A DNA stretch of 64,000 bases, from NCBI GenBank assembly GCA_018398585.1, contig JAGTTD010000019.1, positions 7,539,702 to 7,603,701 of the forward strand, given 5' to 3'. Origin of the DNA: Simmondsia chinensis (taxonomy: Eukaryota; Streptophyta; Magnoliopsida; Caryophyllales; Simmondsiaceae). Every line of letters starts with the position of its first letter. Position 1 is the stretch's first letter. This document shows positions 1 through 64,000 of the stretch, piece by piece. The notes below the pieces were generated by a model. The model had not been told where the DNA came from. It did no database searches and saw nothing but the letters and a program-made list of their open reading frames with translations. Both the position numbers and the translations under genes were made by a program.

Positions 1-2660
1 GGTTGAGAATTTGGTGTAGATTCTATTTTGGTGAAGCAATTTCGGTGTTAAATTGCTCGAGCCTAACCTTGTTAGTGGTCGGATGGGAATCCTTGGTTTG
101 GATTCTGTTTTGGTTTGAACACCCTGGAATGGTCCTGTGCTACTGTTGTGCTGCACGAAAATTGAATTGTTTGCATTTTCAATTTTTCATGTGATTGTTG
201 TGGTAAAAAATAAAATTAAAAAAAAATGTTTAATGCTTGAGATTCATTGTGAACTTGTTAGAATGAAGTCTTGAACCTAGAGTTGGCAACTCTTAGGTTA
301 GGCATGTCTAGTTGCACAATCCCGGACCCGGTGTGTGGATAGAGCATTACATGTTTTGAGTTTAACCTTGGATTAGACTTTGTATGTAAGAATTGAAGTT
401 TCTTGTAGATGTTTGAGTAACCTAAGTGAAATAGTTGATCATTATAAAGGGAATAGAGAACTTGTGAATTCTTGTGAAAAATCTATGTATGATTTAGTGT
501 CTTAGCCTCCATGTTGATATGTCTTATGTGTTTCCCATGGCCAAGATTGAAGTAAGTTGCATACGTTGGTATATGTTGCTTGAAATGATGAAAAACATGT
601 TGTTTTAAGGGTTGAAACATGTATTTTTCAAGCTGAATGTGTTGCTACAAGTTGTTATGGGTTGTCAGTTGCTGTGTGTTGTTGTTCATTGGTTGTTTAT
701 GACATTTACCTGCTGAACGGTGATGCTCATACTGAATTTGGTGATGTCCATATTGATTTTGGACTATATGTTGTGTACATACTGCAGATTATGACTACAT
801 GCTGCTGAATTTTTGAAGTGCTGAATTTGTTCTTGTTGTAATGTTGTGCAACTGCTGTTTTTTGGGCTGTATATGCTGAACTTGCTATGTTTTGCTGAAT
901 TTCAGCTTGTGGTTGGGAAAAACAGTGATATGCTTGAGTCATATGTAGACTTGTGTTGTCCTAGAAGACTATTATGCACTTAGGATCATTGTTTATGCCT
1001 TCTTTTCTAGTTTTGAGAAAAGGGTAAGGTGCAGGTCTTATAAGAACCTTGCTTGATCATGGGCATGGTATGTAGCTTATGTCTAGACACCTTATTAGGG
1101 TTATTGCCATATGTTGTAAGCTCATGTGGTCATTTGGATGACTATATGGCTCTAGTGTTTATTTGTTGAGGAGAAAAACATGGCATCTCATTACAAACTA
1201 AATATGCTAAGGTGATTGATAGCATTATGTTTTGATGAATAAGACAACATTCATCCTATTATATCATATGTCACTAGTAGATCTACTCTTATATACATGG
1301 ATCCAAATAATGAATATTAAAGTGCTCTAATTAAATTGTCGAGGTACTAGTGAAACACTATGAATGGGGTCTACATTGTAATAGACTTTTTGTTGTGTTT
1401 GGTTTCTAGTATCAATGAAAGATATTCTGCTAATTATAATGTATTTAGGCTCATTAGTGAGCTATATTTTGTGACACCCCTTTGAAGCCTGCATATTTTA
1501 GTTGCCTTTAAATATTGAGTTGGCAGGTAGAAAAATAGAACGGCTTAGGAATGTATTGTGAGACATTCCATTGTGGGAGGGTTGTAAGAGCACCCGAAAG
1601 CCTATGAGGTATGTTGTCTGATTATAATCTTTTCTGATTATTGTATTTTTACCAATGTTTGCTAGTTATAGCTAGCTTATAGAAATTGATTATGGTAGAA
1701 ATATTATTTTGGCGATTGTCCAAAGTCAGTGTAAATAGCTTGATGATGCTAAGCACTTGGACTCGAGCCTTGTAGAGGCTTGGGTTGCCTTAAGTTGAAT
1801 TATAAAAGGCATCTTGCAAATTATGGTCTTCTGTACCCCTTTCTCTTTAGATCACCAAAATTTGATACAATGTTGGTAATACATGGATTACCTATAATAG
1901 TAATAATGTATGTACTCCAAGTGCGATGAGAACGGGTATATGGTCTTTTGTGACCTAAACTGGTGGTGATCCAATTAATTTGATATGATAATATTTCACA
2001 ATTGTGATGGTATGTGAAATTGACAAATTTGCGGTATATCTCTTTCGTGCCAACTGTATATATGATATACGTGTGATATGTGTACTGTTTGAGTACTTGA
2101 GATGGAGATATGATTGATACGATATTTGCTCCACTATTGTGTTATACTGACCTTGTTGAAGTTGGCAGGCGACGGAGCTAGTTGTTTAATAGCTCTTTAT
2201 AGATACCTCAATGTGGGGGTGAAAATAACTCGTGATTGATGTTGGCAGTGGCCAATTCTCAAGTACCGCTTTGTTGCAATACAGTGTGAAATACCATGTA
2301 TGATGGTTGAGCATGATGCTTTAACCTAACCTATAGTCCATGAGGATGGTGTGGACACTGTACACTTGATGAGTTTGGCAAGAGGAGACCTATTCGTCTT
2401 AGGCATAAGATCATAAACGATCTACTCGAAAGAAAGTGATATCACTAAATTGTGTAAGGTCTGAAAAGAACCTTGTGGATCCGTTGATAAAGATGCTATG
2501 TCAAAAAATAATTGTGGAAACAACGAGGGGGACGGGACTAAAGTCTATACATGAATAAACTGTGATATATCCAACCTGGTCTTAACATGTTCAACGTGAA
2601 AAGTCATAGTTTCATTCAAGAAATGTACTGTAATTTATGTTGTCCCTCCCTATGGTGTGA
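1..2660. other. Unassigned non-coding stretch
   Basis: No credible coding region was found on either strand; the open frames are short and resemble no family I know. The T-rich first kilobase repeats a tgctgaattt-like motif that recurs near 4340-4370. That would fit the stretch being the non-coding interior of a large LTR element whose 3' LTR begins near 3375, but the 5' LTR is not in the window. A TGTGACACCCC string at 1470 resembles the start of some gypsy LTRs, but no partner copy was found. Confidence 0.35.
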
Positions 2661-3168
2661 CAGTGTGGAGACGGGTCCATAGCCGTATGTTTGGTGGTAT
2701 AAGCAAGGCTTGCACTTGATGGACACTGTCTATATGTTACCGAGGGTGAGGTTGAGCTTAGCTCTTAATGGACCCATATCCATATGTTTGGTGGTGTGCG
2801 GTAACACACACTTGATGGGATCCACCTATGTAGGTGTGGGAGTCTGGCCGCTCCCTATGAAGGTTCAAGACTTGCCTTCTAGAGCGCCTACGAATATACA
2901 AGACCAGCGCATGGCCGATAAAACGCGCCGAACCGCATGAGTTGTCATTATGTTACCAAGGAGCAAGGTTGAGCTCTAGCTCTTAATGGACCCATAGCCA
3001 TATGTTTGGCGGTGTGCGGTAACACACACTTGATGGGATCTACCTATATAGGTGTAGGAGTGTGGCCGCTCCCTATAAAGGTTTAAGACTTGCCTTCTAG
3101 AACACCTATGAATATCCAGGACGAGCGCATGGCCGATAAAACGCGCCACACCGCAGGAGCTGTCGAGA
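2661..3168 (+). repeat. Tandem repeat, ~216-bp unit, two full copies and one partial
   Basis: Copy 1 (2736-2951) and copy 2 (2952-3168) are head-to-tail. They share the order: gttacc start, taatggacccata, catatgtttgg, ggtaacacacacttgatggg, gtggccgctccct, gacttgccttctaga, gcgcatggccgataaaacg. A shorter degenerate unit precedes them at about 2661-2735. The copies differ by scattered substitutions, so the duplication is not recent. The small open frames across it are by-products. The array lies just upstream of a purine tract and candidate LTR start at 3366-3375. Confidence 0.8.
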
Positions 3169-3365
3169 TCTGGAGTTTTGTACGTGTCCAAGTGGAAGAC
3201 TATACAACCCCTTTTGAGGTTCAAGACAAAAGTCACCTTGCAAGATGTTGGTCCTAAACTTGGGTTACACTAGGTGACGATTCAAGTCGCGAGACATCGG
3301 CACTGAAAAACTGAGCTCCCTTTGCCCAGTCTATCCTTCTTTGCTGTTTTCTGCTTGTATCCTTT

Positions 3366-4382
3366 GTGGGGGATTGTTGAAAAAATAATACAAGCTAATA
3401 TTTACTTTTATTGGGGAGTTGTATCCCACATTAAGAAATAGTGTGGATGATCCTTTTCTTAATGGGTCCATTTATTTCTCGAAAAATATTTTTCAAGACC
3501 CGTTACTAGCCGCTTATCCGTAGCGGTTTGATGTCATTAAATTTGTGACCGTTTATAGCCGTTGATATTTATTACACCCGATTTTAATACCTTTTACTGT
3601 TGTAATTTATTACGTCTGTTATTTTACCGTTGTAATTTATTACGTCCCATAAAATTGCCGTTGCAAATTAAAATCCAAAAAAATTCAGGTCCCACTATAA
3701 ACCTACTCCAATCTTCCTCTCCTAATAATATATAATCCCACCCCACTCTAACCTCCCAACATCATCAGATCAAAATTTATCTCCTTTACGAGGTCTTTTC
3801 ATTCCGATCCCAAAACGACTTCAGTGGACCAGCTCTTCTCCAGTTCCAGGTTTATGAGTGCAATAATGAAGAGAAGGGGAGTATCGAGACTTATTGTGAG
3901 GAGATGATAGTGGTTGATTTGGGAATGCTCTGCTGTTTATCAATTATGCTCGTTTTCACAAAGATATCTAAATTCTCATTTCAGACCGAGATTTTGGGCA
4001 AAGTTCTTAGGCGCTTCTACCCGACAATTAACGAGTACACGATAAGAGTCGGATCGTGTTAATTCTGGAGGATGGCCGCCTATTATACTGTGTGCACCGG
4101 AGCAGCGCCGAAATCGTCTTTTAGGACAGTGGCATTTACTACAGCGCGATGTTATTATTTTGTAAGATCTTTCTAATTACTCTCTCCTTCGTTGAATGTT
4201 CTAATTGCTTCCAGTATTGTAGCCTCTTTCCCCACTTTCAGAATTATTTTGATTGCTATTTTTAGATATTTTTCGTTGGAATTGTTTGTTATCATTTTGC
4301 TACTATTCTACTGTTTTCATTACATATCTTTACTGCTGAATTTTTTGCTGAATTTTCACTGCGATTTTCCTATTTTAAGGCA
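3366..4382 (+). repeat. Candidate 3' LTR with polypurine tract
   Basis: A purine run tgtgggggat ends at about 3374 and is followed by tgttgaaaaaataata, the usual arrangement of a copia-type polypurine tract and LTR start (TG). A possible end (aaggca) lies near 4382. There is no second LTR in the window and no TSD could be paired, so the boundaries and the class are tentative. Confidence 0.25.
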
Positions 4383-4454
4383 ACTTCTCTAATAGTAGTT
4401 GGCCTATGCATTATCCACGCTTCAAACCCAAACGGGCATTTGCATGAGGGGCAT

Positions 4455-5025
4455 TAGGAATGGCAATGGGGCGGGGCGGGTACGGGAGGTGTCTCCTCCA
4501 TACCCGTACCCGCCACCTAAATCCTATACCCGTACCCGCCCCATTACCCGCCACGGGTATGAAATGGATACCCGTACCGTATTGGTACCCGTACCCGCCC
4601 CATTACCTTCGGGTATCCAATGAGTATGCATTACCCACCCCGTACCCTCTCTAATGTGCGTAGAAAACGATTATCTATACCGGATCATATTAGTTATTTA
4701 ATACTACTTTTAAAAATCAATTATATTTTTAATTAACATTGATAAATAATTTAGGTTATTAAATTTAAACACATATTTTTTTAATTTAAAGGTTAATTAT
4801 GCACAAAATAAAGCGGGTATGGCGGGTATAAGGTGGAGCGGGGGGGGTATGGAGCGGGGCGGGGCAGGTACAAAACTATACCTGTACCCGCCCCATACCC
4901 ATGACGGGTACGGGGCGGGTACACCGTACCCGTACCCACTACCCGCCCCACTTATACCCGTACCCGCCCCAAACAAGGCAGGTACCCGCAGATAGCGGGT
5001 TTTACCCGCGCCATTGCCATCCCTA
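4455..5025. mobile_element. hAT-type MITE with GC-rich arms, copy 1
   Basis: The element starts TAGGAATGGCAATGG and ends CCATTGCCATCCCTA, an inverted pair. It is flanked by 8-bp TSDs aggggcat (4447-4454) and agggacat (5026-5033), one mismatch apart. TAGGG-like TIRs and 8-bp TSDs are typical of hAT elements. Both arms are degenerate arrays of a taccCG-type hexamer (tacccgtacccgcc and complement) around an AT-rich core at about 4680-4800. The arms create spurious Pro/Tyr/Arg-rich open frames. Copies 2 and 3 are at 15864-16368 and 40426-40925. Confidence 0.9.
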
Positions 5026-5033
5026 AGGGACAT

Positions 5034-5369
5034 GTTAGAATATAAAACAAATCTTGGACTTAACCCATCAACTTAAGATTTTAAGACAGATGGTTCTTTG
5101 GAAAATAAACTTCATATAAATAAATAATATATTTTAAATTACCTTTTTTTTAATATATAATTTGGTTAATATACATTTGGTATTATTTAGATTTATTATT
5201 TGATAATAATTACGTAAAGAAACAATTAGATTGAAGTTAATATAGAAAAAGTTATAGGTCCACTAATTTTTGATTCCTATTGGAATGAATTTGTAAACTC
5301 ATTTCATCCCACTCTTATGTGCCAGACAAAGCAAAAATGAGAATTAATTGTCCATTCTTACTCCCACCT
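5034..5369. other. AT-rich spacer
   Basis: No gene, RNA or repeat boundary was recognised. This is the target region into which the 5S-headed SINE inserted. Confidence 0.5.
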
Positions 5370-5386
5370 TTCATGCCAAGCAATCC

Positions 5387-5638
5387 AACGACAATAGCAG
5401 ACTCCGTGCCTCAAAGACTCCTGCAAAAGCGGGGTTAGGGAGGGGTGGATGTATACAGCCTTATCGCTTCAGGGTGTGACCCTGCCGAGAGGCTGTTTCC
5501 AATGACACTCAACGTTATAGGGTTGTTAACACGAGGACTTCCCAAAATGTCACCCATCCTGATATTACTCTCGTCCAAGCACATTTAACTTCGAAATTCT
5601 AATAGGATCCGGTGCCTTAGTGCCTGGTAAATGAACCC
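5387..5638 (-). mobile_element. 5S rRNA-headed SINE with RTE-type 3' tail, copy 1
   Basis: Read on the minus strand, the element opens with GGGT at 5638. It follows the plant 5S rRNA sequence for about 118 nt (to 5521), including the stretches gcaccggatcc, gaagttaaatgtgcttgg, aggatgggtga and gggaagtcctcgtgtt. The remaining roughly 130 nt match the 3' end of the local RTE LINE: ggaaacagcctctc, a cagggt/accctg hairpin, aaggctgtatacatcc, a gcttttgcaggagt box and a degraded TTG tail. It is flanked by 17-bp TSDs ttcatgccaagcaatcc (5370-5386) and ttcataccaagcagtcc (5639-5655), two mismatches. The retained 5S internal control region would give it a Pol III type 1 promoter. It is not an intact 5S gene because of many substitutions and the fused tail. 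A Cassandra-type TRIM is less likely because there are no LTRs. Confidence 0.88.
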
Positions 5639-5655
5639 TTCATACCAAGCAGTCC

Positions 5656-5938
5656 CCAAGTGTCAAACCAAATAACAATTAGCCGGTAAAAATATAGACC
5701 AAACAACCCAATCCTATCAAAATTTGAGAAGATGACCAAGAACGACAAGTGTGTCCTGTTAAAGAACAAAGAAGGACAACATATTTTTAAAAAAGCCAAA
5801 AACAAAATAGGCTACATATCATAGGTCATAAGAATATGCTGATATGACAGTTAGAAAGATGATATGATAGATGACACAACAATTGAAAGGATGACTTGAT
5901 AGATAATATGACAAATATTAATAAAGTCGGTATCCTTT
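5656..5938. other. Spacer without recognised features
   Basis: Non-coding. The short open frames show no family signal. Confidence 0.4.
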
Positions 5939-5941
5939 TTA

Positions 5942-6278
5942 GGCTTCGTTTGGTATATAGGAAGTAAATGCGAAAAGTAAAATTTCATGGGAAGTACAAA
6001 TCCACGCTCTTGTTTGGTTGATAGAAAGTTGGTAGATTGCGGGAAGTAGAAATTACTTAGCAATTTTCAATTCCTTTTAAAACGCAAGAAGTAACTTACC
6101 TCCTTTAGGTAAGTTCAAATTTCTTTATTTTTAACTAGCCTTACCAAGAAAGTTCTATTTCTCATCTCGGCAACAAAACACTTTGTACCTACTTTTTGGA
6201 GAATTGACATAAGAATTGAATTCCCAAAAAATATAACTTTATGGAGGAATTCAATTCATGTGGTAGCCAAACGCAACC
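5942..6278. mobile_element. MITE, PIF/Harbinger-like, TTA target duplication
   Basis: The left end GGCTTCGTTTGGTA pairs with the right end complement GGTTGCGTTTGGCTAC. TTA lies on both sides (5939-5941 and 6279-6281). Small size, no coding capacity and a 3-bp TWA-type duplication fit a Tourist-like MITE. The assignment rests on the TIR and TSD only. A LINE copy landed directly beside its right end. Confidence 0.65.
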
Positions 6279-6293
6279 TTAGTCTTTTTCAAT

Positions 6294-6873
6294 TTTTGCC
6301 GATAAATATCGACATAGCCGCAGAACAAACAGGCAACTCGAAAAGAGGAGGCCTTAGCCACCCCGTAAATGGTAGTGGGAACAAAAAAAGAGACCAGAAC
6401 AAACAGGGAACAAAAGCAAAAAACACCCAAACACCACACAACAGACACCAAGCACAGACCAGACAAGACGCGTAAAAACAAGCTCAGATAGGGATCCCAA
6501 TTGAAAAAGAACATGACAAACAGCACAGAAAGCAGGAGCAGGACTGATGCCTCAACCATAAACCCATTCAACTCATTTAGCAAGCAAATCTGCCATCATA
6601 AGTGGGTCGAAACCATCAAAATCAAAACATACTATTTTCCCCATCTCTATACCCGCTCCGCTTGCAAGATTATCACATCATACTCTGCTTCCAAGATCTT
6701 ATTGTATTGATTCCCCTTATTCCGTTTTTTCTTCTTCCCGGTTGTCTTTGACAATTTACCCAATTTCGCCTCATTCCCCTTTTCCCGCTTGCCTGAGGCC
6801 TTTGTCGTTTTCGGCGTGCTGTTCCTAAGCGATATATCTTTCAGAAATTCCTAAAGCTCCCGTTTTTACTAGG
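6294..6873 (-). mobile_element. L1-type LINE 3' fragment (ORF1-only family), copy 3
   Basis: A perfect 17-bp TSD, CCTTAGTCTTTTTCAAT, brackets this 580-bp insertion (6277-6293 and 6874-6890). On the minus strand the 5' end encodes a relic of the same C-terminal ORF1 block seen in copies 1 and 2: EFLKDIS, then TKASGK and a Lys/Arg-rich run. A T-rich 3' UTR follows, ending ggctatgtcgatatttatcggcaaaa. The 110-residue hydrophobic open frame at 6251-6583 lies in this 3' UTR and is not a gene. The fragment is 5'-truncated. Confidence 0.82.
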
Positions 6874-6890
6874 CCTTAGTCTTTTTCAAT

Positions 6891-7894
6891 ACATGTTACC
6901 TTTTTTCATCCTTTTTCAAAACATATTTTCGCTCTGTATAGAGACCTATTATCTAAAATAACATCAAAATAAAAAATATTTCTAAAATTAACTTTAAAAA
7001 AAACTATTTCACCAAAAAGCATCCGTATCATCATTTGGTTTATTTTATTTTATTTTTACATTTTTAATTTTTTTACCTTTTTATTTGGTTTTGATTACAT
7101 TTATAAATTTTTAAATATTTTTTGGTTATAATAAATAAATTAAAATAAATTTTTTATTAAATTTTCAACAAAATTATTAACACAAAAATTTAATTAAATA
7201 TTTAATAAATAATTAAATTAAATTTAGTTGTTATGATTAAGAGAGTATTGTAAATTTAAAAAATTATAAATATATTAAAAATAAAACGAAAAAGTAAAGA
7301 AAAAGTAAAAGAACATAAATAAGCCATATGATGACATGGATGTCATATGGGAAAATATTTTTCTTTCAAAGTTAGTTTTTGAAATATTTTTTATTTTAGT
7401 ATTATCTCAGATTTTGGCTCCTATATGGAATACATATTATACTCTTGACCTTTTTTCAAATATTATGCTCCTTTGAAATATTTTTTTACTCAATCCAAAC
7501 AAACGATTAAACTGAAACACTCATTTGCACATGCAAGGAAAATTTCGGAACTTATTGGTATATGATTTTGGGCACGCTTGATTCATCTTATTTTAATTTT
7601 TAATTTTTTTTTTTTTTTGCTTATCTGTTTCAATAAGATCTAATTATACCATTTGGTTGCATAGTGCACAAAGATCTTTTCACAAAATATAAAGTATGTT
7701 GATACAAGTTTTAAAAGGACTTATCTATTATAATCACAAAAATAATTTAATAATATAAATCGCCTAATAATAGTAGGTAGGGCAAAATTATGAAAATGAT
7801 GGGTCGTGGTAGTATAGGGTAGTCAGTATAGCGATCTATATGGGTAAATGGAGTGGTGGTCAGTGTGGGTGGTAATAAAAGGTAAAAATAAGTC
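6891..7894. other. AT-rich intergenic stretch
   Basis: Very AT-rich with a T homopolymer near 7600-7618. No coding, RNA or element boundary was recognised. Confidence 0.5.
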
Positions 7895-7907
7895 ATGATG
7901 GTGAATT

Positions 7908-9787
7908 ATGTGCATGAATGGTAGATCGGTTGCGGGATTCAAGATCAAAGTGGAATGGCTAAACAATGCAGAAGATTTAGTTCCGCATCTCATCGGAGCC
8001 AACCACATACACAGGCTCACCGAGTTAATAGAGATGGAAGACCCGATACTACAGCAGCCAAATATATTCGAGAAGATGCAGCCTCAAGGTCTCAGGTCAG
8101 GGATGCTGACGTTGAGATTGGTCCCGAGATTGTGGTGGCTAACACAAACAAATGTGTGGAGACCTGGTTGAACAGATCAATAATAACCCATTCTTTTCAT
8201 GATGATGTGCTAGATAATATCCTCACATTTATTACAGAGAATAACCTTGATGGTTTCGTCCCTAGAGGGTTAAGCTCAAAAAATTTTCATCCTGACTTGC
8301 GATTCTGCTAATTTGATGGAATCCTACCTTGGGCCCCGGAAACAGCTGTTGCTCTGTAAGTTCAAGTGGGTGTATAGATACTCAGGCCAAACACTTGAAG
8401 CTTTGAATAGAAGAGTTTGGATTGAAATCCATGGTCTACCACTCCAGTACTGGTTGAAGGAGTGCTTCACTAATTTTGTTAATATCTGGGGCAAGTTCAT
8501 TCGAGTGGATGCCAAAACACCTGCGATGAATTGTGTGGACATAGTAAGGGTACTCATTGATGCATGCTCCCTATAAATTAATCAACGAGTGGTCCAAGTA
8601 CATTTAAATGGAGGATCTCACATAATTTTTGTGAAAGAAGGTTATTCTGAAGTTACCCCCAACTACTCTCCCGAAGTAATTGCTTTCACCACCTCTGCCA
8701 AGCTAAATAGGGAACGGGCTTCAACTCCTTGGCAAGCTCATGGTGTCACCACTTTGGGATCAATTCCTTCAGCTGTCTGTCCTTTGCAAGAGGGTCTTCC
8801 ACTATTGTGCTTTAGGTGACCCTGAGGTATATAGAACCCACGCTCAACTCTTATTCCTCCCTCTCCGCAGTCAATTATCCAACAGACAGTAATCCCCATC
8901 CAGACAGTGCGAGTCAACCAGAACACTCCACTTCCCTCGCCATGAGTAGAGGACAAAACGGCCAAATCAATTGGATCTCAAGAACAATTGCCTCCTAAAG
9001 GAAACCAAGCTCCAGATGCCATAAGTGACATTGAGTTAGTGTCCTTGGGGCATGAGTACCCATCGGCTTTTGAGCCCCACACTTTAGAAAGACCCCCTCA
9101 TGATGACTATAGTTGCTTGAGAGTTATTCCAGTGCCATTTATGGATGAAACTAGTGAGGTAGGGGAGAGAAGAAGAAAATTGGTGGTGGGTGGTCAAGAT
9201 CCCAAGTTTATTTCATCTAAAAATGGCCGGAAAGCACTAAAGCGCAAGAAAAAAAGAGCAAGATAAATGAGACCTACAAGAATTTCTTAAGGATATGTCA
9301 CCCAAAAGTAGAGCGAAGAGGCTAGTTGAGCCTTTGAGTAATCAAAGAAGCAAGAGGAAGGTAGGAAAGAATGGCAAAAAGGTTATAAATGCTGATAAAC
9401 TTTTTGCGAGGGAGCGTACGTGGGAGATTCGGAAGAAGCTCGGGTTGAGATTTGATGATGAAAATCTATTATGATAAAGCAATTTGCAATGATGGACTAG
9501 GGCTTTGATTGACCTGATTTCCTGCCATCTTCATCCCCTGCTCTGATGCTCTGATCTAACCCCCCCGCCCCGGGGGATCCTGGCTTCTCTTGTTTTTTGT
9601 CAGTGGCTATATAGTCTTCTAGTGCATGTTGGCTCCGTATGTAACCTTTTGACTTTCCTGTTTTCTCAATTTGGGATGTTGCTTTTTTCCCTTTTTATCC
9701 CCGTATTTATACGGAAGGCCTCGCTTTATTCGAGTTCCCTATTATATAATGCGACTATGTCACTAATTATTGAAAAAAAAAAGGGTT
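7908..9787 (+). mobile_element. ORF1-only L1-type LINE, copy 1, 5'-truncated
   Basis: The element enters abruptly inside ORF1 at about 7912, at the codons MNGRSVAGFK that match MNGRWVASVK inside copy 2. It runs through the ORF1 relic to a roughly 300-bp T-rich 3' UTR ending cgactatgtcactaattattg and a poly(A) at about 9773-9783. No endonuclease or reverse transcriptase lies between the ORF1 stop (9474) and the poly(A). Probable TSD: atgatggtgaatt (7895-7907) and ataatggtgaagatt (9788-9802), imperfect. Confidence 0.75.
7912..9474 (+). pseudogene. LINE ORF1 relic, DUF4283-like with basic C-terminus
   Basis: This is a broken coding region in several frames. Recognisable blocks in order: the end of an RRM-like domain (FKIKVEWLNNAEDL); a central block VWIEIHGLPLQYW...FVNIWGKFIRVD...CVDIVRVLI at 8418-8565; VVQVHLNGGSHIIFVKEGY at about 8590-8645; a linker; and a Lys/Arg-rich end with DLQEFLKDMSPKS and TWEIRKKLGL, finishing at a stop at 9474. 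The central block is typical of plant L1 ORF1 proteins, which bind the element RNA. Frameshifts and stops (for example after LIDACSL at 8574-8576) show it is inactive. Confidence 0.7.
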
Positions 9788-9802
9788 ATAATGGTGAAGA
9801 TT

Positions 9803-10370
9803 TAATATTAATTAGTTTTATAAAAAAAAAAATTGAAATAACTTGTAAAAAAGATATAGTTTTGTATCTTTCACTCTTTTGTTCCCATTTAAGTTATGGA
9901 AAAGAGCTAAGAAGATCTTTTCTATCAACCATATGCAAGCCCTACAATTAATTGAAGTTTTTTCACAGTTTTAAGTATTTCAAAAGTTCCACCAATTTTT
10001 AAGTAATTAAAAACAAAATTTTAAAAATTAGTTTTTGTTAATTTTATTTATTTATTTTCTTCTAAATTGAATAAAAATTAAAAATAAAAATATTTTCAAA
10101 CATAATTTTTAATTTCACAAATAAAAAAACTGAAAAAGTACCAAACATGCTTAAGGAGTTGGACGTTACCGTGCAAAGTGGAACCACCTAAATAGTTAAA
10201 TAAATATAGATGGTTGGAAAAAGTGCACGAGAGAAAGTAGAATTCGGAACAATAAAGGCTGGGCGGGCCCATTATTAGAATTTGGCCCATTCCTTCTTAA
10301 GTGTGGGCCCATTTTCCTCAGCATGCATTTCTTCTTTCCCACTCAATCCACTTATCTTCCCATTTTATTT
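9803..10370. other. AT-rich spacer
   Basis: No gene or element end was recognised. Open frames here are low-complexity products of A/T runs. Confidence 0.4.
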
Positions 10371-10758
10371 AAGGTAAATTACATACTAGTACTCCGATGT
10401 TTACTGAAATAAAATTTTAGTATATAAATTTTATAAAATAAATTTGTGAAGTAATATTTTAGTCCAACCACTGTTAAATCATTCACATAAATTTACAAAA
10501 TAACCAAAATATCTTTGTTAAAAATATTGTTTATATAAAACAAAAAAAAGGAAAAATAAAAATCCCCAAATCCCAGACACTCTACCTTACCGCCCACCTA
10601 CCGTCGCCGGCATATCACCCCACCAACATCCCACTGTTGCCCGCTGTCATAGGTCGCCTACCCTAATACAACCTTTGAAGATCGACGTTCATGCCGCCGA
10701 ATTATTTACCCTTTTATTTCACCAAAACTCAAAGTACCTATATGTAATTTACCCTTTT
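10371..10758. mobile_element. TIR MITE, TTACATAYTAGTAC family, first copy
   Basis: The left end aaggtaaattacatactag and the complement of the right end aagggtaaattacatatagg form an inverted pair of at least 20 bp. The interior is non-coding. A sister element with the same end motif follows at 10808-11257. No convincing TSD was found, so the superfamily is open. Confidence 0.6.
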
Positions 10759-10807
10759 AAACTATGATTCAAATCCAAGTTATTTGTACATCTTTTCATT
10801 GCATTTA

Positions 10808-11257
10808 CAGTGAATTACATATTAGTACTATAAAATTTAATGTATTAATCTTTTAACCCATAAAATATATGAAATAATTTTTTAATTTAAAAGTTTTATT
10901 ATTAGGTAAAACAGTCCAAATTAAGGTATGTAAGAGTGTAAAATCGATCTCTTATCCAACTCTTCTTCATTAGTAGTGTTACAACACTGTAGTGCTATTT
11001 TTTTTTTTTTTTTTTTTTGGGGGGGGGGGGGATCAAAACAATGCTGTGGTGTAGGATGGGAGAAGTAGTGAGGGTTTGGTGCATTTACCAACAAGTAATG
11101 ACAAATTGTACACTTTTTATACTATCAAGGACTATTTTATTTCTATTAAAAAAAAAGACTGTTTTATTAAATACATTTTAACTATCAGACCAAAAAATCA
11201 TTCGGACTAAAAAATTAATACAACCTTAAGGTACTAATATATAATTTAAACTTTATT
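10808..11257. mobile_element. TIR MITE, TTACATAYTAGTAC family, second copy
   Basis: The left end gtgaattacatattagtac pairs with the complement of the right end, tttaaattatatattagtac. Following ttagtcc-like motifs are also mirrored in the two arms. It is AT-rich and non-coding, and contains the poly(T)-poly(G) tract at 10998-11031. Confidence 0.58.
10998..11031. repeat. Homopolymer junction T(21)G(13)
   Basis: A run of 21 T is followed directly by 13 G. It lies inside the second TIR MITE. The lengths may be unreliable if they come from sequencing or assembly. Confidence 0.9.
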
Positions 11258-11529
11258 TAAAGTTCTTAAATTCCTAACTATCACACATTTTTTTTTTGAC
11301 TTTATTATAATAAAGCTGGTTGCTTAAAAAAATTTAGATGGAAAAAGTAATCTTATAAAAAAGTATTAAAGTTGTAATAATTAAATGAAAACTCAGCAAT
11401 TATAAGAGAAAATAATTGGTTATAAAACACCCTTTTGAAAATTCAAAATAGAAGGCTCGTATTGGCCAGGACTCCAGGTCACCTTGAGTGAAAGTGACTT
11501 GCGCCTTCAATCTAGGCTTCCAACGGATA

Positions 11530-12350
11530 AAAATATGATAAGTAGGTTATATTTGGTTTAGTTTTTTAAGAGTTTGAAACTATAAAAATGTTTTAGTTGA
11601 CTGTAAGGTTTATGTTGATTGATAGAAAAGATTTTTATTTTTTTACATCTTTTCTACGGCTTAAGAATCATGTTCTTCCTCACTTAGGTTGAGTGATTGT
11701 ACACCTACGGATATACTAAACACTCACCCAAATTGGGTCAAATTTTCCGGTTGGGGGACCCTGACGGGATAAGACTGCGTACATCTTACCCTTCCTAGAC
11801 CCTGTGCGAGAGGAAGCCCTTAGGGCATTAGGTATGTTATTGTTGTTGTTGTTGTTGTCCCACGGTTTAAGAAGATAAAAAAAAAATATATATATATATA
11901 TATATATTTTATAACTAAACATAAAAATATACACATTGGATTTTTTTACAACTTATTTTAGAAAAGTATTTTAAAAAAACTATATTAGTATTAAATTTTT
12001 ACCACCATAACTTACTTTTATCGGTTATCACCACCACTCCAACCTACCACCACCCTTTTATCCCCATGTCTCGTTATATTCACAACTTTCCACTACCTCG
12101 ACCAATTATTATCATGATTATCTCATATTTATTATTATTAGTTGATATATTATTAAGTTATTTTTTGTAATTCTAATAGGCAAGGTTTTTTTTAAAACTT
12201 AAATCCAAACACTTTATTATGTAAAAAGATTTTTCTGCATTGTATAATCAAATACTTCATTGTAAAAACGTACAGATCTTAAATGAATAAATCTTATTAA
12301 AACAGATTAACTAAAAAAAATAAATTAAAATAAACTCAACAAAATGCACC
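11530..12350. mobile_element. MITE-like repeat, copy A, split by a SINE
   Basis: The stretch after the SINE (about 11970-12330) aligns block by block with 13690-14040: ttatcaccac/ttatcattgc, attattatcatgatt/actattatcataatt, tatattattaagt, aaatccaaacactttattatg, aaatcttattaaaa. The outer ends (ggttatatttggtttagttt and the complement ggtgcattttgttgagttt) look like weak TIRs. A SINE at 11668-11859 lies inside. No TSD was identified for the outer element. Confidence 0.6.
11668..11859 (+). mobile_element. SINE with RTE-type tail and possible tRNA-like head
   Basis: The last roughly 90 bp match the RTE LINE 3' end: agactgcgtacatcttaccc, a tgcgagaggaagccc block, gggcatta and (TTG)n. It is bracketed by ctacggcttaagaa (11654-11667) and ccacggtttaagaa (11860-11873), a 14-bp TSD with two mismatches. 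The head has a weak B-box-like string gggtcaaattttcc and a possible A box cttaggttgag about 50 nt upstream, so a tRNA origin is possible but not secure. It has no 5S similarity, unlike the elements at 5387 and 62578. Confidence 0.72.
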
Positions 12351-13477
12351 TCTATTACTATATCAATCTCCAAACCTCTTGTGGTAAAAAAAAAAAAAAA
12401 AAATCTCGAGTACCTCTATTATTGACAATGATTTTACCCTTTCTTGGAAATTTAAAAAGTGTGTTTAATATTATTTTTATTTACAATTTTATTTTTTAAA
12501 ATACCAAATCCATGCTTTGAAAACAATTATTTTTAGTTTTAGTTTTTGATTTTTAATTTCTTTTCAATATGAGTAAAAAACTAAAAATAAAAGATAAAAA
12601 GAGAAGAATTTTTGACAACCAAATTTTAGGTGTTTAAAAAAATGAAAAATGAAAAATTAAAAACAATACTAAATAGGGAAAAAAAAAAAAAAAAACAATT
12701 CACTTGGAAAGATAGGCCTCTCAATTACTGTACCAGATATATCGAATGCTTGGGACCCAACGCCCCTAAATTATGTACTACTTAATTTGATTCAACCCTA
12801 AGTTTCCATTACATATTTTATTTAATTATTATTTATATTGCTAAACAAAATATTAGCATACATTAAAGACTCGAGTTTATATATCTGCTCAGACCCTAAA
12901 ACTCTTAGGGGCGACCATCATTACATGTGGATTGCAAAAGTACGAATGATACAACCGCATAAAAACAAGGTAAAAGATCTTGTCCGGATATTTAGGTACC
13001 ATAAGTTTTGGTCTTTTACTCTAAATAACATGATATTTCAATACATATAATAAAAATAGTCATATGTTTAAAATTTTTTTATTTATGTCTTAACGTTTCA
13101 AAATATTTTAATCAGATGCCCTCTACAACTTTTTTACAAATTTGATTGGATGATAAAGCATGATTCCAACAATATATAAAAATCCACGTCAGAATTTGGT
13201 AATTTTTTTGCTGAAAACATGTTAATACAATACAGAAGCTCAACAATGTGTAGGCACCACTCATTGAAATTTAGAGAATTTTTATTCTATTTCAGCGAGT
13301 TTTTGCTAAATATACTAACGACCCAATTATATTACCGTGATGTGCCACATCAACGCCAATTGGTCAAGATTTGCTGCATTTTGATAGAATTCATTGGAAT
13401 CCGACGTAGGCTACCTATATTAATTCTCAAATTTCAAATTACTTGATTCTAAATATAAAGCATCAAGATACCCAGGC
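12351..13477. other. AT-rich intergenic stretch
   Basis: Contains A-runs near 12383-12401 and 12680-12696. No coding or RNA feature can be supported. Confidence 0.45.
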
Positions 13478-14070
13478 TGCATTTGTTCAGTTTTTTAACA
13501 ACTTAAATTTGTAAAAAAAAAAACTCCAATTAACTATATAACTTGTGTTTAGTTAGCAAAAAAGATTTTTTAATATCTTTTTCACTACTTAAAGAAAAAT
13601 ATGAAAATAACTATTTCATAACTAAACAAAAAAGACACAAAACTGAATCTTTTTTATAGCTTATTTCAAGAAAATGCTTTAAGAAGACTATTAATTTTAA
13701 ATATTCACCAATATGACCTATTTTTACTTGTTATCATTGCCCCACATACCATCACCTCTTTTACGCTCACGGGTTGCTACACTCACTACTCTCCACTACC
13801 ATAACCAACTATTATCATAATTCTCTCCTACACTATTATTATTTGATTTATATTATTAAGTCATTTTTGTGATTATAATAAATAGGTTTATTTTTAAACT
13901 TGTATCCAAACATTTATTATGTAAAAAAAAGATCTTCCCGCACTGCACAATCAAACACTTTACTATAAAAAAAATACACATCTTAAATAGACAAATCTTA
14001 TTAAAATAGATAAGTTCGAAGGAAAAAAAAAAAACTAAAATAAACTGAACTAAACCCACCCCTATTTAGA
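13478..14070. mobile_element. MITE-like repeat, copy B
   Basis: Ends ggctgcatttgttcagtttt and the complement ggtgggtttagttcagttta form an imperfect inverted pair. The interior is homologous to copy A at 11530-12350, but without the SINE. Its length of about 590 bp matches copy A minus the SINE and its TSD. Confidence 0.62.
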
Positions 14071-14190
14071 TAAATACCCAAACTTTAAAATACCCAAATA
14101 ATAGATGCTATTCTTCACGGTGAGCTAGTTGGGGGATAAAGGAATTTTTCTCAAACATTGGTAGCATATTAACTATAGACCAAAGCAAAG

Positions 14191-14872
14191 CAAGGGCCGG
14201 ACATAACCCCAGGCAACCTAAGCACCCACTTGGGGCCCCCAAATTTTCGCAATTGTACTTTTTAAAATATCAACCTTGCGAGCACCCACTCAAAATAGGG
14301 AGGGCAAACTCTTATCTCCCCGATCTCCAGGACCACAAAAAATATGGAATTTTATGTCTTCTTAGCCGACGTAAGACCTTCATCCAGCAGCAAAAAGCTG
14401 TCCCTTGGAGCAACTCAAACTTATTCCGGGTAGGAAGAAGTGGGAGTGCACCACATGGTCTCGATGAGCCTCGCCTTTGTATGCCAAGTCACTGGACCGG
14501 AGAAACGGATTCTCCCGAGGTTGTCAAAGCGGGATCGCTCCAACGCGCCCACGCCTTACTACTTATTAGTAAATTTTATAGTCAAAATTATTATAATTTG
14601 TTATATACAGGGCTGGTCCTAACATTCTCAAAGCCTCAAGCAGAATTTTCAAATAAGGCCCTTCATATATAATAACATTTATCTTAAAACCTATTAATAT
14701 TAACAATTATTACTTCAAAAATCACAACCTCTAAACTTTGGAACCCCTAAAATTCGGGAACCCCAAGTGGTTGCCTAGGTAGCTTGAGGTTATGTCTGGC
14801 CCTGGTTGTATATGAAGGGCCCCCTTTGAGAATTTCACTTAAGGTCTCAGAAATGTCAGGACCGGCCCTAGA
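14191..14872. mobile_element. Two interleaved TIR elements (E1 and E2)
   Basis: E1 ends are about 14191-14245 (aagggccggacataacccc) and 14751-14804 (complement agggccagacataacctca), both continuing into CACTTGGGG. E2 ends are about 14607-14670 (cagggctggtcctaacatt) and 14809-14872 (complement tagggccggtcctgacatt), both continuing to GGCCCTTCATATA. The order is E1-left, E2-left, E1-right, E2-right, so neither element is simply nested in the other. The 139-residue frame at 14253-14672 inside E1 resembles no family I recognise. Confidence 0.65.
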
Positions 14873-15863
14873 GCCTCATCAGCAACCTCACATACAACAC
14901 TTTCACCATAGATCCCCCCTCCTAGAGAGCATGAGATTCGAACCTTATGGCTTTATCTCGAACGGTCGAGAACCCGATTTGATCAATTTTCTTTATTGAT
15001 TGACGCACCTGAAAAAGAATGTCTAAAAAGAATATGAATTCAGAAAGCACCAAAAAAAAAAATAAAAGAACCAAAATCTTAATCACAGTCAATCAATGGT
15101 TTCACCTTGTAGCTCAATGCACTTGAATTTCAATTGTCACTTTCCTTTTTTCTACATGTTGTCCTTTCAAATGGTTAATCCATCACCTGCAATGGGCATA
15201 AGGACAAAGGACAATATTAGCAACATCTCTTAGATAGCATAGAGTTAGGCTCAAATAATAAGACACTCGGATTTAACGCCTCATGAAACAACATAAGGTG
15301 CAAAAGTGCAAACAATTACTAGGATGCCACCCGGAAATTTTTTTACTGGGAGCAATGGCAAGAACATATGATAAATGATTTACTTAATCATACATCTAAA
15401 GTCATATTATGATTATGTTGATTAAAATTAAAATAAGGTGTATAATAAAAAATCAAAAAACACAAGTATTGGAATATTATGGTATTAGAAAGTATTACAA
15501 AACTTAAATACACCAAAAAGTCATCTGCCACATAATTTATGAAAACCATTTTTGGCCTTGGAAAAATTCGTAAAAATCATCGGGTGTAATCTTATATTTT
15601 AACTTAAATAAGGGACAAAATCAATATTATATTCTAAAAGCTTTCCGTATCACTAGGAGCAAATGCCCCAAGTAGATAAGTAATGGCTCAGCCAACCGAC
15701 CCCACCTATTGGATTTAAGTGCCCAACTTACCCTATTGTATGTAAAGAAACTTTTGAGTGGATGCTCTATGTAACACGGGGTACAAGTATGTTGGCTAGA
15801 CCACCCTAGATTCCGTAAAAAACCAAAAAGGAAAATGACAAAGGCCATGTGAAATGTTAGGAT
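14873..15863. other. Non-coding stretch with a lone B-box-like motif
   Basis: On the minus strand, aaggttcgaatctcatg at about 14932-14948 resembles a tRNA B box, but no A box at the right spacing was found. Nothing else is recognisable. Confidence 0.4.
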
Positions 15864-16368
15864 TAGGGATGGCCATGGGACGGGCAAAACCCGCTTCCCG
15901 CGGGTACCCGCCCCGTTTGGGACGGGTATGGGTATAAGTGGAGTGGGTAGTGGGTACGGGTTCAATGTACCCGCCCCGTACCCGTCACGGGTATGGAGCG
16001 GGTACGGGTATAGTTTTGTACCCGCCCTGCCCCGCTCCACCTCATATCCGCCATATCCGCTTTATTTTGTACATAATTAACCTTCAAATTAAAAAAATAC
16101 GTGTTTAAATTCAATAATCCAAATTGTTTATCAATGTTATAAAAAAATATAATTAATTTTTAAAAGTAGTATTAAATAACTAATATGACCCGGTATGGAT
16201 AATCGTTTTCTACGTACATTAGAAAGGGTACGGGGCGGGTAATGCATACCCGTTGGATACCCGCGGGTAATGGGGCGGGTACGGGTATCCACTTCATACC
16301 CGTGGCGGGTAATGGGGCGGGTACAGGTATAGAATTTGGGTGGCGGGTACGGCCATTGCCACCCCTAA
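15864..16368. mobile_element. hAT-type MITE with GC-rich arms, copy 2
   Basis: Starts TAGGGATGGCCATGG and ends CCATTGCCACCCCTAA. The 8-bp TSD gttaggat is perfect (15856-15863 and 16369-16376). Arms of repeated tacccg/cgggta hexamers surround an AT-rich core at about 16065-16200 that is homologous to the cores of copies 1 and 3, including the shared string tcaataatccaaattgttta also present in copy 3. Confidence 0.9.
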
Positions 16369-16376
16369 GTTAGGAT

Positions 16377-16878
16377 ATCAACCTTTAGTTTATCTTTCTT
16401 TTTCTTTTTTTGTTGCTTGCTTTTCTTCTTCTTCTTCTTCTTTGGTTTCTTTGGCACAGTCATTGAGCAATCTGCTGCAGAACCATCCTGCCAATTCTAA
16501 AATAAGATTTCCAAGTCAAAGGATTACAGAAACTGAGTTCGAGAATATCCCACACTAGTTCGAAGAGACAAAACAAACCTCCGGATCGTCAAAGGAATCG
16601 ACATGCCGAATTGTCAGCCCCGAAGTTGAAGTTGTACCTGGCATAACCAAAAGAGAGCTTTTCTTAAGCTTTGTTTGTTTTGCATGAAACCTTTTTTGTA
16701 TTGTATTAGTTCTTTGCATAACTTTTTAGTAACAACTACAAATATCGAGAAAGGGGAAATCAACCCCCCAAACCCCAATGAAAGGGGAAAACATTATATG
16801 AGATATTCTCACATCATATGTCTCACTTCAACCTTAACTTAGTTAAGCATAGCCCATACAAAATTAATAAAATCAAAA
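16377..16878. other. Spacer without recognised features
   Basis: Contains a cttctt microsatellite near 16424-16441. No supported gene. Confidence 0.4.
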
Positions 16879-16979
16879 ACTATTTTCTTTAACTCAACAA
16901 CAACAACAACAACAAACCCAATGCCTCCAAAGGCTCCCGCATAAGCAGGGTCTGGGGGTAGATGTACGCAACCTTCCCT

Positions 16980-17000
16980 CTTCAAAGGGCTACCATGAAG
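16980..17000 (-). promoter_or_regulatory. Conserved hairpin in the RTE 3' UTR
   Basis: The string cttcaaagggctaccatgaag is an imperfect inverted repeat just upstream of the TTG tail. The same position is occupied by cttcagggtagccccctgaag at 32479-32499 and tcatcagggtctcaccctgatga at 61487-61509, and by related stems in the 5S-headed SINEs. It is a candidate recognition signal for the LINE reverse transcriptase. Confidence 0.6.
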
Positions 17001-17295
17001 AGAGGCTGTTTCCGAAGACCCCCAACCTGAGAAGCTGGTCCGCAGCAATTGGCAAAAGACATGGCAGCAAGAGAGCATCAAAGCATGAGTAGGTAAAACA
17101 CACGGCGAGCAAAACAAAAGACTCAAAGCAAGTCATATCAGGTACATATCAATAGATAAAATAAAGATAAGGATAGAGATAAAGGATAGAGATAGAGATC
17201 GAGAAAAAGAATAGTAGGCAAGTAGCAAGTATCAGCTCATGAGAGCCAGAACACAGCCTACGTGCGCCAAGAGGACCTAACACTAGTAAGCTGGA

Positions 17296-19120
17296 CTACC
17301 CTACTCCAACCAGAGCATCTAATACCCCTATGCTAGCCCTCCATTGGGCCCTATCTAAGGCCATCTCCTCCCGAAGGTTTAGGTGGGTGAGGTCTTGTCG
17401 GATCGTCTCAAGCCATCTCTTCTTTGGCTTGCCTCTGCCTCTTCTGCCTAGTATAGTAAGGGGTTGTTCGCATCTCCTTACTAAAGCGTTGTCCGGTCTC
17501 CTTCTAACATGTCCGAACCACCTCAGACGCTGCTCCCTCAATTTATCTTCAATGGAGGCTACGCCCAATTTGCCTCTTATGATATCGTTTCTGATCCTAT
17601 CCTTCCTTGTGTGTCCACAATCCACCTTAGCATTCGCATCTTCACCACCTTCATCTTCTGTGTGTGCTGTTGTTTCATCGCCCTGCACTCCGCCCCATAC
17701 GTCATGGCTGGCCTCACAACCGTCTTATACTATCTTCCCTTTAGCTTCAAGGAGAACTTTCTGTCACAGAGTACCGCGGAGGCCATCCTCCACTTATGCC
17801 ATCCCGCTTTAATCCGGTTGCTGACATCCTCGTCCACATCGCCGTTGTGCTGTATCATGGACCCCAAGTACCTGAATCTCTCCTTCTTCGATATGGCCTC
17901 AGATCCAATCTTAACTTCTTTCTGGCTAGGGGTGGTAGAGGAATCGAACTTGAGTTCCATGTGCTCGGTCTTGGCTCTGCTTAGTCGTAAACCCTTCGAC
18001 TCTAGAACCCCTCTCCACAGTTCCAGCTTCTCATTTATCTCTTCCCGCGACTCCCCCACCAATACTATGTCATCTGCAAAAAACATGCACCAAGGTGCAC
18101 ATCCCTGGATGTGCCTAGTGAGCTCGTCCATAACCAGAATGAACAGATAGGGGCTCAAAGCCAACCCTTGATGTACCCCTACTGTTATCGGGAAAGCGTC
18201 TGTCTCCCCATCCACTGTACGCACCATAGTTTGTGCCTCCTCATACACATCTCTCACGGCTCGGATGTATGGTACGGGGATCCCTTTCCTGTCCAAAACT
18301 CTCCAAAGGACCTCCCTTGGCACTCTATCATATGCCTTCTCTAAATCAATAAAAACCATATGAAGGTCTTTTTGTCTCTCCCTATATTGCTCTATTGTCC
18401 GCCATAGGATGTGGATGGCTTCTATTGTTGATCTCCAGGGCATAAATCTGAACTGTTTCTCGGACACCTCTGTCTGTTGCCTTAGCCTCCTCTCTATGAC
18501 CCGTTCCCACAACTTCAGAGTGTGGCACATTAGTTTGATACCTTGATAGTTGGCGCAATTCTGAATGTCGCCTTTGTTCTTATATATCGGAATCAATGTA
18601 CTCTTCCTCCATTCCTCAGGCATCTTGTCTCCCAGAAGGATTTGGTTAAATAGTTTATTCAGCCAACTGACGCCCTTCTCTCCAAGGCATTTCCATACTT
18701 CTATGGGTATGCCATCTGGGCCAACTGCTTTACCCTTTCCCATGGATCTCAGGGCTTTCTTGGCTTCCTTGGGGCTAATTTGCCTACAGTCACATTGATG
18801 CTCCTCAGATGTTTGAAGATCACCTAAGGATATCTCTGCCCCTCCTTGTTCGTTGAACAACTCGTGGAAGTACGTTTTCCACCTAGCCTTAATTAGATGC
18901 TTGTCCACGAGAACCTGTCCATCTTCCCCTCTTATGCATTGTGCTCTATCCAAGTCCCTAGTCTTCCTTTCTCTAGCTTTGGCGATTCTATATAAGTCCC
19001 TCGCACCCTCCTTGGTCTCCATCCTTTTGTAAAAATCCTCATAAGCTCTAAATTGTGCTTCTCTAACTGCTCACTTCGCTTCTCTCCTGACTTAAAGATA
19101 CCGCTGTCGCTTATCCTCAT
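17296..19120 (-). pseudogene. RTE LINE reverse transcriptase and C-terminal region
   Basis: The frame at 17730-19022 encodes the RT core: GKAVGPDGIPIEVWK, STLIPIYKNKGD, MVFIDLEKAYDRVPR, VGVHQGLALSPYLF and the catalytic FFADDIVLVGE box, then an RT thumb. A stop after KLKGR (17730-17732) and a shift near 17690 break the downstream region, which resumes as [25 protein letters not shown] and [19 protein letters not shown] up to 17296. That conserved basic tail is also what survives in all the truncated copies. The upstream linker at 18932-19120 is in another frame. RT copies the element RNA at the nicked target. Inactive here because of the breaks. Confidence 0.9.
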
Positions 19121-20155
19121 CTCTGCTATGATCCCACTCTTTGAAACAAACTCGTTTTGCCTTAATCTTCCCTTGGACCTCCTCGCTCCACCACCAAGGC
19201 TCTCTGTTGCTCGGTACCCTTCCCTTTGACGTGCCGAGAACTTCCCGTGCCAGTCCTCTCATCTTTTGGGCCAATTCGTTCCACATATGGTTTGTATCTC
19301 CCTCGAAGTCCACCCCGAGCTCAGCCTCCACTCTTTCCCTGTATACCTTATACTTCTCCCCCTTCAACTCCCTCCAATTGGTATACGTATGCGCAGGTTT
19401 GCAGATTCTTTTGGCCCTCTTCTTGACCTTTATATCCGCCCACAGCACCCTATGTTGTGTAGACAGGTCTTCTCCTGAGGTAGCCTTGCAATCCCTGCAG
19501 TCTCTTTGCAGCCTTTTCTTTACTAGTATGTAGTCAATCTGTGTTCTTGTCCCACTGCTTTGGTACGTGATGATGTGTTGCTCACGCTTTCTGAAGAAGG
19601 TGTTGGCCACCGTTAAATCGTATGTAACCACGAAGTCTAGTAGGGCTTTGCCCTCTGCATTCCTGGTTCCAAAACCGAATCCGCCGTGGTGAGAAGCGTA
19701 ACCGTCCTCCGTCGCGCCAACGTGCCCATTGAAATCCCCGCCAATCATCGCTTGTTCGGTTTGGAGTATGCCTGGCATAATTGTGTCTAAGTCCTCCCAG
19801 AATGTTGCCTTCTCATGCTCAGTTAGTCCAGTTTGAGGTGCATAGGCACTGATTACGTTCAATACTTCTCCATCTAGGACCATCTAGATACTTATGATCC
19901 TATCACCAGCTCTTGATACTCCGACAACTTTATCCTTGAGGCTGCTTTCCACAATGATCCCAACTTCATTCCTGCCTCTGACCTTGCCCGCATACCAGAG
20001 CTTATGCCCCAGCACCTCTCTGGCTTTCGCGCCAACCCATTTAGTCTCTTGTAGACAAAGGATGTTGATGTTTCTCTTCATCATCATTTAGGCCACCTCG
20101 AAACTCTTCTTCTTTAGTGTCCTGACATTTAGTGTCCCTAGTCTCAAGTTCCTGT
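19092..20155 (-). pseudogene. RTE LINE endonuclease domain
   Basis: An endonuclease/exonuclease/phosphatase fold read in one frame with stops. Blocks: LRLGTLNVRTL at about 20155-20100; NILCLQETKWVG (the QET motif carries the catalytic Glu); VISAYAPQTG; IGGDFNGHVG (catalytic Asp/Asn); and TQIDYILVKKRL with the terminal DY block at about 19520. It nicks target DNA for target-primed reverse transcription. One stop lies after FEVA near 20090 and one after RIISI near 19885. The coding frame ends at a stop after RQRYL (about 19094), before the frame that links to the reverse transcriptase. Confidence 0.85.
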
Positions 20156-20159
20156 CCCC

Positions 20160-21171
20160 TTTTGCCTCGCCCTCCCCCTCCCCCTCCCCAACCCCTTTGA
20201 AGATGGCCTCAATGTCTAAGTTCCATAACTGGTCGCGCTCATCAACTAGCTGTGACTAACGCGAGTAAGTGATCAACATAGGCAATAAGCTTAATATAGC
20301 ATATACGCGCGAGATTACTGCCACAGTCAATAAGATCACACAATTCAAAATAATGAATGGAGAAAGCACCAAGTAAACCAAGTGAAAAATACTCAACAAT
20401 GGTAAATTAAAACACTACCCTGCTATAATAAAGGATAGATCAAACCTGGGCTGGTGCGTTGTTGATACTCTGACCCGGCTAATACTTACCTAGGCCGGCT
20501 CTTGATTGTCGGATGCAGGCTGCTGGCTTTAGAGTGTTGGCGATGGTGATGGTGGTGATGAGGGGCTGGTGGTGGTGGTCAGGCAAGTGAGGTGTGGTGT
20601 GGTGTGGTGGTGGTGATGGGGCGTGGTGGGGTTCGGTGGGCTAGGTTGGGGTGGGGTGTGGGTAGTAGTGGTTGTGGTGCCGGTGCCGGTGCAGGTGCAG
20701 GTGCAGGTGTCTAGTCGGGGGGGTGGTGATGGGTAGGTGGTTGTGGGGTGGGCGCGGTGGAGAGTGCGTGGGTGAGGCACGGTGGCGGTGGTGTGCGAGA
20801 TTTGCATGGGTGAGGCGAGGTGGTGGTAGGGTTCGAGGTCGGTGAGGCGAGGTGGTGGGTGTTTGGGTGAGGCGAGGTGGTGGTGGGGTTCGATGTCGGA
20901 GGTGGTGTAGATGGTGGTGGTGGGGTTCGATGGCGGGTGGTGTGAATGGGTGGGTGTGGTGCAACGCGTGACCGGCGTTGGGTCTTCGCCGTCTAGGCGG
21001 CGTCGCTGGCGGTGGAGGTGTCCCGGTGGGGTGGGTCGGCGAGGTTGCCGACCGGGGTGGGGGGGGGGGGTCAGCGAGAGAGGGGGTACGGGTCTCGGGG
21101 GTGTCGGGGGGTGTCAGCGAACGTTTGAGGTGCTAGAAAAACTTTAGAGAGAGAGAGAGAGAGAGAATAAT
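20160..21171 (-). other. RTE LINE 5' UTR, C-rich with simple repeats
   Basis: On the plus strand this is GGT/GGTG-rich (20520-20960), then G-rich, ending in a GA microsatellite at 21145-21166. It creates His/Pro/Thr-rich open frames on the minus strand (20529-20964) that lack any domain and are not accepted as an ORF1. It probably holds the element promoter, but no specific motif can be supported. Confidence 0.55.
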
Positions 21172-21187
21172 ACTATTTTCTTTAACT

Positions 21188-21746
21188 AGAAATACAAATT
21201 TTTTTCAAAAAATATAATTTAAATTAAAAAGATTTTGTGAAAATAAAATTTCAAAAAGAAAATATTTTTCTTTTTAACTAAAAGGACCCTTAACCCTTTC
21301 CTCTTTCAGAAGAATTGAACAGAAACATGGGACTAAATATATCAGATAACACATCATTTATATCGTTCAGATCTCGAGAAACAATCAAGTATGGATCCAA
21401 GGTCAAAGATCCGGCCATTTCCAGAGATTTCAATACTTTTTTGGTTTAATTTGGAGAGTTCAACTGTCATATGTATCCAGGTATTCGTATTCGCACTGAG
21501 ACACAGGTATGTTCGTATGGAATCAAAAGTGAGTGAAATAACACATGGTAACATCAGTTTATGTATTAAAAACAGACACGTCATTAATGTATGCAGAAGC
21601 CAGTACCAAAACCATGGACCAAGGAAGAATTGGATAGCTAAAGCTAAAGATAAAAGAAGCGTATTTTCACTTAATCACCATATCTACATTTTTAAGAAAA
21701 CCACCAGCAGTAATTTAATTTTTCAAACCACCTTTGGCTGACATCG
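21188..21746. other. Spacer between two RTE insertions
   Basis: No supported gene. The 116-residue frame at 21391-21741 shows no recognisable domain. Confidence 0.4.
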
Positions 21747-21760
21747 TTAGTACTTCATTA

Positions 21761-22394
21761 CACATAAGGAAAGATAGGATCAAAAATGACGCTATAAGAA
21801 GTAAATTGTGCGTGGTCCAATTGAAGACAAGTAGAGGGAGCAACTTTTGCTAGGGTTTAGGCATGTGAGAAGAAGGCCAACCACTACCCCTGTCAGGAGA
21901 TGCAAACAAATCCACATTACGCACGGGAGGAGATGCAGAGGCAGACCAAAGAAGAGCTGGATGAAGACGATTAGAAACAACCTCACTCTACTAACCCTAA
22001 AAAAGGAGATGGACTTAGACAAAGAGGAGTGCGAGTTAAAATAGGCGTAGCTGACATAGTAGTATAGGATAGAGCAGCACATCAATGCCAGCCCATAGCA
22101 TCCTCGGCTTACATGTTTGCTATGGTTGTCGCCTGCGTGAGCTAGTGTGGCTCTATTGTTGCTTTGTGCTTTGTGTTCGCTACTTGTTGCTTTATTATTT
22201 CCTTTACTTCTTATTTTTAGGGTTAGGGCCCTTGGAGACAACCTCCATTTAAGGTAGCACCCAAAAGGGGTAAGGCTGCATACATTCCCCCCCCCCCCCC
22301 CCCCCCAAAAAAAACCAAAAAAAAGACCCACCCCCTGACTCTACTTCAGCGGAAGCCCTTGTGGCATTAGGAATTTTTTGTTGTTGTTGTATTA
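21761..22394 (+). mobile_element. 5'-truncated RTE LINE copy
   Basis: The TSD is ttagtacttcatta (21747-21760) and ttagtatttcatta (22395-22408), one mismatch. It carries the basic C-terminal block (FRHVRRRPTTTPVRRCKQIHITHG, then GRPKKSWMKTIRNNL) and the 3' UTR down to (TTG)n at about 22380-22390. A C(20)A(8) run at 22287-22314 sits inside the tail. It lies in the opposite orientation to the full-length copy next door. Confidence 0.9.
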
Positions 22395-22408
22395 TTAGTA
22401 TTTCATTA

Positions 22409-23112
22409 AAAAAAAAAAAATCACATGCTTTGCACATGAATTTTGAGTAGGAACAACATAGGGTTCTAAGACGCATAAAAGAAGTTGAGTTGGCCGATAG
22501 GGATGGGCAAATTTAAGCTCAAGTTATATGGAGATAGACAACATTGTCTTAAACTACCTTGACAACTATTACTAGAAGCTATTATTTGCCCAAATGTCAT
22601 TTACTTTCAATTGTTAGACTCATGGATTTTTTTTATGGAATGCCGATTAAATTGATGGAAGGTGTTTGATGGAAAATGTAAAAGTTAAAGTCAACTAATC
22701 ACTTCTAAATGTTGTTTTAGGGAATAAAATATTTTTTTTTTTCTGGTTGGGAAGGAGAAGCAAAGGTGAAATGCTACCAGAATAAAGAATCCATAGATCA
22801 ATAAAATATCACAAAACACAAAGTCAGCATCAATTAATTATAAATTTCACCAAGAATCTATAGATTAAAGTGTAGTGCATCACTTTTTCGTCCAGATAAT
22901 CACAGAACTTTGCATATAAAGACCCATATACTGGACTTATATATACATGCACTTTATGTACATTTTTTTGAAAGAAACGAGATGAATCACTTCTGACCAA
23001 AAAGGGGACAACAGAATCATTAAGAACATCTATAAAGTTCATACTTTGTAACTAATGATATCCCTTGGGATTTGATTTCAAAAAAGAACTTTAGTTTCCT
23101 TTTTTTTTTTTG
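22409..23112. other. Spacer
   Basis: No gene recognised. AT-rich with short homopolymer runs. Confidence 0.4.
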
Positions 23113-25305
23113 GCATAGATCTACCCTCAAAACCTTTTGTCCCTTCGTCTTTCTCTCCCATCTCCACCAACACCGTCCCTTCCGCCAGTACCGCGGATCA
23201 AAACCTTCCACCAGCGCCTAACTCCATTGGGGGTTTCAAATGTCAACATCTGCTGAGGCACTGTCCATCTTCATTGATGGCCTTCTAGAAAGAACAACAA
23301 ACTCATGGCTCAAAGCCGTTTTCCAAGACTTTTAATCAACCTACGACACTTTTGTTCCTGTGAAGAAAATGATGAAGTCAGAATTTTCTTATGGCTTTGT
23401 TAGATTTCGAGGTAGGAGTGAAGTTGCAAGGCAATTGCAACTATGAATGGAAGATGGGTGGCGAGTGTCAAGCTCAGAGTCAAATGGGCTAAACCATGCA
23501 AAAGGTTTACTTCTTCATCTCTTCGGGACCAACCACACTCGGAGGTTCACCAACAATCCAGTGCTACAACGGCCAAACATGATCGGGTAGGTCTCAGGTC
23601 AAGGATACTGAGACTCGGAACATTCTGGAGATTGTGGTGACAAATACCAACAGGCGTATGGATGCCTAGCTAAACAGATCAATAATTGCTCACTCATTAG
23701 ACGATAATACTTTATATAATGTCCTCACGTTTATCATGGAGAATAACCTTGAAGGTTTAGCCCCTAGAGGTTTAAGCCCAAACACCTTCATCTTGACCTA
23801 CGATTTTGCTGACTCCTTGGAATCTTATCTCGAACCACAAAAAGAGATACTATTTTGTAGATTCAAAAAGGTGTATAGGCCAAACCCTTTCCCTGAACAG
23901 GAGACTGTGGATTGAGATCCATGGTTTGCCAGTTCACTGCTGGTCAAAAGAATGTTTTACTGATCTCGCTAAGATCTAGGGGAAATTCATCAAAGTGGAT
24001 GCCACCGCAATGAGATGTGTTGATACAGCTAGGGTTCTTATCAACACATGCTTCCCATCATTTATTCATTAGATGGTCCAAGGTCAGGTTAATGGGGGAT
24101 TTCGCATGGTGATCGTCAAAGAAGGTAATTCAGAATTGATCCCAAACTACTCTCCTAAAGTCGTCGCTCTCCCCGTCTTTATTAGATTATCAAACCAACA
24201 GGCCACATCTTCTTCGCATGCACAGGAAGATAGAGCTTGCAGCACTCTTTTACCACATCCTTAGAGGTTTGCCCTTTACGTGAACAGACGACAAGTGACT
24301 TGGAAGTTTGTGGGTGCCCTCTAGTACCCCGTTCAAGGTTAGTGAATGATGGCTTAAGATTTATCAGGCAAGGTTTGGGCAGATTGTAATTAATGTTGAC
24401 GGCCAGTTTATCGGGAAATGGGCCTGGGGTTGTCATTGCCCTCGCTCATCTCTTCTACCTCCCTTCCTCCAGCCTGTTTCTCAACCATTAGTCTAGGAAC
24501 CTCGAGTAGATCAACACCTTCCTCTTCCCCTACCAGGGTTCTAGAAAGACATGGCCAAAACAGTTGGGCTGGGCCTCGTGATCAGACATCTGCTCAAGAG
24601 AACGAAGCCCGGGACATTGTAAGTGATAATGACTCAAGGTCCTCCGGGCCTGGGCACGTGCCGGGTTTCAAGCCTCCAGCCTTTGTAAGACCACTGCATG
24701 TAGATGTAAGTTCACAGGCGTCGTTCATGGAGGAGTCCAGTAAAGCGGGGCAAAGAAGGAAAAAAATTGATGTTGGGGGCCCTAATTTGGGTGCATCAAA
24801 AAGGGGTAGGACAGCGCTGAAGTGCAAGATGAAAGAGCAGGCTAAGCGGGACCTACAAGATTTCTTAAAGGATATGTCACCCGAGAGCATCGTAAAGAGA
24901 CTAACCAAGGCCTCTGGCAAACAAAAGCGGAGGAATTTAGTGAAAAGGAGCAATATTGTTAAGGATGCCAGTAAGTTTCTTGCCGTGGAGCACTCATAAG
25001 AGATTGGAAAAAGGTTAGGGCTGAAATTTGATGGTGACGAATCGATTATAATTGAGCACATTGCTTCGATAGATTAGGGCTTCGCTGTTATCTTTTCCTG
25101 TCTTCTGGTTTGTTCTTGCCTCCGACTCCTCTCTAATGGTGGTTGAGGTTTTTAGTGTATGCTGGCTTCGCCTATTTTCTCTTGTAATCATATTTGCATT
25201 GTTTTTGTTGCTTTTGTTTCCTATCTATGTATGAGTTGACTCAGGGCTCGTTTGTGCAAGTTGCCTAGTTTGTACTACGACTTTGTCGCTAATTATCAAA
25301 AAAAC
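23113..25305 (+). mobile_element. ORF1-only L1-type LINE, copy 2 (longest)
   Basis: A short 5' UTR (about 23113-23238) is followed by the ORF1 relic and a 3' UTR that ends acgactttgtcgctaattatc and a poly(A) at 25299-25305. There is no ORF2 between the ORF1 stop (25077) and the poly(A), only about 220 bp. The exact 5' boundary and TSD could not be set. Structure and 3' end match copy 1 at 7908-9787 and copy 3 at 6294-6873. Confidence 0.75.
23239..25077 (+). pseudogene. LINE ORF1 relic with RRM and DUF4283-like block
   Basis: Starts at an ATG with SAEALSIFIDGLLERTTNSW, which together with SYGFVRFRGRSE forms an RRM (RNP2-like IFIDGL, RNP1-like YGFVRF). Then comes LRVKWAK; IEIHGLPVHCWSKECF...GKFIKVDA...RVLI at about 23910-24050; MVQGQVNGGFRMVIVKEG at 24073-24125; a linker; and the basic end DLQDFLKDMSPES...EIGKRLGLKFD. 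RRM-bearing ORF1 proteins are known from one group of plant L1 LINEs (the BNR type). Stops and frame shifts are frequent. At the EIGKR block the Trp codon kept in copy 1 (TGG) is TAA here. Confidence 0.75.
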
Positions 25306-25909
25306 TGCCTCAAAAAATGGTTGACTTCATATTACCACCCACAAGCCATTCCTTTATTTTCACATCCATGGCTCCAGATATTAACAGCTAAGGATTATTT
25401 GAAGGAATATTCCCAGATAAACACAGTTTCGAATCAATATGGCATGACAGGTGAATATGACTTTGCTAACAGATCCACAAAGCGATATTTTAAAAATTAA
25501 AGAACTGGGTGATTTTTGAAAATATAACTTCTGGAGGTATATTTCAAAGGAAAAATCCAAAAAAAATTTTATTATTTTACCTCGCATCCAAATTGCTTTA
25601 TGTTGGAAGCAAACTCGCTAGACACTTCAAAAGGTTGCAACAATCATGCCCATGGTCATAAGCAATTTGAGACAAGCAGATAGATAAAACAGATGACCAT
25701 TCATGATACTCCTGAACAAGCTTTATAAATAACGTAATAATAAAATGAAACATCAGCACAGTCGCATAAACATGCAAGAATGAAACAATTGTGGCTGGAA
25801 AGATGAAACCCATAACGTAAATTCAAAGGAATTCATGGATCATTACGTGTCGATATTATCCAAACACTACAATAAAAAATGAAAATGAACAACATAGAAA
25901 CTTGCATTG

Positions 25910-28900
25910 TCATTGCTTACTAGCATTTATGGTCTCCTTCGCATTCTTAACAGCCAACTCAACAAGTTCGGGATTCATAGACTCCAATCCACCAGGTTCC
26001 TGAAGTTTTCTCTCCAGGAACTTTGCCAGTGCAACCGCCTTATTTGTAGCAACCGGTCCACCTGGATGAGCCACCCTGATCCAAGATAGCACGGTATAAA
26101 TAGCGGGAGACCAACCAAATAAACAAGTGCAAGTTTAATGTCAGGGAAGGATACAAAGAGCTTGAATAATCGGTTACTACGAAAGCAGATCAAGGCACAA
26201 CATCAAGAAAGATACGTTCTATTAAGAAGAACAATATCAAATTACAATCACATATACATAGACATTGACACACTTTTGAAGCTAGAAGACCTATTTTTCT
26301 CTTTTCTACCCAAAAAGAATGCCCTCTACAAATTATCAAGCTTATCAAATAATGCAGATTCTTTCTTAAGAGGTTCTGATATACAATAATAATGTGCGTC
26401 ATAAAATTAGCAAGAATTGTTATCTTCTCAAAAGAATACCTAAGCACTTTCCATTGAAGCATATTGCCAAAGTTAAAAGAAGGCAACAAGCTTCAAATTA
26501 GTTCCTCCGTATCGATCAGTGTAAATGCACATCTAGTTAGGGCTGTAAATGAGCCAAGCCAGCTAACGAGTCATTATAAAACTTGAAAGACTCAACTCAT
26601 TCCAAGCTCAAGCAGAGCCGAGCTGAGCTGACTCGTTTAGGTGAAGGAGCAAGGCCGAGCCTGATAAAGCTCGAGCTCATAAGCTCACGAGCCTAAACGA
26701 ACCTATCTTAATATAATGTATAAGCTTAGATTGAGCTTAAATGAGCCTAAAAATCACGAGCTTAGTTCAGACCTCAACAAGCCAGGTTCAAACTCAGCCA
26801 AACTGAGCAGGGCCTAAGCCTATAAGGAGTAGAGCTTGAGCTTTGCGATCTCCAAGCCAAGCTATATGCAAACAACCCAAGCCTCGAGCCCGAAAAGCTT
26901 GGACTTGGCTTGGCTCAAATACATCCCTAGTTCCACTACTAATGCTCCCCTTAATACAAATCAACAACACAAAACTCTTAACTCTATTGCATTCCCAGAT
27001 TTGCAGAGAAATCAACACTACTAAGCCGGTATTTTTCTTCTCCCATTCTTCACCTTTCAATTTCATTCCAAATTCAATTAGAAATCACGAAACTCAAACT
27101 CCAATACCTTCCACTAATTTTTTTCCCGAAAAAGGTAACATCAACTTTCAATTTCATCAAACAACCTCTAAACTATCAATTTATGCCGAGTAAACACCTT
27201 ATTGCAACTTGAGTAAACACCTTATTGCAACTTTCTCCAATTTTTCGACCCCTCCAGTAGCCAAAATCACATCAACATTTCTGTTAGCACAATACAGCGC
27301 AGAAATTAAACGTGACTAATACGCACGTGTAAAAGTTCACACTTACAAAATTCAAGGATAACGTTAATCACAATAACGGTGGCAGGAATATAACATATAG
27401 TAGATGATAAGGTACAATCACTAATTTGAAAGTTAAAAGTAACAAATTTAACAAAATATAGGATATGAATATTTAATTTAGTTGTCATTATTTTTTATTA
27501 TCATTTCTTTTTTAAATAGAAAACATACAAATATGTGTAATAATACATGCATTATACAAATAGCATCAAGTAATCGCATATTTTACCATATTATTGGTAG
27601 TAATAAGTAAATTGCCCTTTTTAAACGGCAAAGTACAAATATGTGTAGCGAATTTACTAACAGAGATTCAGATCACTTTTAATTACTTCAAATTAGACGC
27701 TTCTATACGTCACGAGAAAATGGAACATGAAGAGACACGAGATGACACCATCACATTAAAGTTTAAATATTTTATTTACCCTAGTGGTGCAGTAAAAGAA
27801 TGGTAGCTCAGATGGGGACAGGTAGTGGTGGCCAACGGGCTGAGCCCGGTCTACCCGGCTCTTAGAGCCGTTGGAGCAACGGCTCTTTTGTTAAGAGCCG
27901 TTGGTAGTGGCTCCCAATCCAAAAAAAAAAATTTATATTTTTTTTTCTATAAATACCTAATCCTCCCCAACCATTTCCTCACCAAATCTTCAATCCTCTC
28001 TTCTCTCTCTATACATTCATCATCTCCCATCTTCTTCAACTTTGCTAATTGCAACATTGTGCTCTAAAGTTCGAAGTTCACAAAGTGTTTGCCTGAAGTT
28101 CGAATTTCATTGTTCTCTCGTTTCGGTAATTTTAGTATCGCAATTTTATTTGGTTCGCATTTTTAGTTATTTAATTTGCATTACTACTTGCATTTTATAA
28201 ATACTAATCACTTATACTAATATGGCACACAACTCTTCATCATCCTCTGGAGCCGGTCGTGCTAGTTCTAACTCTTCTCGGCCACCCAGAATCCCTAAAA
28301 GGAGTAGAATTGTCATAGTTAATACGGAAGAACAAGCTTTTATACAACCAGGCCCATCACCCCCACACACTGATGATAGCATAGATTGGGACTTTGAACA
28401 ACAAGATTATCATGAGTCGGGTGGTGGGGGTAGAGACTCACAAACTGATGAGGAACCCACGCCCACCACCGAAACCCAGCCTGAAAGTAGTACCTCTACT
28501 AGTAGGCATACAACTAGTGGGGTATGGAATCACTTTACCCTCAATAGGACAACTAATAAAGCAACTTGTAAATTATGTGACCCACCTAGATCTTTTAGCC
28601 ATCAACCTGGCAGTGGGACAGGCACATTAAGCAGACATATACTTAGATGCCACCCCGAGCAATGCCCAGATAAGAGCCAACAACGTTTAGTACAGCAAGT
28701 GACCGATGCACTTGCTAATTTTAGGTTCTCTCAAGAGGGCAACCGAAAGGGGCTAGCTAAATATATAATTTTGGGTGAAAGGCCTTTCAATGCAGGCGAA
28801 AACCCATATTTCGTCGACTACCTCCAACAATGGGTGAACCCCGCCATTGTGAGGGTTCCTCGGAACACCGTAAAGCGGGACGCTTTTACGGAGTACCACA

Positions 28901-31335
28901 GGATGAAAGCTGAGATCTTAACACTTTTTGCGACGAACACGAGCATGTTCTCGTTGACGTTGGACATATGAAAGTCAAAACCCGGCCAACCTTATATGTG
29001 CATAACGGCACACTGGATCGATGACTCCTACATCCTCCAAAAAAGAATAATTCATTTTGGTATTTTAGATTGCCCCCACACTGCCGAGATAATTACGGGT
29101 GCGATTATGTTGGCAATCCGCAACTGGGGCATAGAGCGACGTATCTTCAGTATTACGTTCGACAATGTTACCAATAACACTGCATCTGTTACACATTTAA
29201 TTAGGCACATGAGACCCATGTTAGGTGGGAAGTGTTTCCATATTCGTTGCATTTGTCACATTTTGCATTTAATGGTAATGGATGGTTTAGAGCTTATAAA
29301 CGCATCCCTTAACACCTTAAGATCCGTAATAATATCTATTAAATCATCTGGCACTAGAAAAAAAAGATTTAGAAATTTATGTAGGTTGCATGGCATAGAT
29401 AATAAACAATTCAAATTAGACTCCCAAACTAGATGGTCATTTACGGTAGAAATGTTGGAGCGCATTCTACCATATAAAGACGTTCTGATGGAATTCGCAC
29501 AGGACAATCGTTCAGAATGGAGCGATTACAACCTGAACGGTATACATTGGCTGACAATATATGAAATTTGTAAATTTTTTTGCATGTTTAAAGAGGCCAC
29601 GACATTTTTTTCGAGTTGCTACTATCCGACCATACCTCAAGCAATATCAAGATTGCTTGATATTATAAATTGGATGGCGGATAATGAATCCAACCCCATT
29701 TTGTTCGAATCGATTAAGGCAATGAAAGAAAAGTTTGCTAAATATTATTCTAAACTACCCCTTACATACTGCTTAACAACTATTTTAGATCCTCGTTGTA
29801 AACGCGGGAGTTTAAACTTGTTTTGCCAACATTTTTTCAAATATTTGTATCCTAGTCTCAATATCGACACTTTCATTGCCGAAGTCGATAACGACTTGCA
29901 CAATTTATTTTCCCACTATTCCCGGAAATTAGCGTCCAATAATCCATATCCTAGTACTGCTGCAGTAGGATCTTCCACATCTAGTGGAAGTAGTTCACAC
30001 ACGTCATATTCGTGGAAGCTGTTGGAGCAATTTACGCCCACAGTAGCCCCCACGTCATGTGATGAGCTAGATTATTATTTGCGGACACCGTTGCTCCATA
30101 TTTTCGCGACGCCGGCCAACCAGCATTTTGACCTTTTACAATAGTGGAACACAAACCAAGCCCAGTATCCCGTGCTTTCCACCATGGCACGTGATAGACT
30201 AAGTTGTCCGGTGTCTTCAATAGCATCGGAGTGTGCTTTCAATCTTGGTGGCAGGTTGCTTGGAACGAAGAGGGTGAAGCTATCACAGTCAAGCTTGGAG
30301 ATGTCCGTATGCTTGAGGGATTAGCTGCTAGCTGAGGCAAGGAATCAACAGAAAATGAAGCTGGATTCATCAAGCGATGAAGAAGACGACCGCACCACCG
30401 ATACGTCAAACGATGGCACAGCAACCCCCCATGCGACTGATATCAACACTTTTGTATGTCAATTATTTACTTTTAAATATTTACGCCAAAAGACGACCGC
30501 ACCCCCCATACGTCAAACTTTATATTTTTTAATAAACAAATTTGTACTTTTAAATATTAGGCTCCAACTACGTTATATTTGTACTTGTTACGTTATTTAT
30601 TTACCATTATTTTTTTTGATCAGATATATACCATTATTTATTATTACTTATTGTATATTTTATTTTATTACATATATTTAGCATTATTAGTGCTTGGGAA
30701 AAAATGTATTTGTATATCATATTATTTATCAATAAATTATAATAATTTTAGTACAAAATAAATTTGTATTATTTAAATTTTGCTTCTTTTTTGTAAAGCT
30801 GACGAAAGCGGGCCCACCCGGGCCCACCCAGCCTGGCCCGCACTGTAGCTGGCCCGGGCCAGGGGCCAGGCCGGGTCTGGCGCTGGAGGCTGTGGCCCCG
30901 GCCCGTGGCCACCTCTAGGGACAGGTGTGCCCAACACACGCGCGAGTTGTGGTTCGAATCCCCTCTCATGCCTTTTCGTGTCATTTTTTTTCGTGGTTTG
31001 TAGCTTTTTCCCTTCAAATTAGACCTCCGCAACACATTATATAATGTTCACAAAATTTTGCACATTGATGAAGTCAAAAAAGCTGGACGAAATCCAATTA
31101 GAAAACCTAATCAAAACTGATCAGATCTTATAGGTGAATTTGATCAAACAACAAGATAAGACAATCAAATTAATTGGAAACAACAATTCAAGTAATCTGT
31201 ATCGCTATGATAATAATCAAAGAAATAGTACCGATGATGAGGACGAGAAGATCGTGGAGGAAGAAGAGGAGCGAACTTGCTACCGCGAAGAGCTTTCCTC
31301 TCTTCTTCCGTCAGTTCCTCCACTGAATTCACCAT
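25910..31335 (-). CDS. Conserved small plant protein, two exons (89 aa)
   Basis: Exon 1 is 31232-31335 (ATG at 31335, MVNSVEELTEEERKALRGSK..., ending RSSRPHH plus CG). Exon 2 is 25910-26075 (G then VAHPGGPVATNKAVALAKFL...ETINASKQ and TGA). The donor CG|GTACTA and acceptor atcag|GGTGG join in frame to give a complete 89-residue protein with an acidic/basic N-terminus, a proline-containing linker and a helical Leu/Ala-rich C-terminus. I recognise the combination ELTEEERKALRGSKFAPLP / HPGGPLATNKA as a conserved small plant protein but do not know its function. No signal peptide or membrane segment is seen. The roughly 5.2 kb intron contains a hAT element (27823-30917), a hAT-like MITE (26538-26929) and a 23-bp tandem duplication. 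An RTE copy begins about 220 bp upstream of the ATG. Both exons are intact, so the gene may be functional. Confidence 0.82.
26538..26929. mobile_element. hAT-like MITE in the intron of the small-protein gene
   Basis: The left end TAGGGCTGTAAATGAGCCAA pairs with the complement of the right end, TAGGGATGTATTTGAGCCAA. The interior repeats gagctt/aagctc motifs. TAGGG-type TIRs suggest hAT, but the flanking 8-mers catctagt and gttccact do not match, so the TSD is unconfirmed. Confidence 0.62.
27188..27233 (+). repeat. Perfect 23-bp tandem duplication
   Basis: The unit gagtaaacaccttattgcaactt occurs twice head to tail inside the intron. It is a recent local duplication by its identity. Confidence 0.9.
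27781..27822 (+). other. tRNA-like (SINE) head, left part, split by hAT
   Basis: ggtagctcagatgggg at 27802-27817 resembles a Pol III A box region. Removing the hAT element and one copy of the 8-bp TSD joins it to the B-box-bearing part at 30926, giving an A-to-B spacing of about 47 nt as in tRNA-derived SINEs. Confidence 0.4.
27823..30917 (+). mobile_element. hAT transposon with transposase relic
   Basis: The left end TAGTGGTGGCCAACGGGC pairs with the complement of the right end, TAGAGGTGGCCACGGGCC. The 8-bp TSD gggacagg is perfect (27815-27822 and 30918-30925). The 3095-bp element carries one transposase gene on the plus strand, broken by nonsense codons. It sits in the intron of the minus-strand small-protein gene and interrupts a tRNA-like sequence. 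Confidence 0.94.
28222..30450 (+). pseudogene. hAT transposase with BED zinc finger
   Basis: The ATG at 28222 opens a 249-residue segment. It contains a BED finger: VWNHFTLNR, then CKLC, then GTGTLSRHILRCH (Cys-Cys-His-His pattern). The frame continues past a TGA at 28969-28971 into 28996-30144 with the hAT core (TAHWIDDSYILQKRII, FDNVTNNTASV, RCICHILHLMV, LDSQTRWSFT). After a TAG at 30142-30144 comes the C-terminal dimerisation region YPVLSTMARDRLSC...ASECAFNLGGRL, with another stop near 30320. At the first two stops, and probably the third, the family normally has Trp. The enzyme would cut and paste the element. This copy cannot make a full-length protein. Confidence 0.88.
30926..30992 (+). 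other. tRNA-like (SINE) body, right part, with B box
   Basis: gtggttcgaatcccctctc at about 30949-30967 contains a good B box (GGTTCGAATCC) and is followed by a T-run near 30983. Together with 27781-27822 it forms an ancient Pol III-type retroposon or tRNA-related sequence. The rest of the SINE is undefined. Confidence 0.45.
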
Positions 31336-31556
31336 TTCTATCTTCCTCTCCGCGAAGCCGCTCAATTAGGGTTTTGAATTCCAATTGACTCAATACAAGA
31401 GTTGGTCCATTTGATTAAACCATTAATGCTATATGTACCGAACCTAAACTGTGAAACGGCACCGTTTAGCAGATGAGTTGCTAATTAACGCTGTTCGTAA
31501 TATTTTAGTAATAATGTCAGTAATTTTTAATTTCTATTTAATGGTTAGGAGCATGG

Positions 31557-32582
31557 CCAAGACCGAGCACATGGAACTCAAGTTCGATCCCTCTGCCACA
31601 CATAGCTAGGAAGACGTCAAGATTGGATCTGAGGCCATATCAAAGAAGGAGAGCTTCGGGTACTTGGGGTCCATGATACAACACAACGATGAAATTGACG
31701 AGGATGTCAATAACCGGATTAAAGCGGGATGGCATAACTGGAGGGTGGCCTCCGCGGTACTTTGTGATAGAAAGTTCCCCTTGAAGCTAAAGGGAAAATA
31801 CTATAAGACGGTTGTGAGGCCAGCCATGACGTATGAGGCGGAGTGCAAGGCAGTGAAACAACAACACACGTAAAAGATGAAGGTGGCGGAAATACGAATA
31901 CTGAGGTGGATGTGCGGACACACAAGAAAAGATAGGATCAGAAACGACGTTATAAGAGCCAAATTAGGCATAGCCTCCATTGAAGATAAATTGAGGAGCA
32001 ACGTTTGAGGTGGTTCGGACATGTTAGAAGGAGACCGGACAACGCTCCAGTAAGGAGATGCGAACAGCCCCATACTACACTAGGCAGGAGAGGAAGAGGC
32101 AGGCTAAAGAAGAGATGGCTGGAGACGATCCGACTGGACCTCACCCACACTAAACCTTCGGGAGGAGATGGCCTTAGAAAGGGCCCAATGGAGGGCTAGC
32201 ATAGAGGTTATAGATGCTCCAGTTGGAGGAGGGTAGTCTAGCTTACTAGTTCTAGGCCTTGACATCCTCTTGGCGCACTTAGGTTATGTACTTGTTCTCA
32301 TGAGTTAATACTTGCCTACTTATTCTTTGATTTCTGCTTGATGTGGCTTGCTTTGAGTTTGTTGTTTTGCTCGCCGTGTGTTTTGCCCTACTCATGCTTT
32401 GATGCTCTCTTGTTGCCAGATCACATGCCCTATCTACGGACCAACTTCTCAGGCTGAGGGTCCTCGGAAACAACATCTCTTCAGGGTAGCCCCCTGAAGG
32501 GGGAAGGCTAAGTACATCTACCCTCCCAGAACCTGCTTTTGCGGGAGCCTTTGGAGGCACTGAATTTTTTGTTATTGTTGTT
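31557..32582 (+). mobile_element. 5'-truncated RTE LINE copy upstream of the small-protein gene
   Basis: The TSD is ggttaggagcatgg (31543-31556) and ggttcggagtatgg (32583-32596), two mismatches in 14. Begins inside the RT thumb (AKTEHMELKFD-type block), continues with [47 protein letters not shown] and the basic tail, then the 3' UTR with hairpin 32479-32499 and a degenerate TTG tail at 32572-32582. Frames are broken. It is divergently arranged relative to the host gene, whose ATG is at 31335. Confidence 0.9.
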
Positions 32583-32596
32583 GGTTCGGAGTATGG

Positions 32597-33292
32597 GGGG
32601 GACCCTCCTTTCTAATATTATTATAAAAAGGCACTAGTAATTAAGGCTGTAAAAGAAAAATATGAACATGAACGTTAAAATAAAATCTCTCTTTCCCTAC
32701 TATTCTTTTCACTTCCTCTCTCTAATTTGTACTGCAATTCCCCCTTAATTTCTATTATCGACTTTCGTTAAGTTTTAGAAATAGCAATAAAGCTACTATT
32801 TCTAGTTTTAACCATATCATGTTTAGACTTGACTCTCACGGTGTGGCAAATTAATAAGGAAATTTATTATTTAGGTATGTTAATATTTGAGCATTTATGA
32901 CCCATGTATTCTAATGTTTTAATATATACGATAATGTACCATATGGCGTAAAAGTTTTATAATGAAAGTAATCTTAAGTTTAAAAATTTTATGAATCATG
33001 TACTCTTTTACTAGAATTCAATAGAGTTTTAACGATTACAAGAGATAGTATAAGTGAGTCTATGTTTAGCTTTTCGAAGATTTTTGTCTTGAAAGAGAGA
33101 ACTTAGTTGCGGTTAATGATCACGATAAAATTTATAAATGTTACAGAAAATCCACAATTTTGTCACATATATTCTTCTATAGGAAAGGGTTCCTAAGTTT
33201 CTTCCTTACCTTTAAAAGAAAAAAAAAGTCATCAAACTGAACTAAATTATTAAATAAGTTAGAAATCCTCAACCCTTATCCAACCAAATCTA
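32597..33292. other. AT-rich spacer
   Basis: No supported feature. Confidence 0.45.
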
Positions 33293-35046
33293 TCTATATT
33301 TTAAGTAGAAGATGTTAGCTACCCTACCCCTCTTAAAATCCTCCCATTTCTATGTCCTTAAATTTTCAAGCTTCTACAAAATTTTTAAAATAAATATAAG
33401 CAAAGAATATTAAAACCAAATAAAGAAAAGCATAACTTCTATTATAACTTCTATCGTTACATCTACCATCCCATTTTTATTTCAACTTTCTCTATAAAAA
33501 AATAAATAAAAGAAATCATATTTTAACTTCCATCCCCACTTTCATTTTAACTTCTTGTTTTTTAAGAAAATAGAAACTAATTCCAATAAAATTTTACAGC
33601 TTAACAAATCACATTTTAAAGAAACTAGAACGGTAAACAAATGATACAAAAGCAGACATTGCAAATCAGTTCTCATGTTCACGCTAAATGTAATGATGTT
33701 CAAGGGCTTCTAAACATTCGAGGTAAGAAAATGTCTATACTTCAATTAATTGTTATGGCCATGTAACTTCTTAGAAAAATTCAAGGTTAAACTAATTCAT
33801 ATAAGTATTTGTTTGCTTCAAAGAGTGATAATAATTATTGTCAACAAAATTATTGATGTTGTTTAATTCTATTCATTTGTGATTGCTTACAGAAATTTCA
33901 TATTGAAATAAATTTTAGAATTAATTAATTATTTTAAATGATGATGTTTCAGTAATGTTATGCGAAGAACTCAGGGTAAAACTTCAACGATGCTTTGCGG
34001 CGTGTAGGCAACAATTGGCACATAAACCTCTGCCAACATATGGTACACATAATTCTAAACATCGACCAAAAAAATAATTCTAAATTAAAAAATAATTTCC
34101 TAAACTAACTAATATATTATTATATATCATTCTGTAGTTGTTGGATTCACCACATTTCGCATGTTAACTTTTCACTATTTGACATTGGAAATAAAAAATG
34201 TAATAGAAAGATCAAGAAATTAAAGGGTTGTAACATAGACATTGATTCACATGGATGTTGCCTTCAACCTTCTACATCGAGATTGTTGAAGAAAGCAAAT
34301 AAACCTTTCACAATCAATGTTTTGCAAGACTCATACACAATAAGTTTTTTCTAATACTATGTCTATCACTTTGTTTATTGTAATTTACACAATTTATTAC
34401 TGATATTATTTATGTCACTGAAAATTTATCACGTAATAATATTTATATATTGTTTTATTTTAATTTATTTGTTTCCGATTTTGTAATAACAATCTCATCT
34501 AAGTCATAAGTTTTTACGTAAAGTGCTTCAAAGGCGCCATTTTTTAATTTTATGACAAATAAATTGTAAAGTTGAATAAATAAATGAAGAAATAACAATA
34601 ATAACATATTTACCTGAAAAAGAAAAGAAAAAAAAAAAAAGAAAAACCAAAACATTATATTGGCATTCAAGAAAATTCAAAAAGAAAAAAGTGAAATTGG
34701 TTCTAATAAAATTATGAAAGAGTATAATAAACAAATACACACAAAGATTTCAAACAACGAAATAAAAACTATACAAGATGGATTTTTTTTCCCCCCTCTA
34801 CAAAAGCTACAATATTTAAAGCAAGAAAATAATTTAGAAAATAAAATATAATTATTGATTGTCAAAAAATTTCAATGCCAAAAAGTACACAAAATAGGAA
34901 AAAAAAAGAGTTAAAAAAATACATTGAGACACTAAATTCTTTTTACAAAATACAGAAAATAATACATGAATTAATAAATCCGATATATAGATTCAAAGTT
35001 CATTAAAATATGGACACCGTCCTTGCATCGCACAGGAATTCACTAG
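33293..35046 (+). mobile_element. Non-autonomous Helitron
   Basis: The left end TCTATATTTTAAGTAGAAG follows an A. The right end has a GC-containing hairpin (tccttgc-atc-gcacagga, 35020-35037) then aattcaCTAG followed by T. A 5' TC, a 3' hairpin, CTRR and insertion between A and T with no TSD are the Helitron hallmarks. No Rep/helicase coding sequence is visible in the 1754 bp, so it would depend on another Helitron. The short A/T-rich open frames inside are not convincing. Captured host gene pieces were looked for but none was recognised. Confidence 0.78.
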
Positions 35047-35268
35047 TTATAAATTAATTATAAATGGTTAACATTTCTTATTACATGCTAGTCCATTAAC
35101 CCACAAAAATGCTGATAATACGCTCTTACAGTTCATAGTAACAATGAAAATGAAATATATTTATAAATGTTAAAATAAATTAATAATTTAACATGAAGAA
35201 ATATAGTTCAAATAACCTAGTGCAGTTACGTAAACAAGTTAAAAATGTTGAAAACAAATTAATCCAAC

Positions 35269-35651
35269 TGATGCAGCCCGTCAATGGCTTGGCGAGTACT
35301 ACTTAGCCGATACCCCCGGAAACGCGGACGCGGGCTAAAGGGAATTTAGTTAGAGTTTGATTTTGAATAGGATTAGTTTTTTTTAGTTTTCATAGTTAAA
35401 TTTTGAATTATCTTTTAGTGTTTTATTCTTAGTCAACTAGCTCCTCTATTTAAACAAGAGAAAATCTGGGTTGGTTAGTTTTTCATAATTTCATATTTCA
35501 ATATCAAGTTTCTAAGTTTTCTCTCTTTCTCGGATTGTAAGAAATTGAGTAGCTTATTTCCCCCTTGTTTTATTTACTTTTGCAATAAAGTTAAAGGGAA
35601 GATTATTGAATCCTTCCAGTTTCCCCAATTTTTCACTTACACGCTGCATCA
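35269..35651 (+). repeat. 5' LTR of the gag-only gypsy element
   Basis: 383 bp, TG...CA. It contains a TATTTAAA box at about 35447-35454 and a T-rich 3' half. Closely similar to the 3' LTR, with small indels. Confidence 0.88.
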
Positions 35652-35974
35652 GTTGGTATCAGAGCTCATAACAACTTCTAATATGGCCCGTGGGTGACAA
35701 AGATACACCACCGCCGGAGACACATATAAGCGGGATTTCCAACAACAAACCAAGAGGAGGTTGGATGAGTTTGAGGAGAAATTCAGGCGAATCGAGCGTT
35801 GCTGGATTCAATTGGGGGCAAATCCCGAGCAGGCGCCGGGAACCCAGCCCCAACACCTGCCGGTATCGGGCGAAGCAGAGGAGATGGACGAGAGCTTCTG
35901 GAATCCACTCCCGAATGCTGAGCTACCGAATCTTATGCCAAGGGGCATCAGCCCAGTACCGGCAATACTAATGA

Positions 35975-37330
35975 TTTTGATGATCAAAGGTGGGAATCTA
36001 ATCTCCGGATTGAGATTCTGGAGTTCAATGGCGAAAGTCGCTCGAAGGAGTTCTGGGATTGGCTTGCGGCAGTAGAGGAAGTCCTTGAATTCAAGGAGGT
36101 TCTAGAGAGGAAGCAGGCGCCATTAGTTGCTACCCGGTTACAGGGTAGGGCAGCTACCTGATGGCAAGCATTCACAACTTCGACAAGGAAAAGCAAGAAC
36201 TGAGACATGGGAGAAGATGAAGAAGCACATAAGAGGCGCCTTCCTGCCACGCAATCACGCCAAGGTGATGTATCAGCGCCTACAGAGTTTACGTCAGAAT
36301 TCGAGGACAGTGGAAGAGTACATGGCAAAATTATACTCCTTAGTCGCCAGGAAGGACTTGGTGAAATCAGGGGAGAAATTGGTAGATCGATATGTTGGCG
36401 GGTTGAAGGAGTCAATACAGGAGGTGTTGAACATGTTCGACATATTTTCAGTCTCGGAAGCGAGTTAGAGGGCAATGAACATCGAGAAGCAACAGAGGCG
36501 TCGTCAAGTTGGTGGTATTGGGAACACCCAGACAATGGGCATGACCAGGTACGACTAATCAACTCAGATACGCAAGGGAAGCCGGTTGCCACCAACCTTA
36601 GAAAGGAATTGGTGGGTAGCTCTAGAACCCGTTGTTTCAAGTGCGGAGAGATGGGACACCGTGCCGCTGAGTGTCGGAAGAGTGACAGAATGGGCAAGGG
36701 GTTGTATATCGAAGGTGTCCAAGCTAGAGATGGTGAGGTAATTGAGGAAGAGGCTAGTGACGAGTTAGCTCCACAAAGCGAAGAAGCAATTGCAGGCGAC
36801 GAGGGTCGTCTACTTGTGATGAGGTGAGTTTTTTTTCTGCCTAAGGGAGAAGAGGGAGACAACTGGCTGAGGAGTAACATCTTCCAGACAACTTGCACTA
36901 TTGGCAAGAGGATATGCTGCCTAGTAATTGACTCGGGAAGCTAGGAGAATGTCATCTTTGAAGAAGTAGTGTAGAGGCTTGGGTTTAAGACGGAGGATCA
37001 TCCGAACCCGTATAAGTTGGCTTGGCTCAAGAAGAGAAACCAGGTAACCATCTCAAAACGACGTCTAGCTAGTTTTTCCATTAGAGATGTGGTGTAACGT
37101 GGTAGTCATGGACGCATGTCATCTGCTATTGGGACAAACATGGCAATCCGATAGAGGTGCCATTCACGACGAATGACAAAACACCTATAGCTTCGTTTTT
37201 GAGGGCACCAAGATAGTCTTGTTGCCTGAAAAGGATGAAGCCCCACGACCGGAGAAAACCGTGGAGCCTAAGTCCCTGGTTAGAGCTTTGCTCGCCAAAG
37301 ATGTTAACGGGGGCAAATAGACAATCCTGC
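35975..37330 (+). pseudogene. Gypsy gag and protease relic
   Basis: Gag blocks in order: IEILEFNGESRSKEFWDWL, ETWEKMKKHIRGAFLPR, MYQRLQSLRQNSRTVEEYM, then a CCHC zinc knuckle CFKCGEMGHRAAEC at about 36631-36672 that would bind RNA. A protease-like segment follows (VIDSGS at 36926-36943, then NPYKLAWLKK, DACHLLLG, YSFVFEG) up to about 37200. Stops are frequent, for example at 36161-36163 where the family normally has Trp. Sequence from 37330 to 38197 is not recognisable. Confidence 0.8.
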
Positions 37331-38210
37331 AGGAAAATGAAGGACGCCAAGCAAAATAAGTTGAAGAATCGGAAGAGGTGCCGAGAGCTGTGTTGGTAAT
37401 AGGGAAAGGTCCATAGTGGGTGGGTCAAATACCGGGAGGAGAGTTACCAGGTTGGCTCTATCACAAAGTGAGCCTTGCGAAACTTCCAGATTCCAAGCTT
37501 CAAGGGTTCATGGCCTTCTGTCACCTCAAAAGGACAAGACATGGTGGGAGGATGTTGGCGGCAGATCCATCAATGGGGTCACGGTATTTCGTGAGCTTTC
37601 TGCATCATTGGCGGATATTCTGACAGAGGTGGGGAGAAGAATGTTGGGTTCCTTAATCCGGTGTTTTGTCGCCAAGCGCATCCAGAGCTGGGAGCATAGT
37701 GTCGTGCCATGTTGGAAAATGACAACCCGATTAATTGCAACACAAGGTTTCCACCGCTCAGAATTGGCAATGGCTTTGTCCATCAATCACTGGTAGACGT
37801 TGCGCCAATGTCCCATCTTATTTGTCCACATGAAAGGACACGTGACTTCATCTCCAAGCAGCAGACAAGACTTGTGCATACTTGAAGATCATTGCTGGAA
37901 GTTCGCGCCAAGCACATGAAAGTGGGAATAAGGATCTCCAGCACATAGGCAAGAGTGGTTCAAACGATTCCGTGGAAAATTCATGGACGAATTCCCTTCA
38001 ATCCAGGGAAGACGATGACAGCTATAACATGGCAGGATGGGGTACAATTCACACTTTGGCGGAGTGGGCCAACAACCCACACGTGAGGAAGAATGGCTGA
38101 CTGGAGCTCGACAAGATTGGCGGTTGGTGTGAGGAAACTCTACTTGGCGAGAGTAACCAAGAAGACCCCTTGGCGAATTCAATGGCGAATTCTCTCAAAT
38201 ACGAAGAGGA

Positions 38211-38592
38211 TGATGTAGCCCGTCAATGACTTGGCGGTACAACTTGGCAAATACACCCCGAGACACGGACGTGGGCTCAAGGGAATTTAGTTAGAGTTTG
38301 ATTTTGAATAGGATTAATTTTTTTTTTAGTTTTCAGATTTAAATTTTGAATTATCTTTTCGTGTTTTATTCGTAGTCAACTAACTCCTCTATTTAAATAA
38401 GAGGAAATCTAGGGTTAGTTTTTCATAATTTCAGATTTCAATATCAAGTTTCTAAGTTTTCTCTCTTTCTTGGGTTGTGAGAAATTGAGTAGCTTATTTC
38501 CCCCCTTGTTTTATTTACTTTCGTAATAAAATTAAAGGGAAAACTGTTGAATCCTTCCAATTTTCCCAATTTTTCACTTACGCGCTGCATCG
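38211..38592 (+). repeat. 3' LTR of the gag-only gypsy element
   Basis: 382 bp beginning TGATGTAGCCCGTCAATG. The terminal CA has become CG at 38591-38592. TSD ccaac follows. Confidence 0.88.
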
Positions 38593-38930
38593 CCAACCCA
38601 ACCAAAATTCAATCCAATTACTCGAACAAATTAAATGTTTCATCCTAAATTCAACCCGGACCCAAACACCCGAACCCAAACTCACTATCGTTGTGCCATA
38701 TATCATTGCAAATTCAATCAACTCTAAGCTTCATCATGTGTAAATTATATGCAATCATTCTTTGTGAATCAATCAATCACAAAAGTAAAAGACAATCTAG
38801 CGCTTGAAAGTAAAATAAAGGAAAAATCAGATATGCACAACTTTTATCCATTTAACCCATAAACTTTTGAAGTCACCTCAAAATAACTTTATCAATTACA
38901 CTAAAACCTACCCATCAACGAGTCAAATAA

Positions 38931-39019
38931 ACGAACCTCAACAACAACCCAATGTCTCAAAGAAGTTCCTGTTAAGGCAAAATCTGAAGAGAGTAAAATA
39001 TACACAGCCTTACCCTCTA
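38931..39019 (-). mobile_element. Tail-only RTE or SINE fragment
   Basis: On the minus strand: taaggctgtgtatatttt, a degraded gagac box and a (TTG)-like end at about 38938-38947. Flanks gagtcaaataa (38920-38930) and gagtcaaacaa (39020-39030) look like an 11-bp TSD. Too short to tell whether the parent was the LINE or one of its SINEs. Confidence 0.6.
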
Positions 39020-39471
39020 GAGTCAAACAATTAAGCATAACCAAAAAATAAAAATAAAAAAACCAAAGAAGCCAATTTTTACATTCACAATTGCAACTAT
39101 GACTAACAGGATTCGCATGAGATTCCAGCTAAGTTCGATCAGCTGCATAAATCAAAAGTACAACTTGTTCAAGAATTAAAACAAATTATTAAAAAAAAAA
39201 AAACTACTCTACTTAAGCTCCATCTGTTTCGAGGGAAGTATTCTCCCCCCCGGAAAACATTTTTCTTTGGAAAAGGTTTTCCATGGAAAATGTGATTCAC
39301 ATTGAGGTTTTCCGTTGTTTGTTTCAACAAAAAACATGTTCTTACCTTGCGATATTCTTTGTTTATTTTAAAAGAATCATCTTCTATCTATCATATTATG
39401 CCTTGCCATAGGGCAATATAAGTAGCGATATAATATAATAAAAATTATCTAAACTTTGTGTGGTTATGCAG

Positions 39472-39986
39472 TTATTACTAAGGTACCCTAAGATTTGGAC
39501 ATTTATCACATATCCTGACATTTCAATATATACACTGAGGTACCCTGAATTTTAATATTTTATTACTTGGTACTTTTGTAAAAATCTCACCAATTTTATA
39601 TAAAAATGCTAACATAACACATAATTATGATAATATTTACAAACCATGTCAATATTTTTACAAAATTATGTTTAAAGGTTCATCTTATATCGATTAAACT
39701 ACCTAAATATGGCCAAAATCATATATCATGTTAGCATTTTTTAGCAAAAAACTATAAAATTCTAATGAGAATACTGATATATTGTCGAAATCATTTCTGT
39801 TTTAGCCTTTTTTTTTTTATTGAAAATCTATCTAATTTCAACAAAGGCACTTGATTGATAAAATTTTAGAACTTCAGATTACCTAAGTGATAAAATATTT
39901 AAACCTCGAGATACCTCATTGTATGCATTGAAATATTAGAGTACCTAGGTGATAAATAGTCAAATTTTAGAGTACTTCAATGATAA
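39472..39986. mobile_element. Long-TIR MITE
   Basis: The left arm (about 39472-39590) and right arm (about 39850-39986) are inverted copies. Matching blocks are ggtaccctaagatttggaca / ggtac-type, tttatcac, catttcaatatata/catttcaatg and gaggtaccc/gaggtatc. No TSD was recognised. Non-coding. Confidence 0.65.
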
Positions 39987-40334
39987 TTTTCCTAAAAGGC
40001 ATATAACCAAAGAAAGTATTTTCTAAAAAAATATACAATATATAAATAGTTTTTTGGTGTTTGGTTTGATATAAACATTATTTCCTAATTTTAATATTCA
40101 CCATAGTTCGAATTAGTAAAGATGTTTCATATACAAAATATCAGTTAGGAACGAAAATCAAATGAAACTACATAATTCACTCAAGGATTTGAAGTTGACT
40201 GATCATTCTTCGTCCAGTTCTTGTCCCACACTATTACCTAGCACTCTAAGATCCCGCCAAGTTCATTTTGTCCTAATCTATATTTGGAACGATGTATACC
40301 TTCGAAATTTTTTGGATCGCTTGAAAGGATCACC

Positions 40335-40335
<1 letters not shown>

Positions 40336-40376
<41 letters not shown>

Positions 40377-40378
40377 GG
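40336..40378. repeat. C(39)G(4) homopolymer tract
   Basis: A 39-base C run at 40336-40374 followed by GGGG. It generates the poly-proline open frame. Such a tract is unusual in AT-rich plant DNA and its length may not be reliable. Confidence 0.9.
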
Positions 40379-40425
40379 CGGCCGTCTGGCAAAGGGAAGT
40401 CATTTTCCCCAATTTGAGGGAAAGG

Positions 40426-40925
40426 TAGGATGGCAATGGGGTGGGTAAAACCCGCTACTCTTGGGTACCCGCCCTGTTTGGAGTGGGTAGTGGGTACGGG
40501 TTAGGTGTACCCGCCCCATACCCGTGACACAGGTATAGTTTTGTACCGCCCCGCCCTACCTCATACCCACTTAATTTTGTACGTAGTTAACCTTCAAATT
40601 AAAAATACGTGTTTAAATTCAATAATCCAAATTGTTTATCAATGTTATAAAAAAATATAATTGGTTTTTAAAAATAGTATTAAATAAATAATATAAATGG
40701 GTATAAGTAATCATTTTTTATGCACATTAGGGCGAGTAAGGGTCGGATAATGGATACCCGCAGGTAAATAGGGCAGGTACGGGCTTGTATCTGCTAGGGC
40801 GGGAACGAGTATCCACTTCATATCCGTGGTGGATAATGGGGCGGGTACGGGTATAGGATTTGGGTGGCGGGTACGGGTATGAAGGAGGCACACCCCGTAC
40901 CCGCCCTGCTCCATTGCCATCCCTA
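40426..40925. mobile_element. hAT-type MITE with GC-rich arms, copy 3
   Basis: Starts TAGGATGGCAATGG and ends CCATTGCCATCCCTA. TSD gggaaagg (40418-40425) and gggaaaag (40926-40933). Its AT-rich core at about 40570-40720 is homologous to copy 2. Inserted into the TTA-flanked element above. Confidence 0.9.
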
Positions 40926-41568
40926 GGGAAAAGCTTTTCCGCTGGAAAGCACACGCTAAACAGTAGAAAAGAGGAAAACCACAAACGGAGCCTTAATAAA
41001 CAAGTTCATCTTTCCAACTAGTGTGGATCAGAAAATTCAAATTGGCATTCCAAGCATTTCATCAACTTTGTAAGTAATACAATCAACACTTCATTCATAA
41101 TACTGGTTTGCCATTCCTCTTGCCAAGCTTCCATTTGCAGTTGCCTGAACGTTCGTTGATTCTCGAATAAACGGCAGTGACAAAAGAAGAGAATTGTTTG
41201 AATTGTGTTCCTATCAAGTTTGATGGACGTTGGAAACACAAATTTAACTTTGAAACAACAAATTGCATTTCTAAGCAAGAAATGTTGGTATTCTAGGAGT
41301 TTCTTGCGACTATGAGATGAACTGCGTTCTTTTCTATGAGATGTACCTTATAAAAGGCAGGAGAGAGGGTCTACGAACAGGGATACTAGAGCTGGTTGTG
41401 CCAAAATCAGGTATTTCTATGTTCATTTGAACCTCCGATTGAAGAAACTAATTTCTAATAGTTACTACGACTTTCATTTTGCCGTAAAGTACCCATACTA
41501 GATAATGATACTTGGACATTGATACAACACTAAGGCACTTCAAATCAGACCTAGAAGATCGATAAATC

Positions 41569-41989
41569 TTAGAAAATAGTTGAGTCTAACCTCGGGACAC
41601 AATACCCATGTCGAGCTTTCATATCTAAGTCTGGGTAACATAGCTTGTGCTTGTGGCTCATAGCTAGCCAAAGAAAGAACTTGAAAATATCACTTAAGGG
41701 GACGATCCCTTCTACACGCTTGCTTCCGGGCTCCACAATGACAACCCGCCCGACACCTGCCATCCGTACGTGAAGACATGAATTTGGTGAACACGTAAGC
41801 ACGTGTAAATGCGACATTGAGAAAAGCATAGGGAATCCACCGGCAAACAGATAGCCCATCGTTCAGCTAAGGGAGCTTACCGGGTTTAGCCAATCGCTCC
41901 ATCACTTTAAAGAGTGAATCAGAGCGCAAGCACATTTGACATTTGCTGAATTCATGTTGAACATATGGGTCCTGACCCAATTGCAACGC
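41569..41989 (-). CDS. SNF4: KINbetagamma last two exons: fourth CBS repeat
   Basis: Exon 41881-41989 encodes [11 protein letters not shown]...[17 protein letters not shown]. Exon 41569-41756 encodes [20 protein letters not shown] and LSDIFKFF, then a tail to a TAG at 41569-41571. Splice sites cag|GCG, CG|GTAAGC and ggcag|GTGTC are canonical. Family members normally end shortly after SLSDVFxFLLG, so the roughly 30-residue extension suggests loss of the original stop. Confidence 0.85.
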
Positions 41990-42782
41990 CTGTAAAAGAT
42001 AAATCACAACGCAGATCGATCAGCAAATCAGTAAGAAAAAAACAGGCTTTCGGTAAGCTGATACGATAAATAAAAGAAATTGTTTGAACAATCAATTCAA
42101 GCGATCAAGACTCAAAACACAGATTAAGGGTACTTGAAAGTAAGTTGAACCACATATCAGCAAAGAAACTATTCCATAGCAATTAGGATACTTTAACCCG
42201 GTAGACATACAATAAGTTTCCAAACTAAACCAACTATACCCATATTCTATGAAATTGATCTTGAGGTATCCTCAATAGTCAATATGATGTTGCTATAAAG
42301 AATCAGCAACATATATCTAAGGGGAGGTAACTAATTTGTCCACTCCACCCAGAAGGAAAGAATTCTAGACAATGAAGGATTGATGCCTTTAGTTGCAAAG
42401 TTTTGTATATCACTGACCTTGTTTATTCTTTAATTATTATTTTAAATATTGAGTGAGGTCCCATTACTAAGCTCTATCCTTCCATAGAACACCAAGTGCC
42501 TACTTAGCCAAGTTATGAAAATACTGTTTTTCATATTCACTTTTTGCATAAGCACTTTTATAAAAGGTGCTTAGCATTTTTGTCTACAAAATTTTTAGTT
42601 TTTACTTTAAAAAAGAAATACTATTTTTCTACTTCTATTTAAAAGCACTTTTCTTCCCTCACCAAACACCTTTAAATCTAGAAAAAGGTGGTCTTTCTTA
42701 AATATATATATATACATATATATATTCTTGAAATGATGCTTGGCCAAATAGGAAATGATTGCAAAACACCAAAAGATCCTGA

Positions 42783-43180
42783 TAAAAAAAGGGCTATTAA
42801 TGCGAAAGGCCCCTACACTTTACCCAAAGTGTCAACTTAGTTCTTATACTTTTAGTTGTGTCAATTTAGTTCCTTTACTATTTATTTTGTGTCAATTTAG
42901 TCCCTAGAGTAAAATTAGCATCAAGTTGTTAACAAAATTATTAATGCTCGGGTGACTAGTGAGCTAATATCGACTTAGTGAATGGGTTTATATCGGGTCA
43001 TTTGCATTTACATAATCAAATCTTTAAAAATTATATAGTTAATTTAACTTCAATTTCAACTATAGGACTAAATTGACACAATTTGAATAGTACAGGGACT
43101 AAATTGATATAATTAAAAGTATATGAACTAAATTGACACTTTGAGTAAAGTACAGGGACTTTTCGCGTTAATGACAACCC
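42783..43180. mobile_element. Long-TIR MITE, Mutator-like, in an intron
   Basis: The TSD aaagatcctga is perfect over 11 bp (42772-42782 and 43181-43191). Arms of about 110 bp are inverted copies: aatgcgaaaggcccctacac vs complement aacgcgaaaagtccctgtac, then aaagtgtcaa(c/t)ttagttc and repeated gtgtcaatttagt blocks. Long TIRs and a 9-11 bp TSD point to a Mutator-derived MITE. Confidence 0.85.
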
Positions 43181-43289
43181 AAAGATCCTGAACCACTTTT
43201 CACGGATGAAATGAATAGCCAATTAGAACTCGTTCCTTCCTCTCTACAAAGCTTTCCCTCTAAGGCATTCGTTCGAGCCAACTAACACT

Positions 43290-43450
43290 ATCACTATCAC
43301 TTTAAGCTCTTCATGCTAACGTTTTCCCTTTCCTGACCAATCAGTCACTAGGGGCCTTTCATTATTACAAGAGGGGTTATTTGAACCAAGAACCTCTTAA
43401 CCTCAGATCGTAATGGTACTTTACTATTATGCCACGGCTTTGTTAGCTGA
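43290..43450 (-). mobile_element. tRNA-derived SINE-like sequence
   Basis: On the minus strand gccgtggcataatagtaaag (A-box-like) is followed about 45 nt later by ttcttggttcaaataacccc (B box GGTTCAAAT). This spacing and order are those of a tRNA-related Pol III promoter. The 3' end and TSD were not resolved. Confidence 0.5.
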
Positions 43451-43937
43451 ACAAGAGTAAGTTAATCCATGCATTCCAAAATAATCGTTTCCATACAGAA
43501 TCGCACAAATGCTAACATAATCTTTGCACATTTTTTTCTAAATAAATCCCAACAATATCTTTTTTTTTTTTTCACAAGTACACTTGCTAATATTGAAAAA
43601 AATTAATTCAATAGAATGTTTTTCTCAAATTCACGATCTTTTCAAGTGAATGCTCTCTATTCTCAGAAACTTGATACTTAACTTGGAACTTAGAAGTGTT
43701 TGCAGTGATTCATGAAGTAAATTTTCACAACGATGGAAGAGTCAACTTCTTTAAAGATTGAAAATGTATCAAATCGGTGCTACATTTACAAAAAAAGTAA
43801 ATTCAATTAATATAAATAAAGAAAGTGGCATTTATTTCACAAGACCTAAAAATGGAAAGGTATATGAAACCAAGGGATAAAATCTATCAACCAATGGGCA
43901 CCAACTTGAAACATTGGACACATCTTAACCATCTATA

Positions 43938-44471
43938 TTGGAAGTAGGGGGTGTAGATGATCTGGCCCCTTGTGAGTAACTCAAATAAAACTCGACTCAA
44001 ACTCGAATTATGAGTTCAAGTTCGTGTATTCCATTCTCAAATAGATACTCGACTTGATATTTGGCTTCATTTGGTATGCTCGAGTTGCACTTGACAATTA
44101 CACATTTGATGCACTTAAATATAGTTTGTATTAATTAAAGAGGAATTGGGCGTTAGAATATAGGCGATATCTGTACTTTTTTTTAAAATGTAGTATTAGC
44201 AATAATCACGTATCCAATCACGTACCCAAGTTGAGTATAAATAATGGTCGAGTATAAAGAATAATATTATAATAAAGCGAATATGTTGCACCTTAATATA
44301 CATAATAAGCAAGTACTCAAGTCGAGTCGAATACTCGAATAGTTAATCGAGTAGGAGCTCGAGCAGAATATAATACTCGACTCAAGTTCAAGTACGAGTT
44401 TGAGTACCTAGATAGTGAATTGAGTCCGATCGAGTATTAAGATACTCAATTCGATTACACCCCTTCCAAGG
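43938..44471. mobile_element. TIR MITE rich in ctcgagt/actcgag motifs, in an intron
   Basis: The left end ttggaagtagggggtgta pairs with the complement of the right end, cttggaaggggtgta. The interior alternates actcga/tcgagt motifs in both orientations, as seen in several plant MITEs. TSD not established. It lies directly beside what may be the remnant of a missing KINbetagamma exon (44505-44545). Confidence 0.55.
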
Positions 44472-44641
44472 GCATATACTCAACTTAAAAAGATAGTAAA
44501 AAAAAGATGTGATGGGAACATTGAAATCTTCCCTAGAAGCTCACACAATCTGCAATGTCATATACATAGATGAAAAATATTTGAAACTGATAGCCATTCC
44601 TATGTTCTCTCTTCAACAGCTTTATAGAAGAAGAAACATAC

Positions 44642-45267
44642 CTTGTAGTAACAGGTTCAACGCTAAACTAAGGGGACCGTTTGATCTTGACACTTGCTAA
44701 TGGCCTTTTATTCACATCTCCAACTTCTGGAACCCATTCTCCTGAGGGAAGCACAAAAAGTGGTACTTGCGGTACGGGTACAGGCCTAAGGAATTTCTGA
44801 AATACCTACAAATACCTGTAATTCAACAATGTCGATAAGTTGATGTATCTATCTATTCATTGTTTTAAACTAAAAAAGACATACATTTTACTATTCCAGA
44901 GAGTGAAGCAAGATGTAATAGTTGAGGCTTTGACTCATGTGAAGATGAATATGTGATGGGAACTGTAGCCACCTCATATTGCAGAAGTTTTAAGGCAACA
45001 TCCTTCAAATTATCATGTGGTTCGGCCTACACATACATGAAAATGGTCAATACTCCTTCATTGATCAACCAACATGAGTCGCGAAAGAAGATCAATGGAA
45101 GACATGATGCTAATGCTGCAAATAACTCTTACATGGATGAAACGACTAGAAGCTGCTCCTTCTATGCGACCAGACAGTCTCCACAGATTTGATTTTCCCT
45201 CCTTCCACGCTGCTATAGTATGTGTCTCTAGCTCTTCTTCTGACATATTTGACCAATGATTACCTAG
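44642..45267 (-). pseudogene. SNF4: KINbetagamma exons: second CBS region, with lesions
   Basis: Exon 45133-45267 encodes [20 protein letters not shown]... and starts after ttgccg, where ttgcag would be the normal acceptor. Exon 44885-45026 encodes [20 protein letters not shown]...[12 protein letters not shown]. Exon 44642-44815 opens in frame with CICRYFRNS, then shifts by one base to RPVPVPQVPLFVLPSGEWVP and shifts back to GPLSLALNLLLQ at the donor. The two shifts cancel, but the frame between them is lost without correction. Confidence 0.8.
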
Positions 45268-45963
45268 CGGCAAATATGCTGACGAGTTAAAGTCTTTAGC
45301 ATCAATGCGGTATCACATACAAAACAATCGGTGTACATACCATTTAACAAAATGCAACAGTACAACAACTACAATGTCGAGAGGACAACAAAAATAGAAA
45401 AATACATAAGCAGGTTTACTATATGCTATGAGTTTAAGGGTGGATCCAAAATAGAAAACAAAGTGCAATGCTGCTACTGTAGGGGTTCTAGTCCAAAGAT
45501 TCACAATTTATATCTCGATTAAGGCTTTGGACTTTAAGACCTTTCCTTTACAATTTTTTCCAGGCTCCCTGCATATAAGAGGAAGACGGTAAGATTTTCG
45601 AAGAAACAGTCAATCACAAAGTTCACTTCCTGAAAATGTTAGAATCTTCAACCTCTCCCAATCTAGTTGGCTCAACATTGCGAGTGTCAAGCACCTTCTC
45701 GTGCTTAGTCACTTGAGTCAAAGGAAACTCACAACCTCGATGTCACTAACATGTGCTTCAGAACATCCACAACAATCAGATTAGGTAATTGTGCTAACTA
45801 TGTTACCTAAACAAAAGTTGCCCTTTAGCTTTTCCTATGGCCCATGTAGCAAGCTCTCAAATTGACAACTTTTGATCTAGTTGGCTCAAGATACCAAGCA
45901 CTAGTGCACCCCTGGGACCCTACTTGCTCAAAACACAAAGATTACAAGAAAGGCTATAAATAC

Positions 45964-46391
45964 TATTCGGAATATATCTCAAAATTCCTTGGAAATTAAG
46001 TAGGGAAGCTGTAAGGAGGCCGATCGATCGGGCAGAAAAGCAGAATTTTAGATCAGCTGTCGTAGCAGACCCAATCGATCAGGAGTGGAGTTTTCACGCG
46101 GGTATAAATAATGACGTAGGGTTACGACCGATATTATTCCAATTACTTTTATTCCCCTGCGGCACCACACCAACTAGAGAGAGAGGGAGGAAGGAGTGAT
46201 TGTAATTCTTTTTTTTCAATTCAATAATAAAAGCTCGAATCTTCGCCCGTGGTTTTCTCCCCTCTCGATTGTAAAGGGGTTTCCACGTAAATCATAGTGT
46301 CCTTGTTTCGATTCTCTTTTATCTATTTTACTTCTCATTTGTCGTGGCGTTTGATTCGAATTAAGTACTTGGGATTCAGTATTTCCGCACA
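45964..46391 (+). repeat. 5' LTR of the copia element
   Basis: 428 bp. The first base pair TG is mutated to TA. TATA box tataaata at 46103-46110 followed by TGACGTA. A hairpin-forming block ctcccctctcgattgtaaag with the downstream ggg lies at about 46257-46278. Confidence 0.9.
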
Positions 46392-46429
46392 AATTGGTAT
46401 CAGAGCCCTTGTTTTTAAAGTTGGTACAA

Positions 46430-47235
46430 TGGCGACAACAATTAAATCTGAGTTAGAGAACTTCGGAGGTCAAGGAAGCTTCAGTTTGTGGCAAGTATGT
46501 GTTAAAGGGCTCCTGACCCAGAATGGCTCGAAGAAAGCACTGGATGGAAAAGAGAAGAAATCGAAAAACATGACAGAGGCGTAGTGGGAAGAATTGGATG
46601 ATAAGGCTCTCACGGCGATACAGATGTGTTTAACAGATGATGTACTGACAGAAGTCTAGGAGATGAAAACCGCCAAGGAGTTGTGGGAGAAGTTGCAAGA
46701 GATGTTTTGTCACAAATCGATCTCCAATAAACTCGCAGTAAAGCACCAATTATTCACGTTTCGTATGACGGAAGGTACATCACTTAAAAACCATCTTAGT
46801 GAATTTAATTCTATAATTCAAGAATTAAAAGAATTGCATGACGCCCCTAAGGACGAAGATCAGGCCATGATATTGTTGTGTTCTCTCTCTAATACTTATA
46901 AAGGCTTTGTAGAAAGCATGATATATGGTGGTAGGCCTACTATCACTGTCGATGAGGTTAAAAGAAACCTAGTAAGTAAAGAGATAGTTGATAGAGAATT
47001 GTCTGACTCTAGGAATAACTCTGGTAATGGGTTATTTGTGAGAGGTAGGATTGAAACTAGAGGGTCTAAAGGTGGAAAGAAGTCTAGGTCTAAATCTAGA
47101 CATAAGAACTTGTCATGTAATTTTTCTCACAAAAAGGGGCACATAAAGAAAAACTATTATAAGCTTAAGAATAAGCAGAGAGATGATAACAGGAATGACC
47201 AGTTGAAGATGAGGGAGATGTTGATGTTCTATTAG
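46430..47235 (+). pseudogene. Copia gag relic
   Basis: Starts MATTIKSELENFGGQGSFSL and contains the gag UBN2-type core (KTAKELWEKLQEMFC, KHQLFTFRMTEG, DEDQAMILLCSLSNTY). The zinc knuckle has lost Cys residues: it reads CNFSHKKGHIKKNYY where the family has CxxC...GHxxxxC. Stops fall after NMTEA (46582) and DDVLTEV (46658). Confidence 0.85.
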
Positions 47236-47239
47236 TAAC

Positions 47240-50200
47240 CAAGTCACGGGCCAGGTCTAGAGATAAGTGGATCATGGATTCGGGTTGTTCTTACCACGTT
47301 TGTCCTAATAGAAACTGGTTCGCCACTTATAAGTCAATTCAGGGTGGAGTAGTCATGATCGGCAATGATGCCGCATGTAAGGTGATGGGTGTTGGAACAG
47401 TTCGTGTGAAGATGTTTGATGGTACGGTTATTACACTTAGCGACGTGCGACACGTCTGAGATTTGAAAAAGAACCTTATCTCTTTAGGTACCCTTGAGTC
47501 CAATGGGTACAAGTACACAACTGAAGGTAGAGCTATAAGGGTCAGTAAAGGTGCACTGGTTGTGATGAAGGGTAGGAACTTTATACAAGCTTGTAAGTTC
47601 TACCGTGACAGGTTTAGTGGCAGTTTCTACATCGTCCTTAACAGATGTAGAGATCACTAAGATGTGGCACATGAGATTGGGCCATATGTTTGATAAAGGG
47701 CTGTTAAAGTTGAGTAAGAGGGGTTTGTTATGTGGTCAGTCAACTGGACTGATGGATTTCTGTGAGCACTGTGTATATGGGAAGCAGAAGAGAGTCAGCT
47801 CCAAGCAGGCAGTGCATCAGACTAAAGGAACGTTGGACTATATTCATTCTGATTTATGGGGACCATCCAGAGTTGCTTCCAAAGGAGGTTCCAGGTATTT
47901 GCTAACATTCACTGATGATTATTCACGTAAAATTTGGGTCTATTTTCTTAAGCAAAACAAAGTTTATGAAGCCTTCAAGAAGTGGAAGGTGCTCCTTAAA
48001 AAACAGACAGGAAAGCCAATCAAGAGGTTGAGGACAGACAATGGACTTGAATTTGTTGAAGGAGATTTCACAACGTCTTGTGAGAATCAAGGCATTGTCA
48101 GACACAGGACATGTACAGGTCGACCTCAACAGAATGGAGTGGCAGAAAGACTAAACATGACGTTACTAGAGAAGGCTCAATATATGCTTTCAAATGCAGG
48201 TTTAGGGAGAGAATTTTGGGCAGAGGTAGTTAACTTGGCATGTTACTTAGTAAACCGATCACCTCATTCATCGCTTCAAATGAAGACTCTAGAAGAGGTA
48301 TGGTCTGGTTCTCCTGCTGATTATTCTCATTTGAAAATATTTGGTTGTCCTGCTTATGCTTATGTTAAGGATGGAAAGCTAGAGCCTAGGGCCAAGAAGT
48401 GTATCTTTCTTGGTTATACGTAAGGTGTGAAGGGATATCGTTTATGGGATCCAAAATGCCATAAATTTCTGACCAATAAAGATGTGACATTCAATGAGTC
48501 CGTTCTGGTACATCTACCACACACGCCCTCCACAATTCAAGATTCAGTTCAGGCAGAGAAGCCTGATGATTGTCAGATACAGTCTGAAAGTTCAAATCAG
48601 CAGCAGGTAGTTCAGTTTGAGAGTATGCAGGCACCTCCAGTACAGGTTTCTAATGAGACCGATTAAACAGAAACAGGCCAACGGGTTAAACAACATACAA
48701 TTACAGGGGGTAGGTAAAGAAGACAGATTAGGCCACCACAGAGACATGGGTATGAGGAGATGATAGCCTATGCCCTCACTACAGCTGAATTAGTGGAAGA
48801 TAGTGAACCATCTTCATATTCAGAGGCTGTATAGAAATCTTACACAGAGAAGTGGCTTGTTGAAATGAATGAAGAGATGGAGTCACTTCAGAAGAACCAG
48901 ACTTGGCAGCTAGTCAAGCCTCAAACAGGAAAAAGGGTAATCGAGTGCAAATGGGTCTTCAAACGAAAAGAAGGCATTCCTGGAGTGGAAGATGCAAGGT
49001 ACAAGGCTCACTTAGTAGCTAAAGGCTATAGTCAAGTACACGGTGTTGATTTTCATGATATTTTCTCACTTGTTGTTAGACATAGTTCCATACGAGCGAT
49101 ACTTGCTTTAGTAGCTATGTATGATTTCGAGCTTGAGCAGTTAGATGTGAAAACTGCATTTTTCCATGGTGAGCTAGAGGAGAGTATTTACATGCATTAG
49201 CCTGAGGGTTTCATTGTAGAAGGAAAAGAAGACCATGTTTGTTTGTTGAAGAGATCTTTATATGGTTTGAGGCAGTCACCTAGGCAGTGGTATAAGAGAT
49301 TTGACCTGTTTATGACTAACCATGGGTTCTTCAGGAGCAAGTATGATAGCTGTGCGTATTTCAGAAAGACAGATTCAGGCTCATTTGTTTATCTTTTGTT
49401 ATACGTTGATGACATGTTAATTGCAACTAAAGACATGACAGATGTTGATGATTTGAAAACAATGTTGAAAAGCGAGTTCGAGATGAAAGACTTAGGAGCA
49501 GCTAAAAAGATTCTTGGCATGGAGATCAGTAGGGACCGAAACGCTGGAAAGTTGTACTTGTCTCAGGACAAGTACATTGAGAAGGTTCTGGATTAATTTC
49601 ACATGAAGGATGCTAAGCCAGTTAACACTCCCTTAGCAGCTCACTTCAGGCTTTCAGTATTGGATTCACCTTAGACAGAGAAGGATGTCAGGTACATGTT
49701 TCAGGTCCCTTATTCTAGTGTTGTGGGTAGTATCATGTATGCTATGGTATGTACTTGTCCAGATATTGCTTATGCTGTGAGTAAAGTGAGTAGGTACATG
49801 GCGAATGCAGGAAAGGAACATTGGCAAGCTGTTAAATGGATTCTCAAGTACTTACATGACACTTCTGATGTTTGTTTGGAATTTGGAAAGAGTAAATGCT
49901 GCTTAGTAGGGTATGATGACTCTGATTATGGTGGAAATCTTGATAAGAGGAAGTCTACTTCTGGTTATGTGTTCTGTTTGGGAGACAGCGCTATTAGTTG
50001 GAGAGCTTGTCTACAATCAGTTACTGCACAGTCGACTCCCGAGGCCAAGTATATGGCAGTTACAGAAGCATTTAAGGAAGCCGTTTGGTTGAAAGATTTG
50101 GTTAGTGAGCTCAGTGTTGATCAGGGCACTATTGGGGTCTACTGTGATAGTCAATCAGCGATTCATCTAGCTAAAGATCAGATGACACATCATGACAAGA

Positions 50201-50376
50201 CGAAGCACATTGATGTCAAGCATCATTTTATTAGAGATCTAACTGATAAGCGTCAGGTGGAGCTGAAAAAGATTGGTACTGAAGACAATCCAACAGACAT
50301 GTTCACTAAAGTTTTACCTGGGAGGAAATTCGAGCATTGCTCGAACTTAATTGGTCTTTCGATTTCAGTATGCTAG
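47240..50376 (+). pseudogene. Copia pol relic: protease, integrase, RT, RNase H
   Basis: Protease: WIMDSGCSYHVCPNR (DSG). Integrase: the HHCC region [17 protein letters not shown]...[11 protein letters not shown], then D ([11 protein letters not shown]), D ([10 protein letters not shown]) and E ([12 protein letters not shown]). RT: WQLVKPQTGKRVIECKWVFK and catalytic LLYVDDMLIA at about 49400-49430. RNase H: YDDSDYGGNLDKRKSTSGYV and the terminal HIDVKHHFIRD block. Stops at 47458, 48421, 48664, 48832, 49198, 49594 and 49672 split the frame. Several, for example in MH*PEGF, look like CAG to TAG. Confidence 0.92.
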
Positions 50377-50452
50377 CCCCGGTGGTGGGGTGTTAGTGGA
50401 GAAGGTGGACGTGTTTTAGCATTGTGATAAATTTTGAGCCAGGGAGGAGATT

Positions 50453-50854
50453 TGTTAGGAATATGTCTCAAAATTCCTTGGAAATTAAGTAGGGAAGCCG
50501 TGAGGAGGCCGATCGATCGGATGAAGCACCAATCGAATGGGAGTCCACGTTTTCACGCGTGTATAAATAATGACGTAGGGTTACGTCCAATATTATTCCA
50601 ATTACTTTTATTCCCTTGCGGCGCCGCGCCAACTAGAGAGAGAGAGAGAGAGAAAGGAGTGATTGTAATTCTTCTTTTTTGATTCAATAATAAAAGCTCC
50701 AATCTTCGCCCGTGGTTTTCTCCCCTCTCGATTGTAGAGGGGTTTCCACGTAAATCATTGTGTCCTTGTTTCGATTCTCTTTTATCTATTTTACTTCTCG
50801 TTTGTCGTGGTATTTGATTCGAATTAAGTACTTGGGATTTAATATTTCCACACA
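50453..50854 (+). repeat. 3' LTR of the copia element
   Basis: 402 bp, TGTTAGGAATATG...CCACACA. TATA box at 50562-50569. Inverted repeat cccctctcgattgtagagggg-type block at about 50724-50744. It differs from the 5' LTR by several substitutions and a roughly 25-bp length change near the gatcgatcgg box. Confidence 0.9.
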
Positions 50855-51168
50855 AATACAAATTTATGATATATCATAAAAGCTAGCTTTTCCCTCCCAA
50901 CTCATTTCCACCATGGAGTCTCCGTGCCCCCTAGCCATAACCCTGAACAATAATTGGCCAGGCACTACTTTGCCACAACTTAATGCTATTCGTTTACTCA
51001 CATGTTGGTTAAAATAAGATAACCACATGTTCAACTTTTTAGAATGTAATTATGTACTCGTGGATCTATTATACATTTTCAATTTTAATGCATTTTTCTG
51101 ACGCTTACAAACTGTTATAGTTGGTAGGTCATATAATATGAAAGAACCATTGCATTATTTTTTTGATT

Positions 51169-51337
51169 TAGGGTTAATGGTTAACCGGCTTAACAAACCG
51201 ATTGACCAAGTTATCAAAAACTGATTAACCAGTCTAATTGATAACAGTAATGGTTGGAAATTTTTGAGGATGTTTGGTTACAGTTAAGTAAAACGAAATA
51301 TTGTCCGGTATAGTTAACCGAACCATGAGTAGCCCTA
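51169..51337. mobile_element. Small hAT-like MITE in an intron
   Basis: The left end TAGGGTTAATGGTTAACCGG and the complement of the right end, TAGGGCTACTCATGGTTCGG, form an imperfect inverted pair. No matching 8-bp TSD. Confidence 0.45.
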
Positions 51338-52068
51338 GTTTGTAAGTGTTCGTGTGCCTCATTCTACCCTCACTGATTGACATTTTTGGCCCTTTTAGAT
51401 GTTCTTTGATGTTGAGTATATATAAACAAGCCAAAAGCATACCAGGATGGAGCGAATAAAAAGACAAATAAAAAACACAAACAGTGAAGAAAACATTCAA
51501 AAGAGACCCAGCAGCTAATGACCGCCACTCATAAAAATCCAATAAACGATCACTTTAGCTACAAGTAGGAGGTAGCATGCAAATTAGTTGGAATGTCAAA
51601 GATAACTACAAACATATAAATAAAAATCAGATCATGAGACTAAATTGCGTGCATAAAGCATGCAACAAAAATCAATGAGTTAATTGTAGGATCTAATCAT
51701 CCATCACCCCTAATTAGAAACCATTCCTCCATAGGAGTTTCAACACACAAAGCAAAACAGAATAGGAAAAAAAAAAAAAAAAAAAGACTCATGAAGGTGT
51801 CAATTCCTTGTTCGCTCCTTGCAATGCTTTTGGCCCATTCACACATAAATTACATCAAAGAACATCTATCAAAGAACGAAAGTATCAATGCGAGATAGGA
51901 AAAGGACATACAAAAATGGAACATTTTCTTCTCTTTTTGGTTTTTTTTTTTTTTGGAGAGAAAATGGAACACATTATTGTATGCAACAAGTAATTCTATC
52001 TGACAGCACATAAGCGAAAAGGACACATTTAAATTGCAAGAATTATCATACTTGATCTTCATTCATAC

Positions 52069-53444
52069 CTCTGTAAGCAATAATATAAAATCCAATGGAC
52101 TGAGAACACCAACAAACTGTCCTCTACTGAAGTCCCATAGAGGTGTAATAGGAACACCCTGAATTATCAAACAGCAATGCATATCCAGCAATTTCAGTAT
52201 AAACTCCCAAGAAATTTTCCAGAAAATAAGAAAGCCTCCAAGTTTGTAAAAAAAGCTCAAACGACAAGATAATGCTCAACATGAGCTTCTGAATTCCAAA
52301 TATAGAACAACTTAAAACGAGAGAAGATTTATCACTTGAAATAGAATACACAGAAACATCATATCAGTTAGATTCTTTTATTCAGGAATAGCAAATATTC
52401 AGATATTTTTATTCACAGATAAAAAAAAAAAAACCTTCAGAAATTTCTATTCATCCAGTTGCTGAAAGTAAGATCTGATGGTTACTATTACAATCAAAGC
52501 ATAAGAACTTAATAATACTTTAAGCCAGAATTTGGGAACAACTAAAATGTACCTGCTCATACAGAATATGGAATGCTTGCTTTACTGGTAAATCAATGTC
52601 CAAGGCAATAACCTACAATTAATATATCTGAATTAAAGAAAATGGTTAAGAACCCTACATTAATTAAGACCAATAAAATGCTAATAGTCCGATCTGAAAG
52701 AAAAAGATCAGGGAGAAAGTATCCAAACCTTGCCTGACTCAGGAAGTAGCTCATAAACAGTATGTGAAGACATATATTTAGACAGATGGCGACGTGACAT
52801 ATCTAGATCAGCATGTGATATTCTTGACACGGAACCCTGGCACGCACCATCTGAGACTGTAACCTACATTGCGCGCAACATATAAAATATGATCCTGTAG
52901 TAATGTACAAAGAAAGAACTTATTACAGGAGGACATTTCTGATGCTTCTGATCTCATCCAAGGACAGCTCAAAGAATCAATGCAAATGACTGATGAAAAA
53001 CCAAATATCACACAGGACCTTTCTTTTAGTCTCAGTAATAAAAATGTGACAAACACTGACAGCCCATCCAAGGGGGAAGGGAGGGGGACTCTCATTATAT
53101 TCCCATGTACCTTCATGGACAATGTTTACACGCAAATGTACGTTTTAGTCCTTTTTGTAGGAACCAGTAATGCAATGATCCAGTGTGCACCTAATGAAAT
53201 GTGACACAAAAAGGCCTTTCTAGTCTAGCAACTCAAATTTTGAAAAAGACAAGACTCTCACCATACGTTGAAAGGCCTCATTATCCAAGTCCATGTTGTA
53301 CACACAATTCACCGTTGGGCTTGAGATTTCTGGATGACAATCTGCTTCACTGCCTATAATGACTGTATTTACTATACCATGGATTTTCCTAATATATGGC
53401 TGGCTTTCATCAAGCCGCCATTCTCCATCAACAAAGAACTTGTA
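52069..53444 (-). CDS. SNF4: KINbetagamma exons: CBM end and first CBS repeat
   Basis: Four exons, all with clean GT-AG borders and in phase. 53262-53444 (61 codons, [20 protein letters not shown]...) is the end of the AMPK glycogen-binding module. 52729-52863 (45 codons, ending [14 protein letters not shown]), 52553-52612 (20 codons, [20 protein letters not shown]) and 52069-52158 (30 codons, [20 protein letters not shown]...) make the first CBS repeat, which in the family helps bind adenine nucleotides or interact with the kinase. This part is intact. Confidence 0.88.
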
Positions 53445-53589
53445 CTGCATGGGACAACAGAGGAAGAGGAAGTTTCATTAGCAGGAGATGCAGATGAAAT
53501 AAACTAGAATCAATAAGGAGCAAAATATTCATAAGTAGCCCTTCATGGCATACTAAATAGAAAAGCTTATGATGTGCAATATCATCATT

Positions 53590-53790
53590 ATTTGTCCCCT
53601 AGGGACATAGTCTAGCGATGGAGAATGTCGATGGACATCCAGACCGCCCAGGTTTGAATCCCCACTAGGGACAAGTGGGTAGGCTACACAGATCTCACTA
53701 CTATGTTTAGAGCCATCTCAACCATGAGTTCCAACTGAGCGAAATTGCAGCTTATAGTTTCTATGAACTTTTATTAGGATACCCTTTCCC
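53590..53790 (+). mobile_element. tRNA-derived SINE-like sequence
   Basis: tagtctagcgatggag (A-box-like, about 53610-53625) is followed by ccaggtttgaatccccac (B box, about 53649-53666). The body gtgggtaggctacacagatc follows. The 3' end and TSD were not resolved. Confidence 0.5.
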
Positions 53791-53945
53791 TTTCACTCTC
53801 GTTATCCTCCAACAGTTCACAACCTCTAACTGACACATTGACTTGTCTCTACTTCACATGCTCAAAACAAGCTAGGTCTCATTCTCGCTCCTATTGTAAC
53901 TATGCGGATAACTCTGGAACAAACTGATATACTTTGATACCAATT

Positions 53946-54496
53946 TGTTACGGAAATCTTGATGCGGAAGCGTAAACCCTAATCACTTGATTCGATTCAA
54001 ATAATATGACTCACACAAACGAGAAGTAAACAGATATATGGAGAAAGAAGGAACAAACACGAACACACAATATTTACGTGGAAACCCCTCTACAATCGAG
54101 AGGGGAGAAAACCACGGGCGGAGATGGAGATTCTTTATTGATACTGAATGGAAGAATTACAACGACACTTCCTATGAACGAGATCTATGAAAGAATTACA
54201 ATCACTTTCTCTTAACTCTCGTAGCACTCGAATATCTGAATTGGAGGAATTACAAAATCACCTCTCTCTCTCAATGGCGGTGCCTTACTCTGAATTGGAT
54301 CATAAGTGACGTAAACCCTACGTTCATCTTGATAGGCGTGGGTCTGGGAGGACCCGATCGATCGGCCCTCTTACGGCCCAAAATTCGGAAAAATTCACTT
54401 AAATCACCCTATTGATCGGGCTTCCCTCCCAATCGATTGGTGACCCCTCGGCAACTCATAAACTTAAAACAAGTAATTTGAGACATAAACCTAACA
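53946..54496 (-). repeat. LTR plus primer-binding site of a copia-type element
   Basis: On the minus strand it begins TGTTAGGTTTATGTCTC at 54496 and ends CCGTAACA at 53946, followed at 53945-53932 by aattggtatcaaag, a Met-tRNA PBS. It shares with the copia LTRs the block acgtggaaacccctctacaa and tcgagaggggagaaaacca, plus the gatcgatcgg box and a TGACGTAAACCCTACG segment. The internal domain and other LTR are missing. Because the PBS is retained, it is not a plain recombination solo LTR. Confidence 0.82.
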
Positions 54497-55402
54497 GTAA
54501 CTCTCCAACTTTTACCAAACGACTACGATCCTAATTCTATCTTACAGTGTGGCCATACATCCACTGCAATACCCTTGGTTTTACCCGTAGTTACAAGAAA
54601 CTTTGAAAATGCTAACGTTTCCTGCTCCCGAAATGGGATTCGGCTTTTCGAAGTCAGATTCACGCTTCCCATGAGTATCAAACTCGACGGAAACACAATT
54701 CAAACAATCATGGAACCATTTTGATAAGCAGATACTTATTAAATGATTTGTTAGCTAATTATATCATTCAATTTATTGAATGATTGAATTGTGTGGACAT
54801 TTTGGAGTCAATTTGTTTGTATCTTATTCATTAGGGAACTTAATTTTTCTTGATTATTATTTAATATTGACTTTGTTTTAATATTTATGCTTTAATTGCT
54901 CAATTAATGATATTTCATTAATTTTCTTGTATATCTAATACATAATAATATAACTGCTCCTTCACGCTCCCAACCTTAGAAACTTCTATGATTACCCGCT
55001 CCCCCACTCCCGTTTCCGCTCCTGCTCTAGCTCAATGCAAGTATGGTTTTACCAGTCTCATTTTATGACATGAATGGTATTTTACTTGCCAAGACTCTGA
55101 GCCGTAAAACTTAACGGGCTTCATTGCAGACCTATATACTTCTCTTTAGCTTAAATAATATCTTCTCATTAAAATAGCAGCAAGTAGTTTCCCATTTCAT
55201 CCAACCAATTAATTTGGTGTATGACTCCCTCTCAATCCCCAAGGTTTCCTTGCACAATTCAAAACAATGTCATCAAGTAGTACCTACTTTGAAGAAGACT
55301 TTGAAAACGAGTTGTAAGAAGGTTCCATGCAGCCACAACTTTCGTTAACATGGCTAATTTGCCAGCATTGTAGAGATAAGGATGTTCCATACGTGAGTGT
55401 AA
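54497..55402. other. Spacer, possibly part of the KINbetagamma 5' region
   Basis: No exon of the missing KINbetagamma N-terminus could be recognised. A GA-free, AT-rich sequence with no element ends. Confidence 0.4.
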
Positions 55403-55407
55403 TCTTT

Positions 55408-55878
55408 TGTCACGAACCTAGGCCCGTGACTCGGATAGAATTTGAGAGAGAAAGAGAATTAGAGGAGAGTTAGAGGAAGAGAGTAGAAGTAGAGGAAGAT
55501 TTAGAAGAGTTAAAGGGGAGAAGAAGTTAGAATCAGAAAGAGAGAGAGAGAGAGACGGTTAGAGAGAGAGGAAGAGAAGAAGTGAATTTTGATATTTTTC
55601 ATTGATGCCCAAATGTAAGATTACAAGTTGTTTAAATAAGCAAGCTTGGGGGAATTTTGGAGGGAAGGGGCCGGCCACCCTATACCCTAGGCCCTAAGGT
55701 ATAGCCCCATTTCATTAATGTAATTACATCATTGTGTTTCAAAGTACCTTGGCCTCCTCCTAACCGGTCCCCCTATTCAAAATTACAACAATTTTATATT
55801 TGACTAATTTAACATTTACATTGCATAATTGTTACAAAAATCGAAGCGAAAATAACAAAATAACTCGTAGTTGGGACA
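55408..55878 (-). repeat. 3' LTR of the gypsy element
   Basis: 471 bp. In element orientation it runs TGTCCCAACTACGAG...GTTCGTGACA. Contains a GA-rich block at 55440-55580. Confidence 0.92.
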
Positions 55879-55896
55879 TCCCCCTTCCTTTCAATT

Positions 55897-58800
55897 AATC
55901 CTTGTCCTCAAGGATTGAAGTGCAGAAATTGTTTGCAAATGAAAGTCCAATCTTCCCAAGTGACGGCGTCTTCTCCCATGTTTTTTCATCGGACTTGAAC
56001 TTGCTTGATTCTCCTTTTGTTGCGGGTTACGGTCCGTTGATTGAGAATGTCTTGTGGAGTGACTTCGGTTTCGTCGTTTTGGTCAATCTGCGGAAGGTCC
56101 GAAGTGATGCGTATGTTGTCTCCTACCTTTTTCTTCAATCGGGAAACATGGAAGACTGGATGGATTTTGGAACCTTCGGGGAGCTCAAGTTTGTAGGCCA
56201 CTTCCCCGATCCGGGCTTCAATTCGGTATGGTCCATAGTATCGAGCGGCCAGCTTTAAGTTTCTTTGTAATGCGACGGAGGTTTGTCGATATGGCTGCAG
56301 CTTAAGGTACACCCAGTCACCTACTTCGAATACTCTCTCGGTCCTTCGATGGTCGGCTTGCTGTTTGTAGCGGTGTTGAGCCTCTTTTAAGTTCTCCTTT
56401 AATAGACCAATTAAGTTCTGTCTTTCATTGACAAAGTCCTCCACATCCCCGGATGTAGAGATGCAAGGGACGTCGAGGGCGAGGAACTTTGGTTCATAAC
56501 CGTAGAGAGCGTGGAACGGAGTCCCCTTCAATGATGAGTGATAGTGGGTGTTGTACCAGAACTCTGCCAGAGGAAGCCATGGAGACCACTGTTTCGGCTT
56601 ATGGAGGGCCATGGCTCGAAGATAACTCTCAAGACACTGATTGACCCGTTCGGTTTGTCCGTCGGATTGTGGATGATAGGCACTACTCATTCTGAGCGCG
56701 ACCCCAGCTAGGCGCATGAGCTCCTTCCAAAAGAGGCTCTGGAAGGATGCATCTCGGTCTGAAATAATATCCTTGGGCAACCCATGAAGTCGGTAGACCT
56801 GATCCACGAACAGTTGGGCTACCTTGCTTGCGGTGTACGCATGTGTCAAGGCGATGAAGTGAGCATACTTGGTAAGTCGGTCCACAACCACCATAATGAC
56901 ATCCTTACCCCCGAACTTGGGCAACCCTTTGATGAAGTCCATACTAATACTTTCCCATGCTTGGTTGGGCACGGGTAGTGGTTGTAGGAGTCCCGGGTAA
57001 GCCACATTCTCGTGCTTGGTGCGTTGGCAAGTATCACACTTCTTTACCCATTCTCGGACACTGTTTTTGAGGTTGGGCCAATAAAACATGCGTTTGACCC
57101 TCATTAAGGTGCCAAAGGATCCTGAGTGACCCCCCGTGGGAGAGTCATGAAGTGCTTGTAGGATCTTTTCTCTCATTCCTCCATCCTTCCCCACATAAAG
57201 CCTCCCTTTGTATCGGAGGAGACCCCCTTCGAAGGAGTAAGGCTTGTTGCTTGTTGGGTCAAGAACAAGTTGCTCTATTCGTTCGGTGGTATGGGCCTTA
57301 TCTTCGTAGCTTTGGGAGAGCTCTTGCATCCAAAGGGGAACCGAAGTGGTCATGAAGGCGCAGGTGGCAATAGCTTCGTCTTCATCCGGTCTTGAGAGTG
57401 CATCGGCAGCTCGGTTTTCGGCTCCCTTGCGGTAAAGAATGCTATAATGTAGGCCCATCATTTTCGACATCCCTTTGAGCTGTAATTGTGTGGTGATTTT
57501 TTGCTCGAGTAGGTGACGGAGGCTGGCATGGTCGGTCTTGATGATGAAATGATGGTCCATCAAATAATGTCTCCATTTTTCAACTGCCATGAGTACTGCA
57601 AGGAGCTCTTTCTCATAGATCGAAAGCCCTAAGTGGCGTGGGCTAAGGGCCTTACTGAGGTAGGTGAGGGGTCGGCCTTCTTGTGATAGGACTGCTCCAA
57701 TCCCAACCCCGCAAGCATCGGTCTCAAGGACAAAGGGCTTGGAGAAGTCGGGAAGTGCAAGGACTGGGGCGGTTGTCATGGCCTCCTTCAAGGCCTCGAA
57801 TGCTTGATCGGCTTCCTCATTCCAATGAAACCCCCCCTTCTTGAGAAGGCTGGTCAACGGCTTGCTCATGGTTCCATACCCACGGATGAACTTCCGGTAG
57901 TACCCGGTGAGTCCCAATAACCCTCGGAGGCTCTTGACATTCTTCGGTCTTGGCCACTTCTTCATGGCCTCGATCTTGCCTTCTTCGGTTGCCACCCCTT
58001 CTCTTGAGATTACGTGTCCCAAGTATTCTACCCGATCTTGGCCGAAAGTACACTTGCTCCATTTAGCATAGAGGTGGTGCATACGAAGGATCTCAAGCAC
58101 TTCGGTCAAGTGCCTAAGATGTGCGGAAAGGCTCGGGCTATAGACCAAGATGTCGTCAAAGAATACGAGCACAAACTTGCGTAGATATGGCTCGAAGACT
58201 TCATTCATCAAGGCTTGGAAGGAGGCGGGGGCGTTAGTGAGTCCGAAAGGCATGACACGGAACTCATAATGCCCTTGGTGGGTCCGGAAGGCGGCCTTAT
58301 GCTGGTCTTCTTTACATACTCGAATTTGATGATAACCGGCGCGGAGATCGATCTTGGAAAAAATGGAAGACCCTTTAAGCTCATCTAGTAAATCATCAAT
58401 GACCGGTATCGGAAATTTATCCTTGATGGTTATGTTGTTGAGTTGCCGGTAGTCTACGCAAAAACGGTATGTCCCATCCTTCTTGCGGACCAAGAGTACC
58501 GGAGAAGCAAATGGGCTCCGGCTTGGTTGGATGATGGAGGTTTCCAACATCTCCTTGACTTGTCTTTCAATCTCGTTCTTTTGCCCTTGCGGATAGCGGT
58601 AGGGCCTTATGTTCACGGGCTTGGCTTCGGGCAAGGTGGGAATGCGGTGATCATGTGAGCGAGGAGGAGGAAGAGCCTTCGGTTCTTCAAAAACATCTTG
58701 ATAGCGGTCGAGGATGCGTTCTATCTCCGGATGAATGATGGACTTGGAAACTTCCTCGGCGGTAGCCATAAAGAGGTGACCCACCACATGTCCGGCCTTC

Positions 58801-59405
58801 TTGAAGAGCTTGGTGAGACTTTTACCCGAAATTGATTGTAAGGCGGCTTTCTCGGATGTACCTTGTAACCGGACTGCCTTACCCTCCTTGAAGCAAGCGA
58901 ACTTGAGGTTGGTGAAATCAAATGTTACGGGCCCATATCGTTGGAGCCAATCAACCCCAAGGACCATGTCACTGCCCCGGAGTTCCAATACCCTCAAGTC
59001 ATCAACGAACGTTGTGCCTTGGACTTTCCACCTCACGCCCGGGCATTTCTGATAACTAACGAGGCTCTCCCCGTTTGCCACCGTCACGGTCATGACGACG
59101 GTGGGTACGGTTTCGAGCTGAAGCTCCCGGACCACCTTAGCATCTAGGAAACTATTAGTGGACCCGCTATCAATCAAGATATTTACCTCTCGTTTCTTAA
59201 TGTGGCCCTTCAATCTCAAGGTGTTGTGCGTGACTCGGCCTGAAAGTGCATTTAGAGAAATCTCCATAGCTCTGTTGTCTTCTCCTTCGGTTTGCTCTTC
59301 ACCCGCAACTTCCTCTTCTTGGGCTTCATCTTCGACCTCTTCTCCCTCCATACTTTGTAAGGCCTTCTTACAAATGTGCCCCGGAAAGTATTTTTCATGG
59401 CACTT
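55897..59405 (-). pseudogene. Gypsy pol: zinc knuckle, protease, RT, RNase H, integrase, chromodomain
   Basis: A zinc-knuckle-like CYKCHEKYFPGHIC lies just upstream of an ATG at 59351, from which 1121 residues are open. Positions in that frame: protease DSG 61-63; RT from about 240 with YRFCVDYRQLNN 295-306 and catalytic FFDD 397-400; RNase H Asp 545 (LETDACGVG); integrase HHCC about 735-775; catalytic Asp 805 (SMDF), Asp 865 (ISDRD) and Glu 901 (GQTE); then a chromodomain start IHPVFHVSRLKK...QDILNQRTV. A TGA at 55986 ends the frame where a Trp is expected. The same frame then continues with DAVTWEDWTF, the chromodomain end. Otherwise remarkably intact, so a fairly young copy. Confidence 0.93.
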
Positions 59406-60483
59406 GTAACATTGGCCCGGCTCTCGTCTTGTGAGCTGGAACCTGCGTTGCTGCTGCCGCTGGTTTTGGACACGGACCCTTGGGATTGGGCCCAGCCCTG
59501 GGGCGCTGCTGAGGACACTGGTCTGCTGCTGGGGACAGGTCGGGTGCTGAAACTGGGTCAGTTGACAGGTCGGGCAGCATTCCTAATTTCGGCACCGCAA
59601 CTTCTTGGAGTTTGGCCTGTTCAAAGGCCATGCTAAGCTCGGTTGGCCGGCTTGCCTTGACGGATGCTCGAATGGCGGGCTTAAGCCCACTAATGAAGCT
59701 CGAGACAAAGTACGCCTCGCTCAATGTCAGGTGATGAATAAGCATCCAACTCCTTAACTCTTCAAATTTCAAAATATAATCTTCAACCGGCCCGTTTTGT
59801 GACATCTTACTAAACTCTTCCACTATGCCTTGGAGTGATCGGTCTCCAAAACGTTTGCACAATTCGTCCATGAAAAAGGCCCACGTCATGTGAGGGTGCC
59901 TAAGTTCGAGCCCGTGGAACCAAATGTCCCCGTGTTCATGAAGGTGGCTTGAAGCATATTCCACCCACTCATTTTCGGGCACTTGGTACCAACGGAAGTA
60001 TTTAAGGCACTTACGGATCCAAGCTCTTGGGTTCGTACCTTCAAACTTTGGGATCTCGAGCTTGGGTGTATGGGAGGTCAAGGTGCGGTTGCTTCCATGG
60101 CTTCGGCTGAAGTCCCCTTCATCCGTGACCCGCGGTGGGGCATGGTTATTTCTGAGCTCTGAGGAGTGTGTTGGAGGCGATAGGATCCCATCACCGGTTC
60201 TCGGGTACGTGCCTGACCCTCCTGGTGCGGTATTGTCACGGGCACCTACAGGTGGTGCCACGGTCTCCACTTCAGTTCTCTTCTCCTGGGCCTTCACCAA
60301 CCGTCCCATGGCATCGGTTAGGGCCCTAAGGTCAGCCTTCACGTCTGCCATGTCTGCTTTTATCTCGATGTTGTTTCGGTTTTGTTGTTCCTCTAGTCGG
60401 TCCATCCTCCCCTCCAAGCGGACCAACCGTTCATCAACGGCGTCGACCCACTTGTTGGTATCGGTGTGACCGGTTGAGGACAT
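59395..60483 (-). pseudogene. Gypsy gag
   Basis: ATG at 60483. A 362-residue frame with an N-terminal coiled-coil-like segment (VDERLVRLEGRMDRLEEQQN), then the retrotransposon gag core (PKLEIPKFEGTNPRAWIRKC, WYQVPENEWVEYASSHL, FGDRSLQGIVEEFSKM, LTLSEAYFVSSFISGLKP). It ends in a Pro/Ala/Gln-rich linker whose frame differs by one from the zinc knuckle and pol, with the shift somewhere at about 59430-59540. Either a mutation or the site of a programmed shift; a mutation is more likely, since relatives encode gag-pol in one frame. Confidence 0.88.
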
Positions 60484-60602
60484 GCTTCTTGTTATAGCCG
60501 TTTTTTTTTTTTTTTTTTTTGATTCTGTTTAACCGGATGAGAAAAAAAATTTAAGGATAGGATAAGCCCTCTCTGGATCGGAAGATGGCTCTGATACCAC
60601 TT

Positions 60603-60900
60603 TGTCACGAACCTAGGCCCGTGACTCGGATAGAATTTGAGAGAGAAAGAGAATTAGAGGAGAGTTAGAGGAAGAGAGTAGAAGTAGAGGAAGATTTAGA
60701 AGAGTTAGAGGGGAGAAGAAGTTAGAATTAGAAAGAGAGAGAGAGAGAGACGGTTAGAGAGAGAGGAAGAGAAGAAGTGAATTTTGATATTTTTCATTGA
60801 TGCCCAAATGCAAGATTACAAGTTGTTTAAATAAGCAAGCTTGGGGGAATTTTGGAGGGAAGGGGCCGGCCACCCTATACCTTAGGCCCTAAGGTATAGC
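60603..60900 (-). repeat. 5' LTR of the gypsy element, 3' portion
   Basis: 298 bp matching 55408-55705 and ending abruptly at ctaaggtatagc. The missing 174 bp are found inverted at 61797-61970. Confidence 0.92.
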
Positions 60901-61588
60901 TCGTTCTAATACCACAAGGATGCTTGTATGCATGGTTGTATAGACGCAGTTCTGGCGTCTGTTGGTCGCTTAGTGTTCCTAGGGTTGAATAGAGACAATT
61001 CGACAGATGAGAAGAGAGGAAGAGGCCGGCCAAAGAAGAGTTGGATGGAGACCCATCATTGCCCCTGTAAGGAGATGCAAACAACTCTATATTACTGACA
61101 AGAAGAGAGGAAGAGGCCGGCCAAAGAAGAGTTGGACGAAGACAATTGACCTCGCCTACCTCAACCTAAATGAAGAGATGGCCCTATATAGAGCTCACTC
61201 TAGGATTAGTATAGGGGTAACCAATTTAGCGAGGTATGAGCATCAAGCACCCATAAGCTAGTTCTAGTACCACGAGGCTGCTTGTATGCTTGTTTATGCT
61301 TCTTTACTTTTACCTTTTGCTCTAGCTGCTATACTCCCATGCATACATGCTTACATGTTTATTTGCTTATATGCTTATATGCTTACATGCATACATGCTT
61401 CGCATGATCTCTATGCCTTACATGCTCTTTATATAGGCTCTTCATAACTATCATCTATCAGGTTGAGGGTCCTCGGAAACAGTCTCTCATCAGGGTCTCA
61501 CCCTGATGAGGTAAGGCTGCGTACATCCTACCCCTCCCAGACCTTGCGCTAGCGGGAGTCCTTGCGGCACTGGGATTGTTGTTGTTGT
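60901..61588 (+). mobile_element. RTE LINE fragment, 3' part (inside an inverted segment)
   Basis: Contains two copies of a gagaggaagaggccggccaa box (about 61013-61032 and 61104-61123), a cccctgtaaggagatgcaaa block, NLNEEMALYRAHSR, and the 3' UTR with a near-perfect hairpin at 61487-61509 and (TTG)n at 61577-61587. Followed by agtcgtcgccacatga, the complement of the TSD seen at 62560-62577. On re-inversion it is contiguous with the fragment at 61971-62559. It shows a partial tandem duplication of the C-terminal region. Confidence 0.85.
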
Positions 61589-61604
61589 AGTCGTCGCCAC
61601 ATGA

Positions 61605-61791
61605 GTGGCCTAGCACAGACATATTTGGGGCATGGGTTGCCCCGGATGTACCTTGATATGTCTTTCTACTCGACTTGACACGTGTTGACCAAATGGGTTT
61701 GATAAGTTTTTATCTTCTTAACGCTTACCAACAAACTAGGGCAAAGGTTACCCCATGTAAATATTTTAGTGCATCAAAGGTTTGCACCACG
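61605..61791. other. Original target-site flank, now inverted
   Basis: Unique-looking sequence between the RTE TSD and the gypsy TSD complement aaaga. Before the inversion it linked the gypsy 5' LTR to the RTE insertion. Confidence 0.7.
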
Positions 61792-61796
61792 AAAGA

Positions 61797-61970
61797 TGTC
61801 ACAACTACGAGTTATTTTGTTATTTTTGCTTCTATTTTTGTAACAATTATGCAATGTAAATATAAAATTAGTCAAATATAAAATTGTTGTAATTTTGAAT
61901 ATGGGGGACCGGTTAGGAGGAGGCCAAGGTACTTTGAAACACAATGATGTAATTACATTAATGAAATGGG
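61797..61970 (+). repeat. 5' LTR of the gypsy element, 5' portion, inverted
   Basis: 174 bp starting TGTCACAACTACGAG, matching the complement of 55706-55878, but in the orientation opposite to the rest of the element. Confidence 0.92.
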
Positions 61971-62559
61971 TCGATGCTCTTACACCGCTATATCAGTTAC
62001 ACCTATACCAATTCTCCACTGAGCTCTATCTAGGGTTATCTCTTCATTTAGGTTAAGATAGGCGAGGTCTTATTGAATCATCTCCACCCAACTCTTCTTT
62101 GGTCGTCCTCGCCCTCTTTTTCCATCTGTAATATGGAGTTGTTCGCATCTCCTGACAGGGGCAGCGGTGCGTCTCCTCCTAACATGCCTAAACCACCGCA
62201 GACGTTGCTCCCTCAACTTATCCTCTTTTGAGGCGACGCCTAATTTACTTTTTATAACGTCATTTCTGATCATGTCCTTCCTTGTGTGTCCACACATCCA
62301 TCTCAACATCCTCATCTCGTCCACTTTCAGCTTCTACGTGTGATGACACTTAACTGGCCAGCACTCTGCCTCGTCGGACATAGCCGGTCTCACTACTGTC
62401 TTATAATATTTACCCTTTAACTTTAACTGGAACTTCTTATCGCACAATATCGTAGAGGTCATCCTCCATTTATGCCACCCCCCCTCTAATCCTATTGTTG
62501 ACATTTGCATCCACTTCGCCGTCTTATCGAACCATGGAACCCAAGTATTTAAAGCATGC
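61971..62559 (-). mobile_element. RTE LINE fragment, 5' part
   Basis: On the minus strand it starts near the RT thumb (KYLGSMVR-type block at about 62550-62520), then [37 protein letters not shown], and ends at about 61975 in the region just upstream of the 3' UTR. Its 5' end abuts tttcatgtggcgacgact (62560-62577), the same target string found after the 3' part at 61589. Confidence 0.85.
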
Positions 62560-62577
62560 TTTCATGTGGCGACGACT

Positions 62578-62843
62578 TTTTTTTGGGCAACATTCCCAGT
62601 GCCCAAAGGGTTCCCGCCTAAGCAGGGTCTTGTTTTTTTTTGGGGGGGGGGGGGGGGGGTGGTTTGTATGCATCCTTCCCCCTTCAGGATGGTACCCTGA
62701 AGAGAGGCTGTTTCCGAGTACCCCTAACCTAAGGGGTGAGGACTTCCCAAGCGGTCACCCATCCTGGTACTACTCTCGCCCATGCACCCTTAACTTCAGA
62801 GTTCTAATGGGATTCGTTGTCAGGTTGTTGGTACCCTCTTTGG
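62578..62843 (-). mobile_element. 5S rRNA-headed SINE with RTE-type 3' tail, copy 2
   Basis: The 18-bp TSD tttcatgtggcgacgact (62560-62577) and tttcatgtagcgacgact (62844-62861) has one mismatch. On the minus strand the head (62843 to about 62732) follows 5S rRNA: tcccattagaactctgaag, ttaagggtgcatgggcgag, aggatgggtgacc and gggaagtcctc, so the 5S internal control region is well kept. The first roughly 30 nt are diverged. The tail has cggaaacagcctctcttcag, the hairpin (cttcagggtaccatcctgaag), an inserted C(18)A(9)-type run, agaccctgcttaggcggga and gcactgggaatgttg, then a short A tail. Confidence 0.9.
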
Positions 62844-62861
62844 TTTCATGTAGCGACGACT

Positions 62862-64000
62862 ACAGGTTAAAATTATAAATCAATTAAAGTCGAGTTAAAG
62901 CAAAAACAAAATCTTGACACATTAATGCCAACTTGGTTTTGACTCATCTCTTTCATCCAACAAGTCAACGTGGGTAAATTCATCAACCCCACTAAAAAAG
63001 GGTCGGTTTACTAATGCAAAAGTATTGCACAAGGGAACAAATGCAAAACTGTAGCTTGGGGACAATTTTTCATAGGTTAATCACTTCACCTACCAAAGAA
63101 GAGCAAGGGGCAAAACTTTTTAAGGGAGTAACCGATAACCAGTTTTAACCCCATAACAAACATGGAATTAGTATCCAAATCAGCTTTGCTGAAGTGCAAT
63201 ATAAAAGATGATATTTGGACTAGGGACAAACACTACAGAACAATTCTAAAGAAATTGTATTGCAAACAGCCTGAGAAGGGGATGACATTCGGAAATGGAC
63301 ATTCCATTTTCCATGTTCAACCATGCCTGATTGTTTTGACACAATCCAAATATTTCGATCATTTATTATGCTTAACACTCGCAGAATAGTATCCGTACTT
63401 TCGAGCTACATGGCTTCAACTCTTTACTTTCTCCCCTACAAATCCTGTTCCTCACATAGGAAAAAAAAAAGGGAAAAAAAAAAGACATGATTGACACAAG
63501 CAAATTTCATCAGTCCATGACCTCTCATAAATGCTTGCCATTCAGTGATCATGAAATAAGAAGAAAGGGGAAAATTTTAAAAATAGTTTAGAAGACAATT
63601 CATAAAAACTATGAGTCCCATTTGGCTCATGGAATTGGAACCTAGAATTGAGGCTAAAACTGGAATTGGAGTTCACAATTTCAATTACGTCATTTGGTTC
63701 ATGATGTGTTTTAAATGTGTGTTTTAAAACCGTCTACTCGCAAGCGTACGAGATCGTCGTAGCTTTGTCGGGTATACGGGTTGTATCCACAGGGAATCTT
63801 GTTAAGTTAGACTTTGTGATTAACGAGCGATTTGAATTGGGGGTTTTTGTTGTTTGAATAATTTGCTAACCAAAATAGTAAAACTAAATATAAATTAAAA
63901 GTGTCAATTCAATTGAGGTTAGTTCAGGGAATGAATTCAAGGTAATAGTACTCGTATCCCATCATTATATTTTACTATAACAATGAGTTAGGAGGCTTAG
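62862..64000. other. Unassigned right end of the window
   Basis: No supported gene. The 75-residue frame at 63162-63389 has no recognised domain. From about 63725 the sequence (cgcaagcgtacgagatcgtc, then tatccacaggga) resembles a motif I associate with plant repeats, but no boundary or partner is present. Confidence 0.35.

Follow-up and report, generated by a model that had tools for sequence, protein, structure and literature searches.

The window analysed here, a 64-kb stretch of Simmondsia chinensis DNA, raises the question of what kind of element joins a 5S rRNA-like sequence to the 3′ end of a LINE in a plant. A 2022 review (PMC9033089) treats plant SINEs as deriving from tRNAs, both in its available text and in its classification table. 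A preliminary description of the locus had proposed a SINE3-type element at positions 5387-5638, with a 5S-like head starting at +1, a tail matching a local RTE LINE, and a 17-bp target-site duplication. Based on the analyses presented below, we consider that the element very probably belongs to a high-copy family of 5S SINEs, which would be transcribed by RNA polymerase III (Pol III) and mobilised by an RTE LINE.

The element, hereafter copy 1, was correctly delimited in the preliminary description and lies on the minus strand (Table 1). It begins with GGGTTCATTTACC at position 5638; the 5S-like head continues to approximately position 5520 and is followed by an RTE-homologous segment. The head matches the Rfam 5S rRNA family RF00001 over model positions 1-120 (5636-5524, minus strand) with 47.9 bits and an E value of 7.3e-07, above the gathering score of 38, which upholds the proposal of a 5S-like head from +1. 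The heads of both window copies match the full model and comprise box A, the intermediate element and box C, at the positions that we take these boxes to occupy in the element. A chance likeness of copy 1 to 5S rRNA was also considered, and is excluded by the RF00001 match together with the genome-wide junction census described below. The head is of 5S type and not of the tRNA type found in the TS and Au SINEs; an ARAGORN scan found zero tRNAs in the 64-kb window, and no tRNA head was seen at three other places bearing the tail. The proposed fusion to a local RTE tail was likewise confirmed, since three RTE-type 3′ ends of the window match the copy 1 tail at 72-76% identity (E 7e-22 to 3e-13). 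Regarding the duplication, the 17-bp repeat is present, and because of its two mismatches it scores 9, under our threshold of 11. Taken alone, it is only moderately convincing, and it is the duplications across the family that decide this point.

Table 1. Features of the 64-kb window, with positions counted from its first nucleotide.
Feature	Position	Strand	Evidence or remarks
5S-SINE copy 1, subfamily A, complete, 252 bp	5387..5638	-	Rfam match, tail homology, genome copies
Copy 1, 5S rRNA-like head, from 5S +1	5520..5638	-	RF00001 match at 5636-5524
Copy 1, RTE-derived tail ending in a decayed TTG repeat	5387..5515	-	Homology to RTE 3′ ends
Copy 1, target-site duplication, 5′ side, GGACTGCTTGGTATGAA	5639..5655	-	Sequence comparison
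Copy 1, target-site duplication, 3′ side, GGATTGCTTGGCATGAA, 2 mismatches	5370..5386	-	Sequence comparison
3′ end of the RTE copy at 17296..19883	16901..17031	-	Copy 1 tail match at 17026-16901, 72%
RTE LINE copy, endonuclease and reverse transcriptase in separate open frames	17296..19883	-	PF14529 and PF00078
hAT-like coding region	28201-30144		
RTE 3′ end	32448..32584	+	Copy 1 tail match at 32455-32584, 75%
copia-like coding region	46660-50376		
Ty3/gypsy-like coding region	55986-60528		
RTE-like 3′ end, second type, ending in (TTG)n	61455..61588	+	Copy 1 tail match, 76%
Copy 2, target-site duplication, 3′ side, AGTCGTCGCCACATGAAA	62560..62577	-	Sequence comparison
5S-SINE copy 2, subfamily B	62578..62844	-	RF00001 match at 62844-62726, 64.6 bits; genome matches
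Copy 2, target-site duplication, 5′ side, AGTCGTCGCTACATGAAA, 18 bp, 1 mismatch	62844..62861	-	Sequence comparison

Both parents of the element were sought in the host genome, an 831-Mb assembly of 35 contigs in which the window belongs to contig C12. On contig C8, host 5S genes form two tandem arrays with units of approximately 435 and 421 bp, and one more gene is located on C29 (47 matches scored out of 51,838 first-look candidates). Between positions 10 and 113, the consensus head of subfamily A, to which copy 1 belongs, shares 98 of 104 nucleotides (94%) with host 5S genes, or 96 of 104 when compared with one array unit; its outer arms are altered relative to host 5S. At locus L031 (C8 4685437-4688555), the 5S spacers contain seven occurrences of a 29-nt segment similar to the 3′ portion of 5S (83%). 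As further observations on the sequences searched, an uninterrupted run of 39 C occupies positions 40336-40374 of the window, and the nuclear assembly contains 27 matK-family matches over many contigs, with many decayed plastid-derived matK fragments. Two such fragments, joined into one query, match Simmondsia chinensis best (86%), followed at 74% by other members of the Caryophyllales, the order that includes Simmondsiaceae (best 120 of 3,201 hits), which supports jojoba as the host; RT and Gypsy proteins were uninformative in this respect.

The second parent is an RTE LINE. Compared with a consensus built from 25 host RTE 3′ ends, the tail of subfamily A is identical at 122 of 133 positions, TTG repeat included, and in global alignments the A and B tails reach 93% and 92% identity to this consensus, respectively, which identifies the 3′ tail as LINE-derived. 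Subfamily A has both its 3′ end and its TTG repeat in common with the RTE; subfamily B has the tail in common and ends in a T-run. In the element, a complete 5S rRNA head is joined to the final ~125 nt of an RTE LINE. In subfamily A, approximately 4 nt separate the end of the head, near position 119, from the start of the RTE match at position 124. Subfamilies A and B join RTE sequence at nearly one point, which suggests a single founding 5S/RTE fusion. Judging from the shared tail, the RTE type represented by the 17296..19883 copy is the likely helper of the SINE. Of the 25 RTE loci, L067 alone is closer to the B tail than to the A tail, and RTEs of the type found at L067 and at 22226-22314 of the window are possibly a second partner. 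At both places, the RTE 3′ end contains a poly-C followed by a poly-A stretch, a feature also seen in many B copies. An RTE copy ending in the T-run of subfamily B was not encountered.

Used as a query against the host genome, copy 1 gave 41 matches (40 scored out of 5,898 first-look candidates), 40 of which, copy 1 itself included, have 84-100% identity and mostly extend over the full query; the other one has 73% identity. With copy 2 as the query, we obtained 40 other matches with 80-91% identity. Thirty subfamily A copies, placed on one strand and including the window copy, align from end to end, starting at 5S +1 and ending in (TTG)n, and their flanks are unlike. The number of copies was assessed with a 30-nt pattern across the 5S/RTE junction, allowing up to three mismatches and taking the reversed pattern as control. 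With the subfamily A pattern, 5,492 matches were obtained (2,839 forward and 2,653 reverse), and with that of subfamily B, 10,417 (5,187 and 5,230), compared with 0 for either reversed pattern. The resulting 15,909 matches are a lower bound, since decayed junctions escape the patterns, and they dispose of the possibility, raised in the preliminary description against its own reading, that the junction exists only at the loci first noticed. Compared in sense orientation with the 25 fetched RTE 3′ ends, the A and B patterns show at least 8 and at least 12 mismatches, respectively; compared with a 3.1-kb fragment of the 5S array of the host, they show 15 and 14. Given these distances for the A pattern, neither parent should yield its census matches. 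A search of viral contigs with the two patterns gave 0 matches. In 183.5 kb of fetched locus DNA, which is a biased sample, we found 18 further head-bearing copies, some of them partial, which hints at more old copies in the genome.

These counts bear on the possibility that the copies are independent 5S retropseudogenes, or chimeras produced by RTE template switching, that never formed a self-perpetuating family. An RTE could capture 5S RNA, and the founder of the family probably arose in this manner. As an account of all copies, nevertheless, this explanation is extremely improbable, as one 30-nt junction recurs thousands of times and changes specific to each subfamily, in the arms and in the tail, recur among the aligned copies.

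Target-site duplications were evaluated with a single scoring rule and a threshold of 11, in search windows that differed slightly between sets. At this threshold, duplications of 11-25 bp are present in 58 of 80 copies, compared with 0 of 555 mismatched flank draws, these controls being random re-pairings of flanks in which some pairs were drawn repeatedly. By set, the counts are 21/30 for subfamily A (controls 0/142), 16/21 for subfamily B (controls 0/159), 13/19 for subfamily B copies with the exact junction (controls 0/141), and 8/10 for full-length copies encountered incidentally in flanking DNA (controls 0/113). The other 22 of the 80 copies, copy 1 among them, have no duplication at threshold level. 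The copies are dispersed, have a common structure and carry individual target-site duplications, as SINEs do. The support that the preliminary description had called for, namely many copies of ~250 bp with one 5S/RTE junction point and varied duplications, was thus found.

The alternative that copies were spread by segmental or satellite duplication, instead of retroposition, would account for loci L009 and L017, whose flanks are alike (99.3% upstream and 98.7% downstream), and which reduce the subfamily A count to 20 of 29 independent loci, since they constitute one segmental pair. This is, however, the sole such pair among the 30 loci, 21 of which have a duplication at threshold, and we regard this alternative as having hardly any chance of explaining the family. 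The likeness of the L009 and L017 flanks suggests an exchange between chromosome ends. The two loci are located near 1.04 Mb and 41.88 Mb of the 42.2-Mb contig C34, close to its opposite ends.

Flanks also bear on Cassandra-type TRIMs, in which the 5S segment lies within an LTR and is moved by the LTR-retrotransposon machinery. In the available text of PMC10853983 and PMC10886601, Cassandra is the known 5S-bearing element of plants, and its 5S segment carries a Pol III promoter, as would that of the present element. Had the copies been of this type, as the preliminary description had cautioned, the 5S segment should be found inside LTRs. For 30 subfamily A loci, we compared 298 bp upstream and 300 bp downstream, the latter beginning 30 bp past the match, and found no consistent sequence beside the element, only one duplicate pair and scattered repeats at seven other loci. 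LTRs are absent from the flanks of these 30 copies, the duplications of 11-25 bp are not the short LTR-type duplication of Cassandra, and the element runs from 5S +1 to an RTE 3′ end. The copies examined are therefore not Cassandra, an explanation to which we assign almost no probability. The retroposed 5S SINE is the reading that we develop below.

The family comprises at least two subfamilies with unlike 5′ arms and 3′ ends. Subfamily B was defined by aligning 20 of the copy 2 matches with the window copy; its 5′ arm reads ACCAAAGAGGG and its 3′ arm is shortened. Among those 20 matches, three (L077, L078 and L080), designated B′, retain (T/G)TGTTGCACCC ahead of the RTE part; B′ keeps the 5S 3′ arm that is lost in B and may represent an intermediate. 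Of 20 exact-junction B loci retrieved, 19 were used; their consensus ends in TGTTCC followed by a T-run, not in (TTG)n, and their median divergence from it is 5.7%, leaving out the pattern and the C-run. With respect to copy 2, the A at position 62844 may be part of the element rather than of the duplication. The sequence AGTCGTCGCYACATGA was observed three times in the window (0.03 expected), at 61589-61604 on the plus strand and at 62562-62577 and 62846-62861 on the minus strand; these sites correspond to the copy 2 duplication plus an inverted occurrence that directly adjoins an RTE copy at its 3′ end.

In the mechanism that we propose, Pol III would start at 5S +1 by means of the internal promoter (box A, intermediate element and box C), and the T-run of subfamily B would act as a Pol III terminator. 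Having an RTE-like 3′ end, the SINE RNA would be treated by the RTE endonuclease and reverse transcriptase as their own, and target-primed reverse transcription would then insert the SINE copy, duplicating 11-25 bp of the target. Mobilisation by the partner RTE is inferred here from the shared tail. A different possibility is that the head no longer drives transcription, the template being a Pol II read-through RNA, or that few live masters are responsible for the copies. This would agree with the divergence of the A copies from their consensus (1.7-12.9%, chiefly C-to-T and G-to-A) and with the conservation of the promoter boxes, whose non-CpG identity among copies is 0.933, compared with 0.953, 0.953 and 0.943 elsewhere; the boxes are thus not conserved beyond the remainder of the element, and promoter conservation adds no support to a Pol III-driven head. 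Against it, the A and B consensus sequences have an identical 82-nt stretch spanning the promoter boxes, and the 5′ end of A stays at 5S +1, so that we consider this possibility unlikely and a Pol III-transcribed SINE the better reading.

RNA folding was evaluated for a closing stem between the arms of the head. Folded alone, the A head forms a GGGUU/AACCC stem, part of which is inherited from 5S; once tail sequence is included, no closing stem between the head arms appears in the minimum-energy fold of any of A, B and B′. When the 5′ arms were shuffled, the closing-stem test gave p values of 0.083 for A, 0.0012 for B and 0.041 for B′; with random arms, the values were 0.32, 0.041 and 0.17, respectively. 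The altered outer arms of 5S helix I can still pair partly, which the shuffle test supports for B, and the predicted covariation of the closing stem is suggestive only. A predicted tail hairpin, CAGGGU-loop-ACCCUG, is readable in the aligned sequences of A, B and the RTE at 61588. A more ambitious proposal would be that of a large undescribed lineage of plant 5S SINEs in which the closing stem was kept by matched arm changes, the 3′ end changed, with a T-run terminated by Pol III replacing the TTG repeat of RTE type, and the lineage possibly provided the Cassandra promoter; we hold this combination to be unlikely. The matched arms that the proposal would require, GGGUU/AACCC in A, and in B ACC-AAA-GAGGG pairing with CCCUC-A-GGU across the 5S/RTE junction, are modelled pairings.

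BovB is a member of the RTE clade, and DeuSINEs have a central Deu domain. Among the systems with which the family can be compared is Ped-1 of the springhare, listed in Table 1 of Ohshima 2013, in its available part, as a 5S head with a BovB tail, and thus also a 5S rRNA head with the tail of an RTE-clade LINE. Likened here by description, Ped-1 differs in being a rodent element with a BovB partner, whereas the present family has a plant RTE partner and subfamilies of its own. According to the same source, as far as available, the SINE3/DeuSINEs (zebrafish, AmnSINE1) also combine a 5S-derived head with a LINE-derived tail, but their tails are of the CR1 clade. With a gap of only ~4 nt between the head and the RTE match, and the Deu domain judged by description, there is no space for a central domain; given also the RTE tail, the family is not of the fish SINE3/DeuSINE lineage. 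Hence, the name SINE3-type used in the preliminary description holds for the 5S-derived promoter type and not for the lineage.

Among plants, the available text of Ohshima 2013 states that RTE LINEs of flowering plants terminate in a (TTG)n or a (TTGATG)n repeat; it gives only three plant SINE/LINE pairs, of which the tobacco TS SINE is the one tied to an RTE, having ~100 nt in common with a potato RTE. TS resembles the present element in this ~100-nt tail and in the TTG repeat matching an RTE LINE, and differs in its tRNA-related head. The Au SINE, whose LINE partner is unidentified in that text, ends in a T-run, as does subfamily B; it is classed as tRNA-type in the available part of PMC9033089, in contrast to the 5S head found here.

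With 5S SINEs known in animals, what would be new is a plant 5S SINE with an RTE tail, together with a second subfamily that ends differently; no plant 5S SINE was found in the available text of the literature searched, a search with Repbase, SINEBase and most subscription journals outside its scope, so priority is not established. As far as its available text shows, Kojima 2024 (PMC10886601) characterises animal SINE3 and cites the speculation that Cassandra came from SINE3, and a 2010 paper mentions 5S-homologous SINE3 sequences “including plants”, with the Cassandra paper as its source. One possible reason for such families being missed is the Rfam filter of AnnoSINE, which, according to the available text of PMC8825457, discards any candidate that is almost the same as an Rfam RNA (E 1e-15 by default); as scored by Rfam, window copies 1 and 2 would not reach this cut-off. 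A 5S-headed family of such size widens the range of promoter types of plant SINEs, and its 5S-plus-RTE combination parallels that of the springhare Ped-1. Additionally, the idea that Cassandra originated as a 5S SINE inserted in an LTR becomes open to sequence tests.
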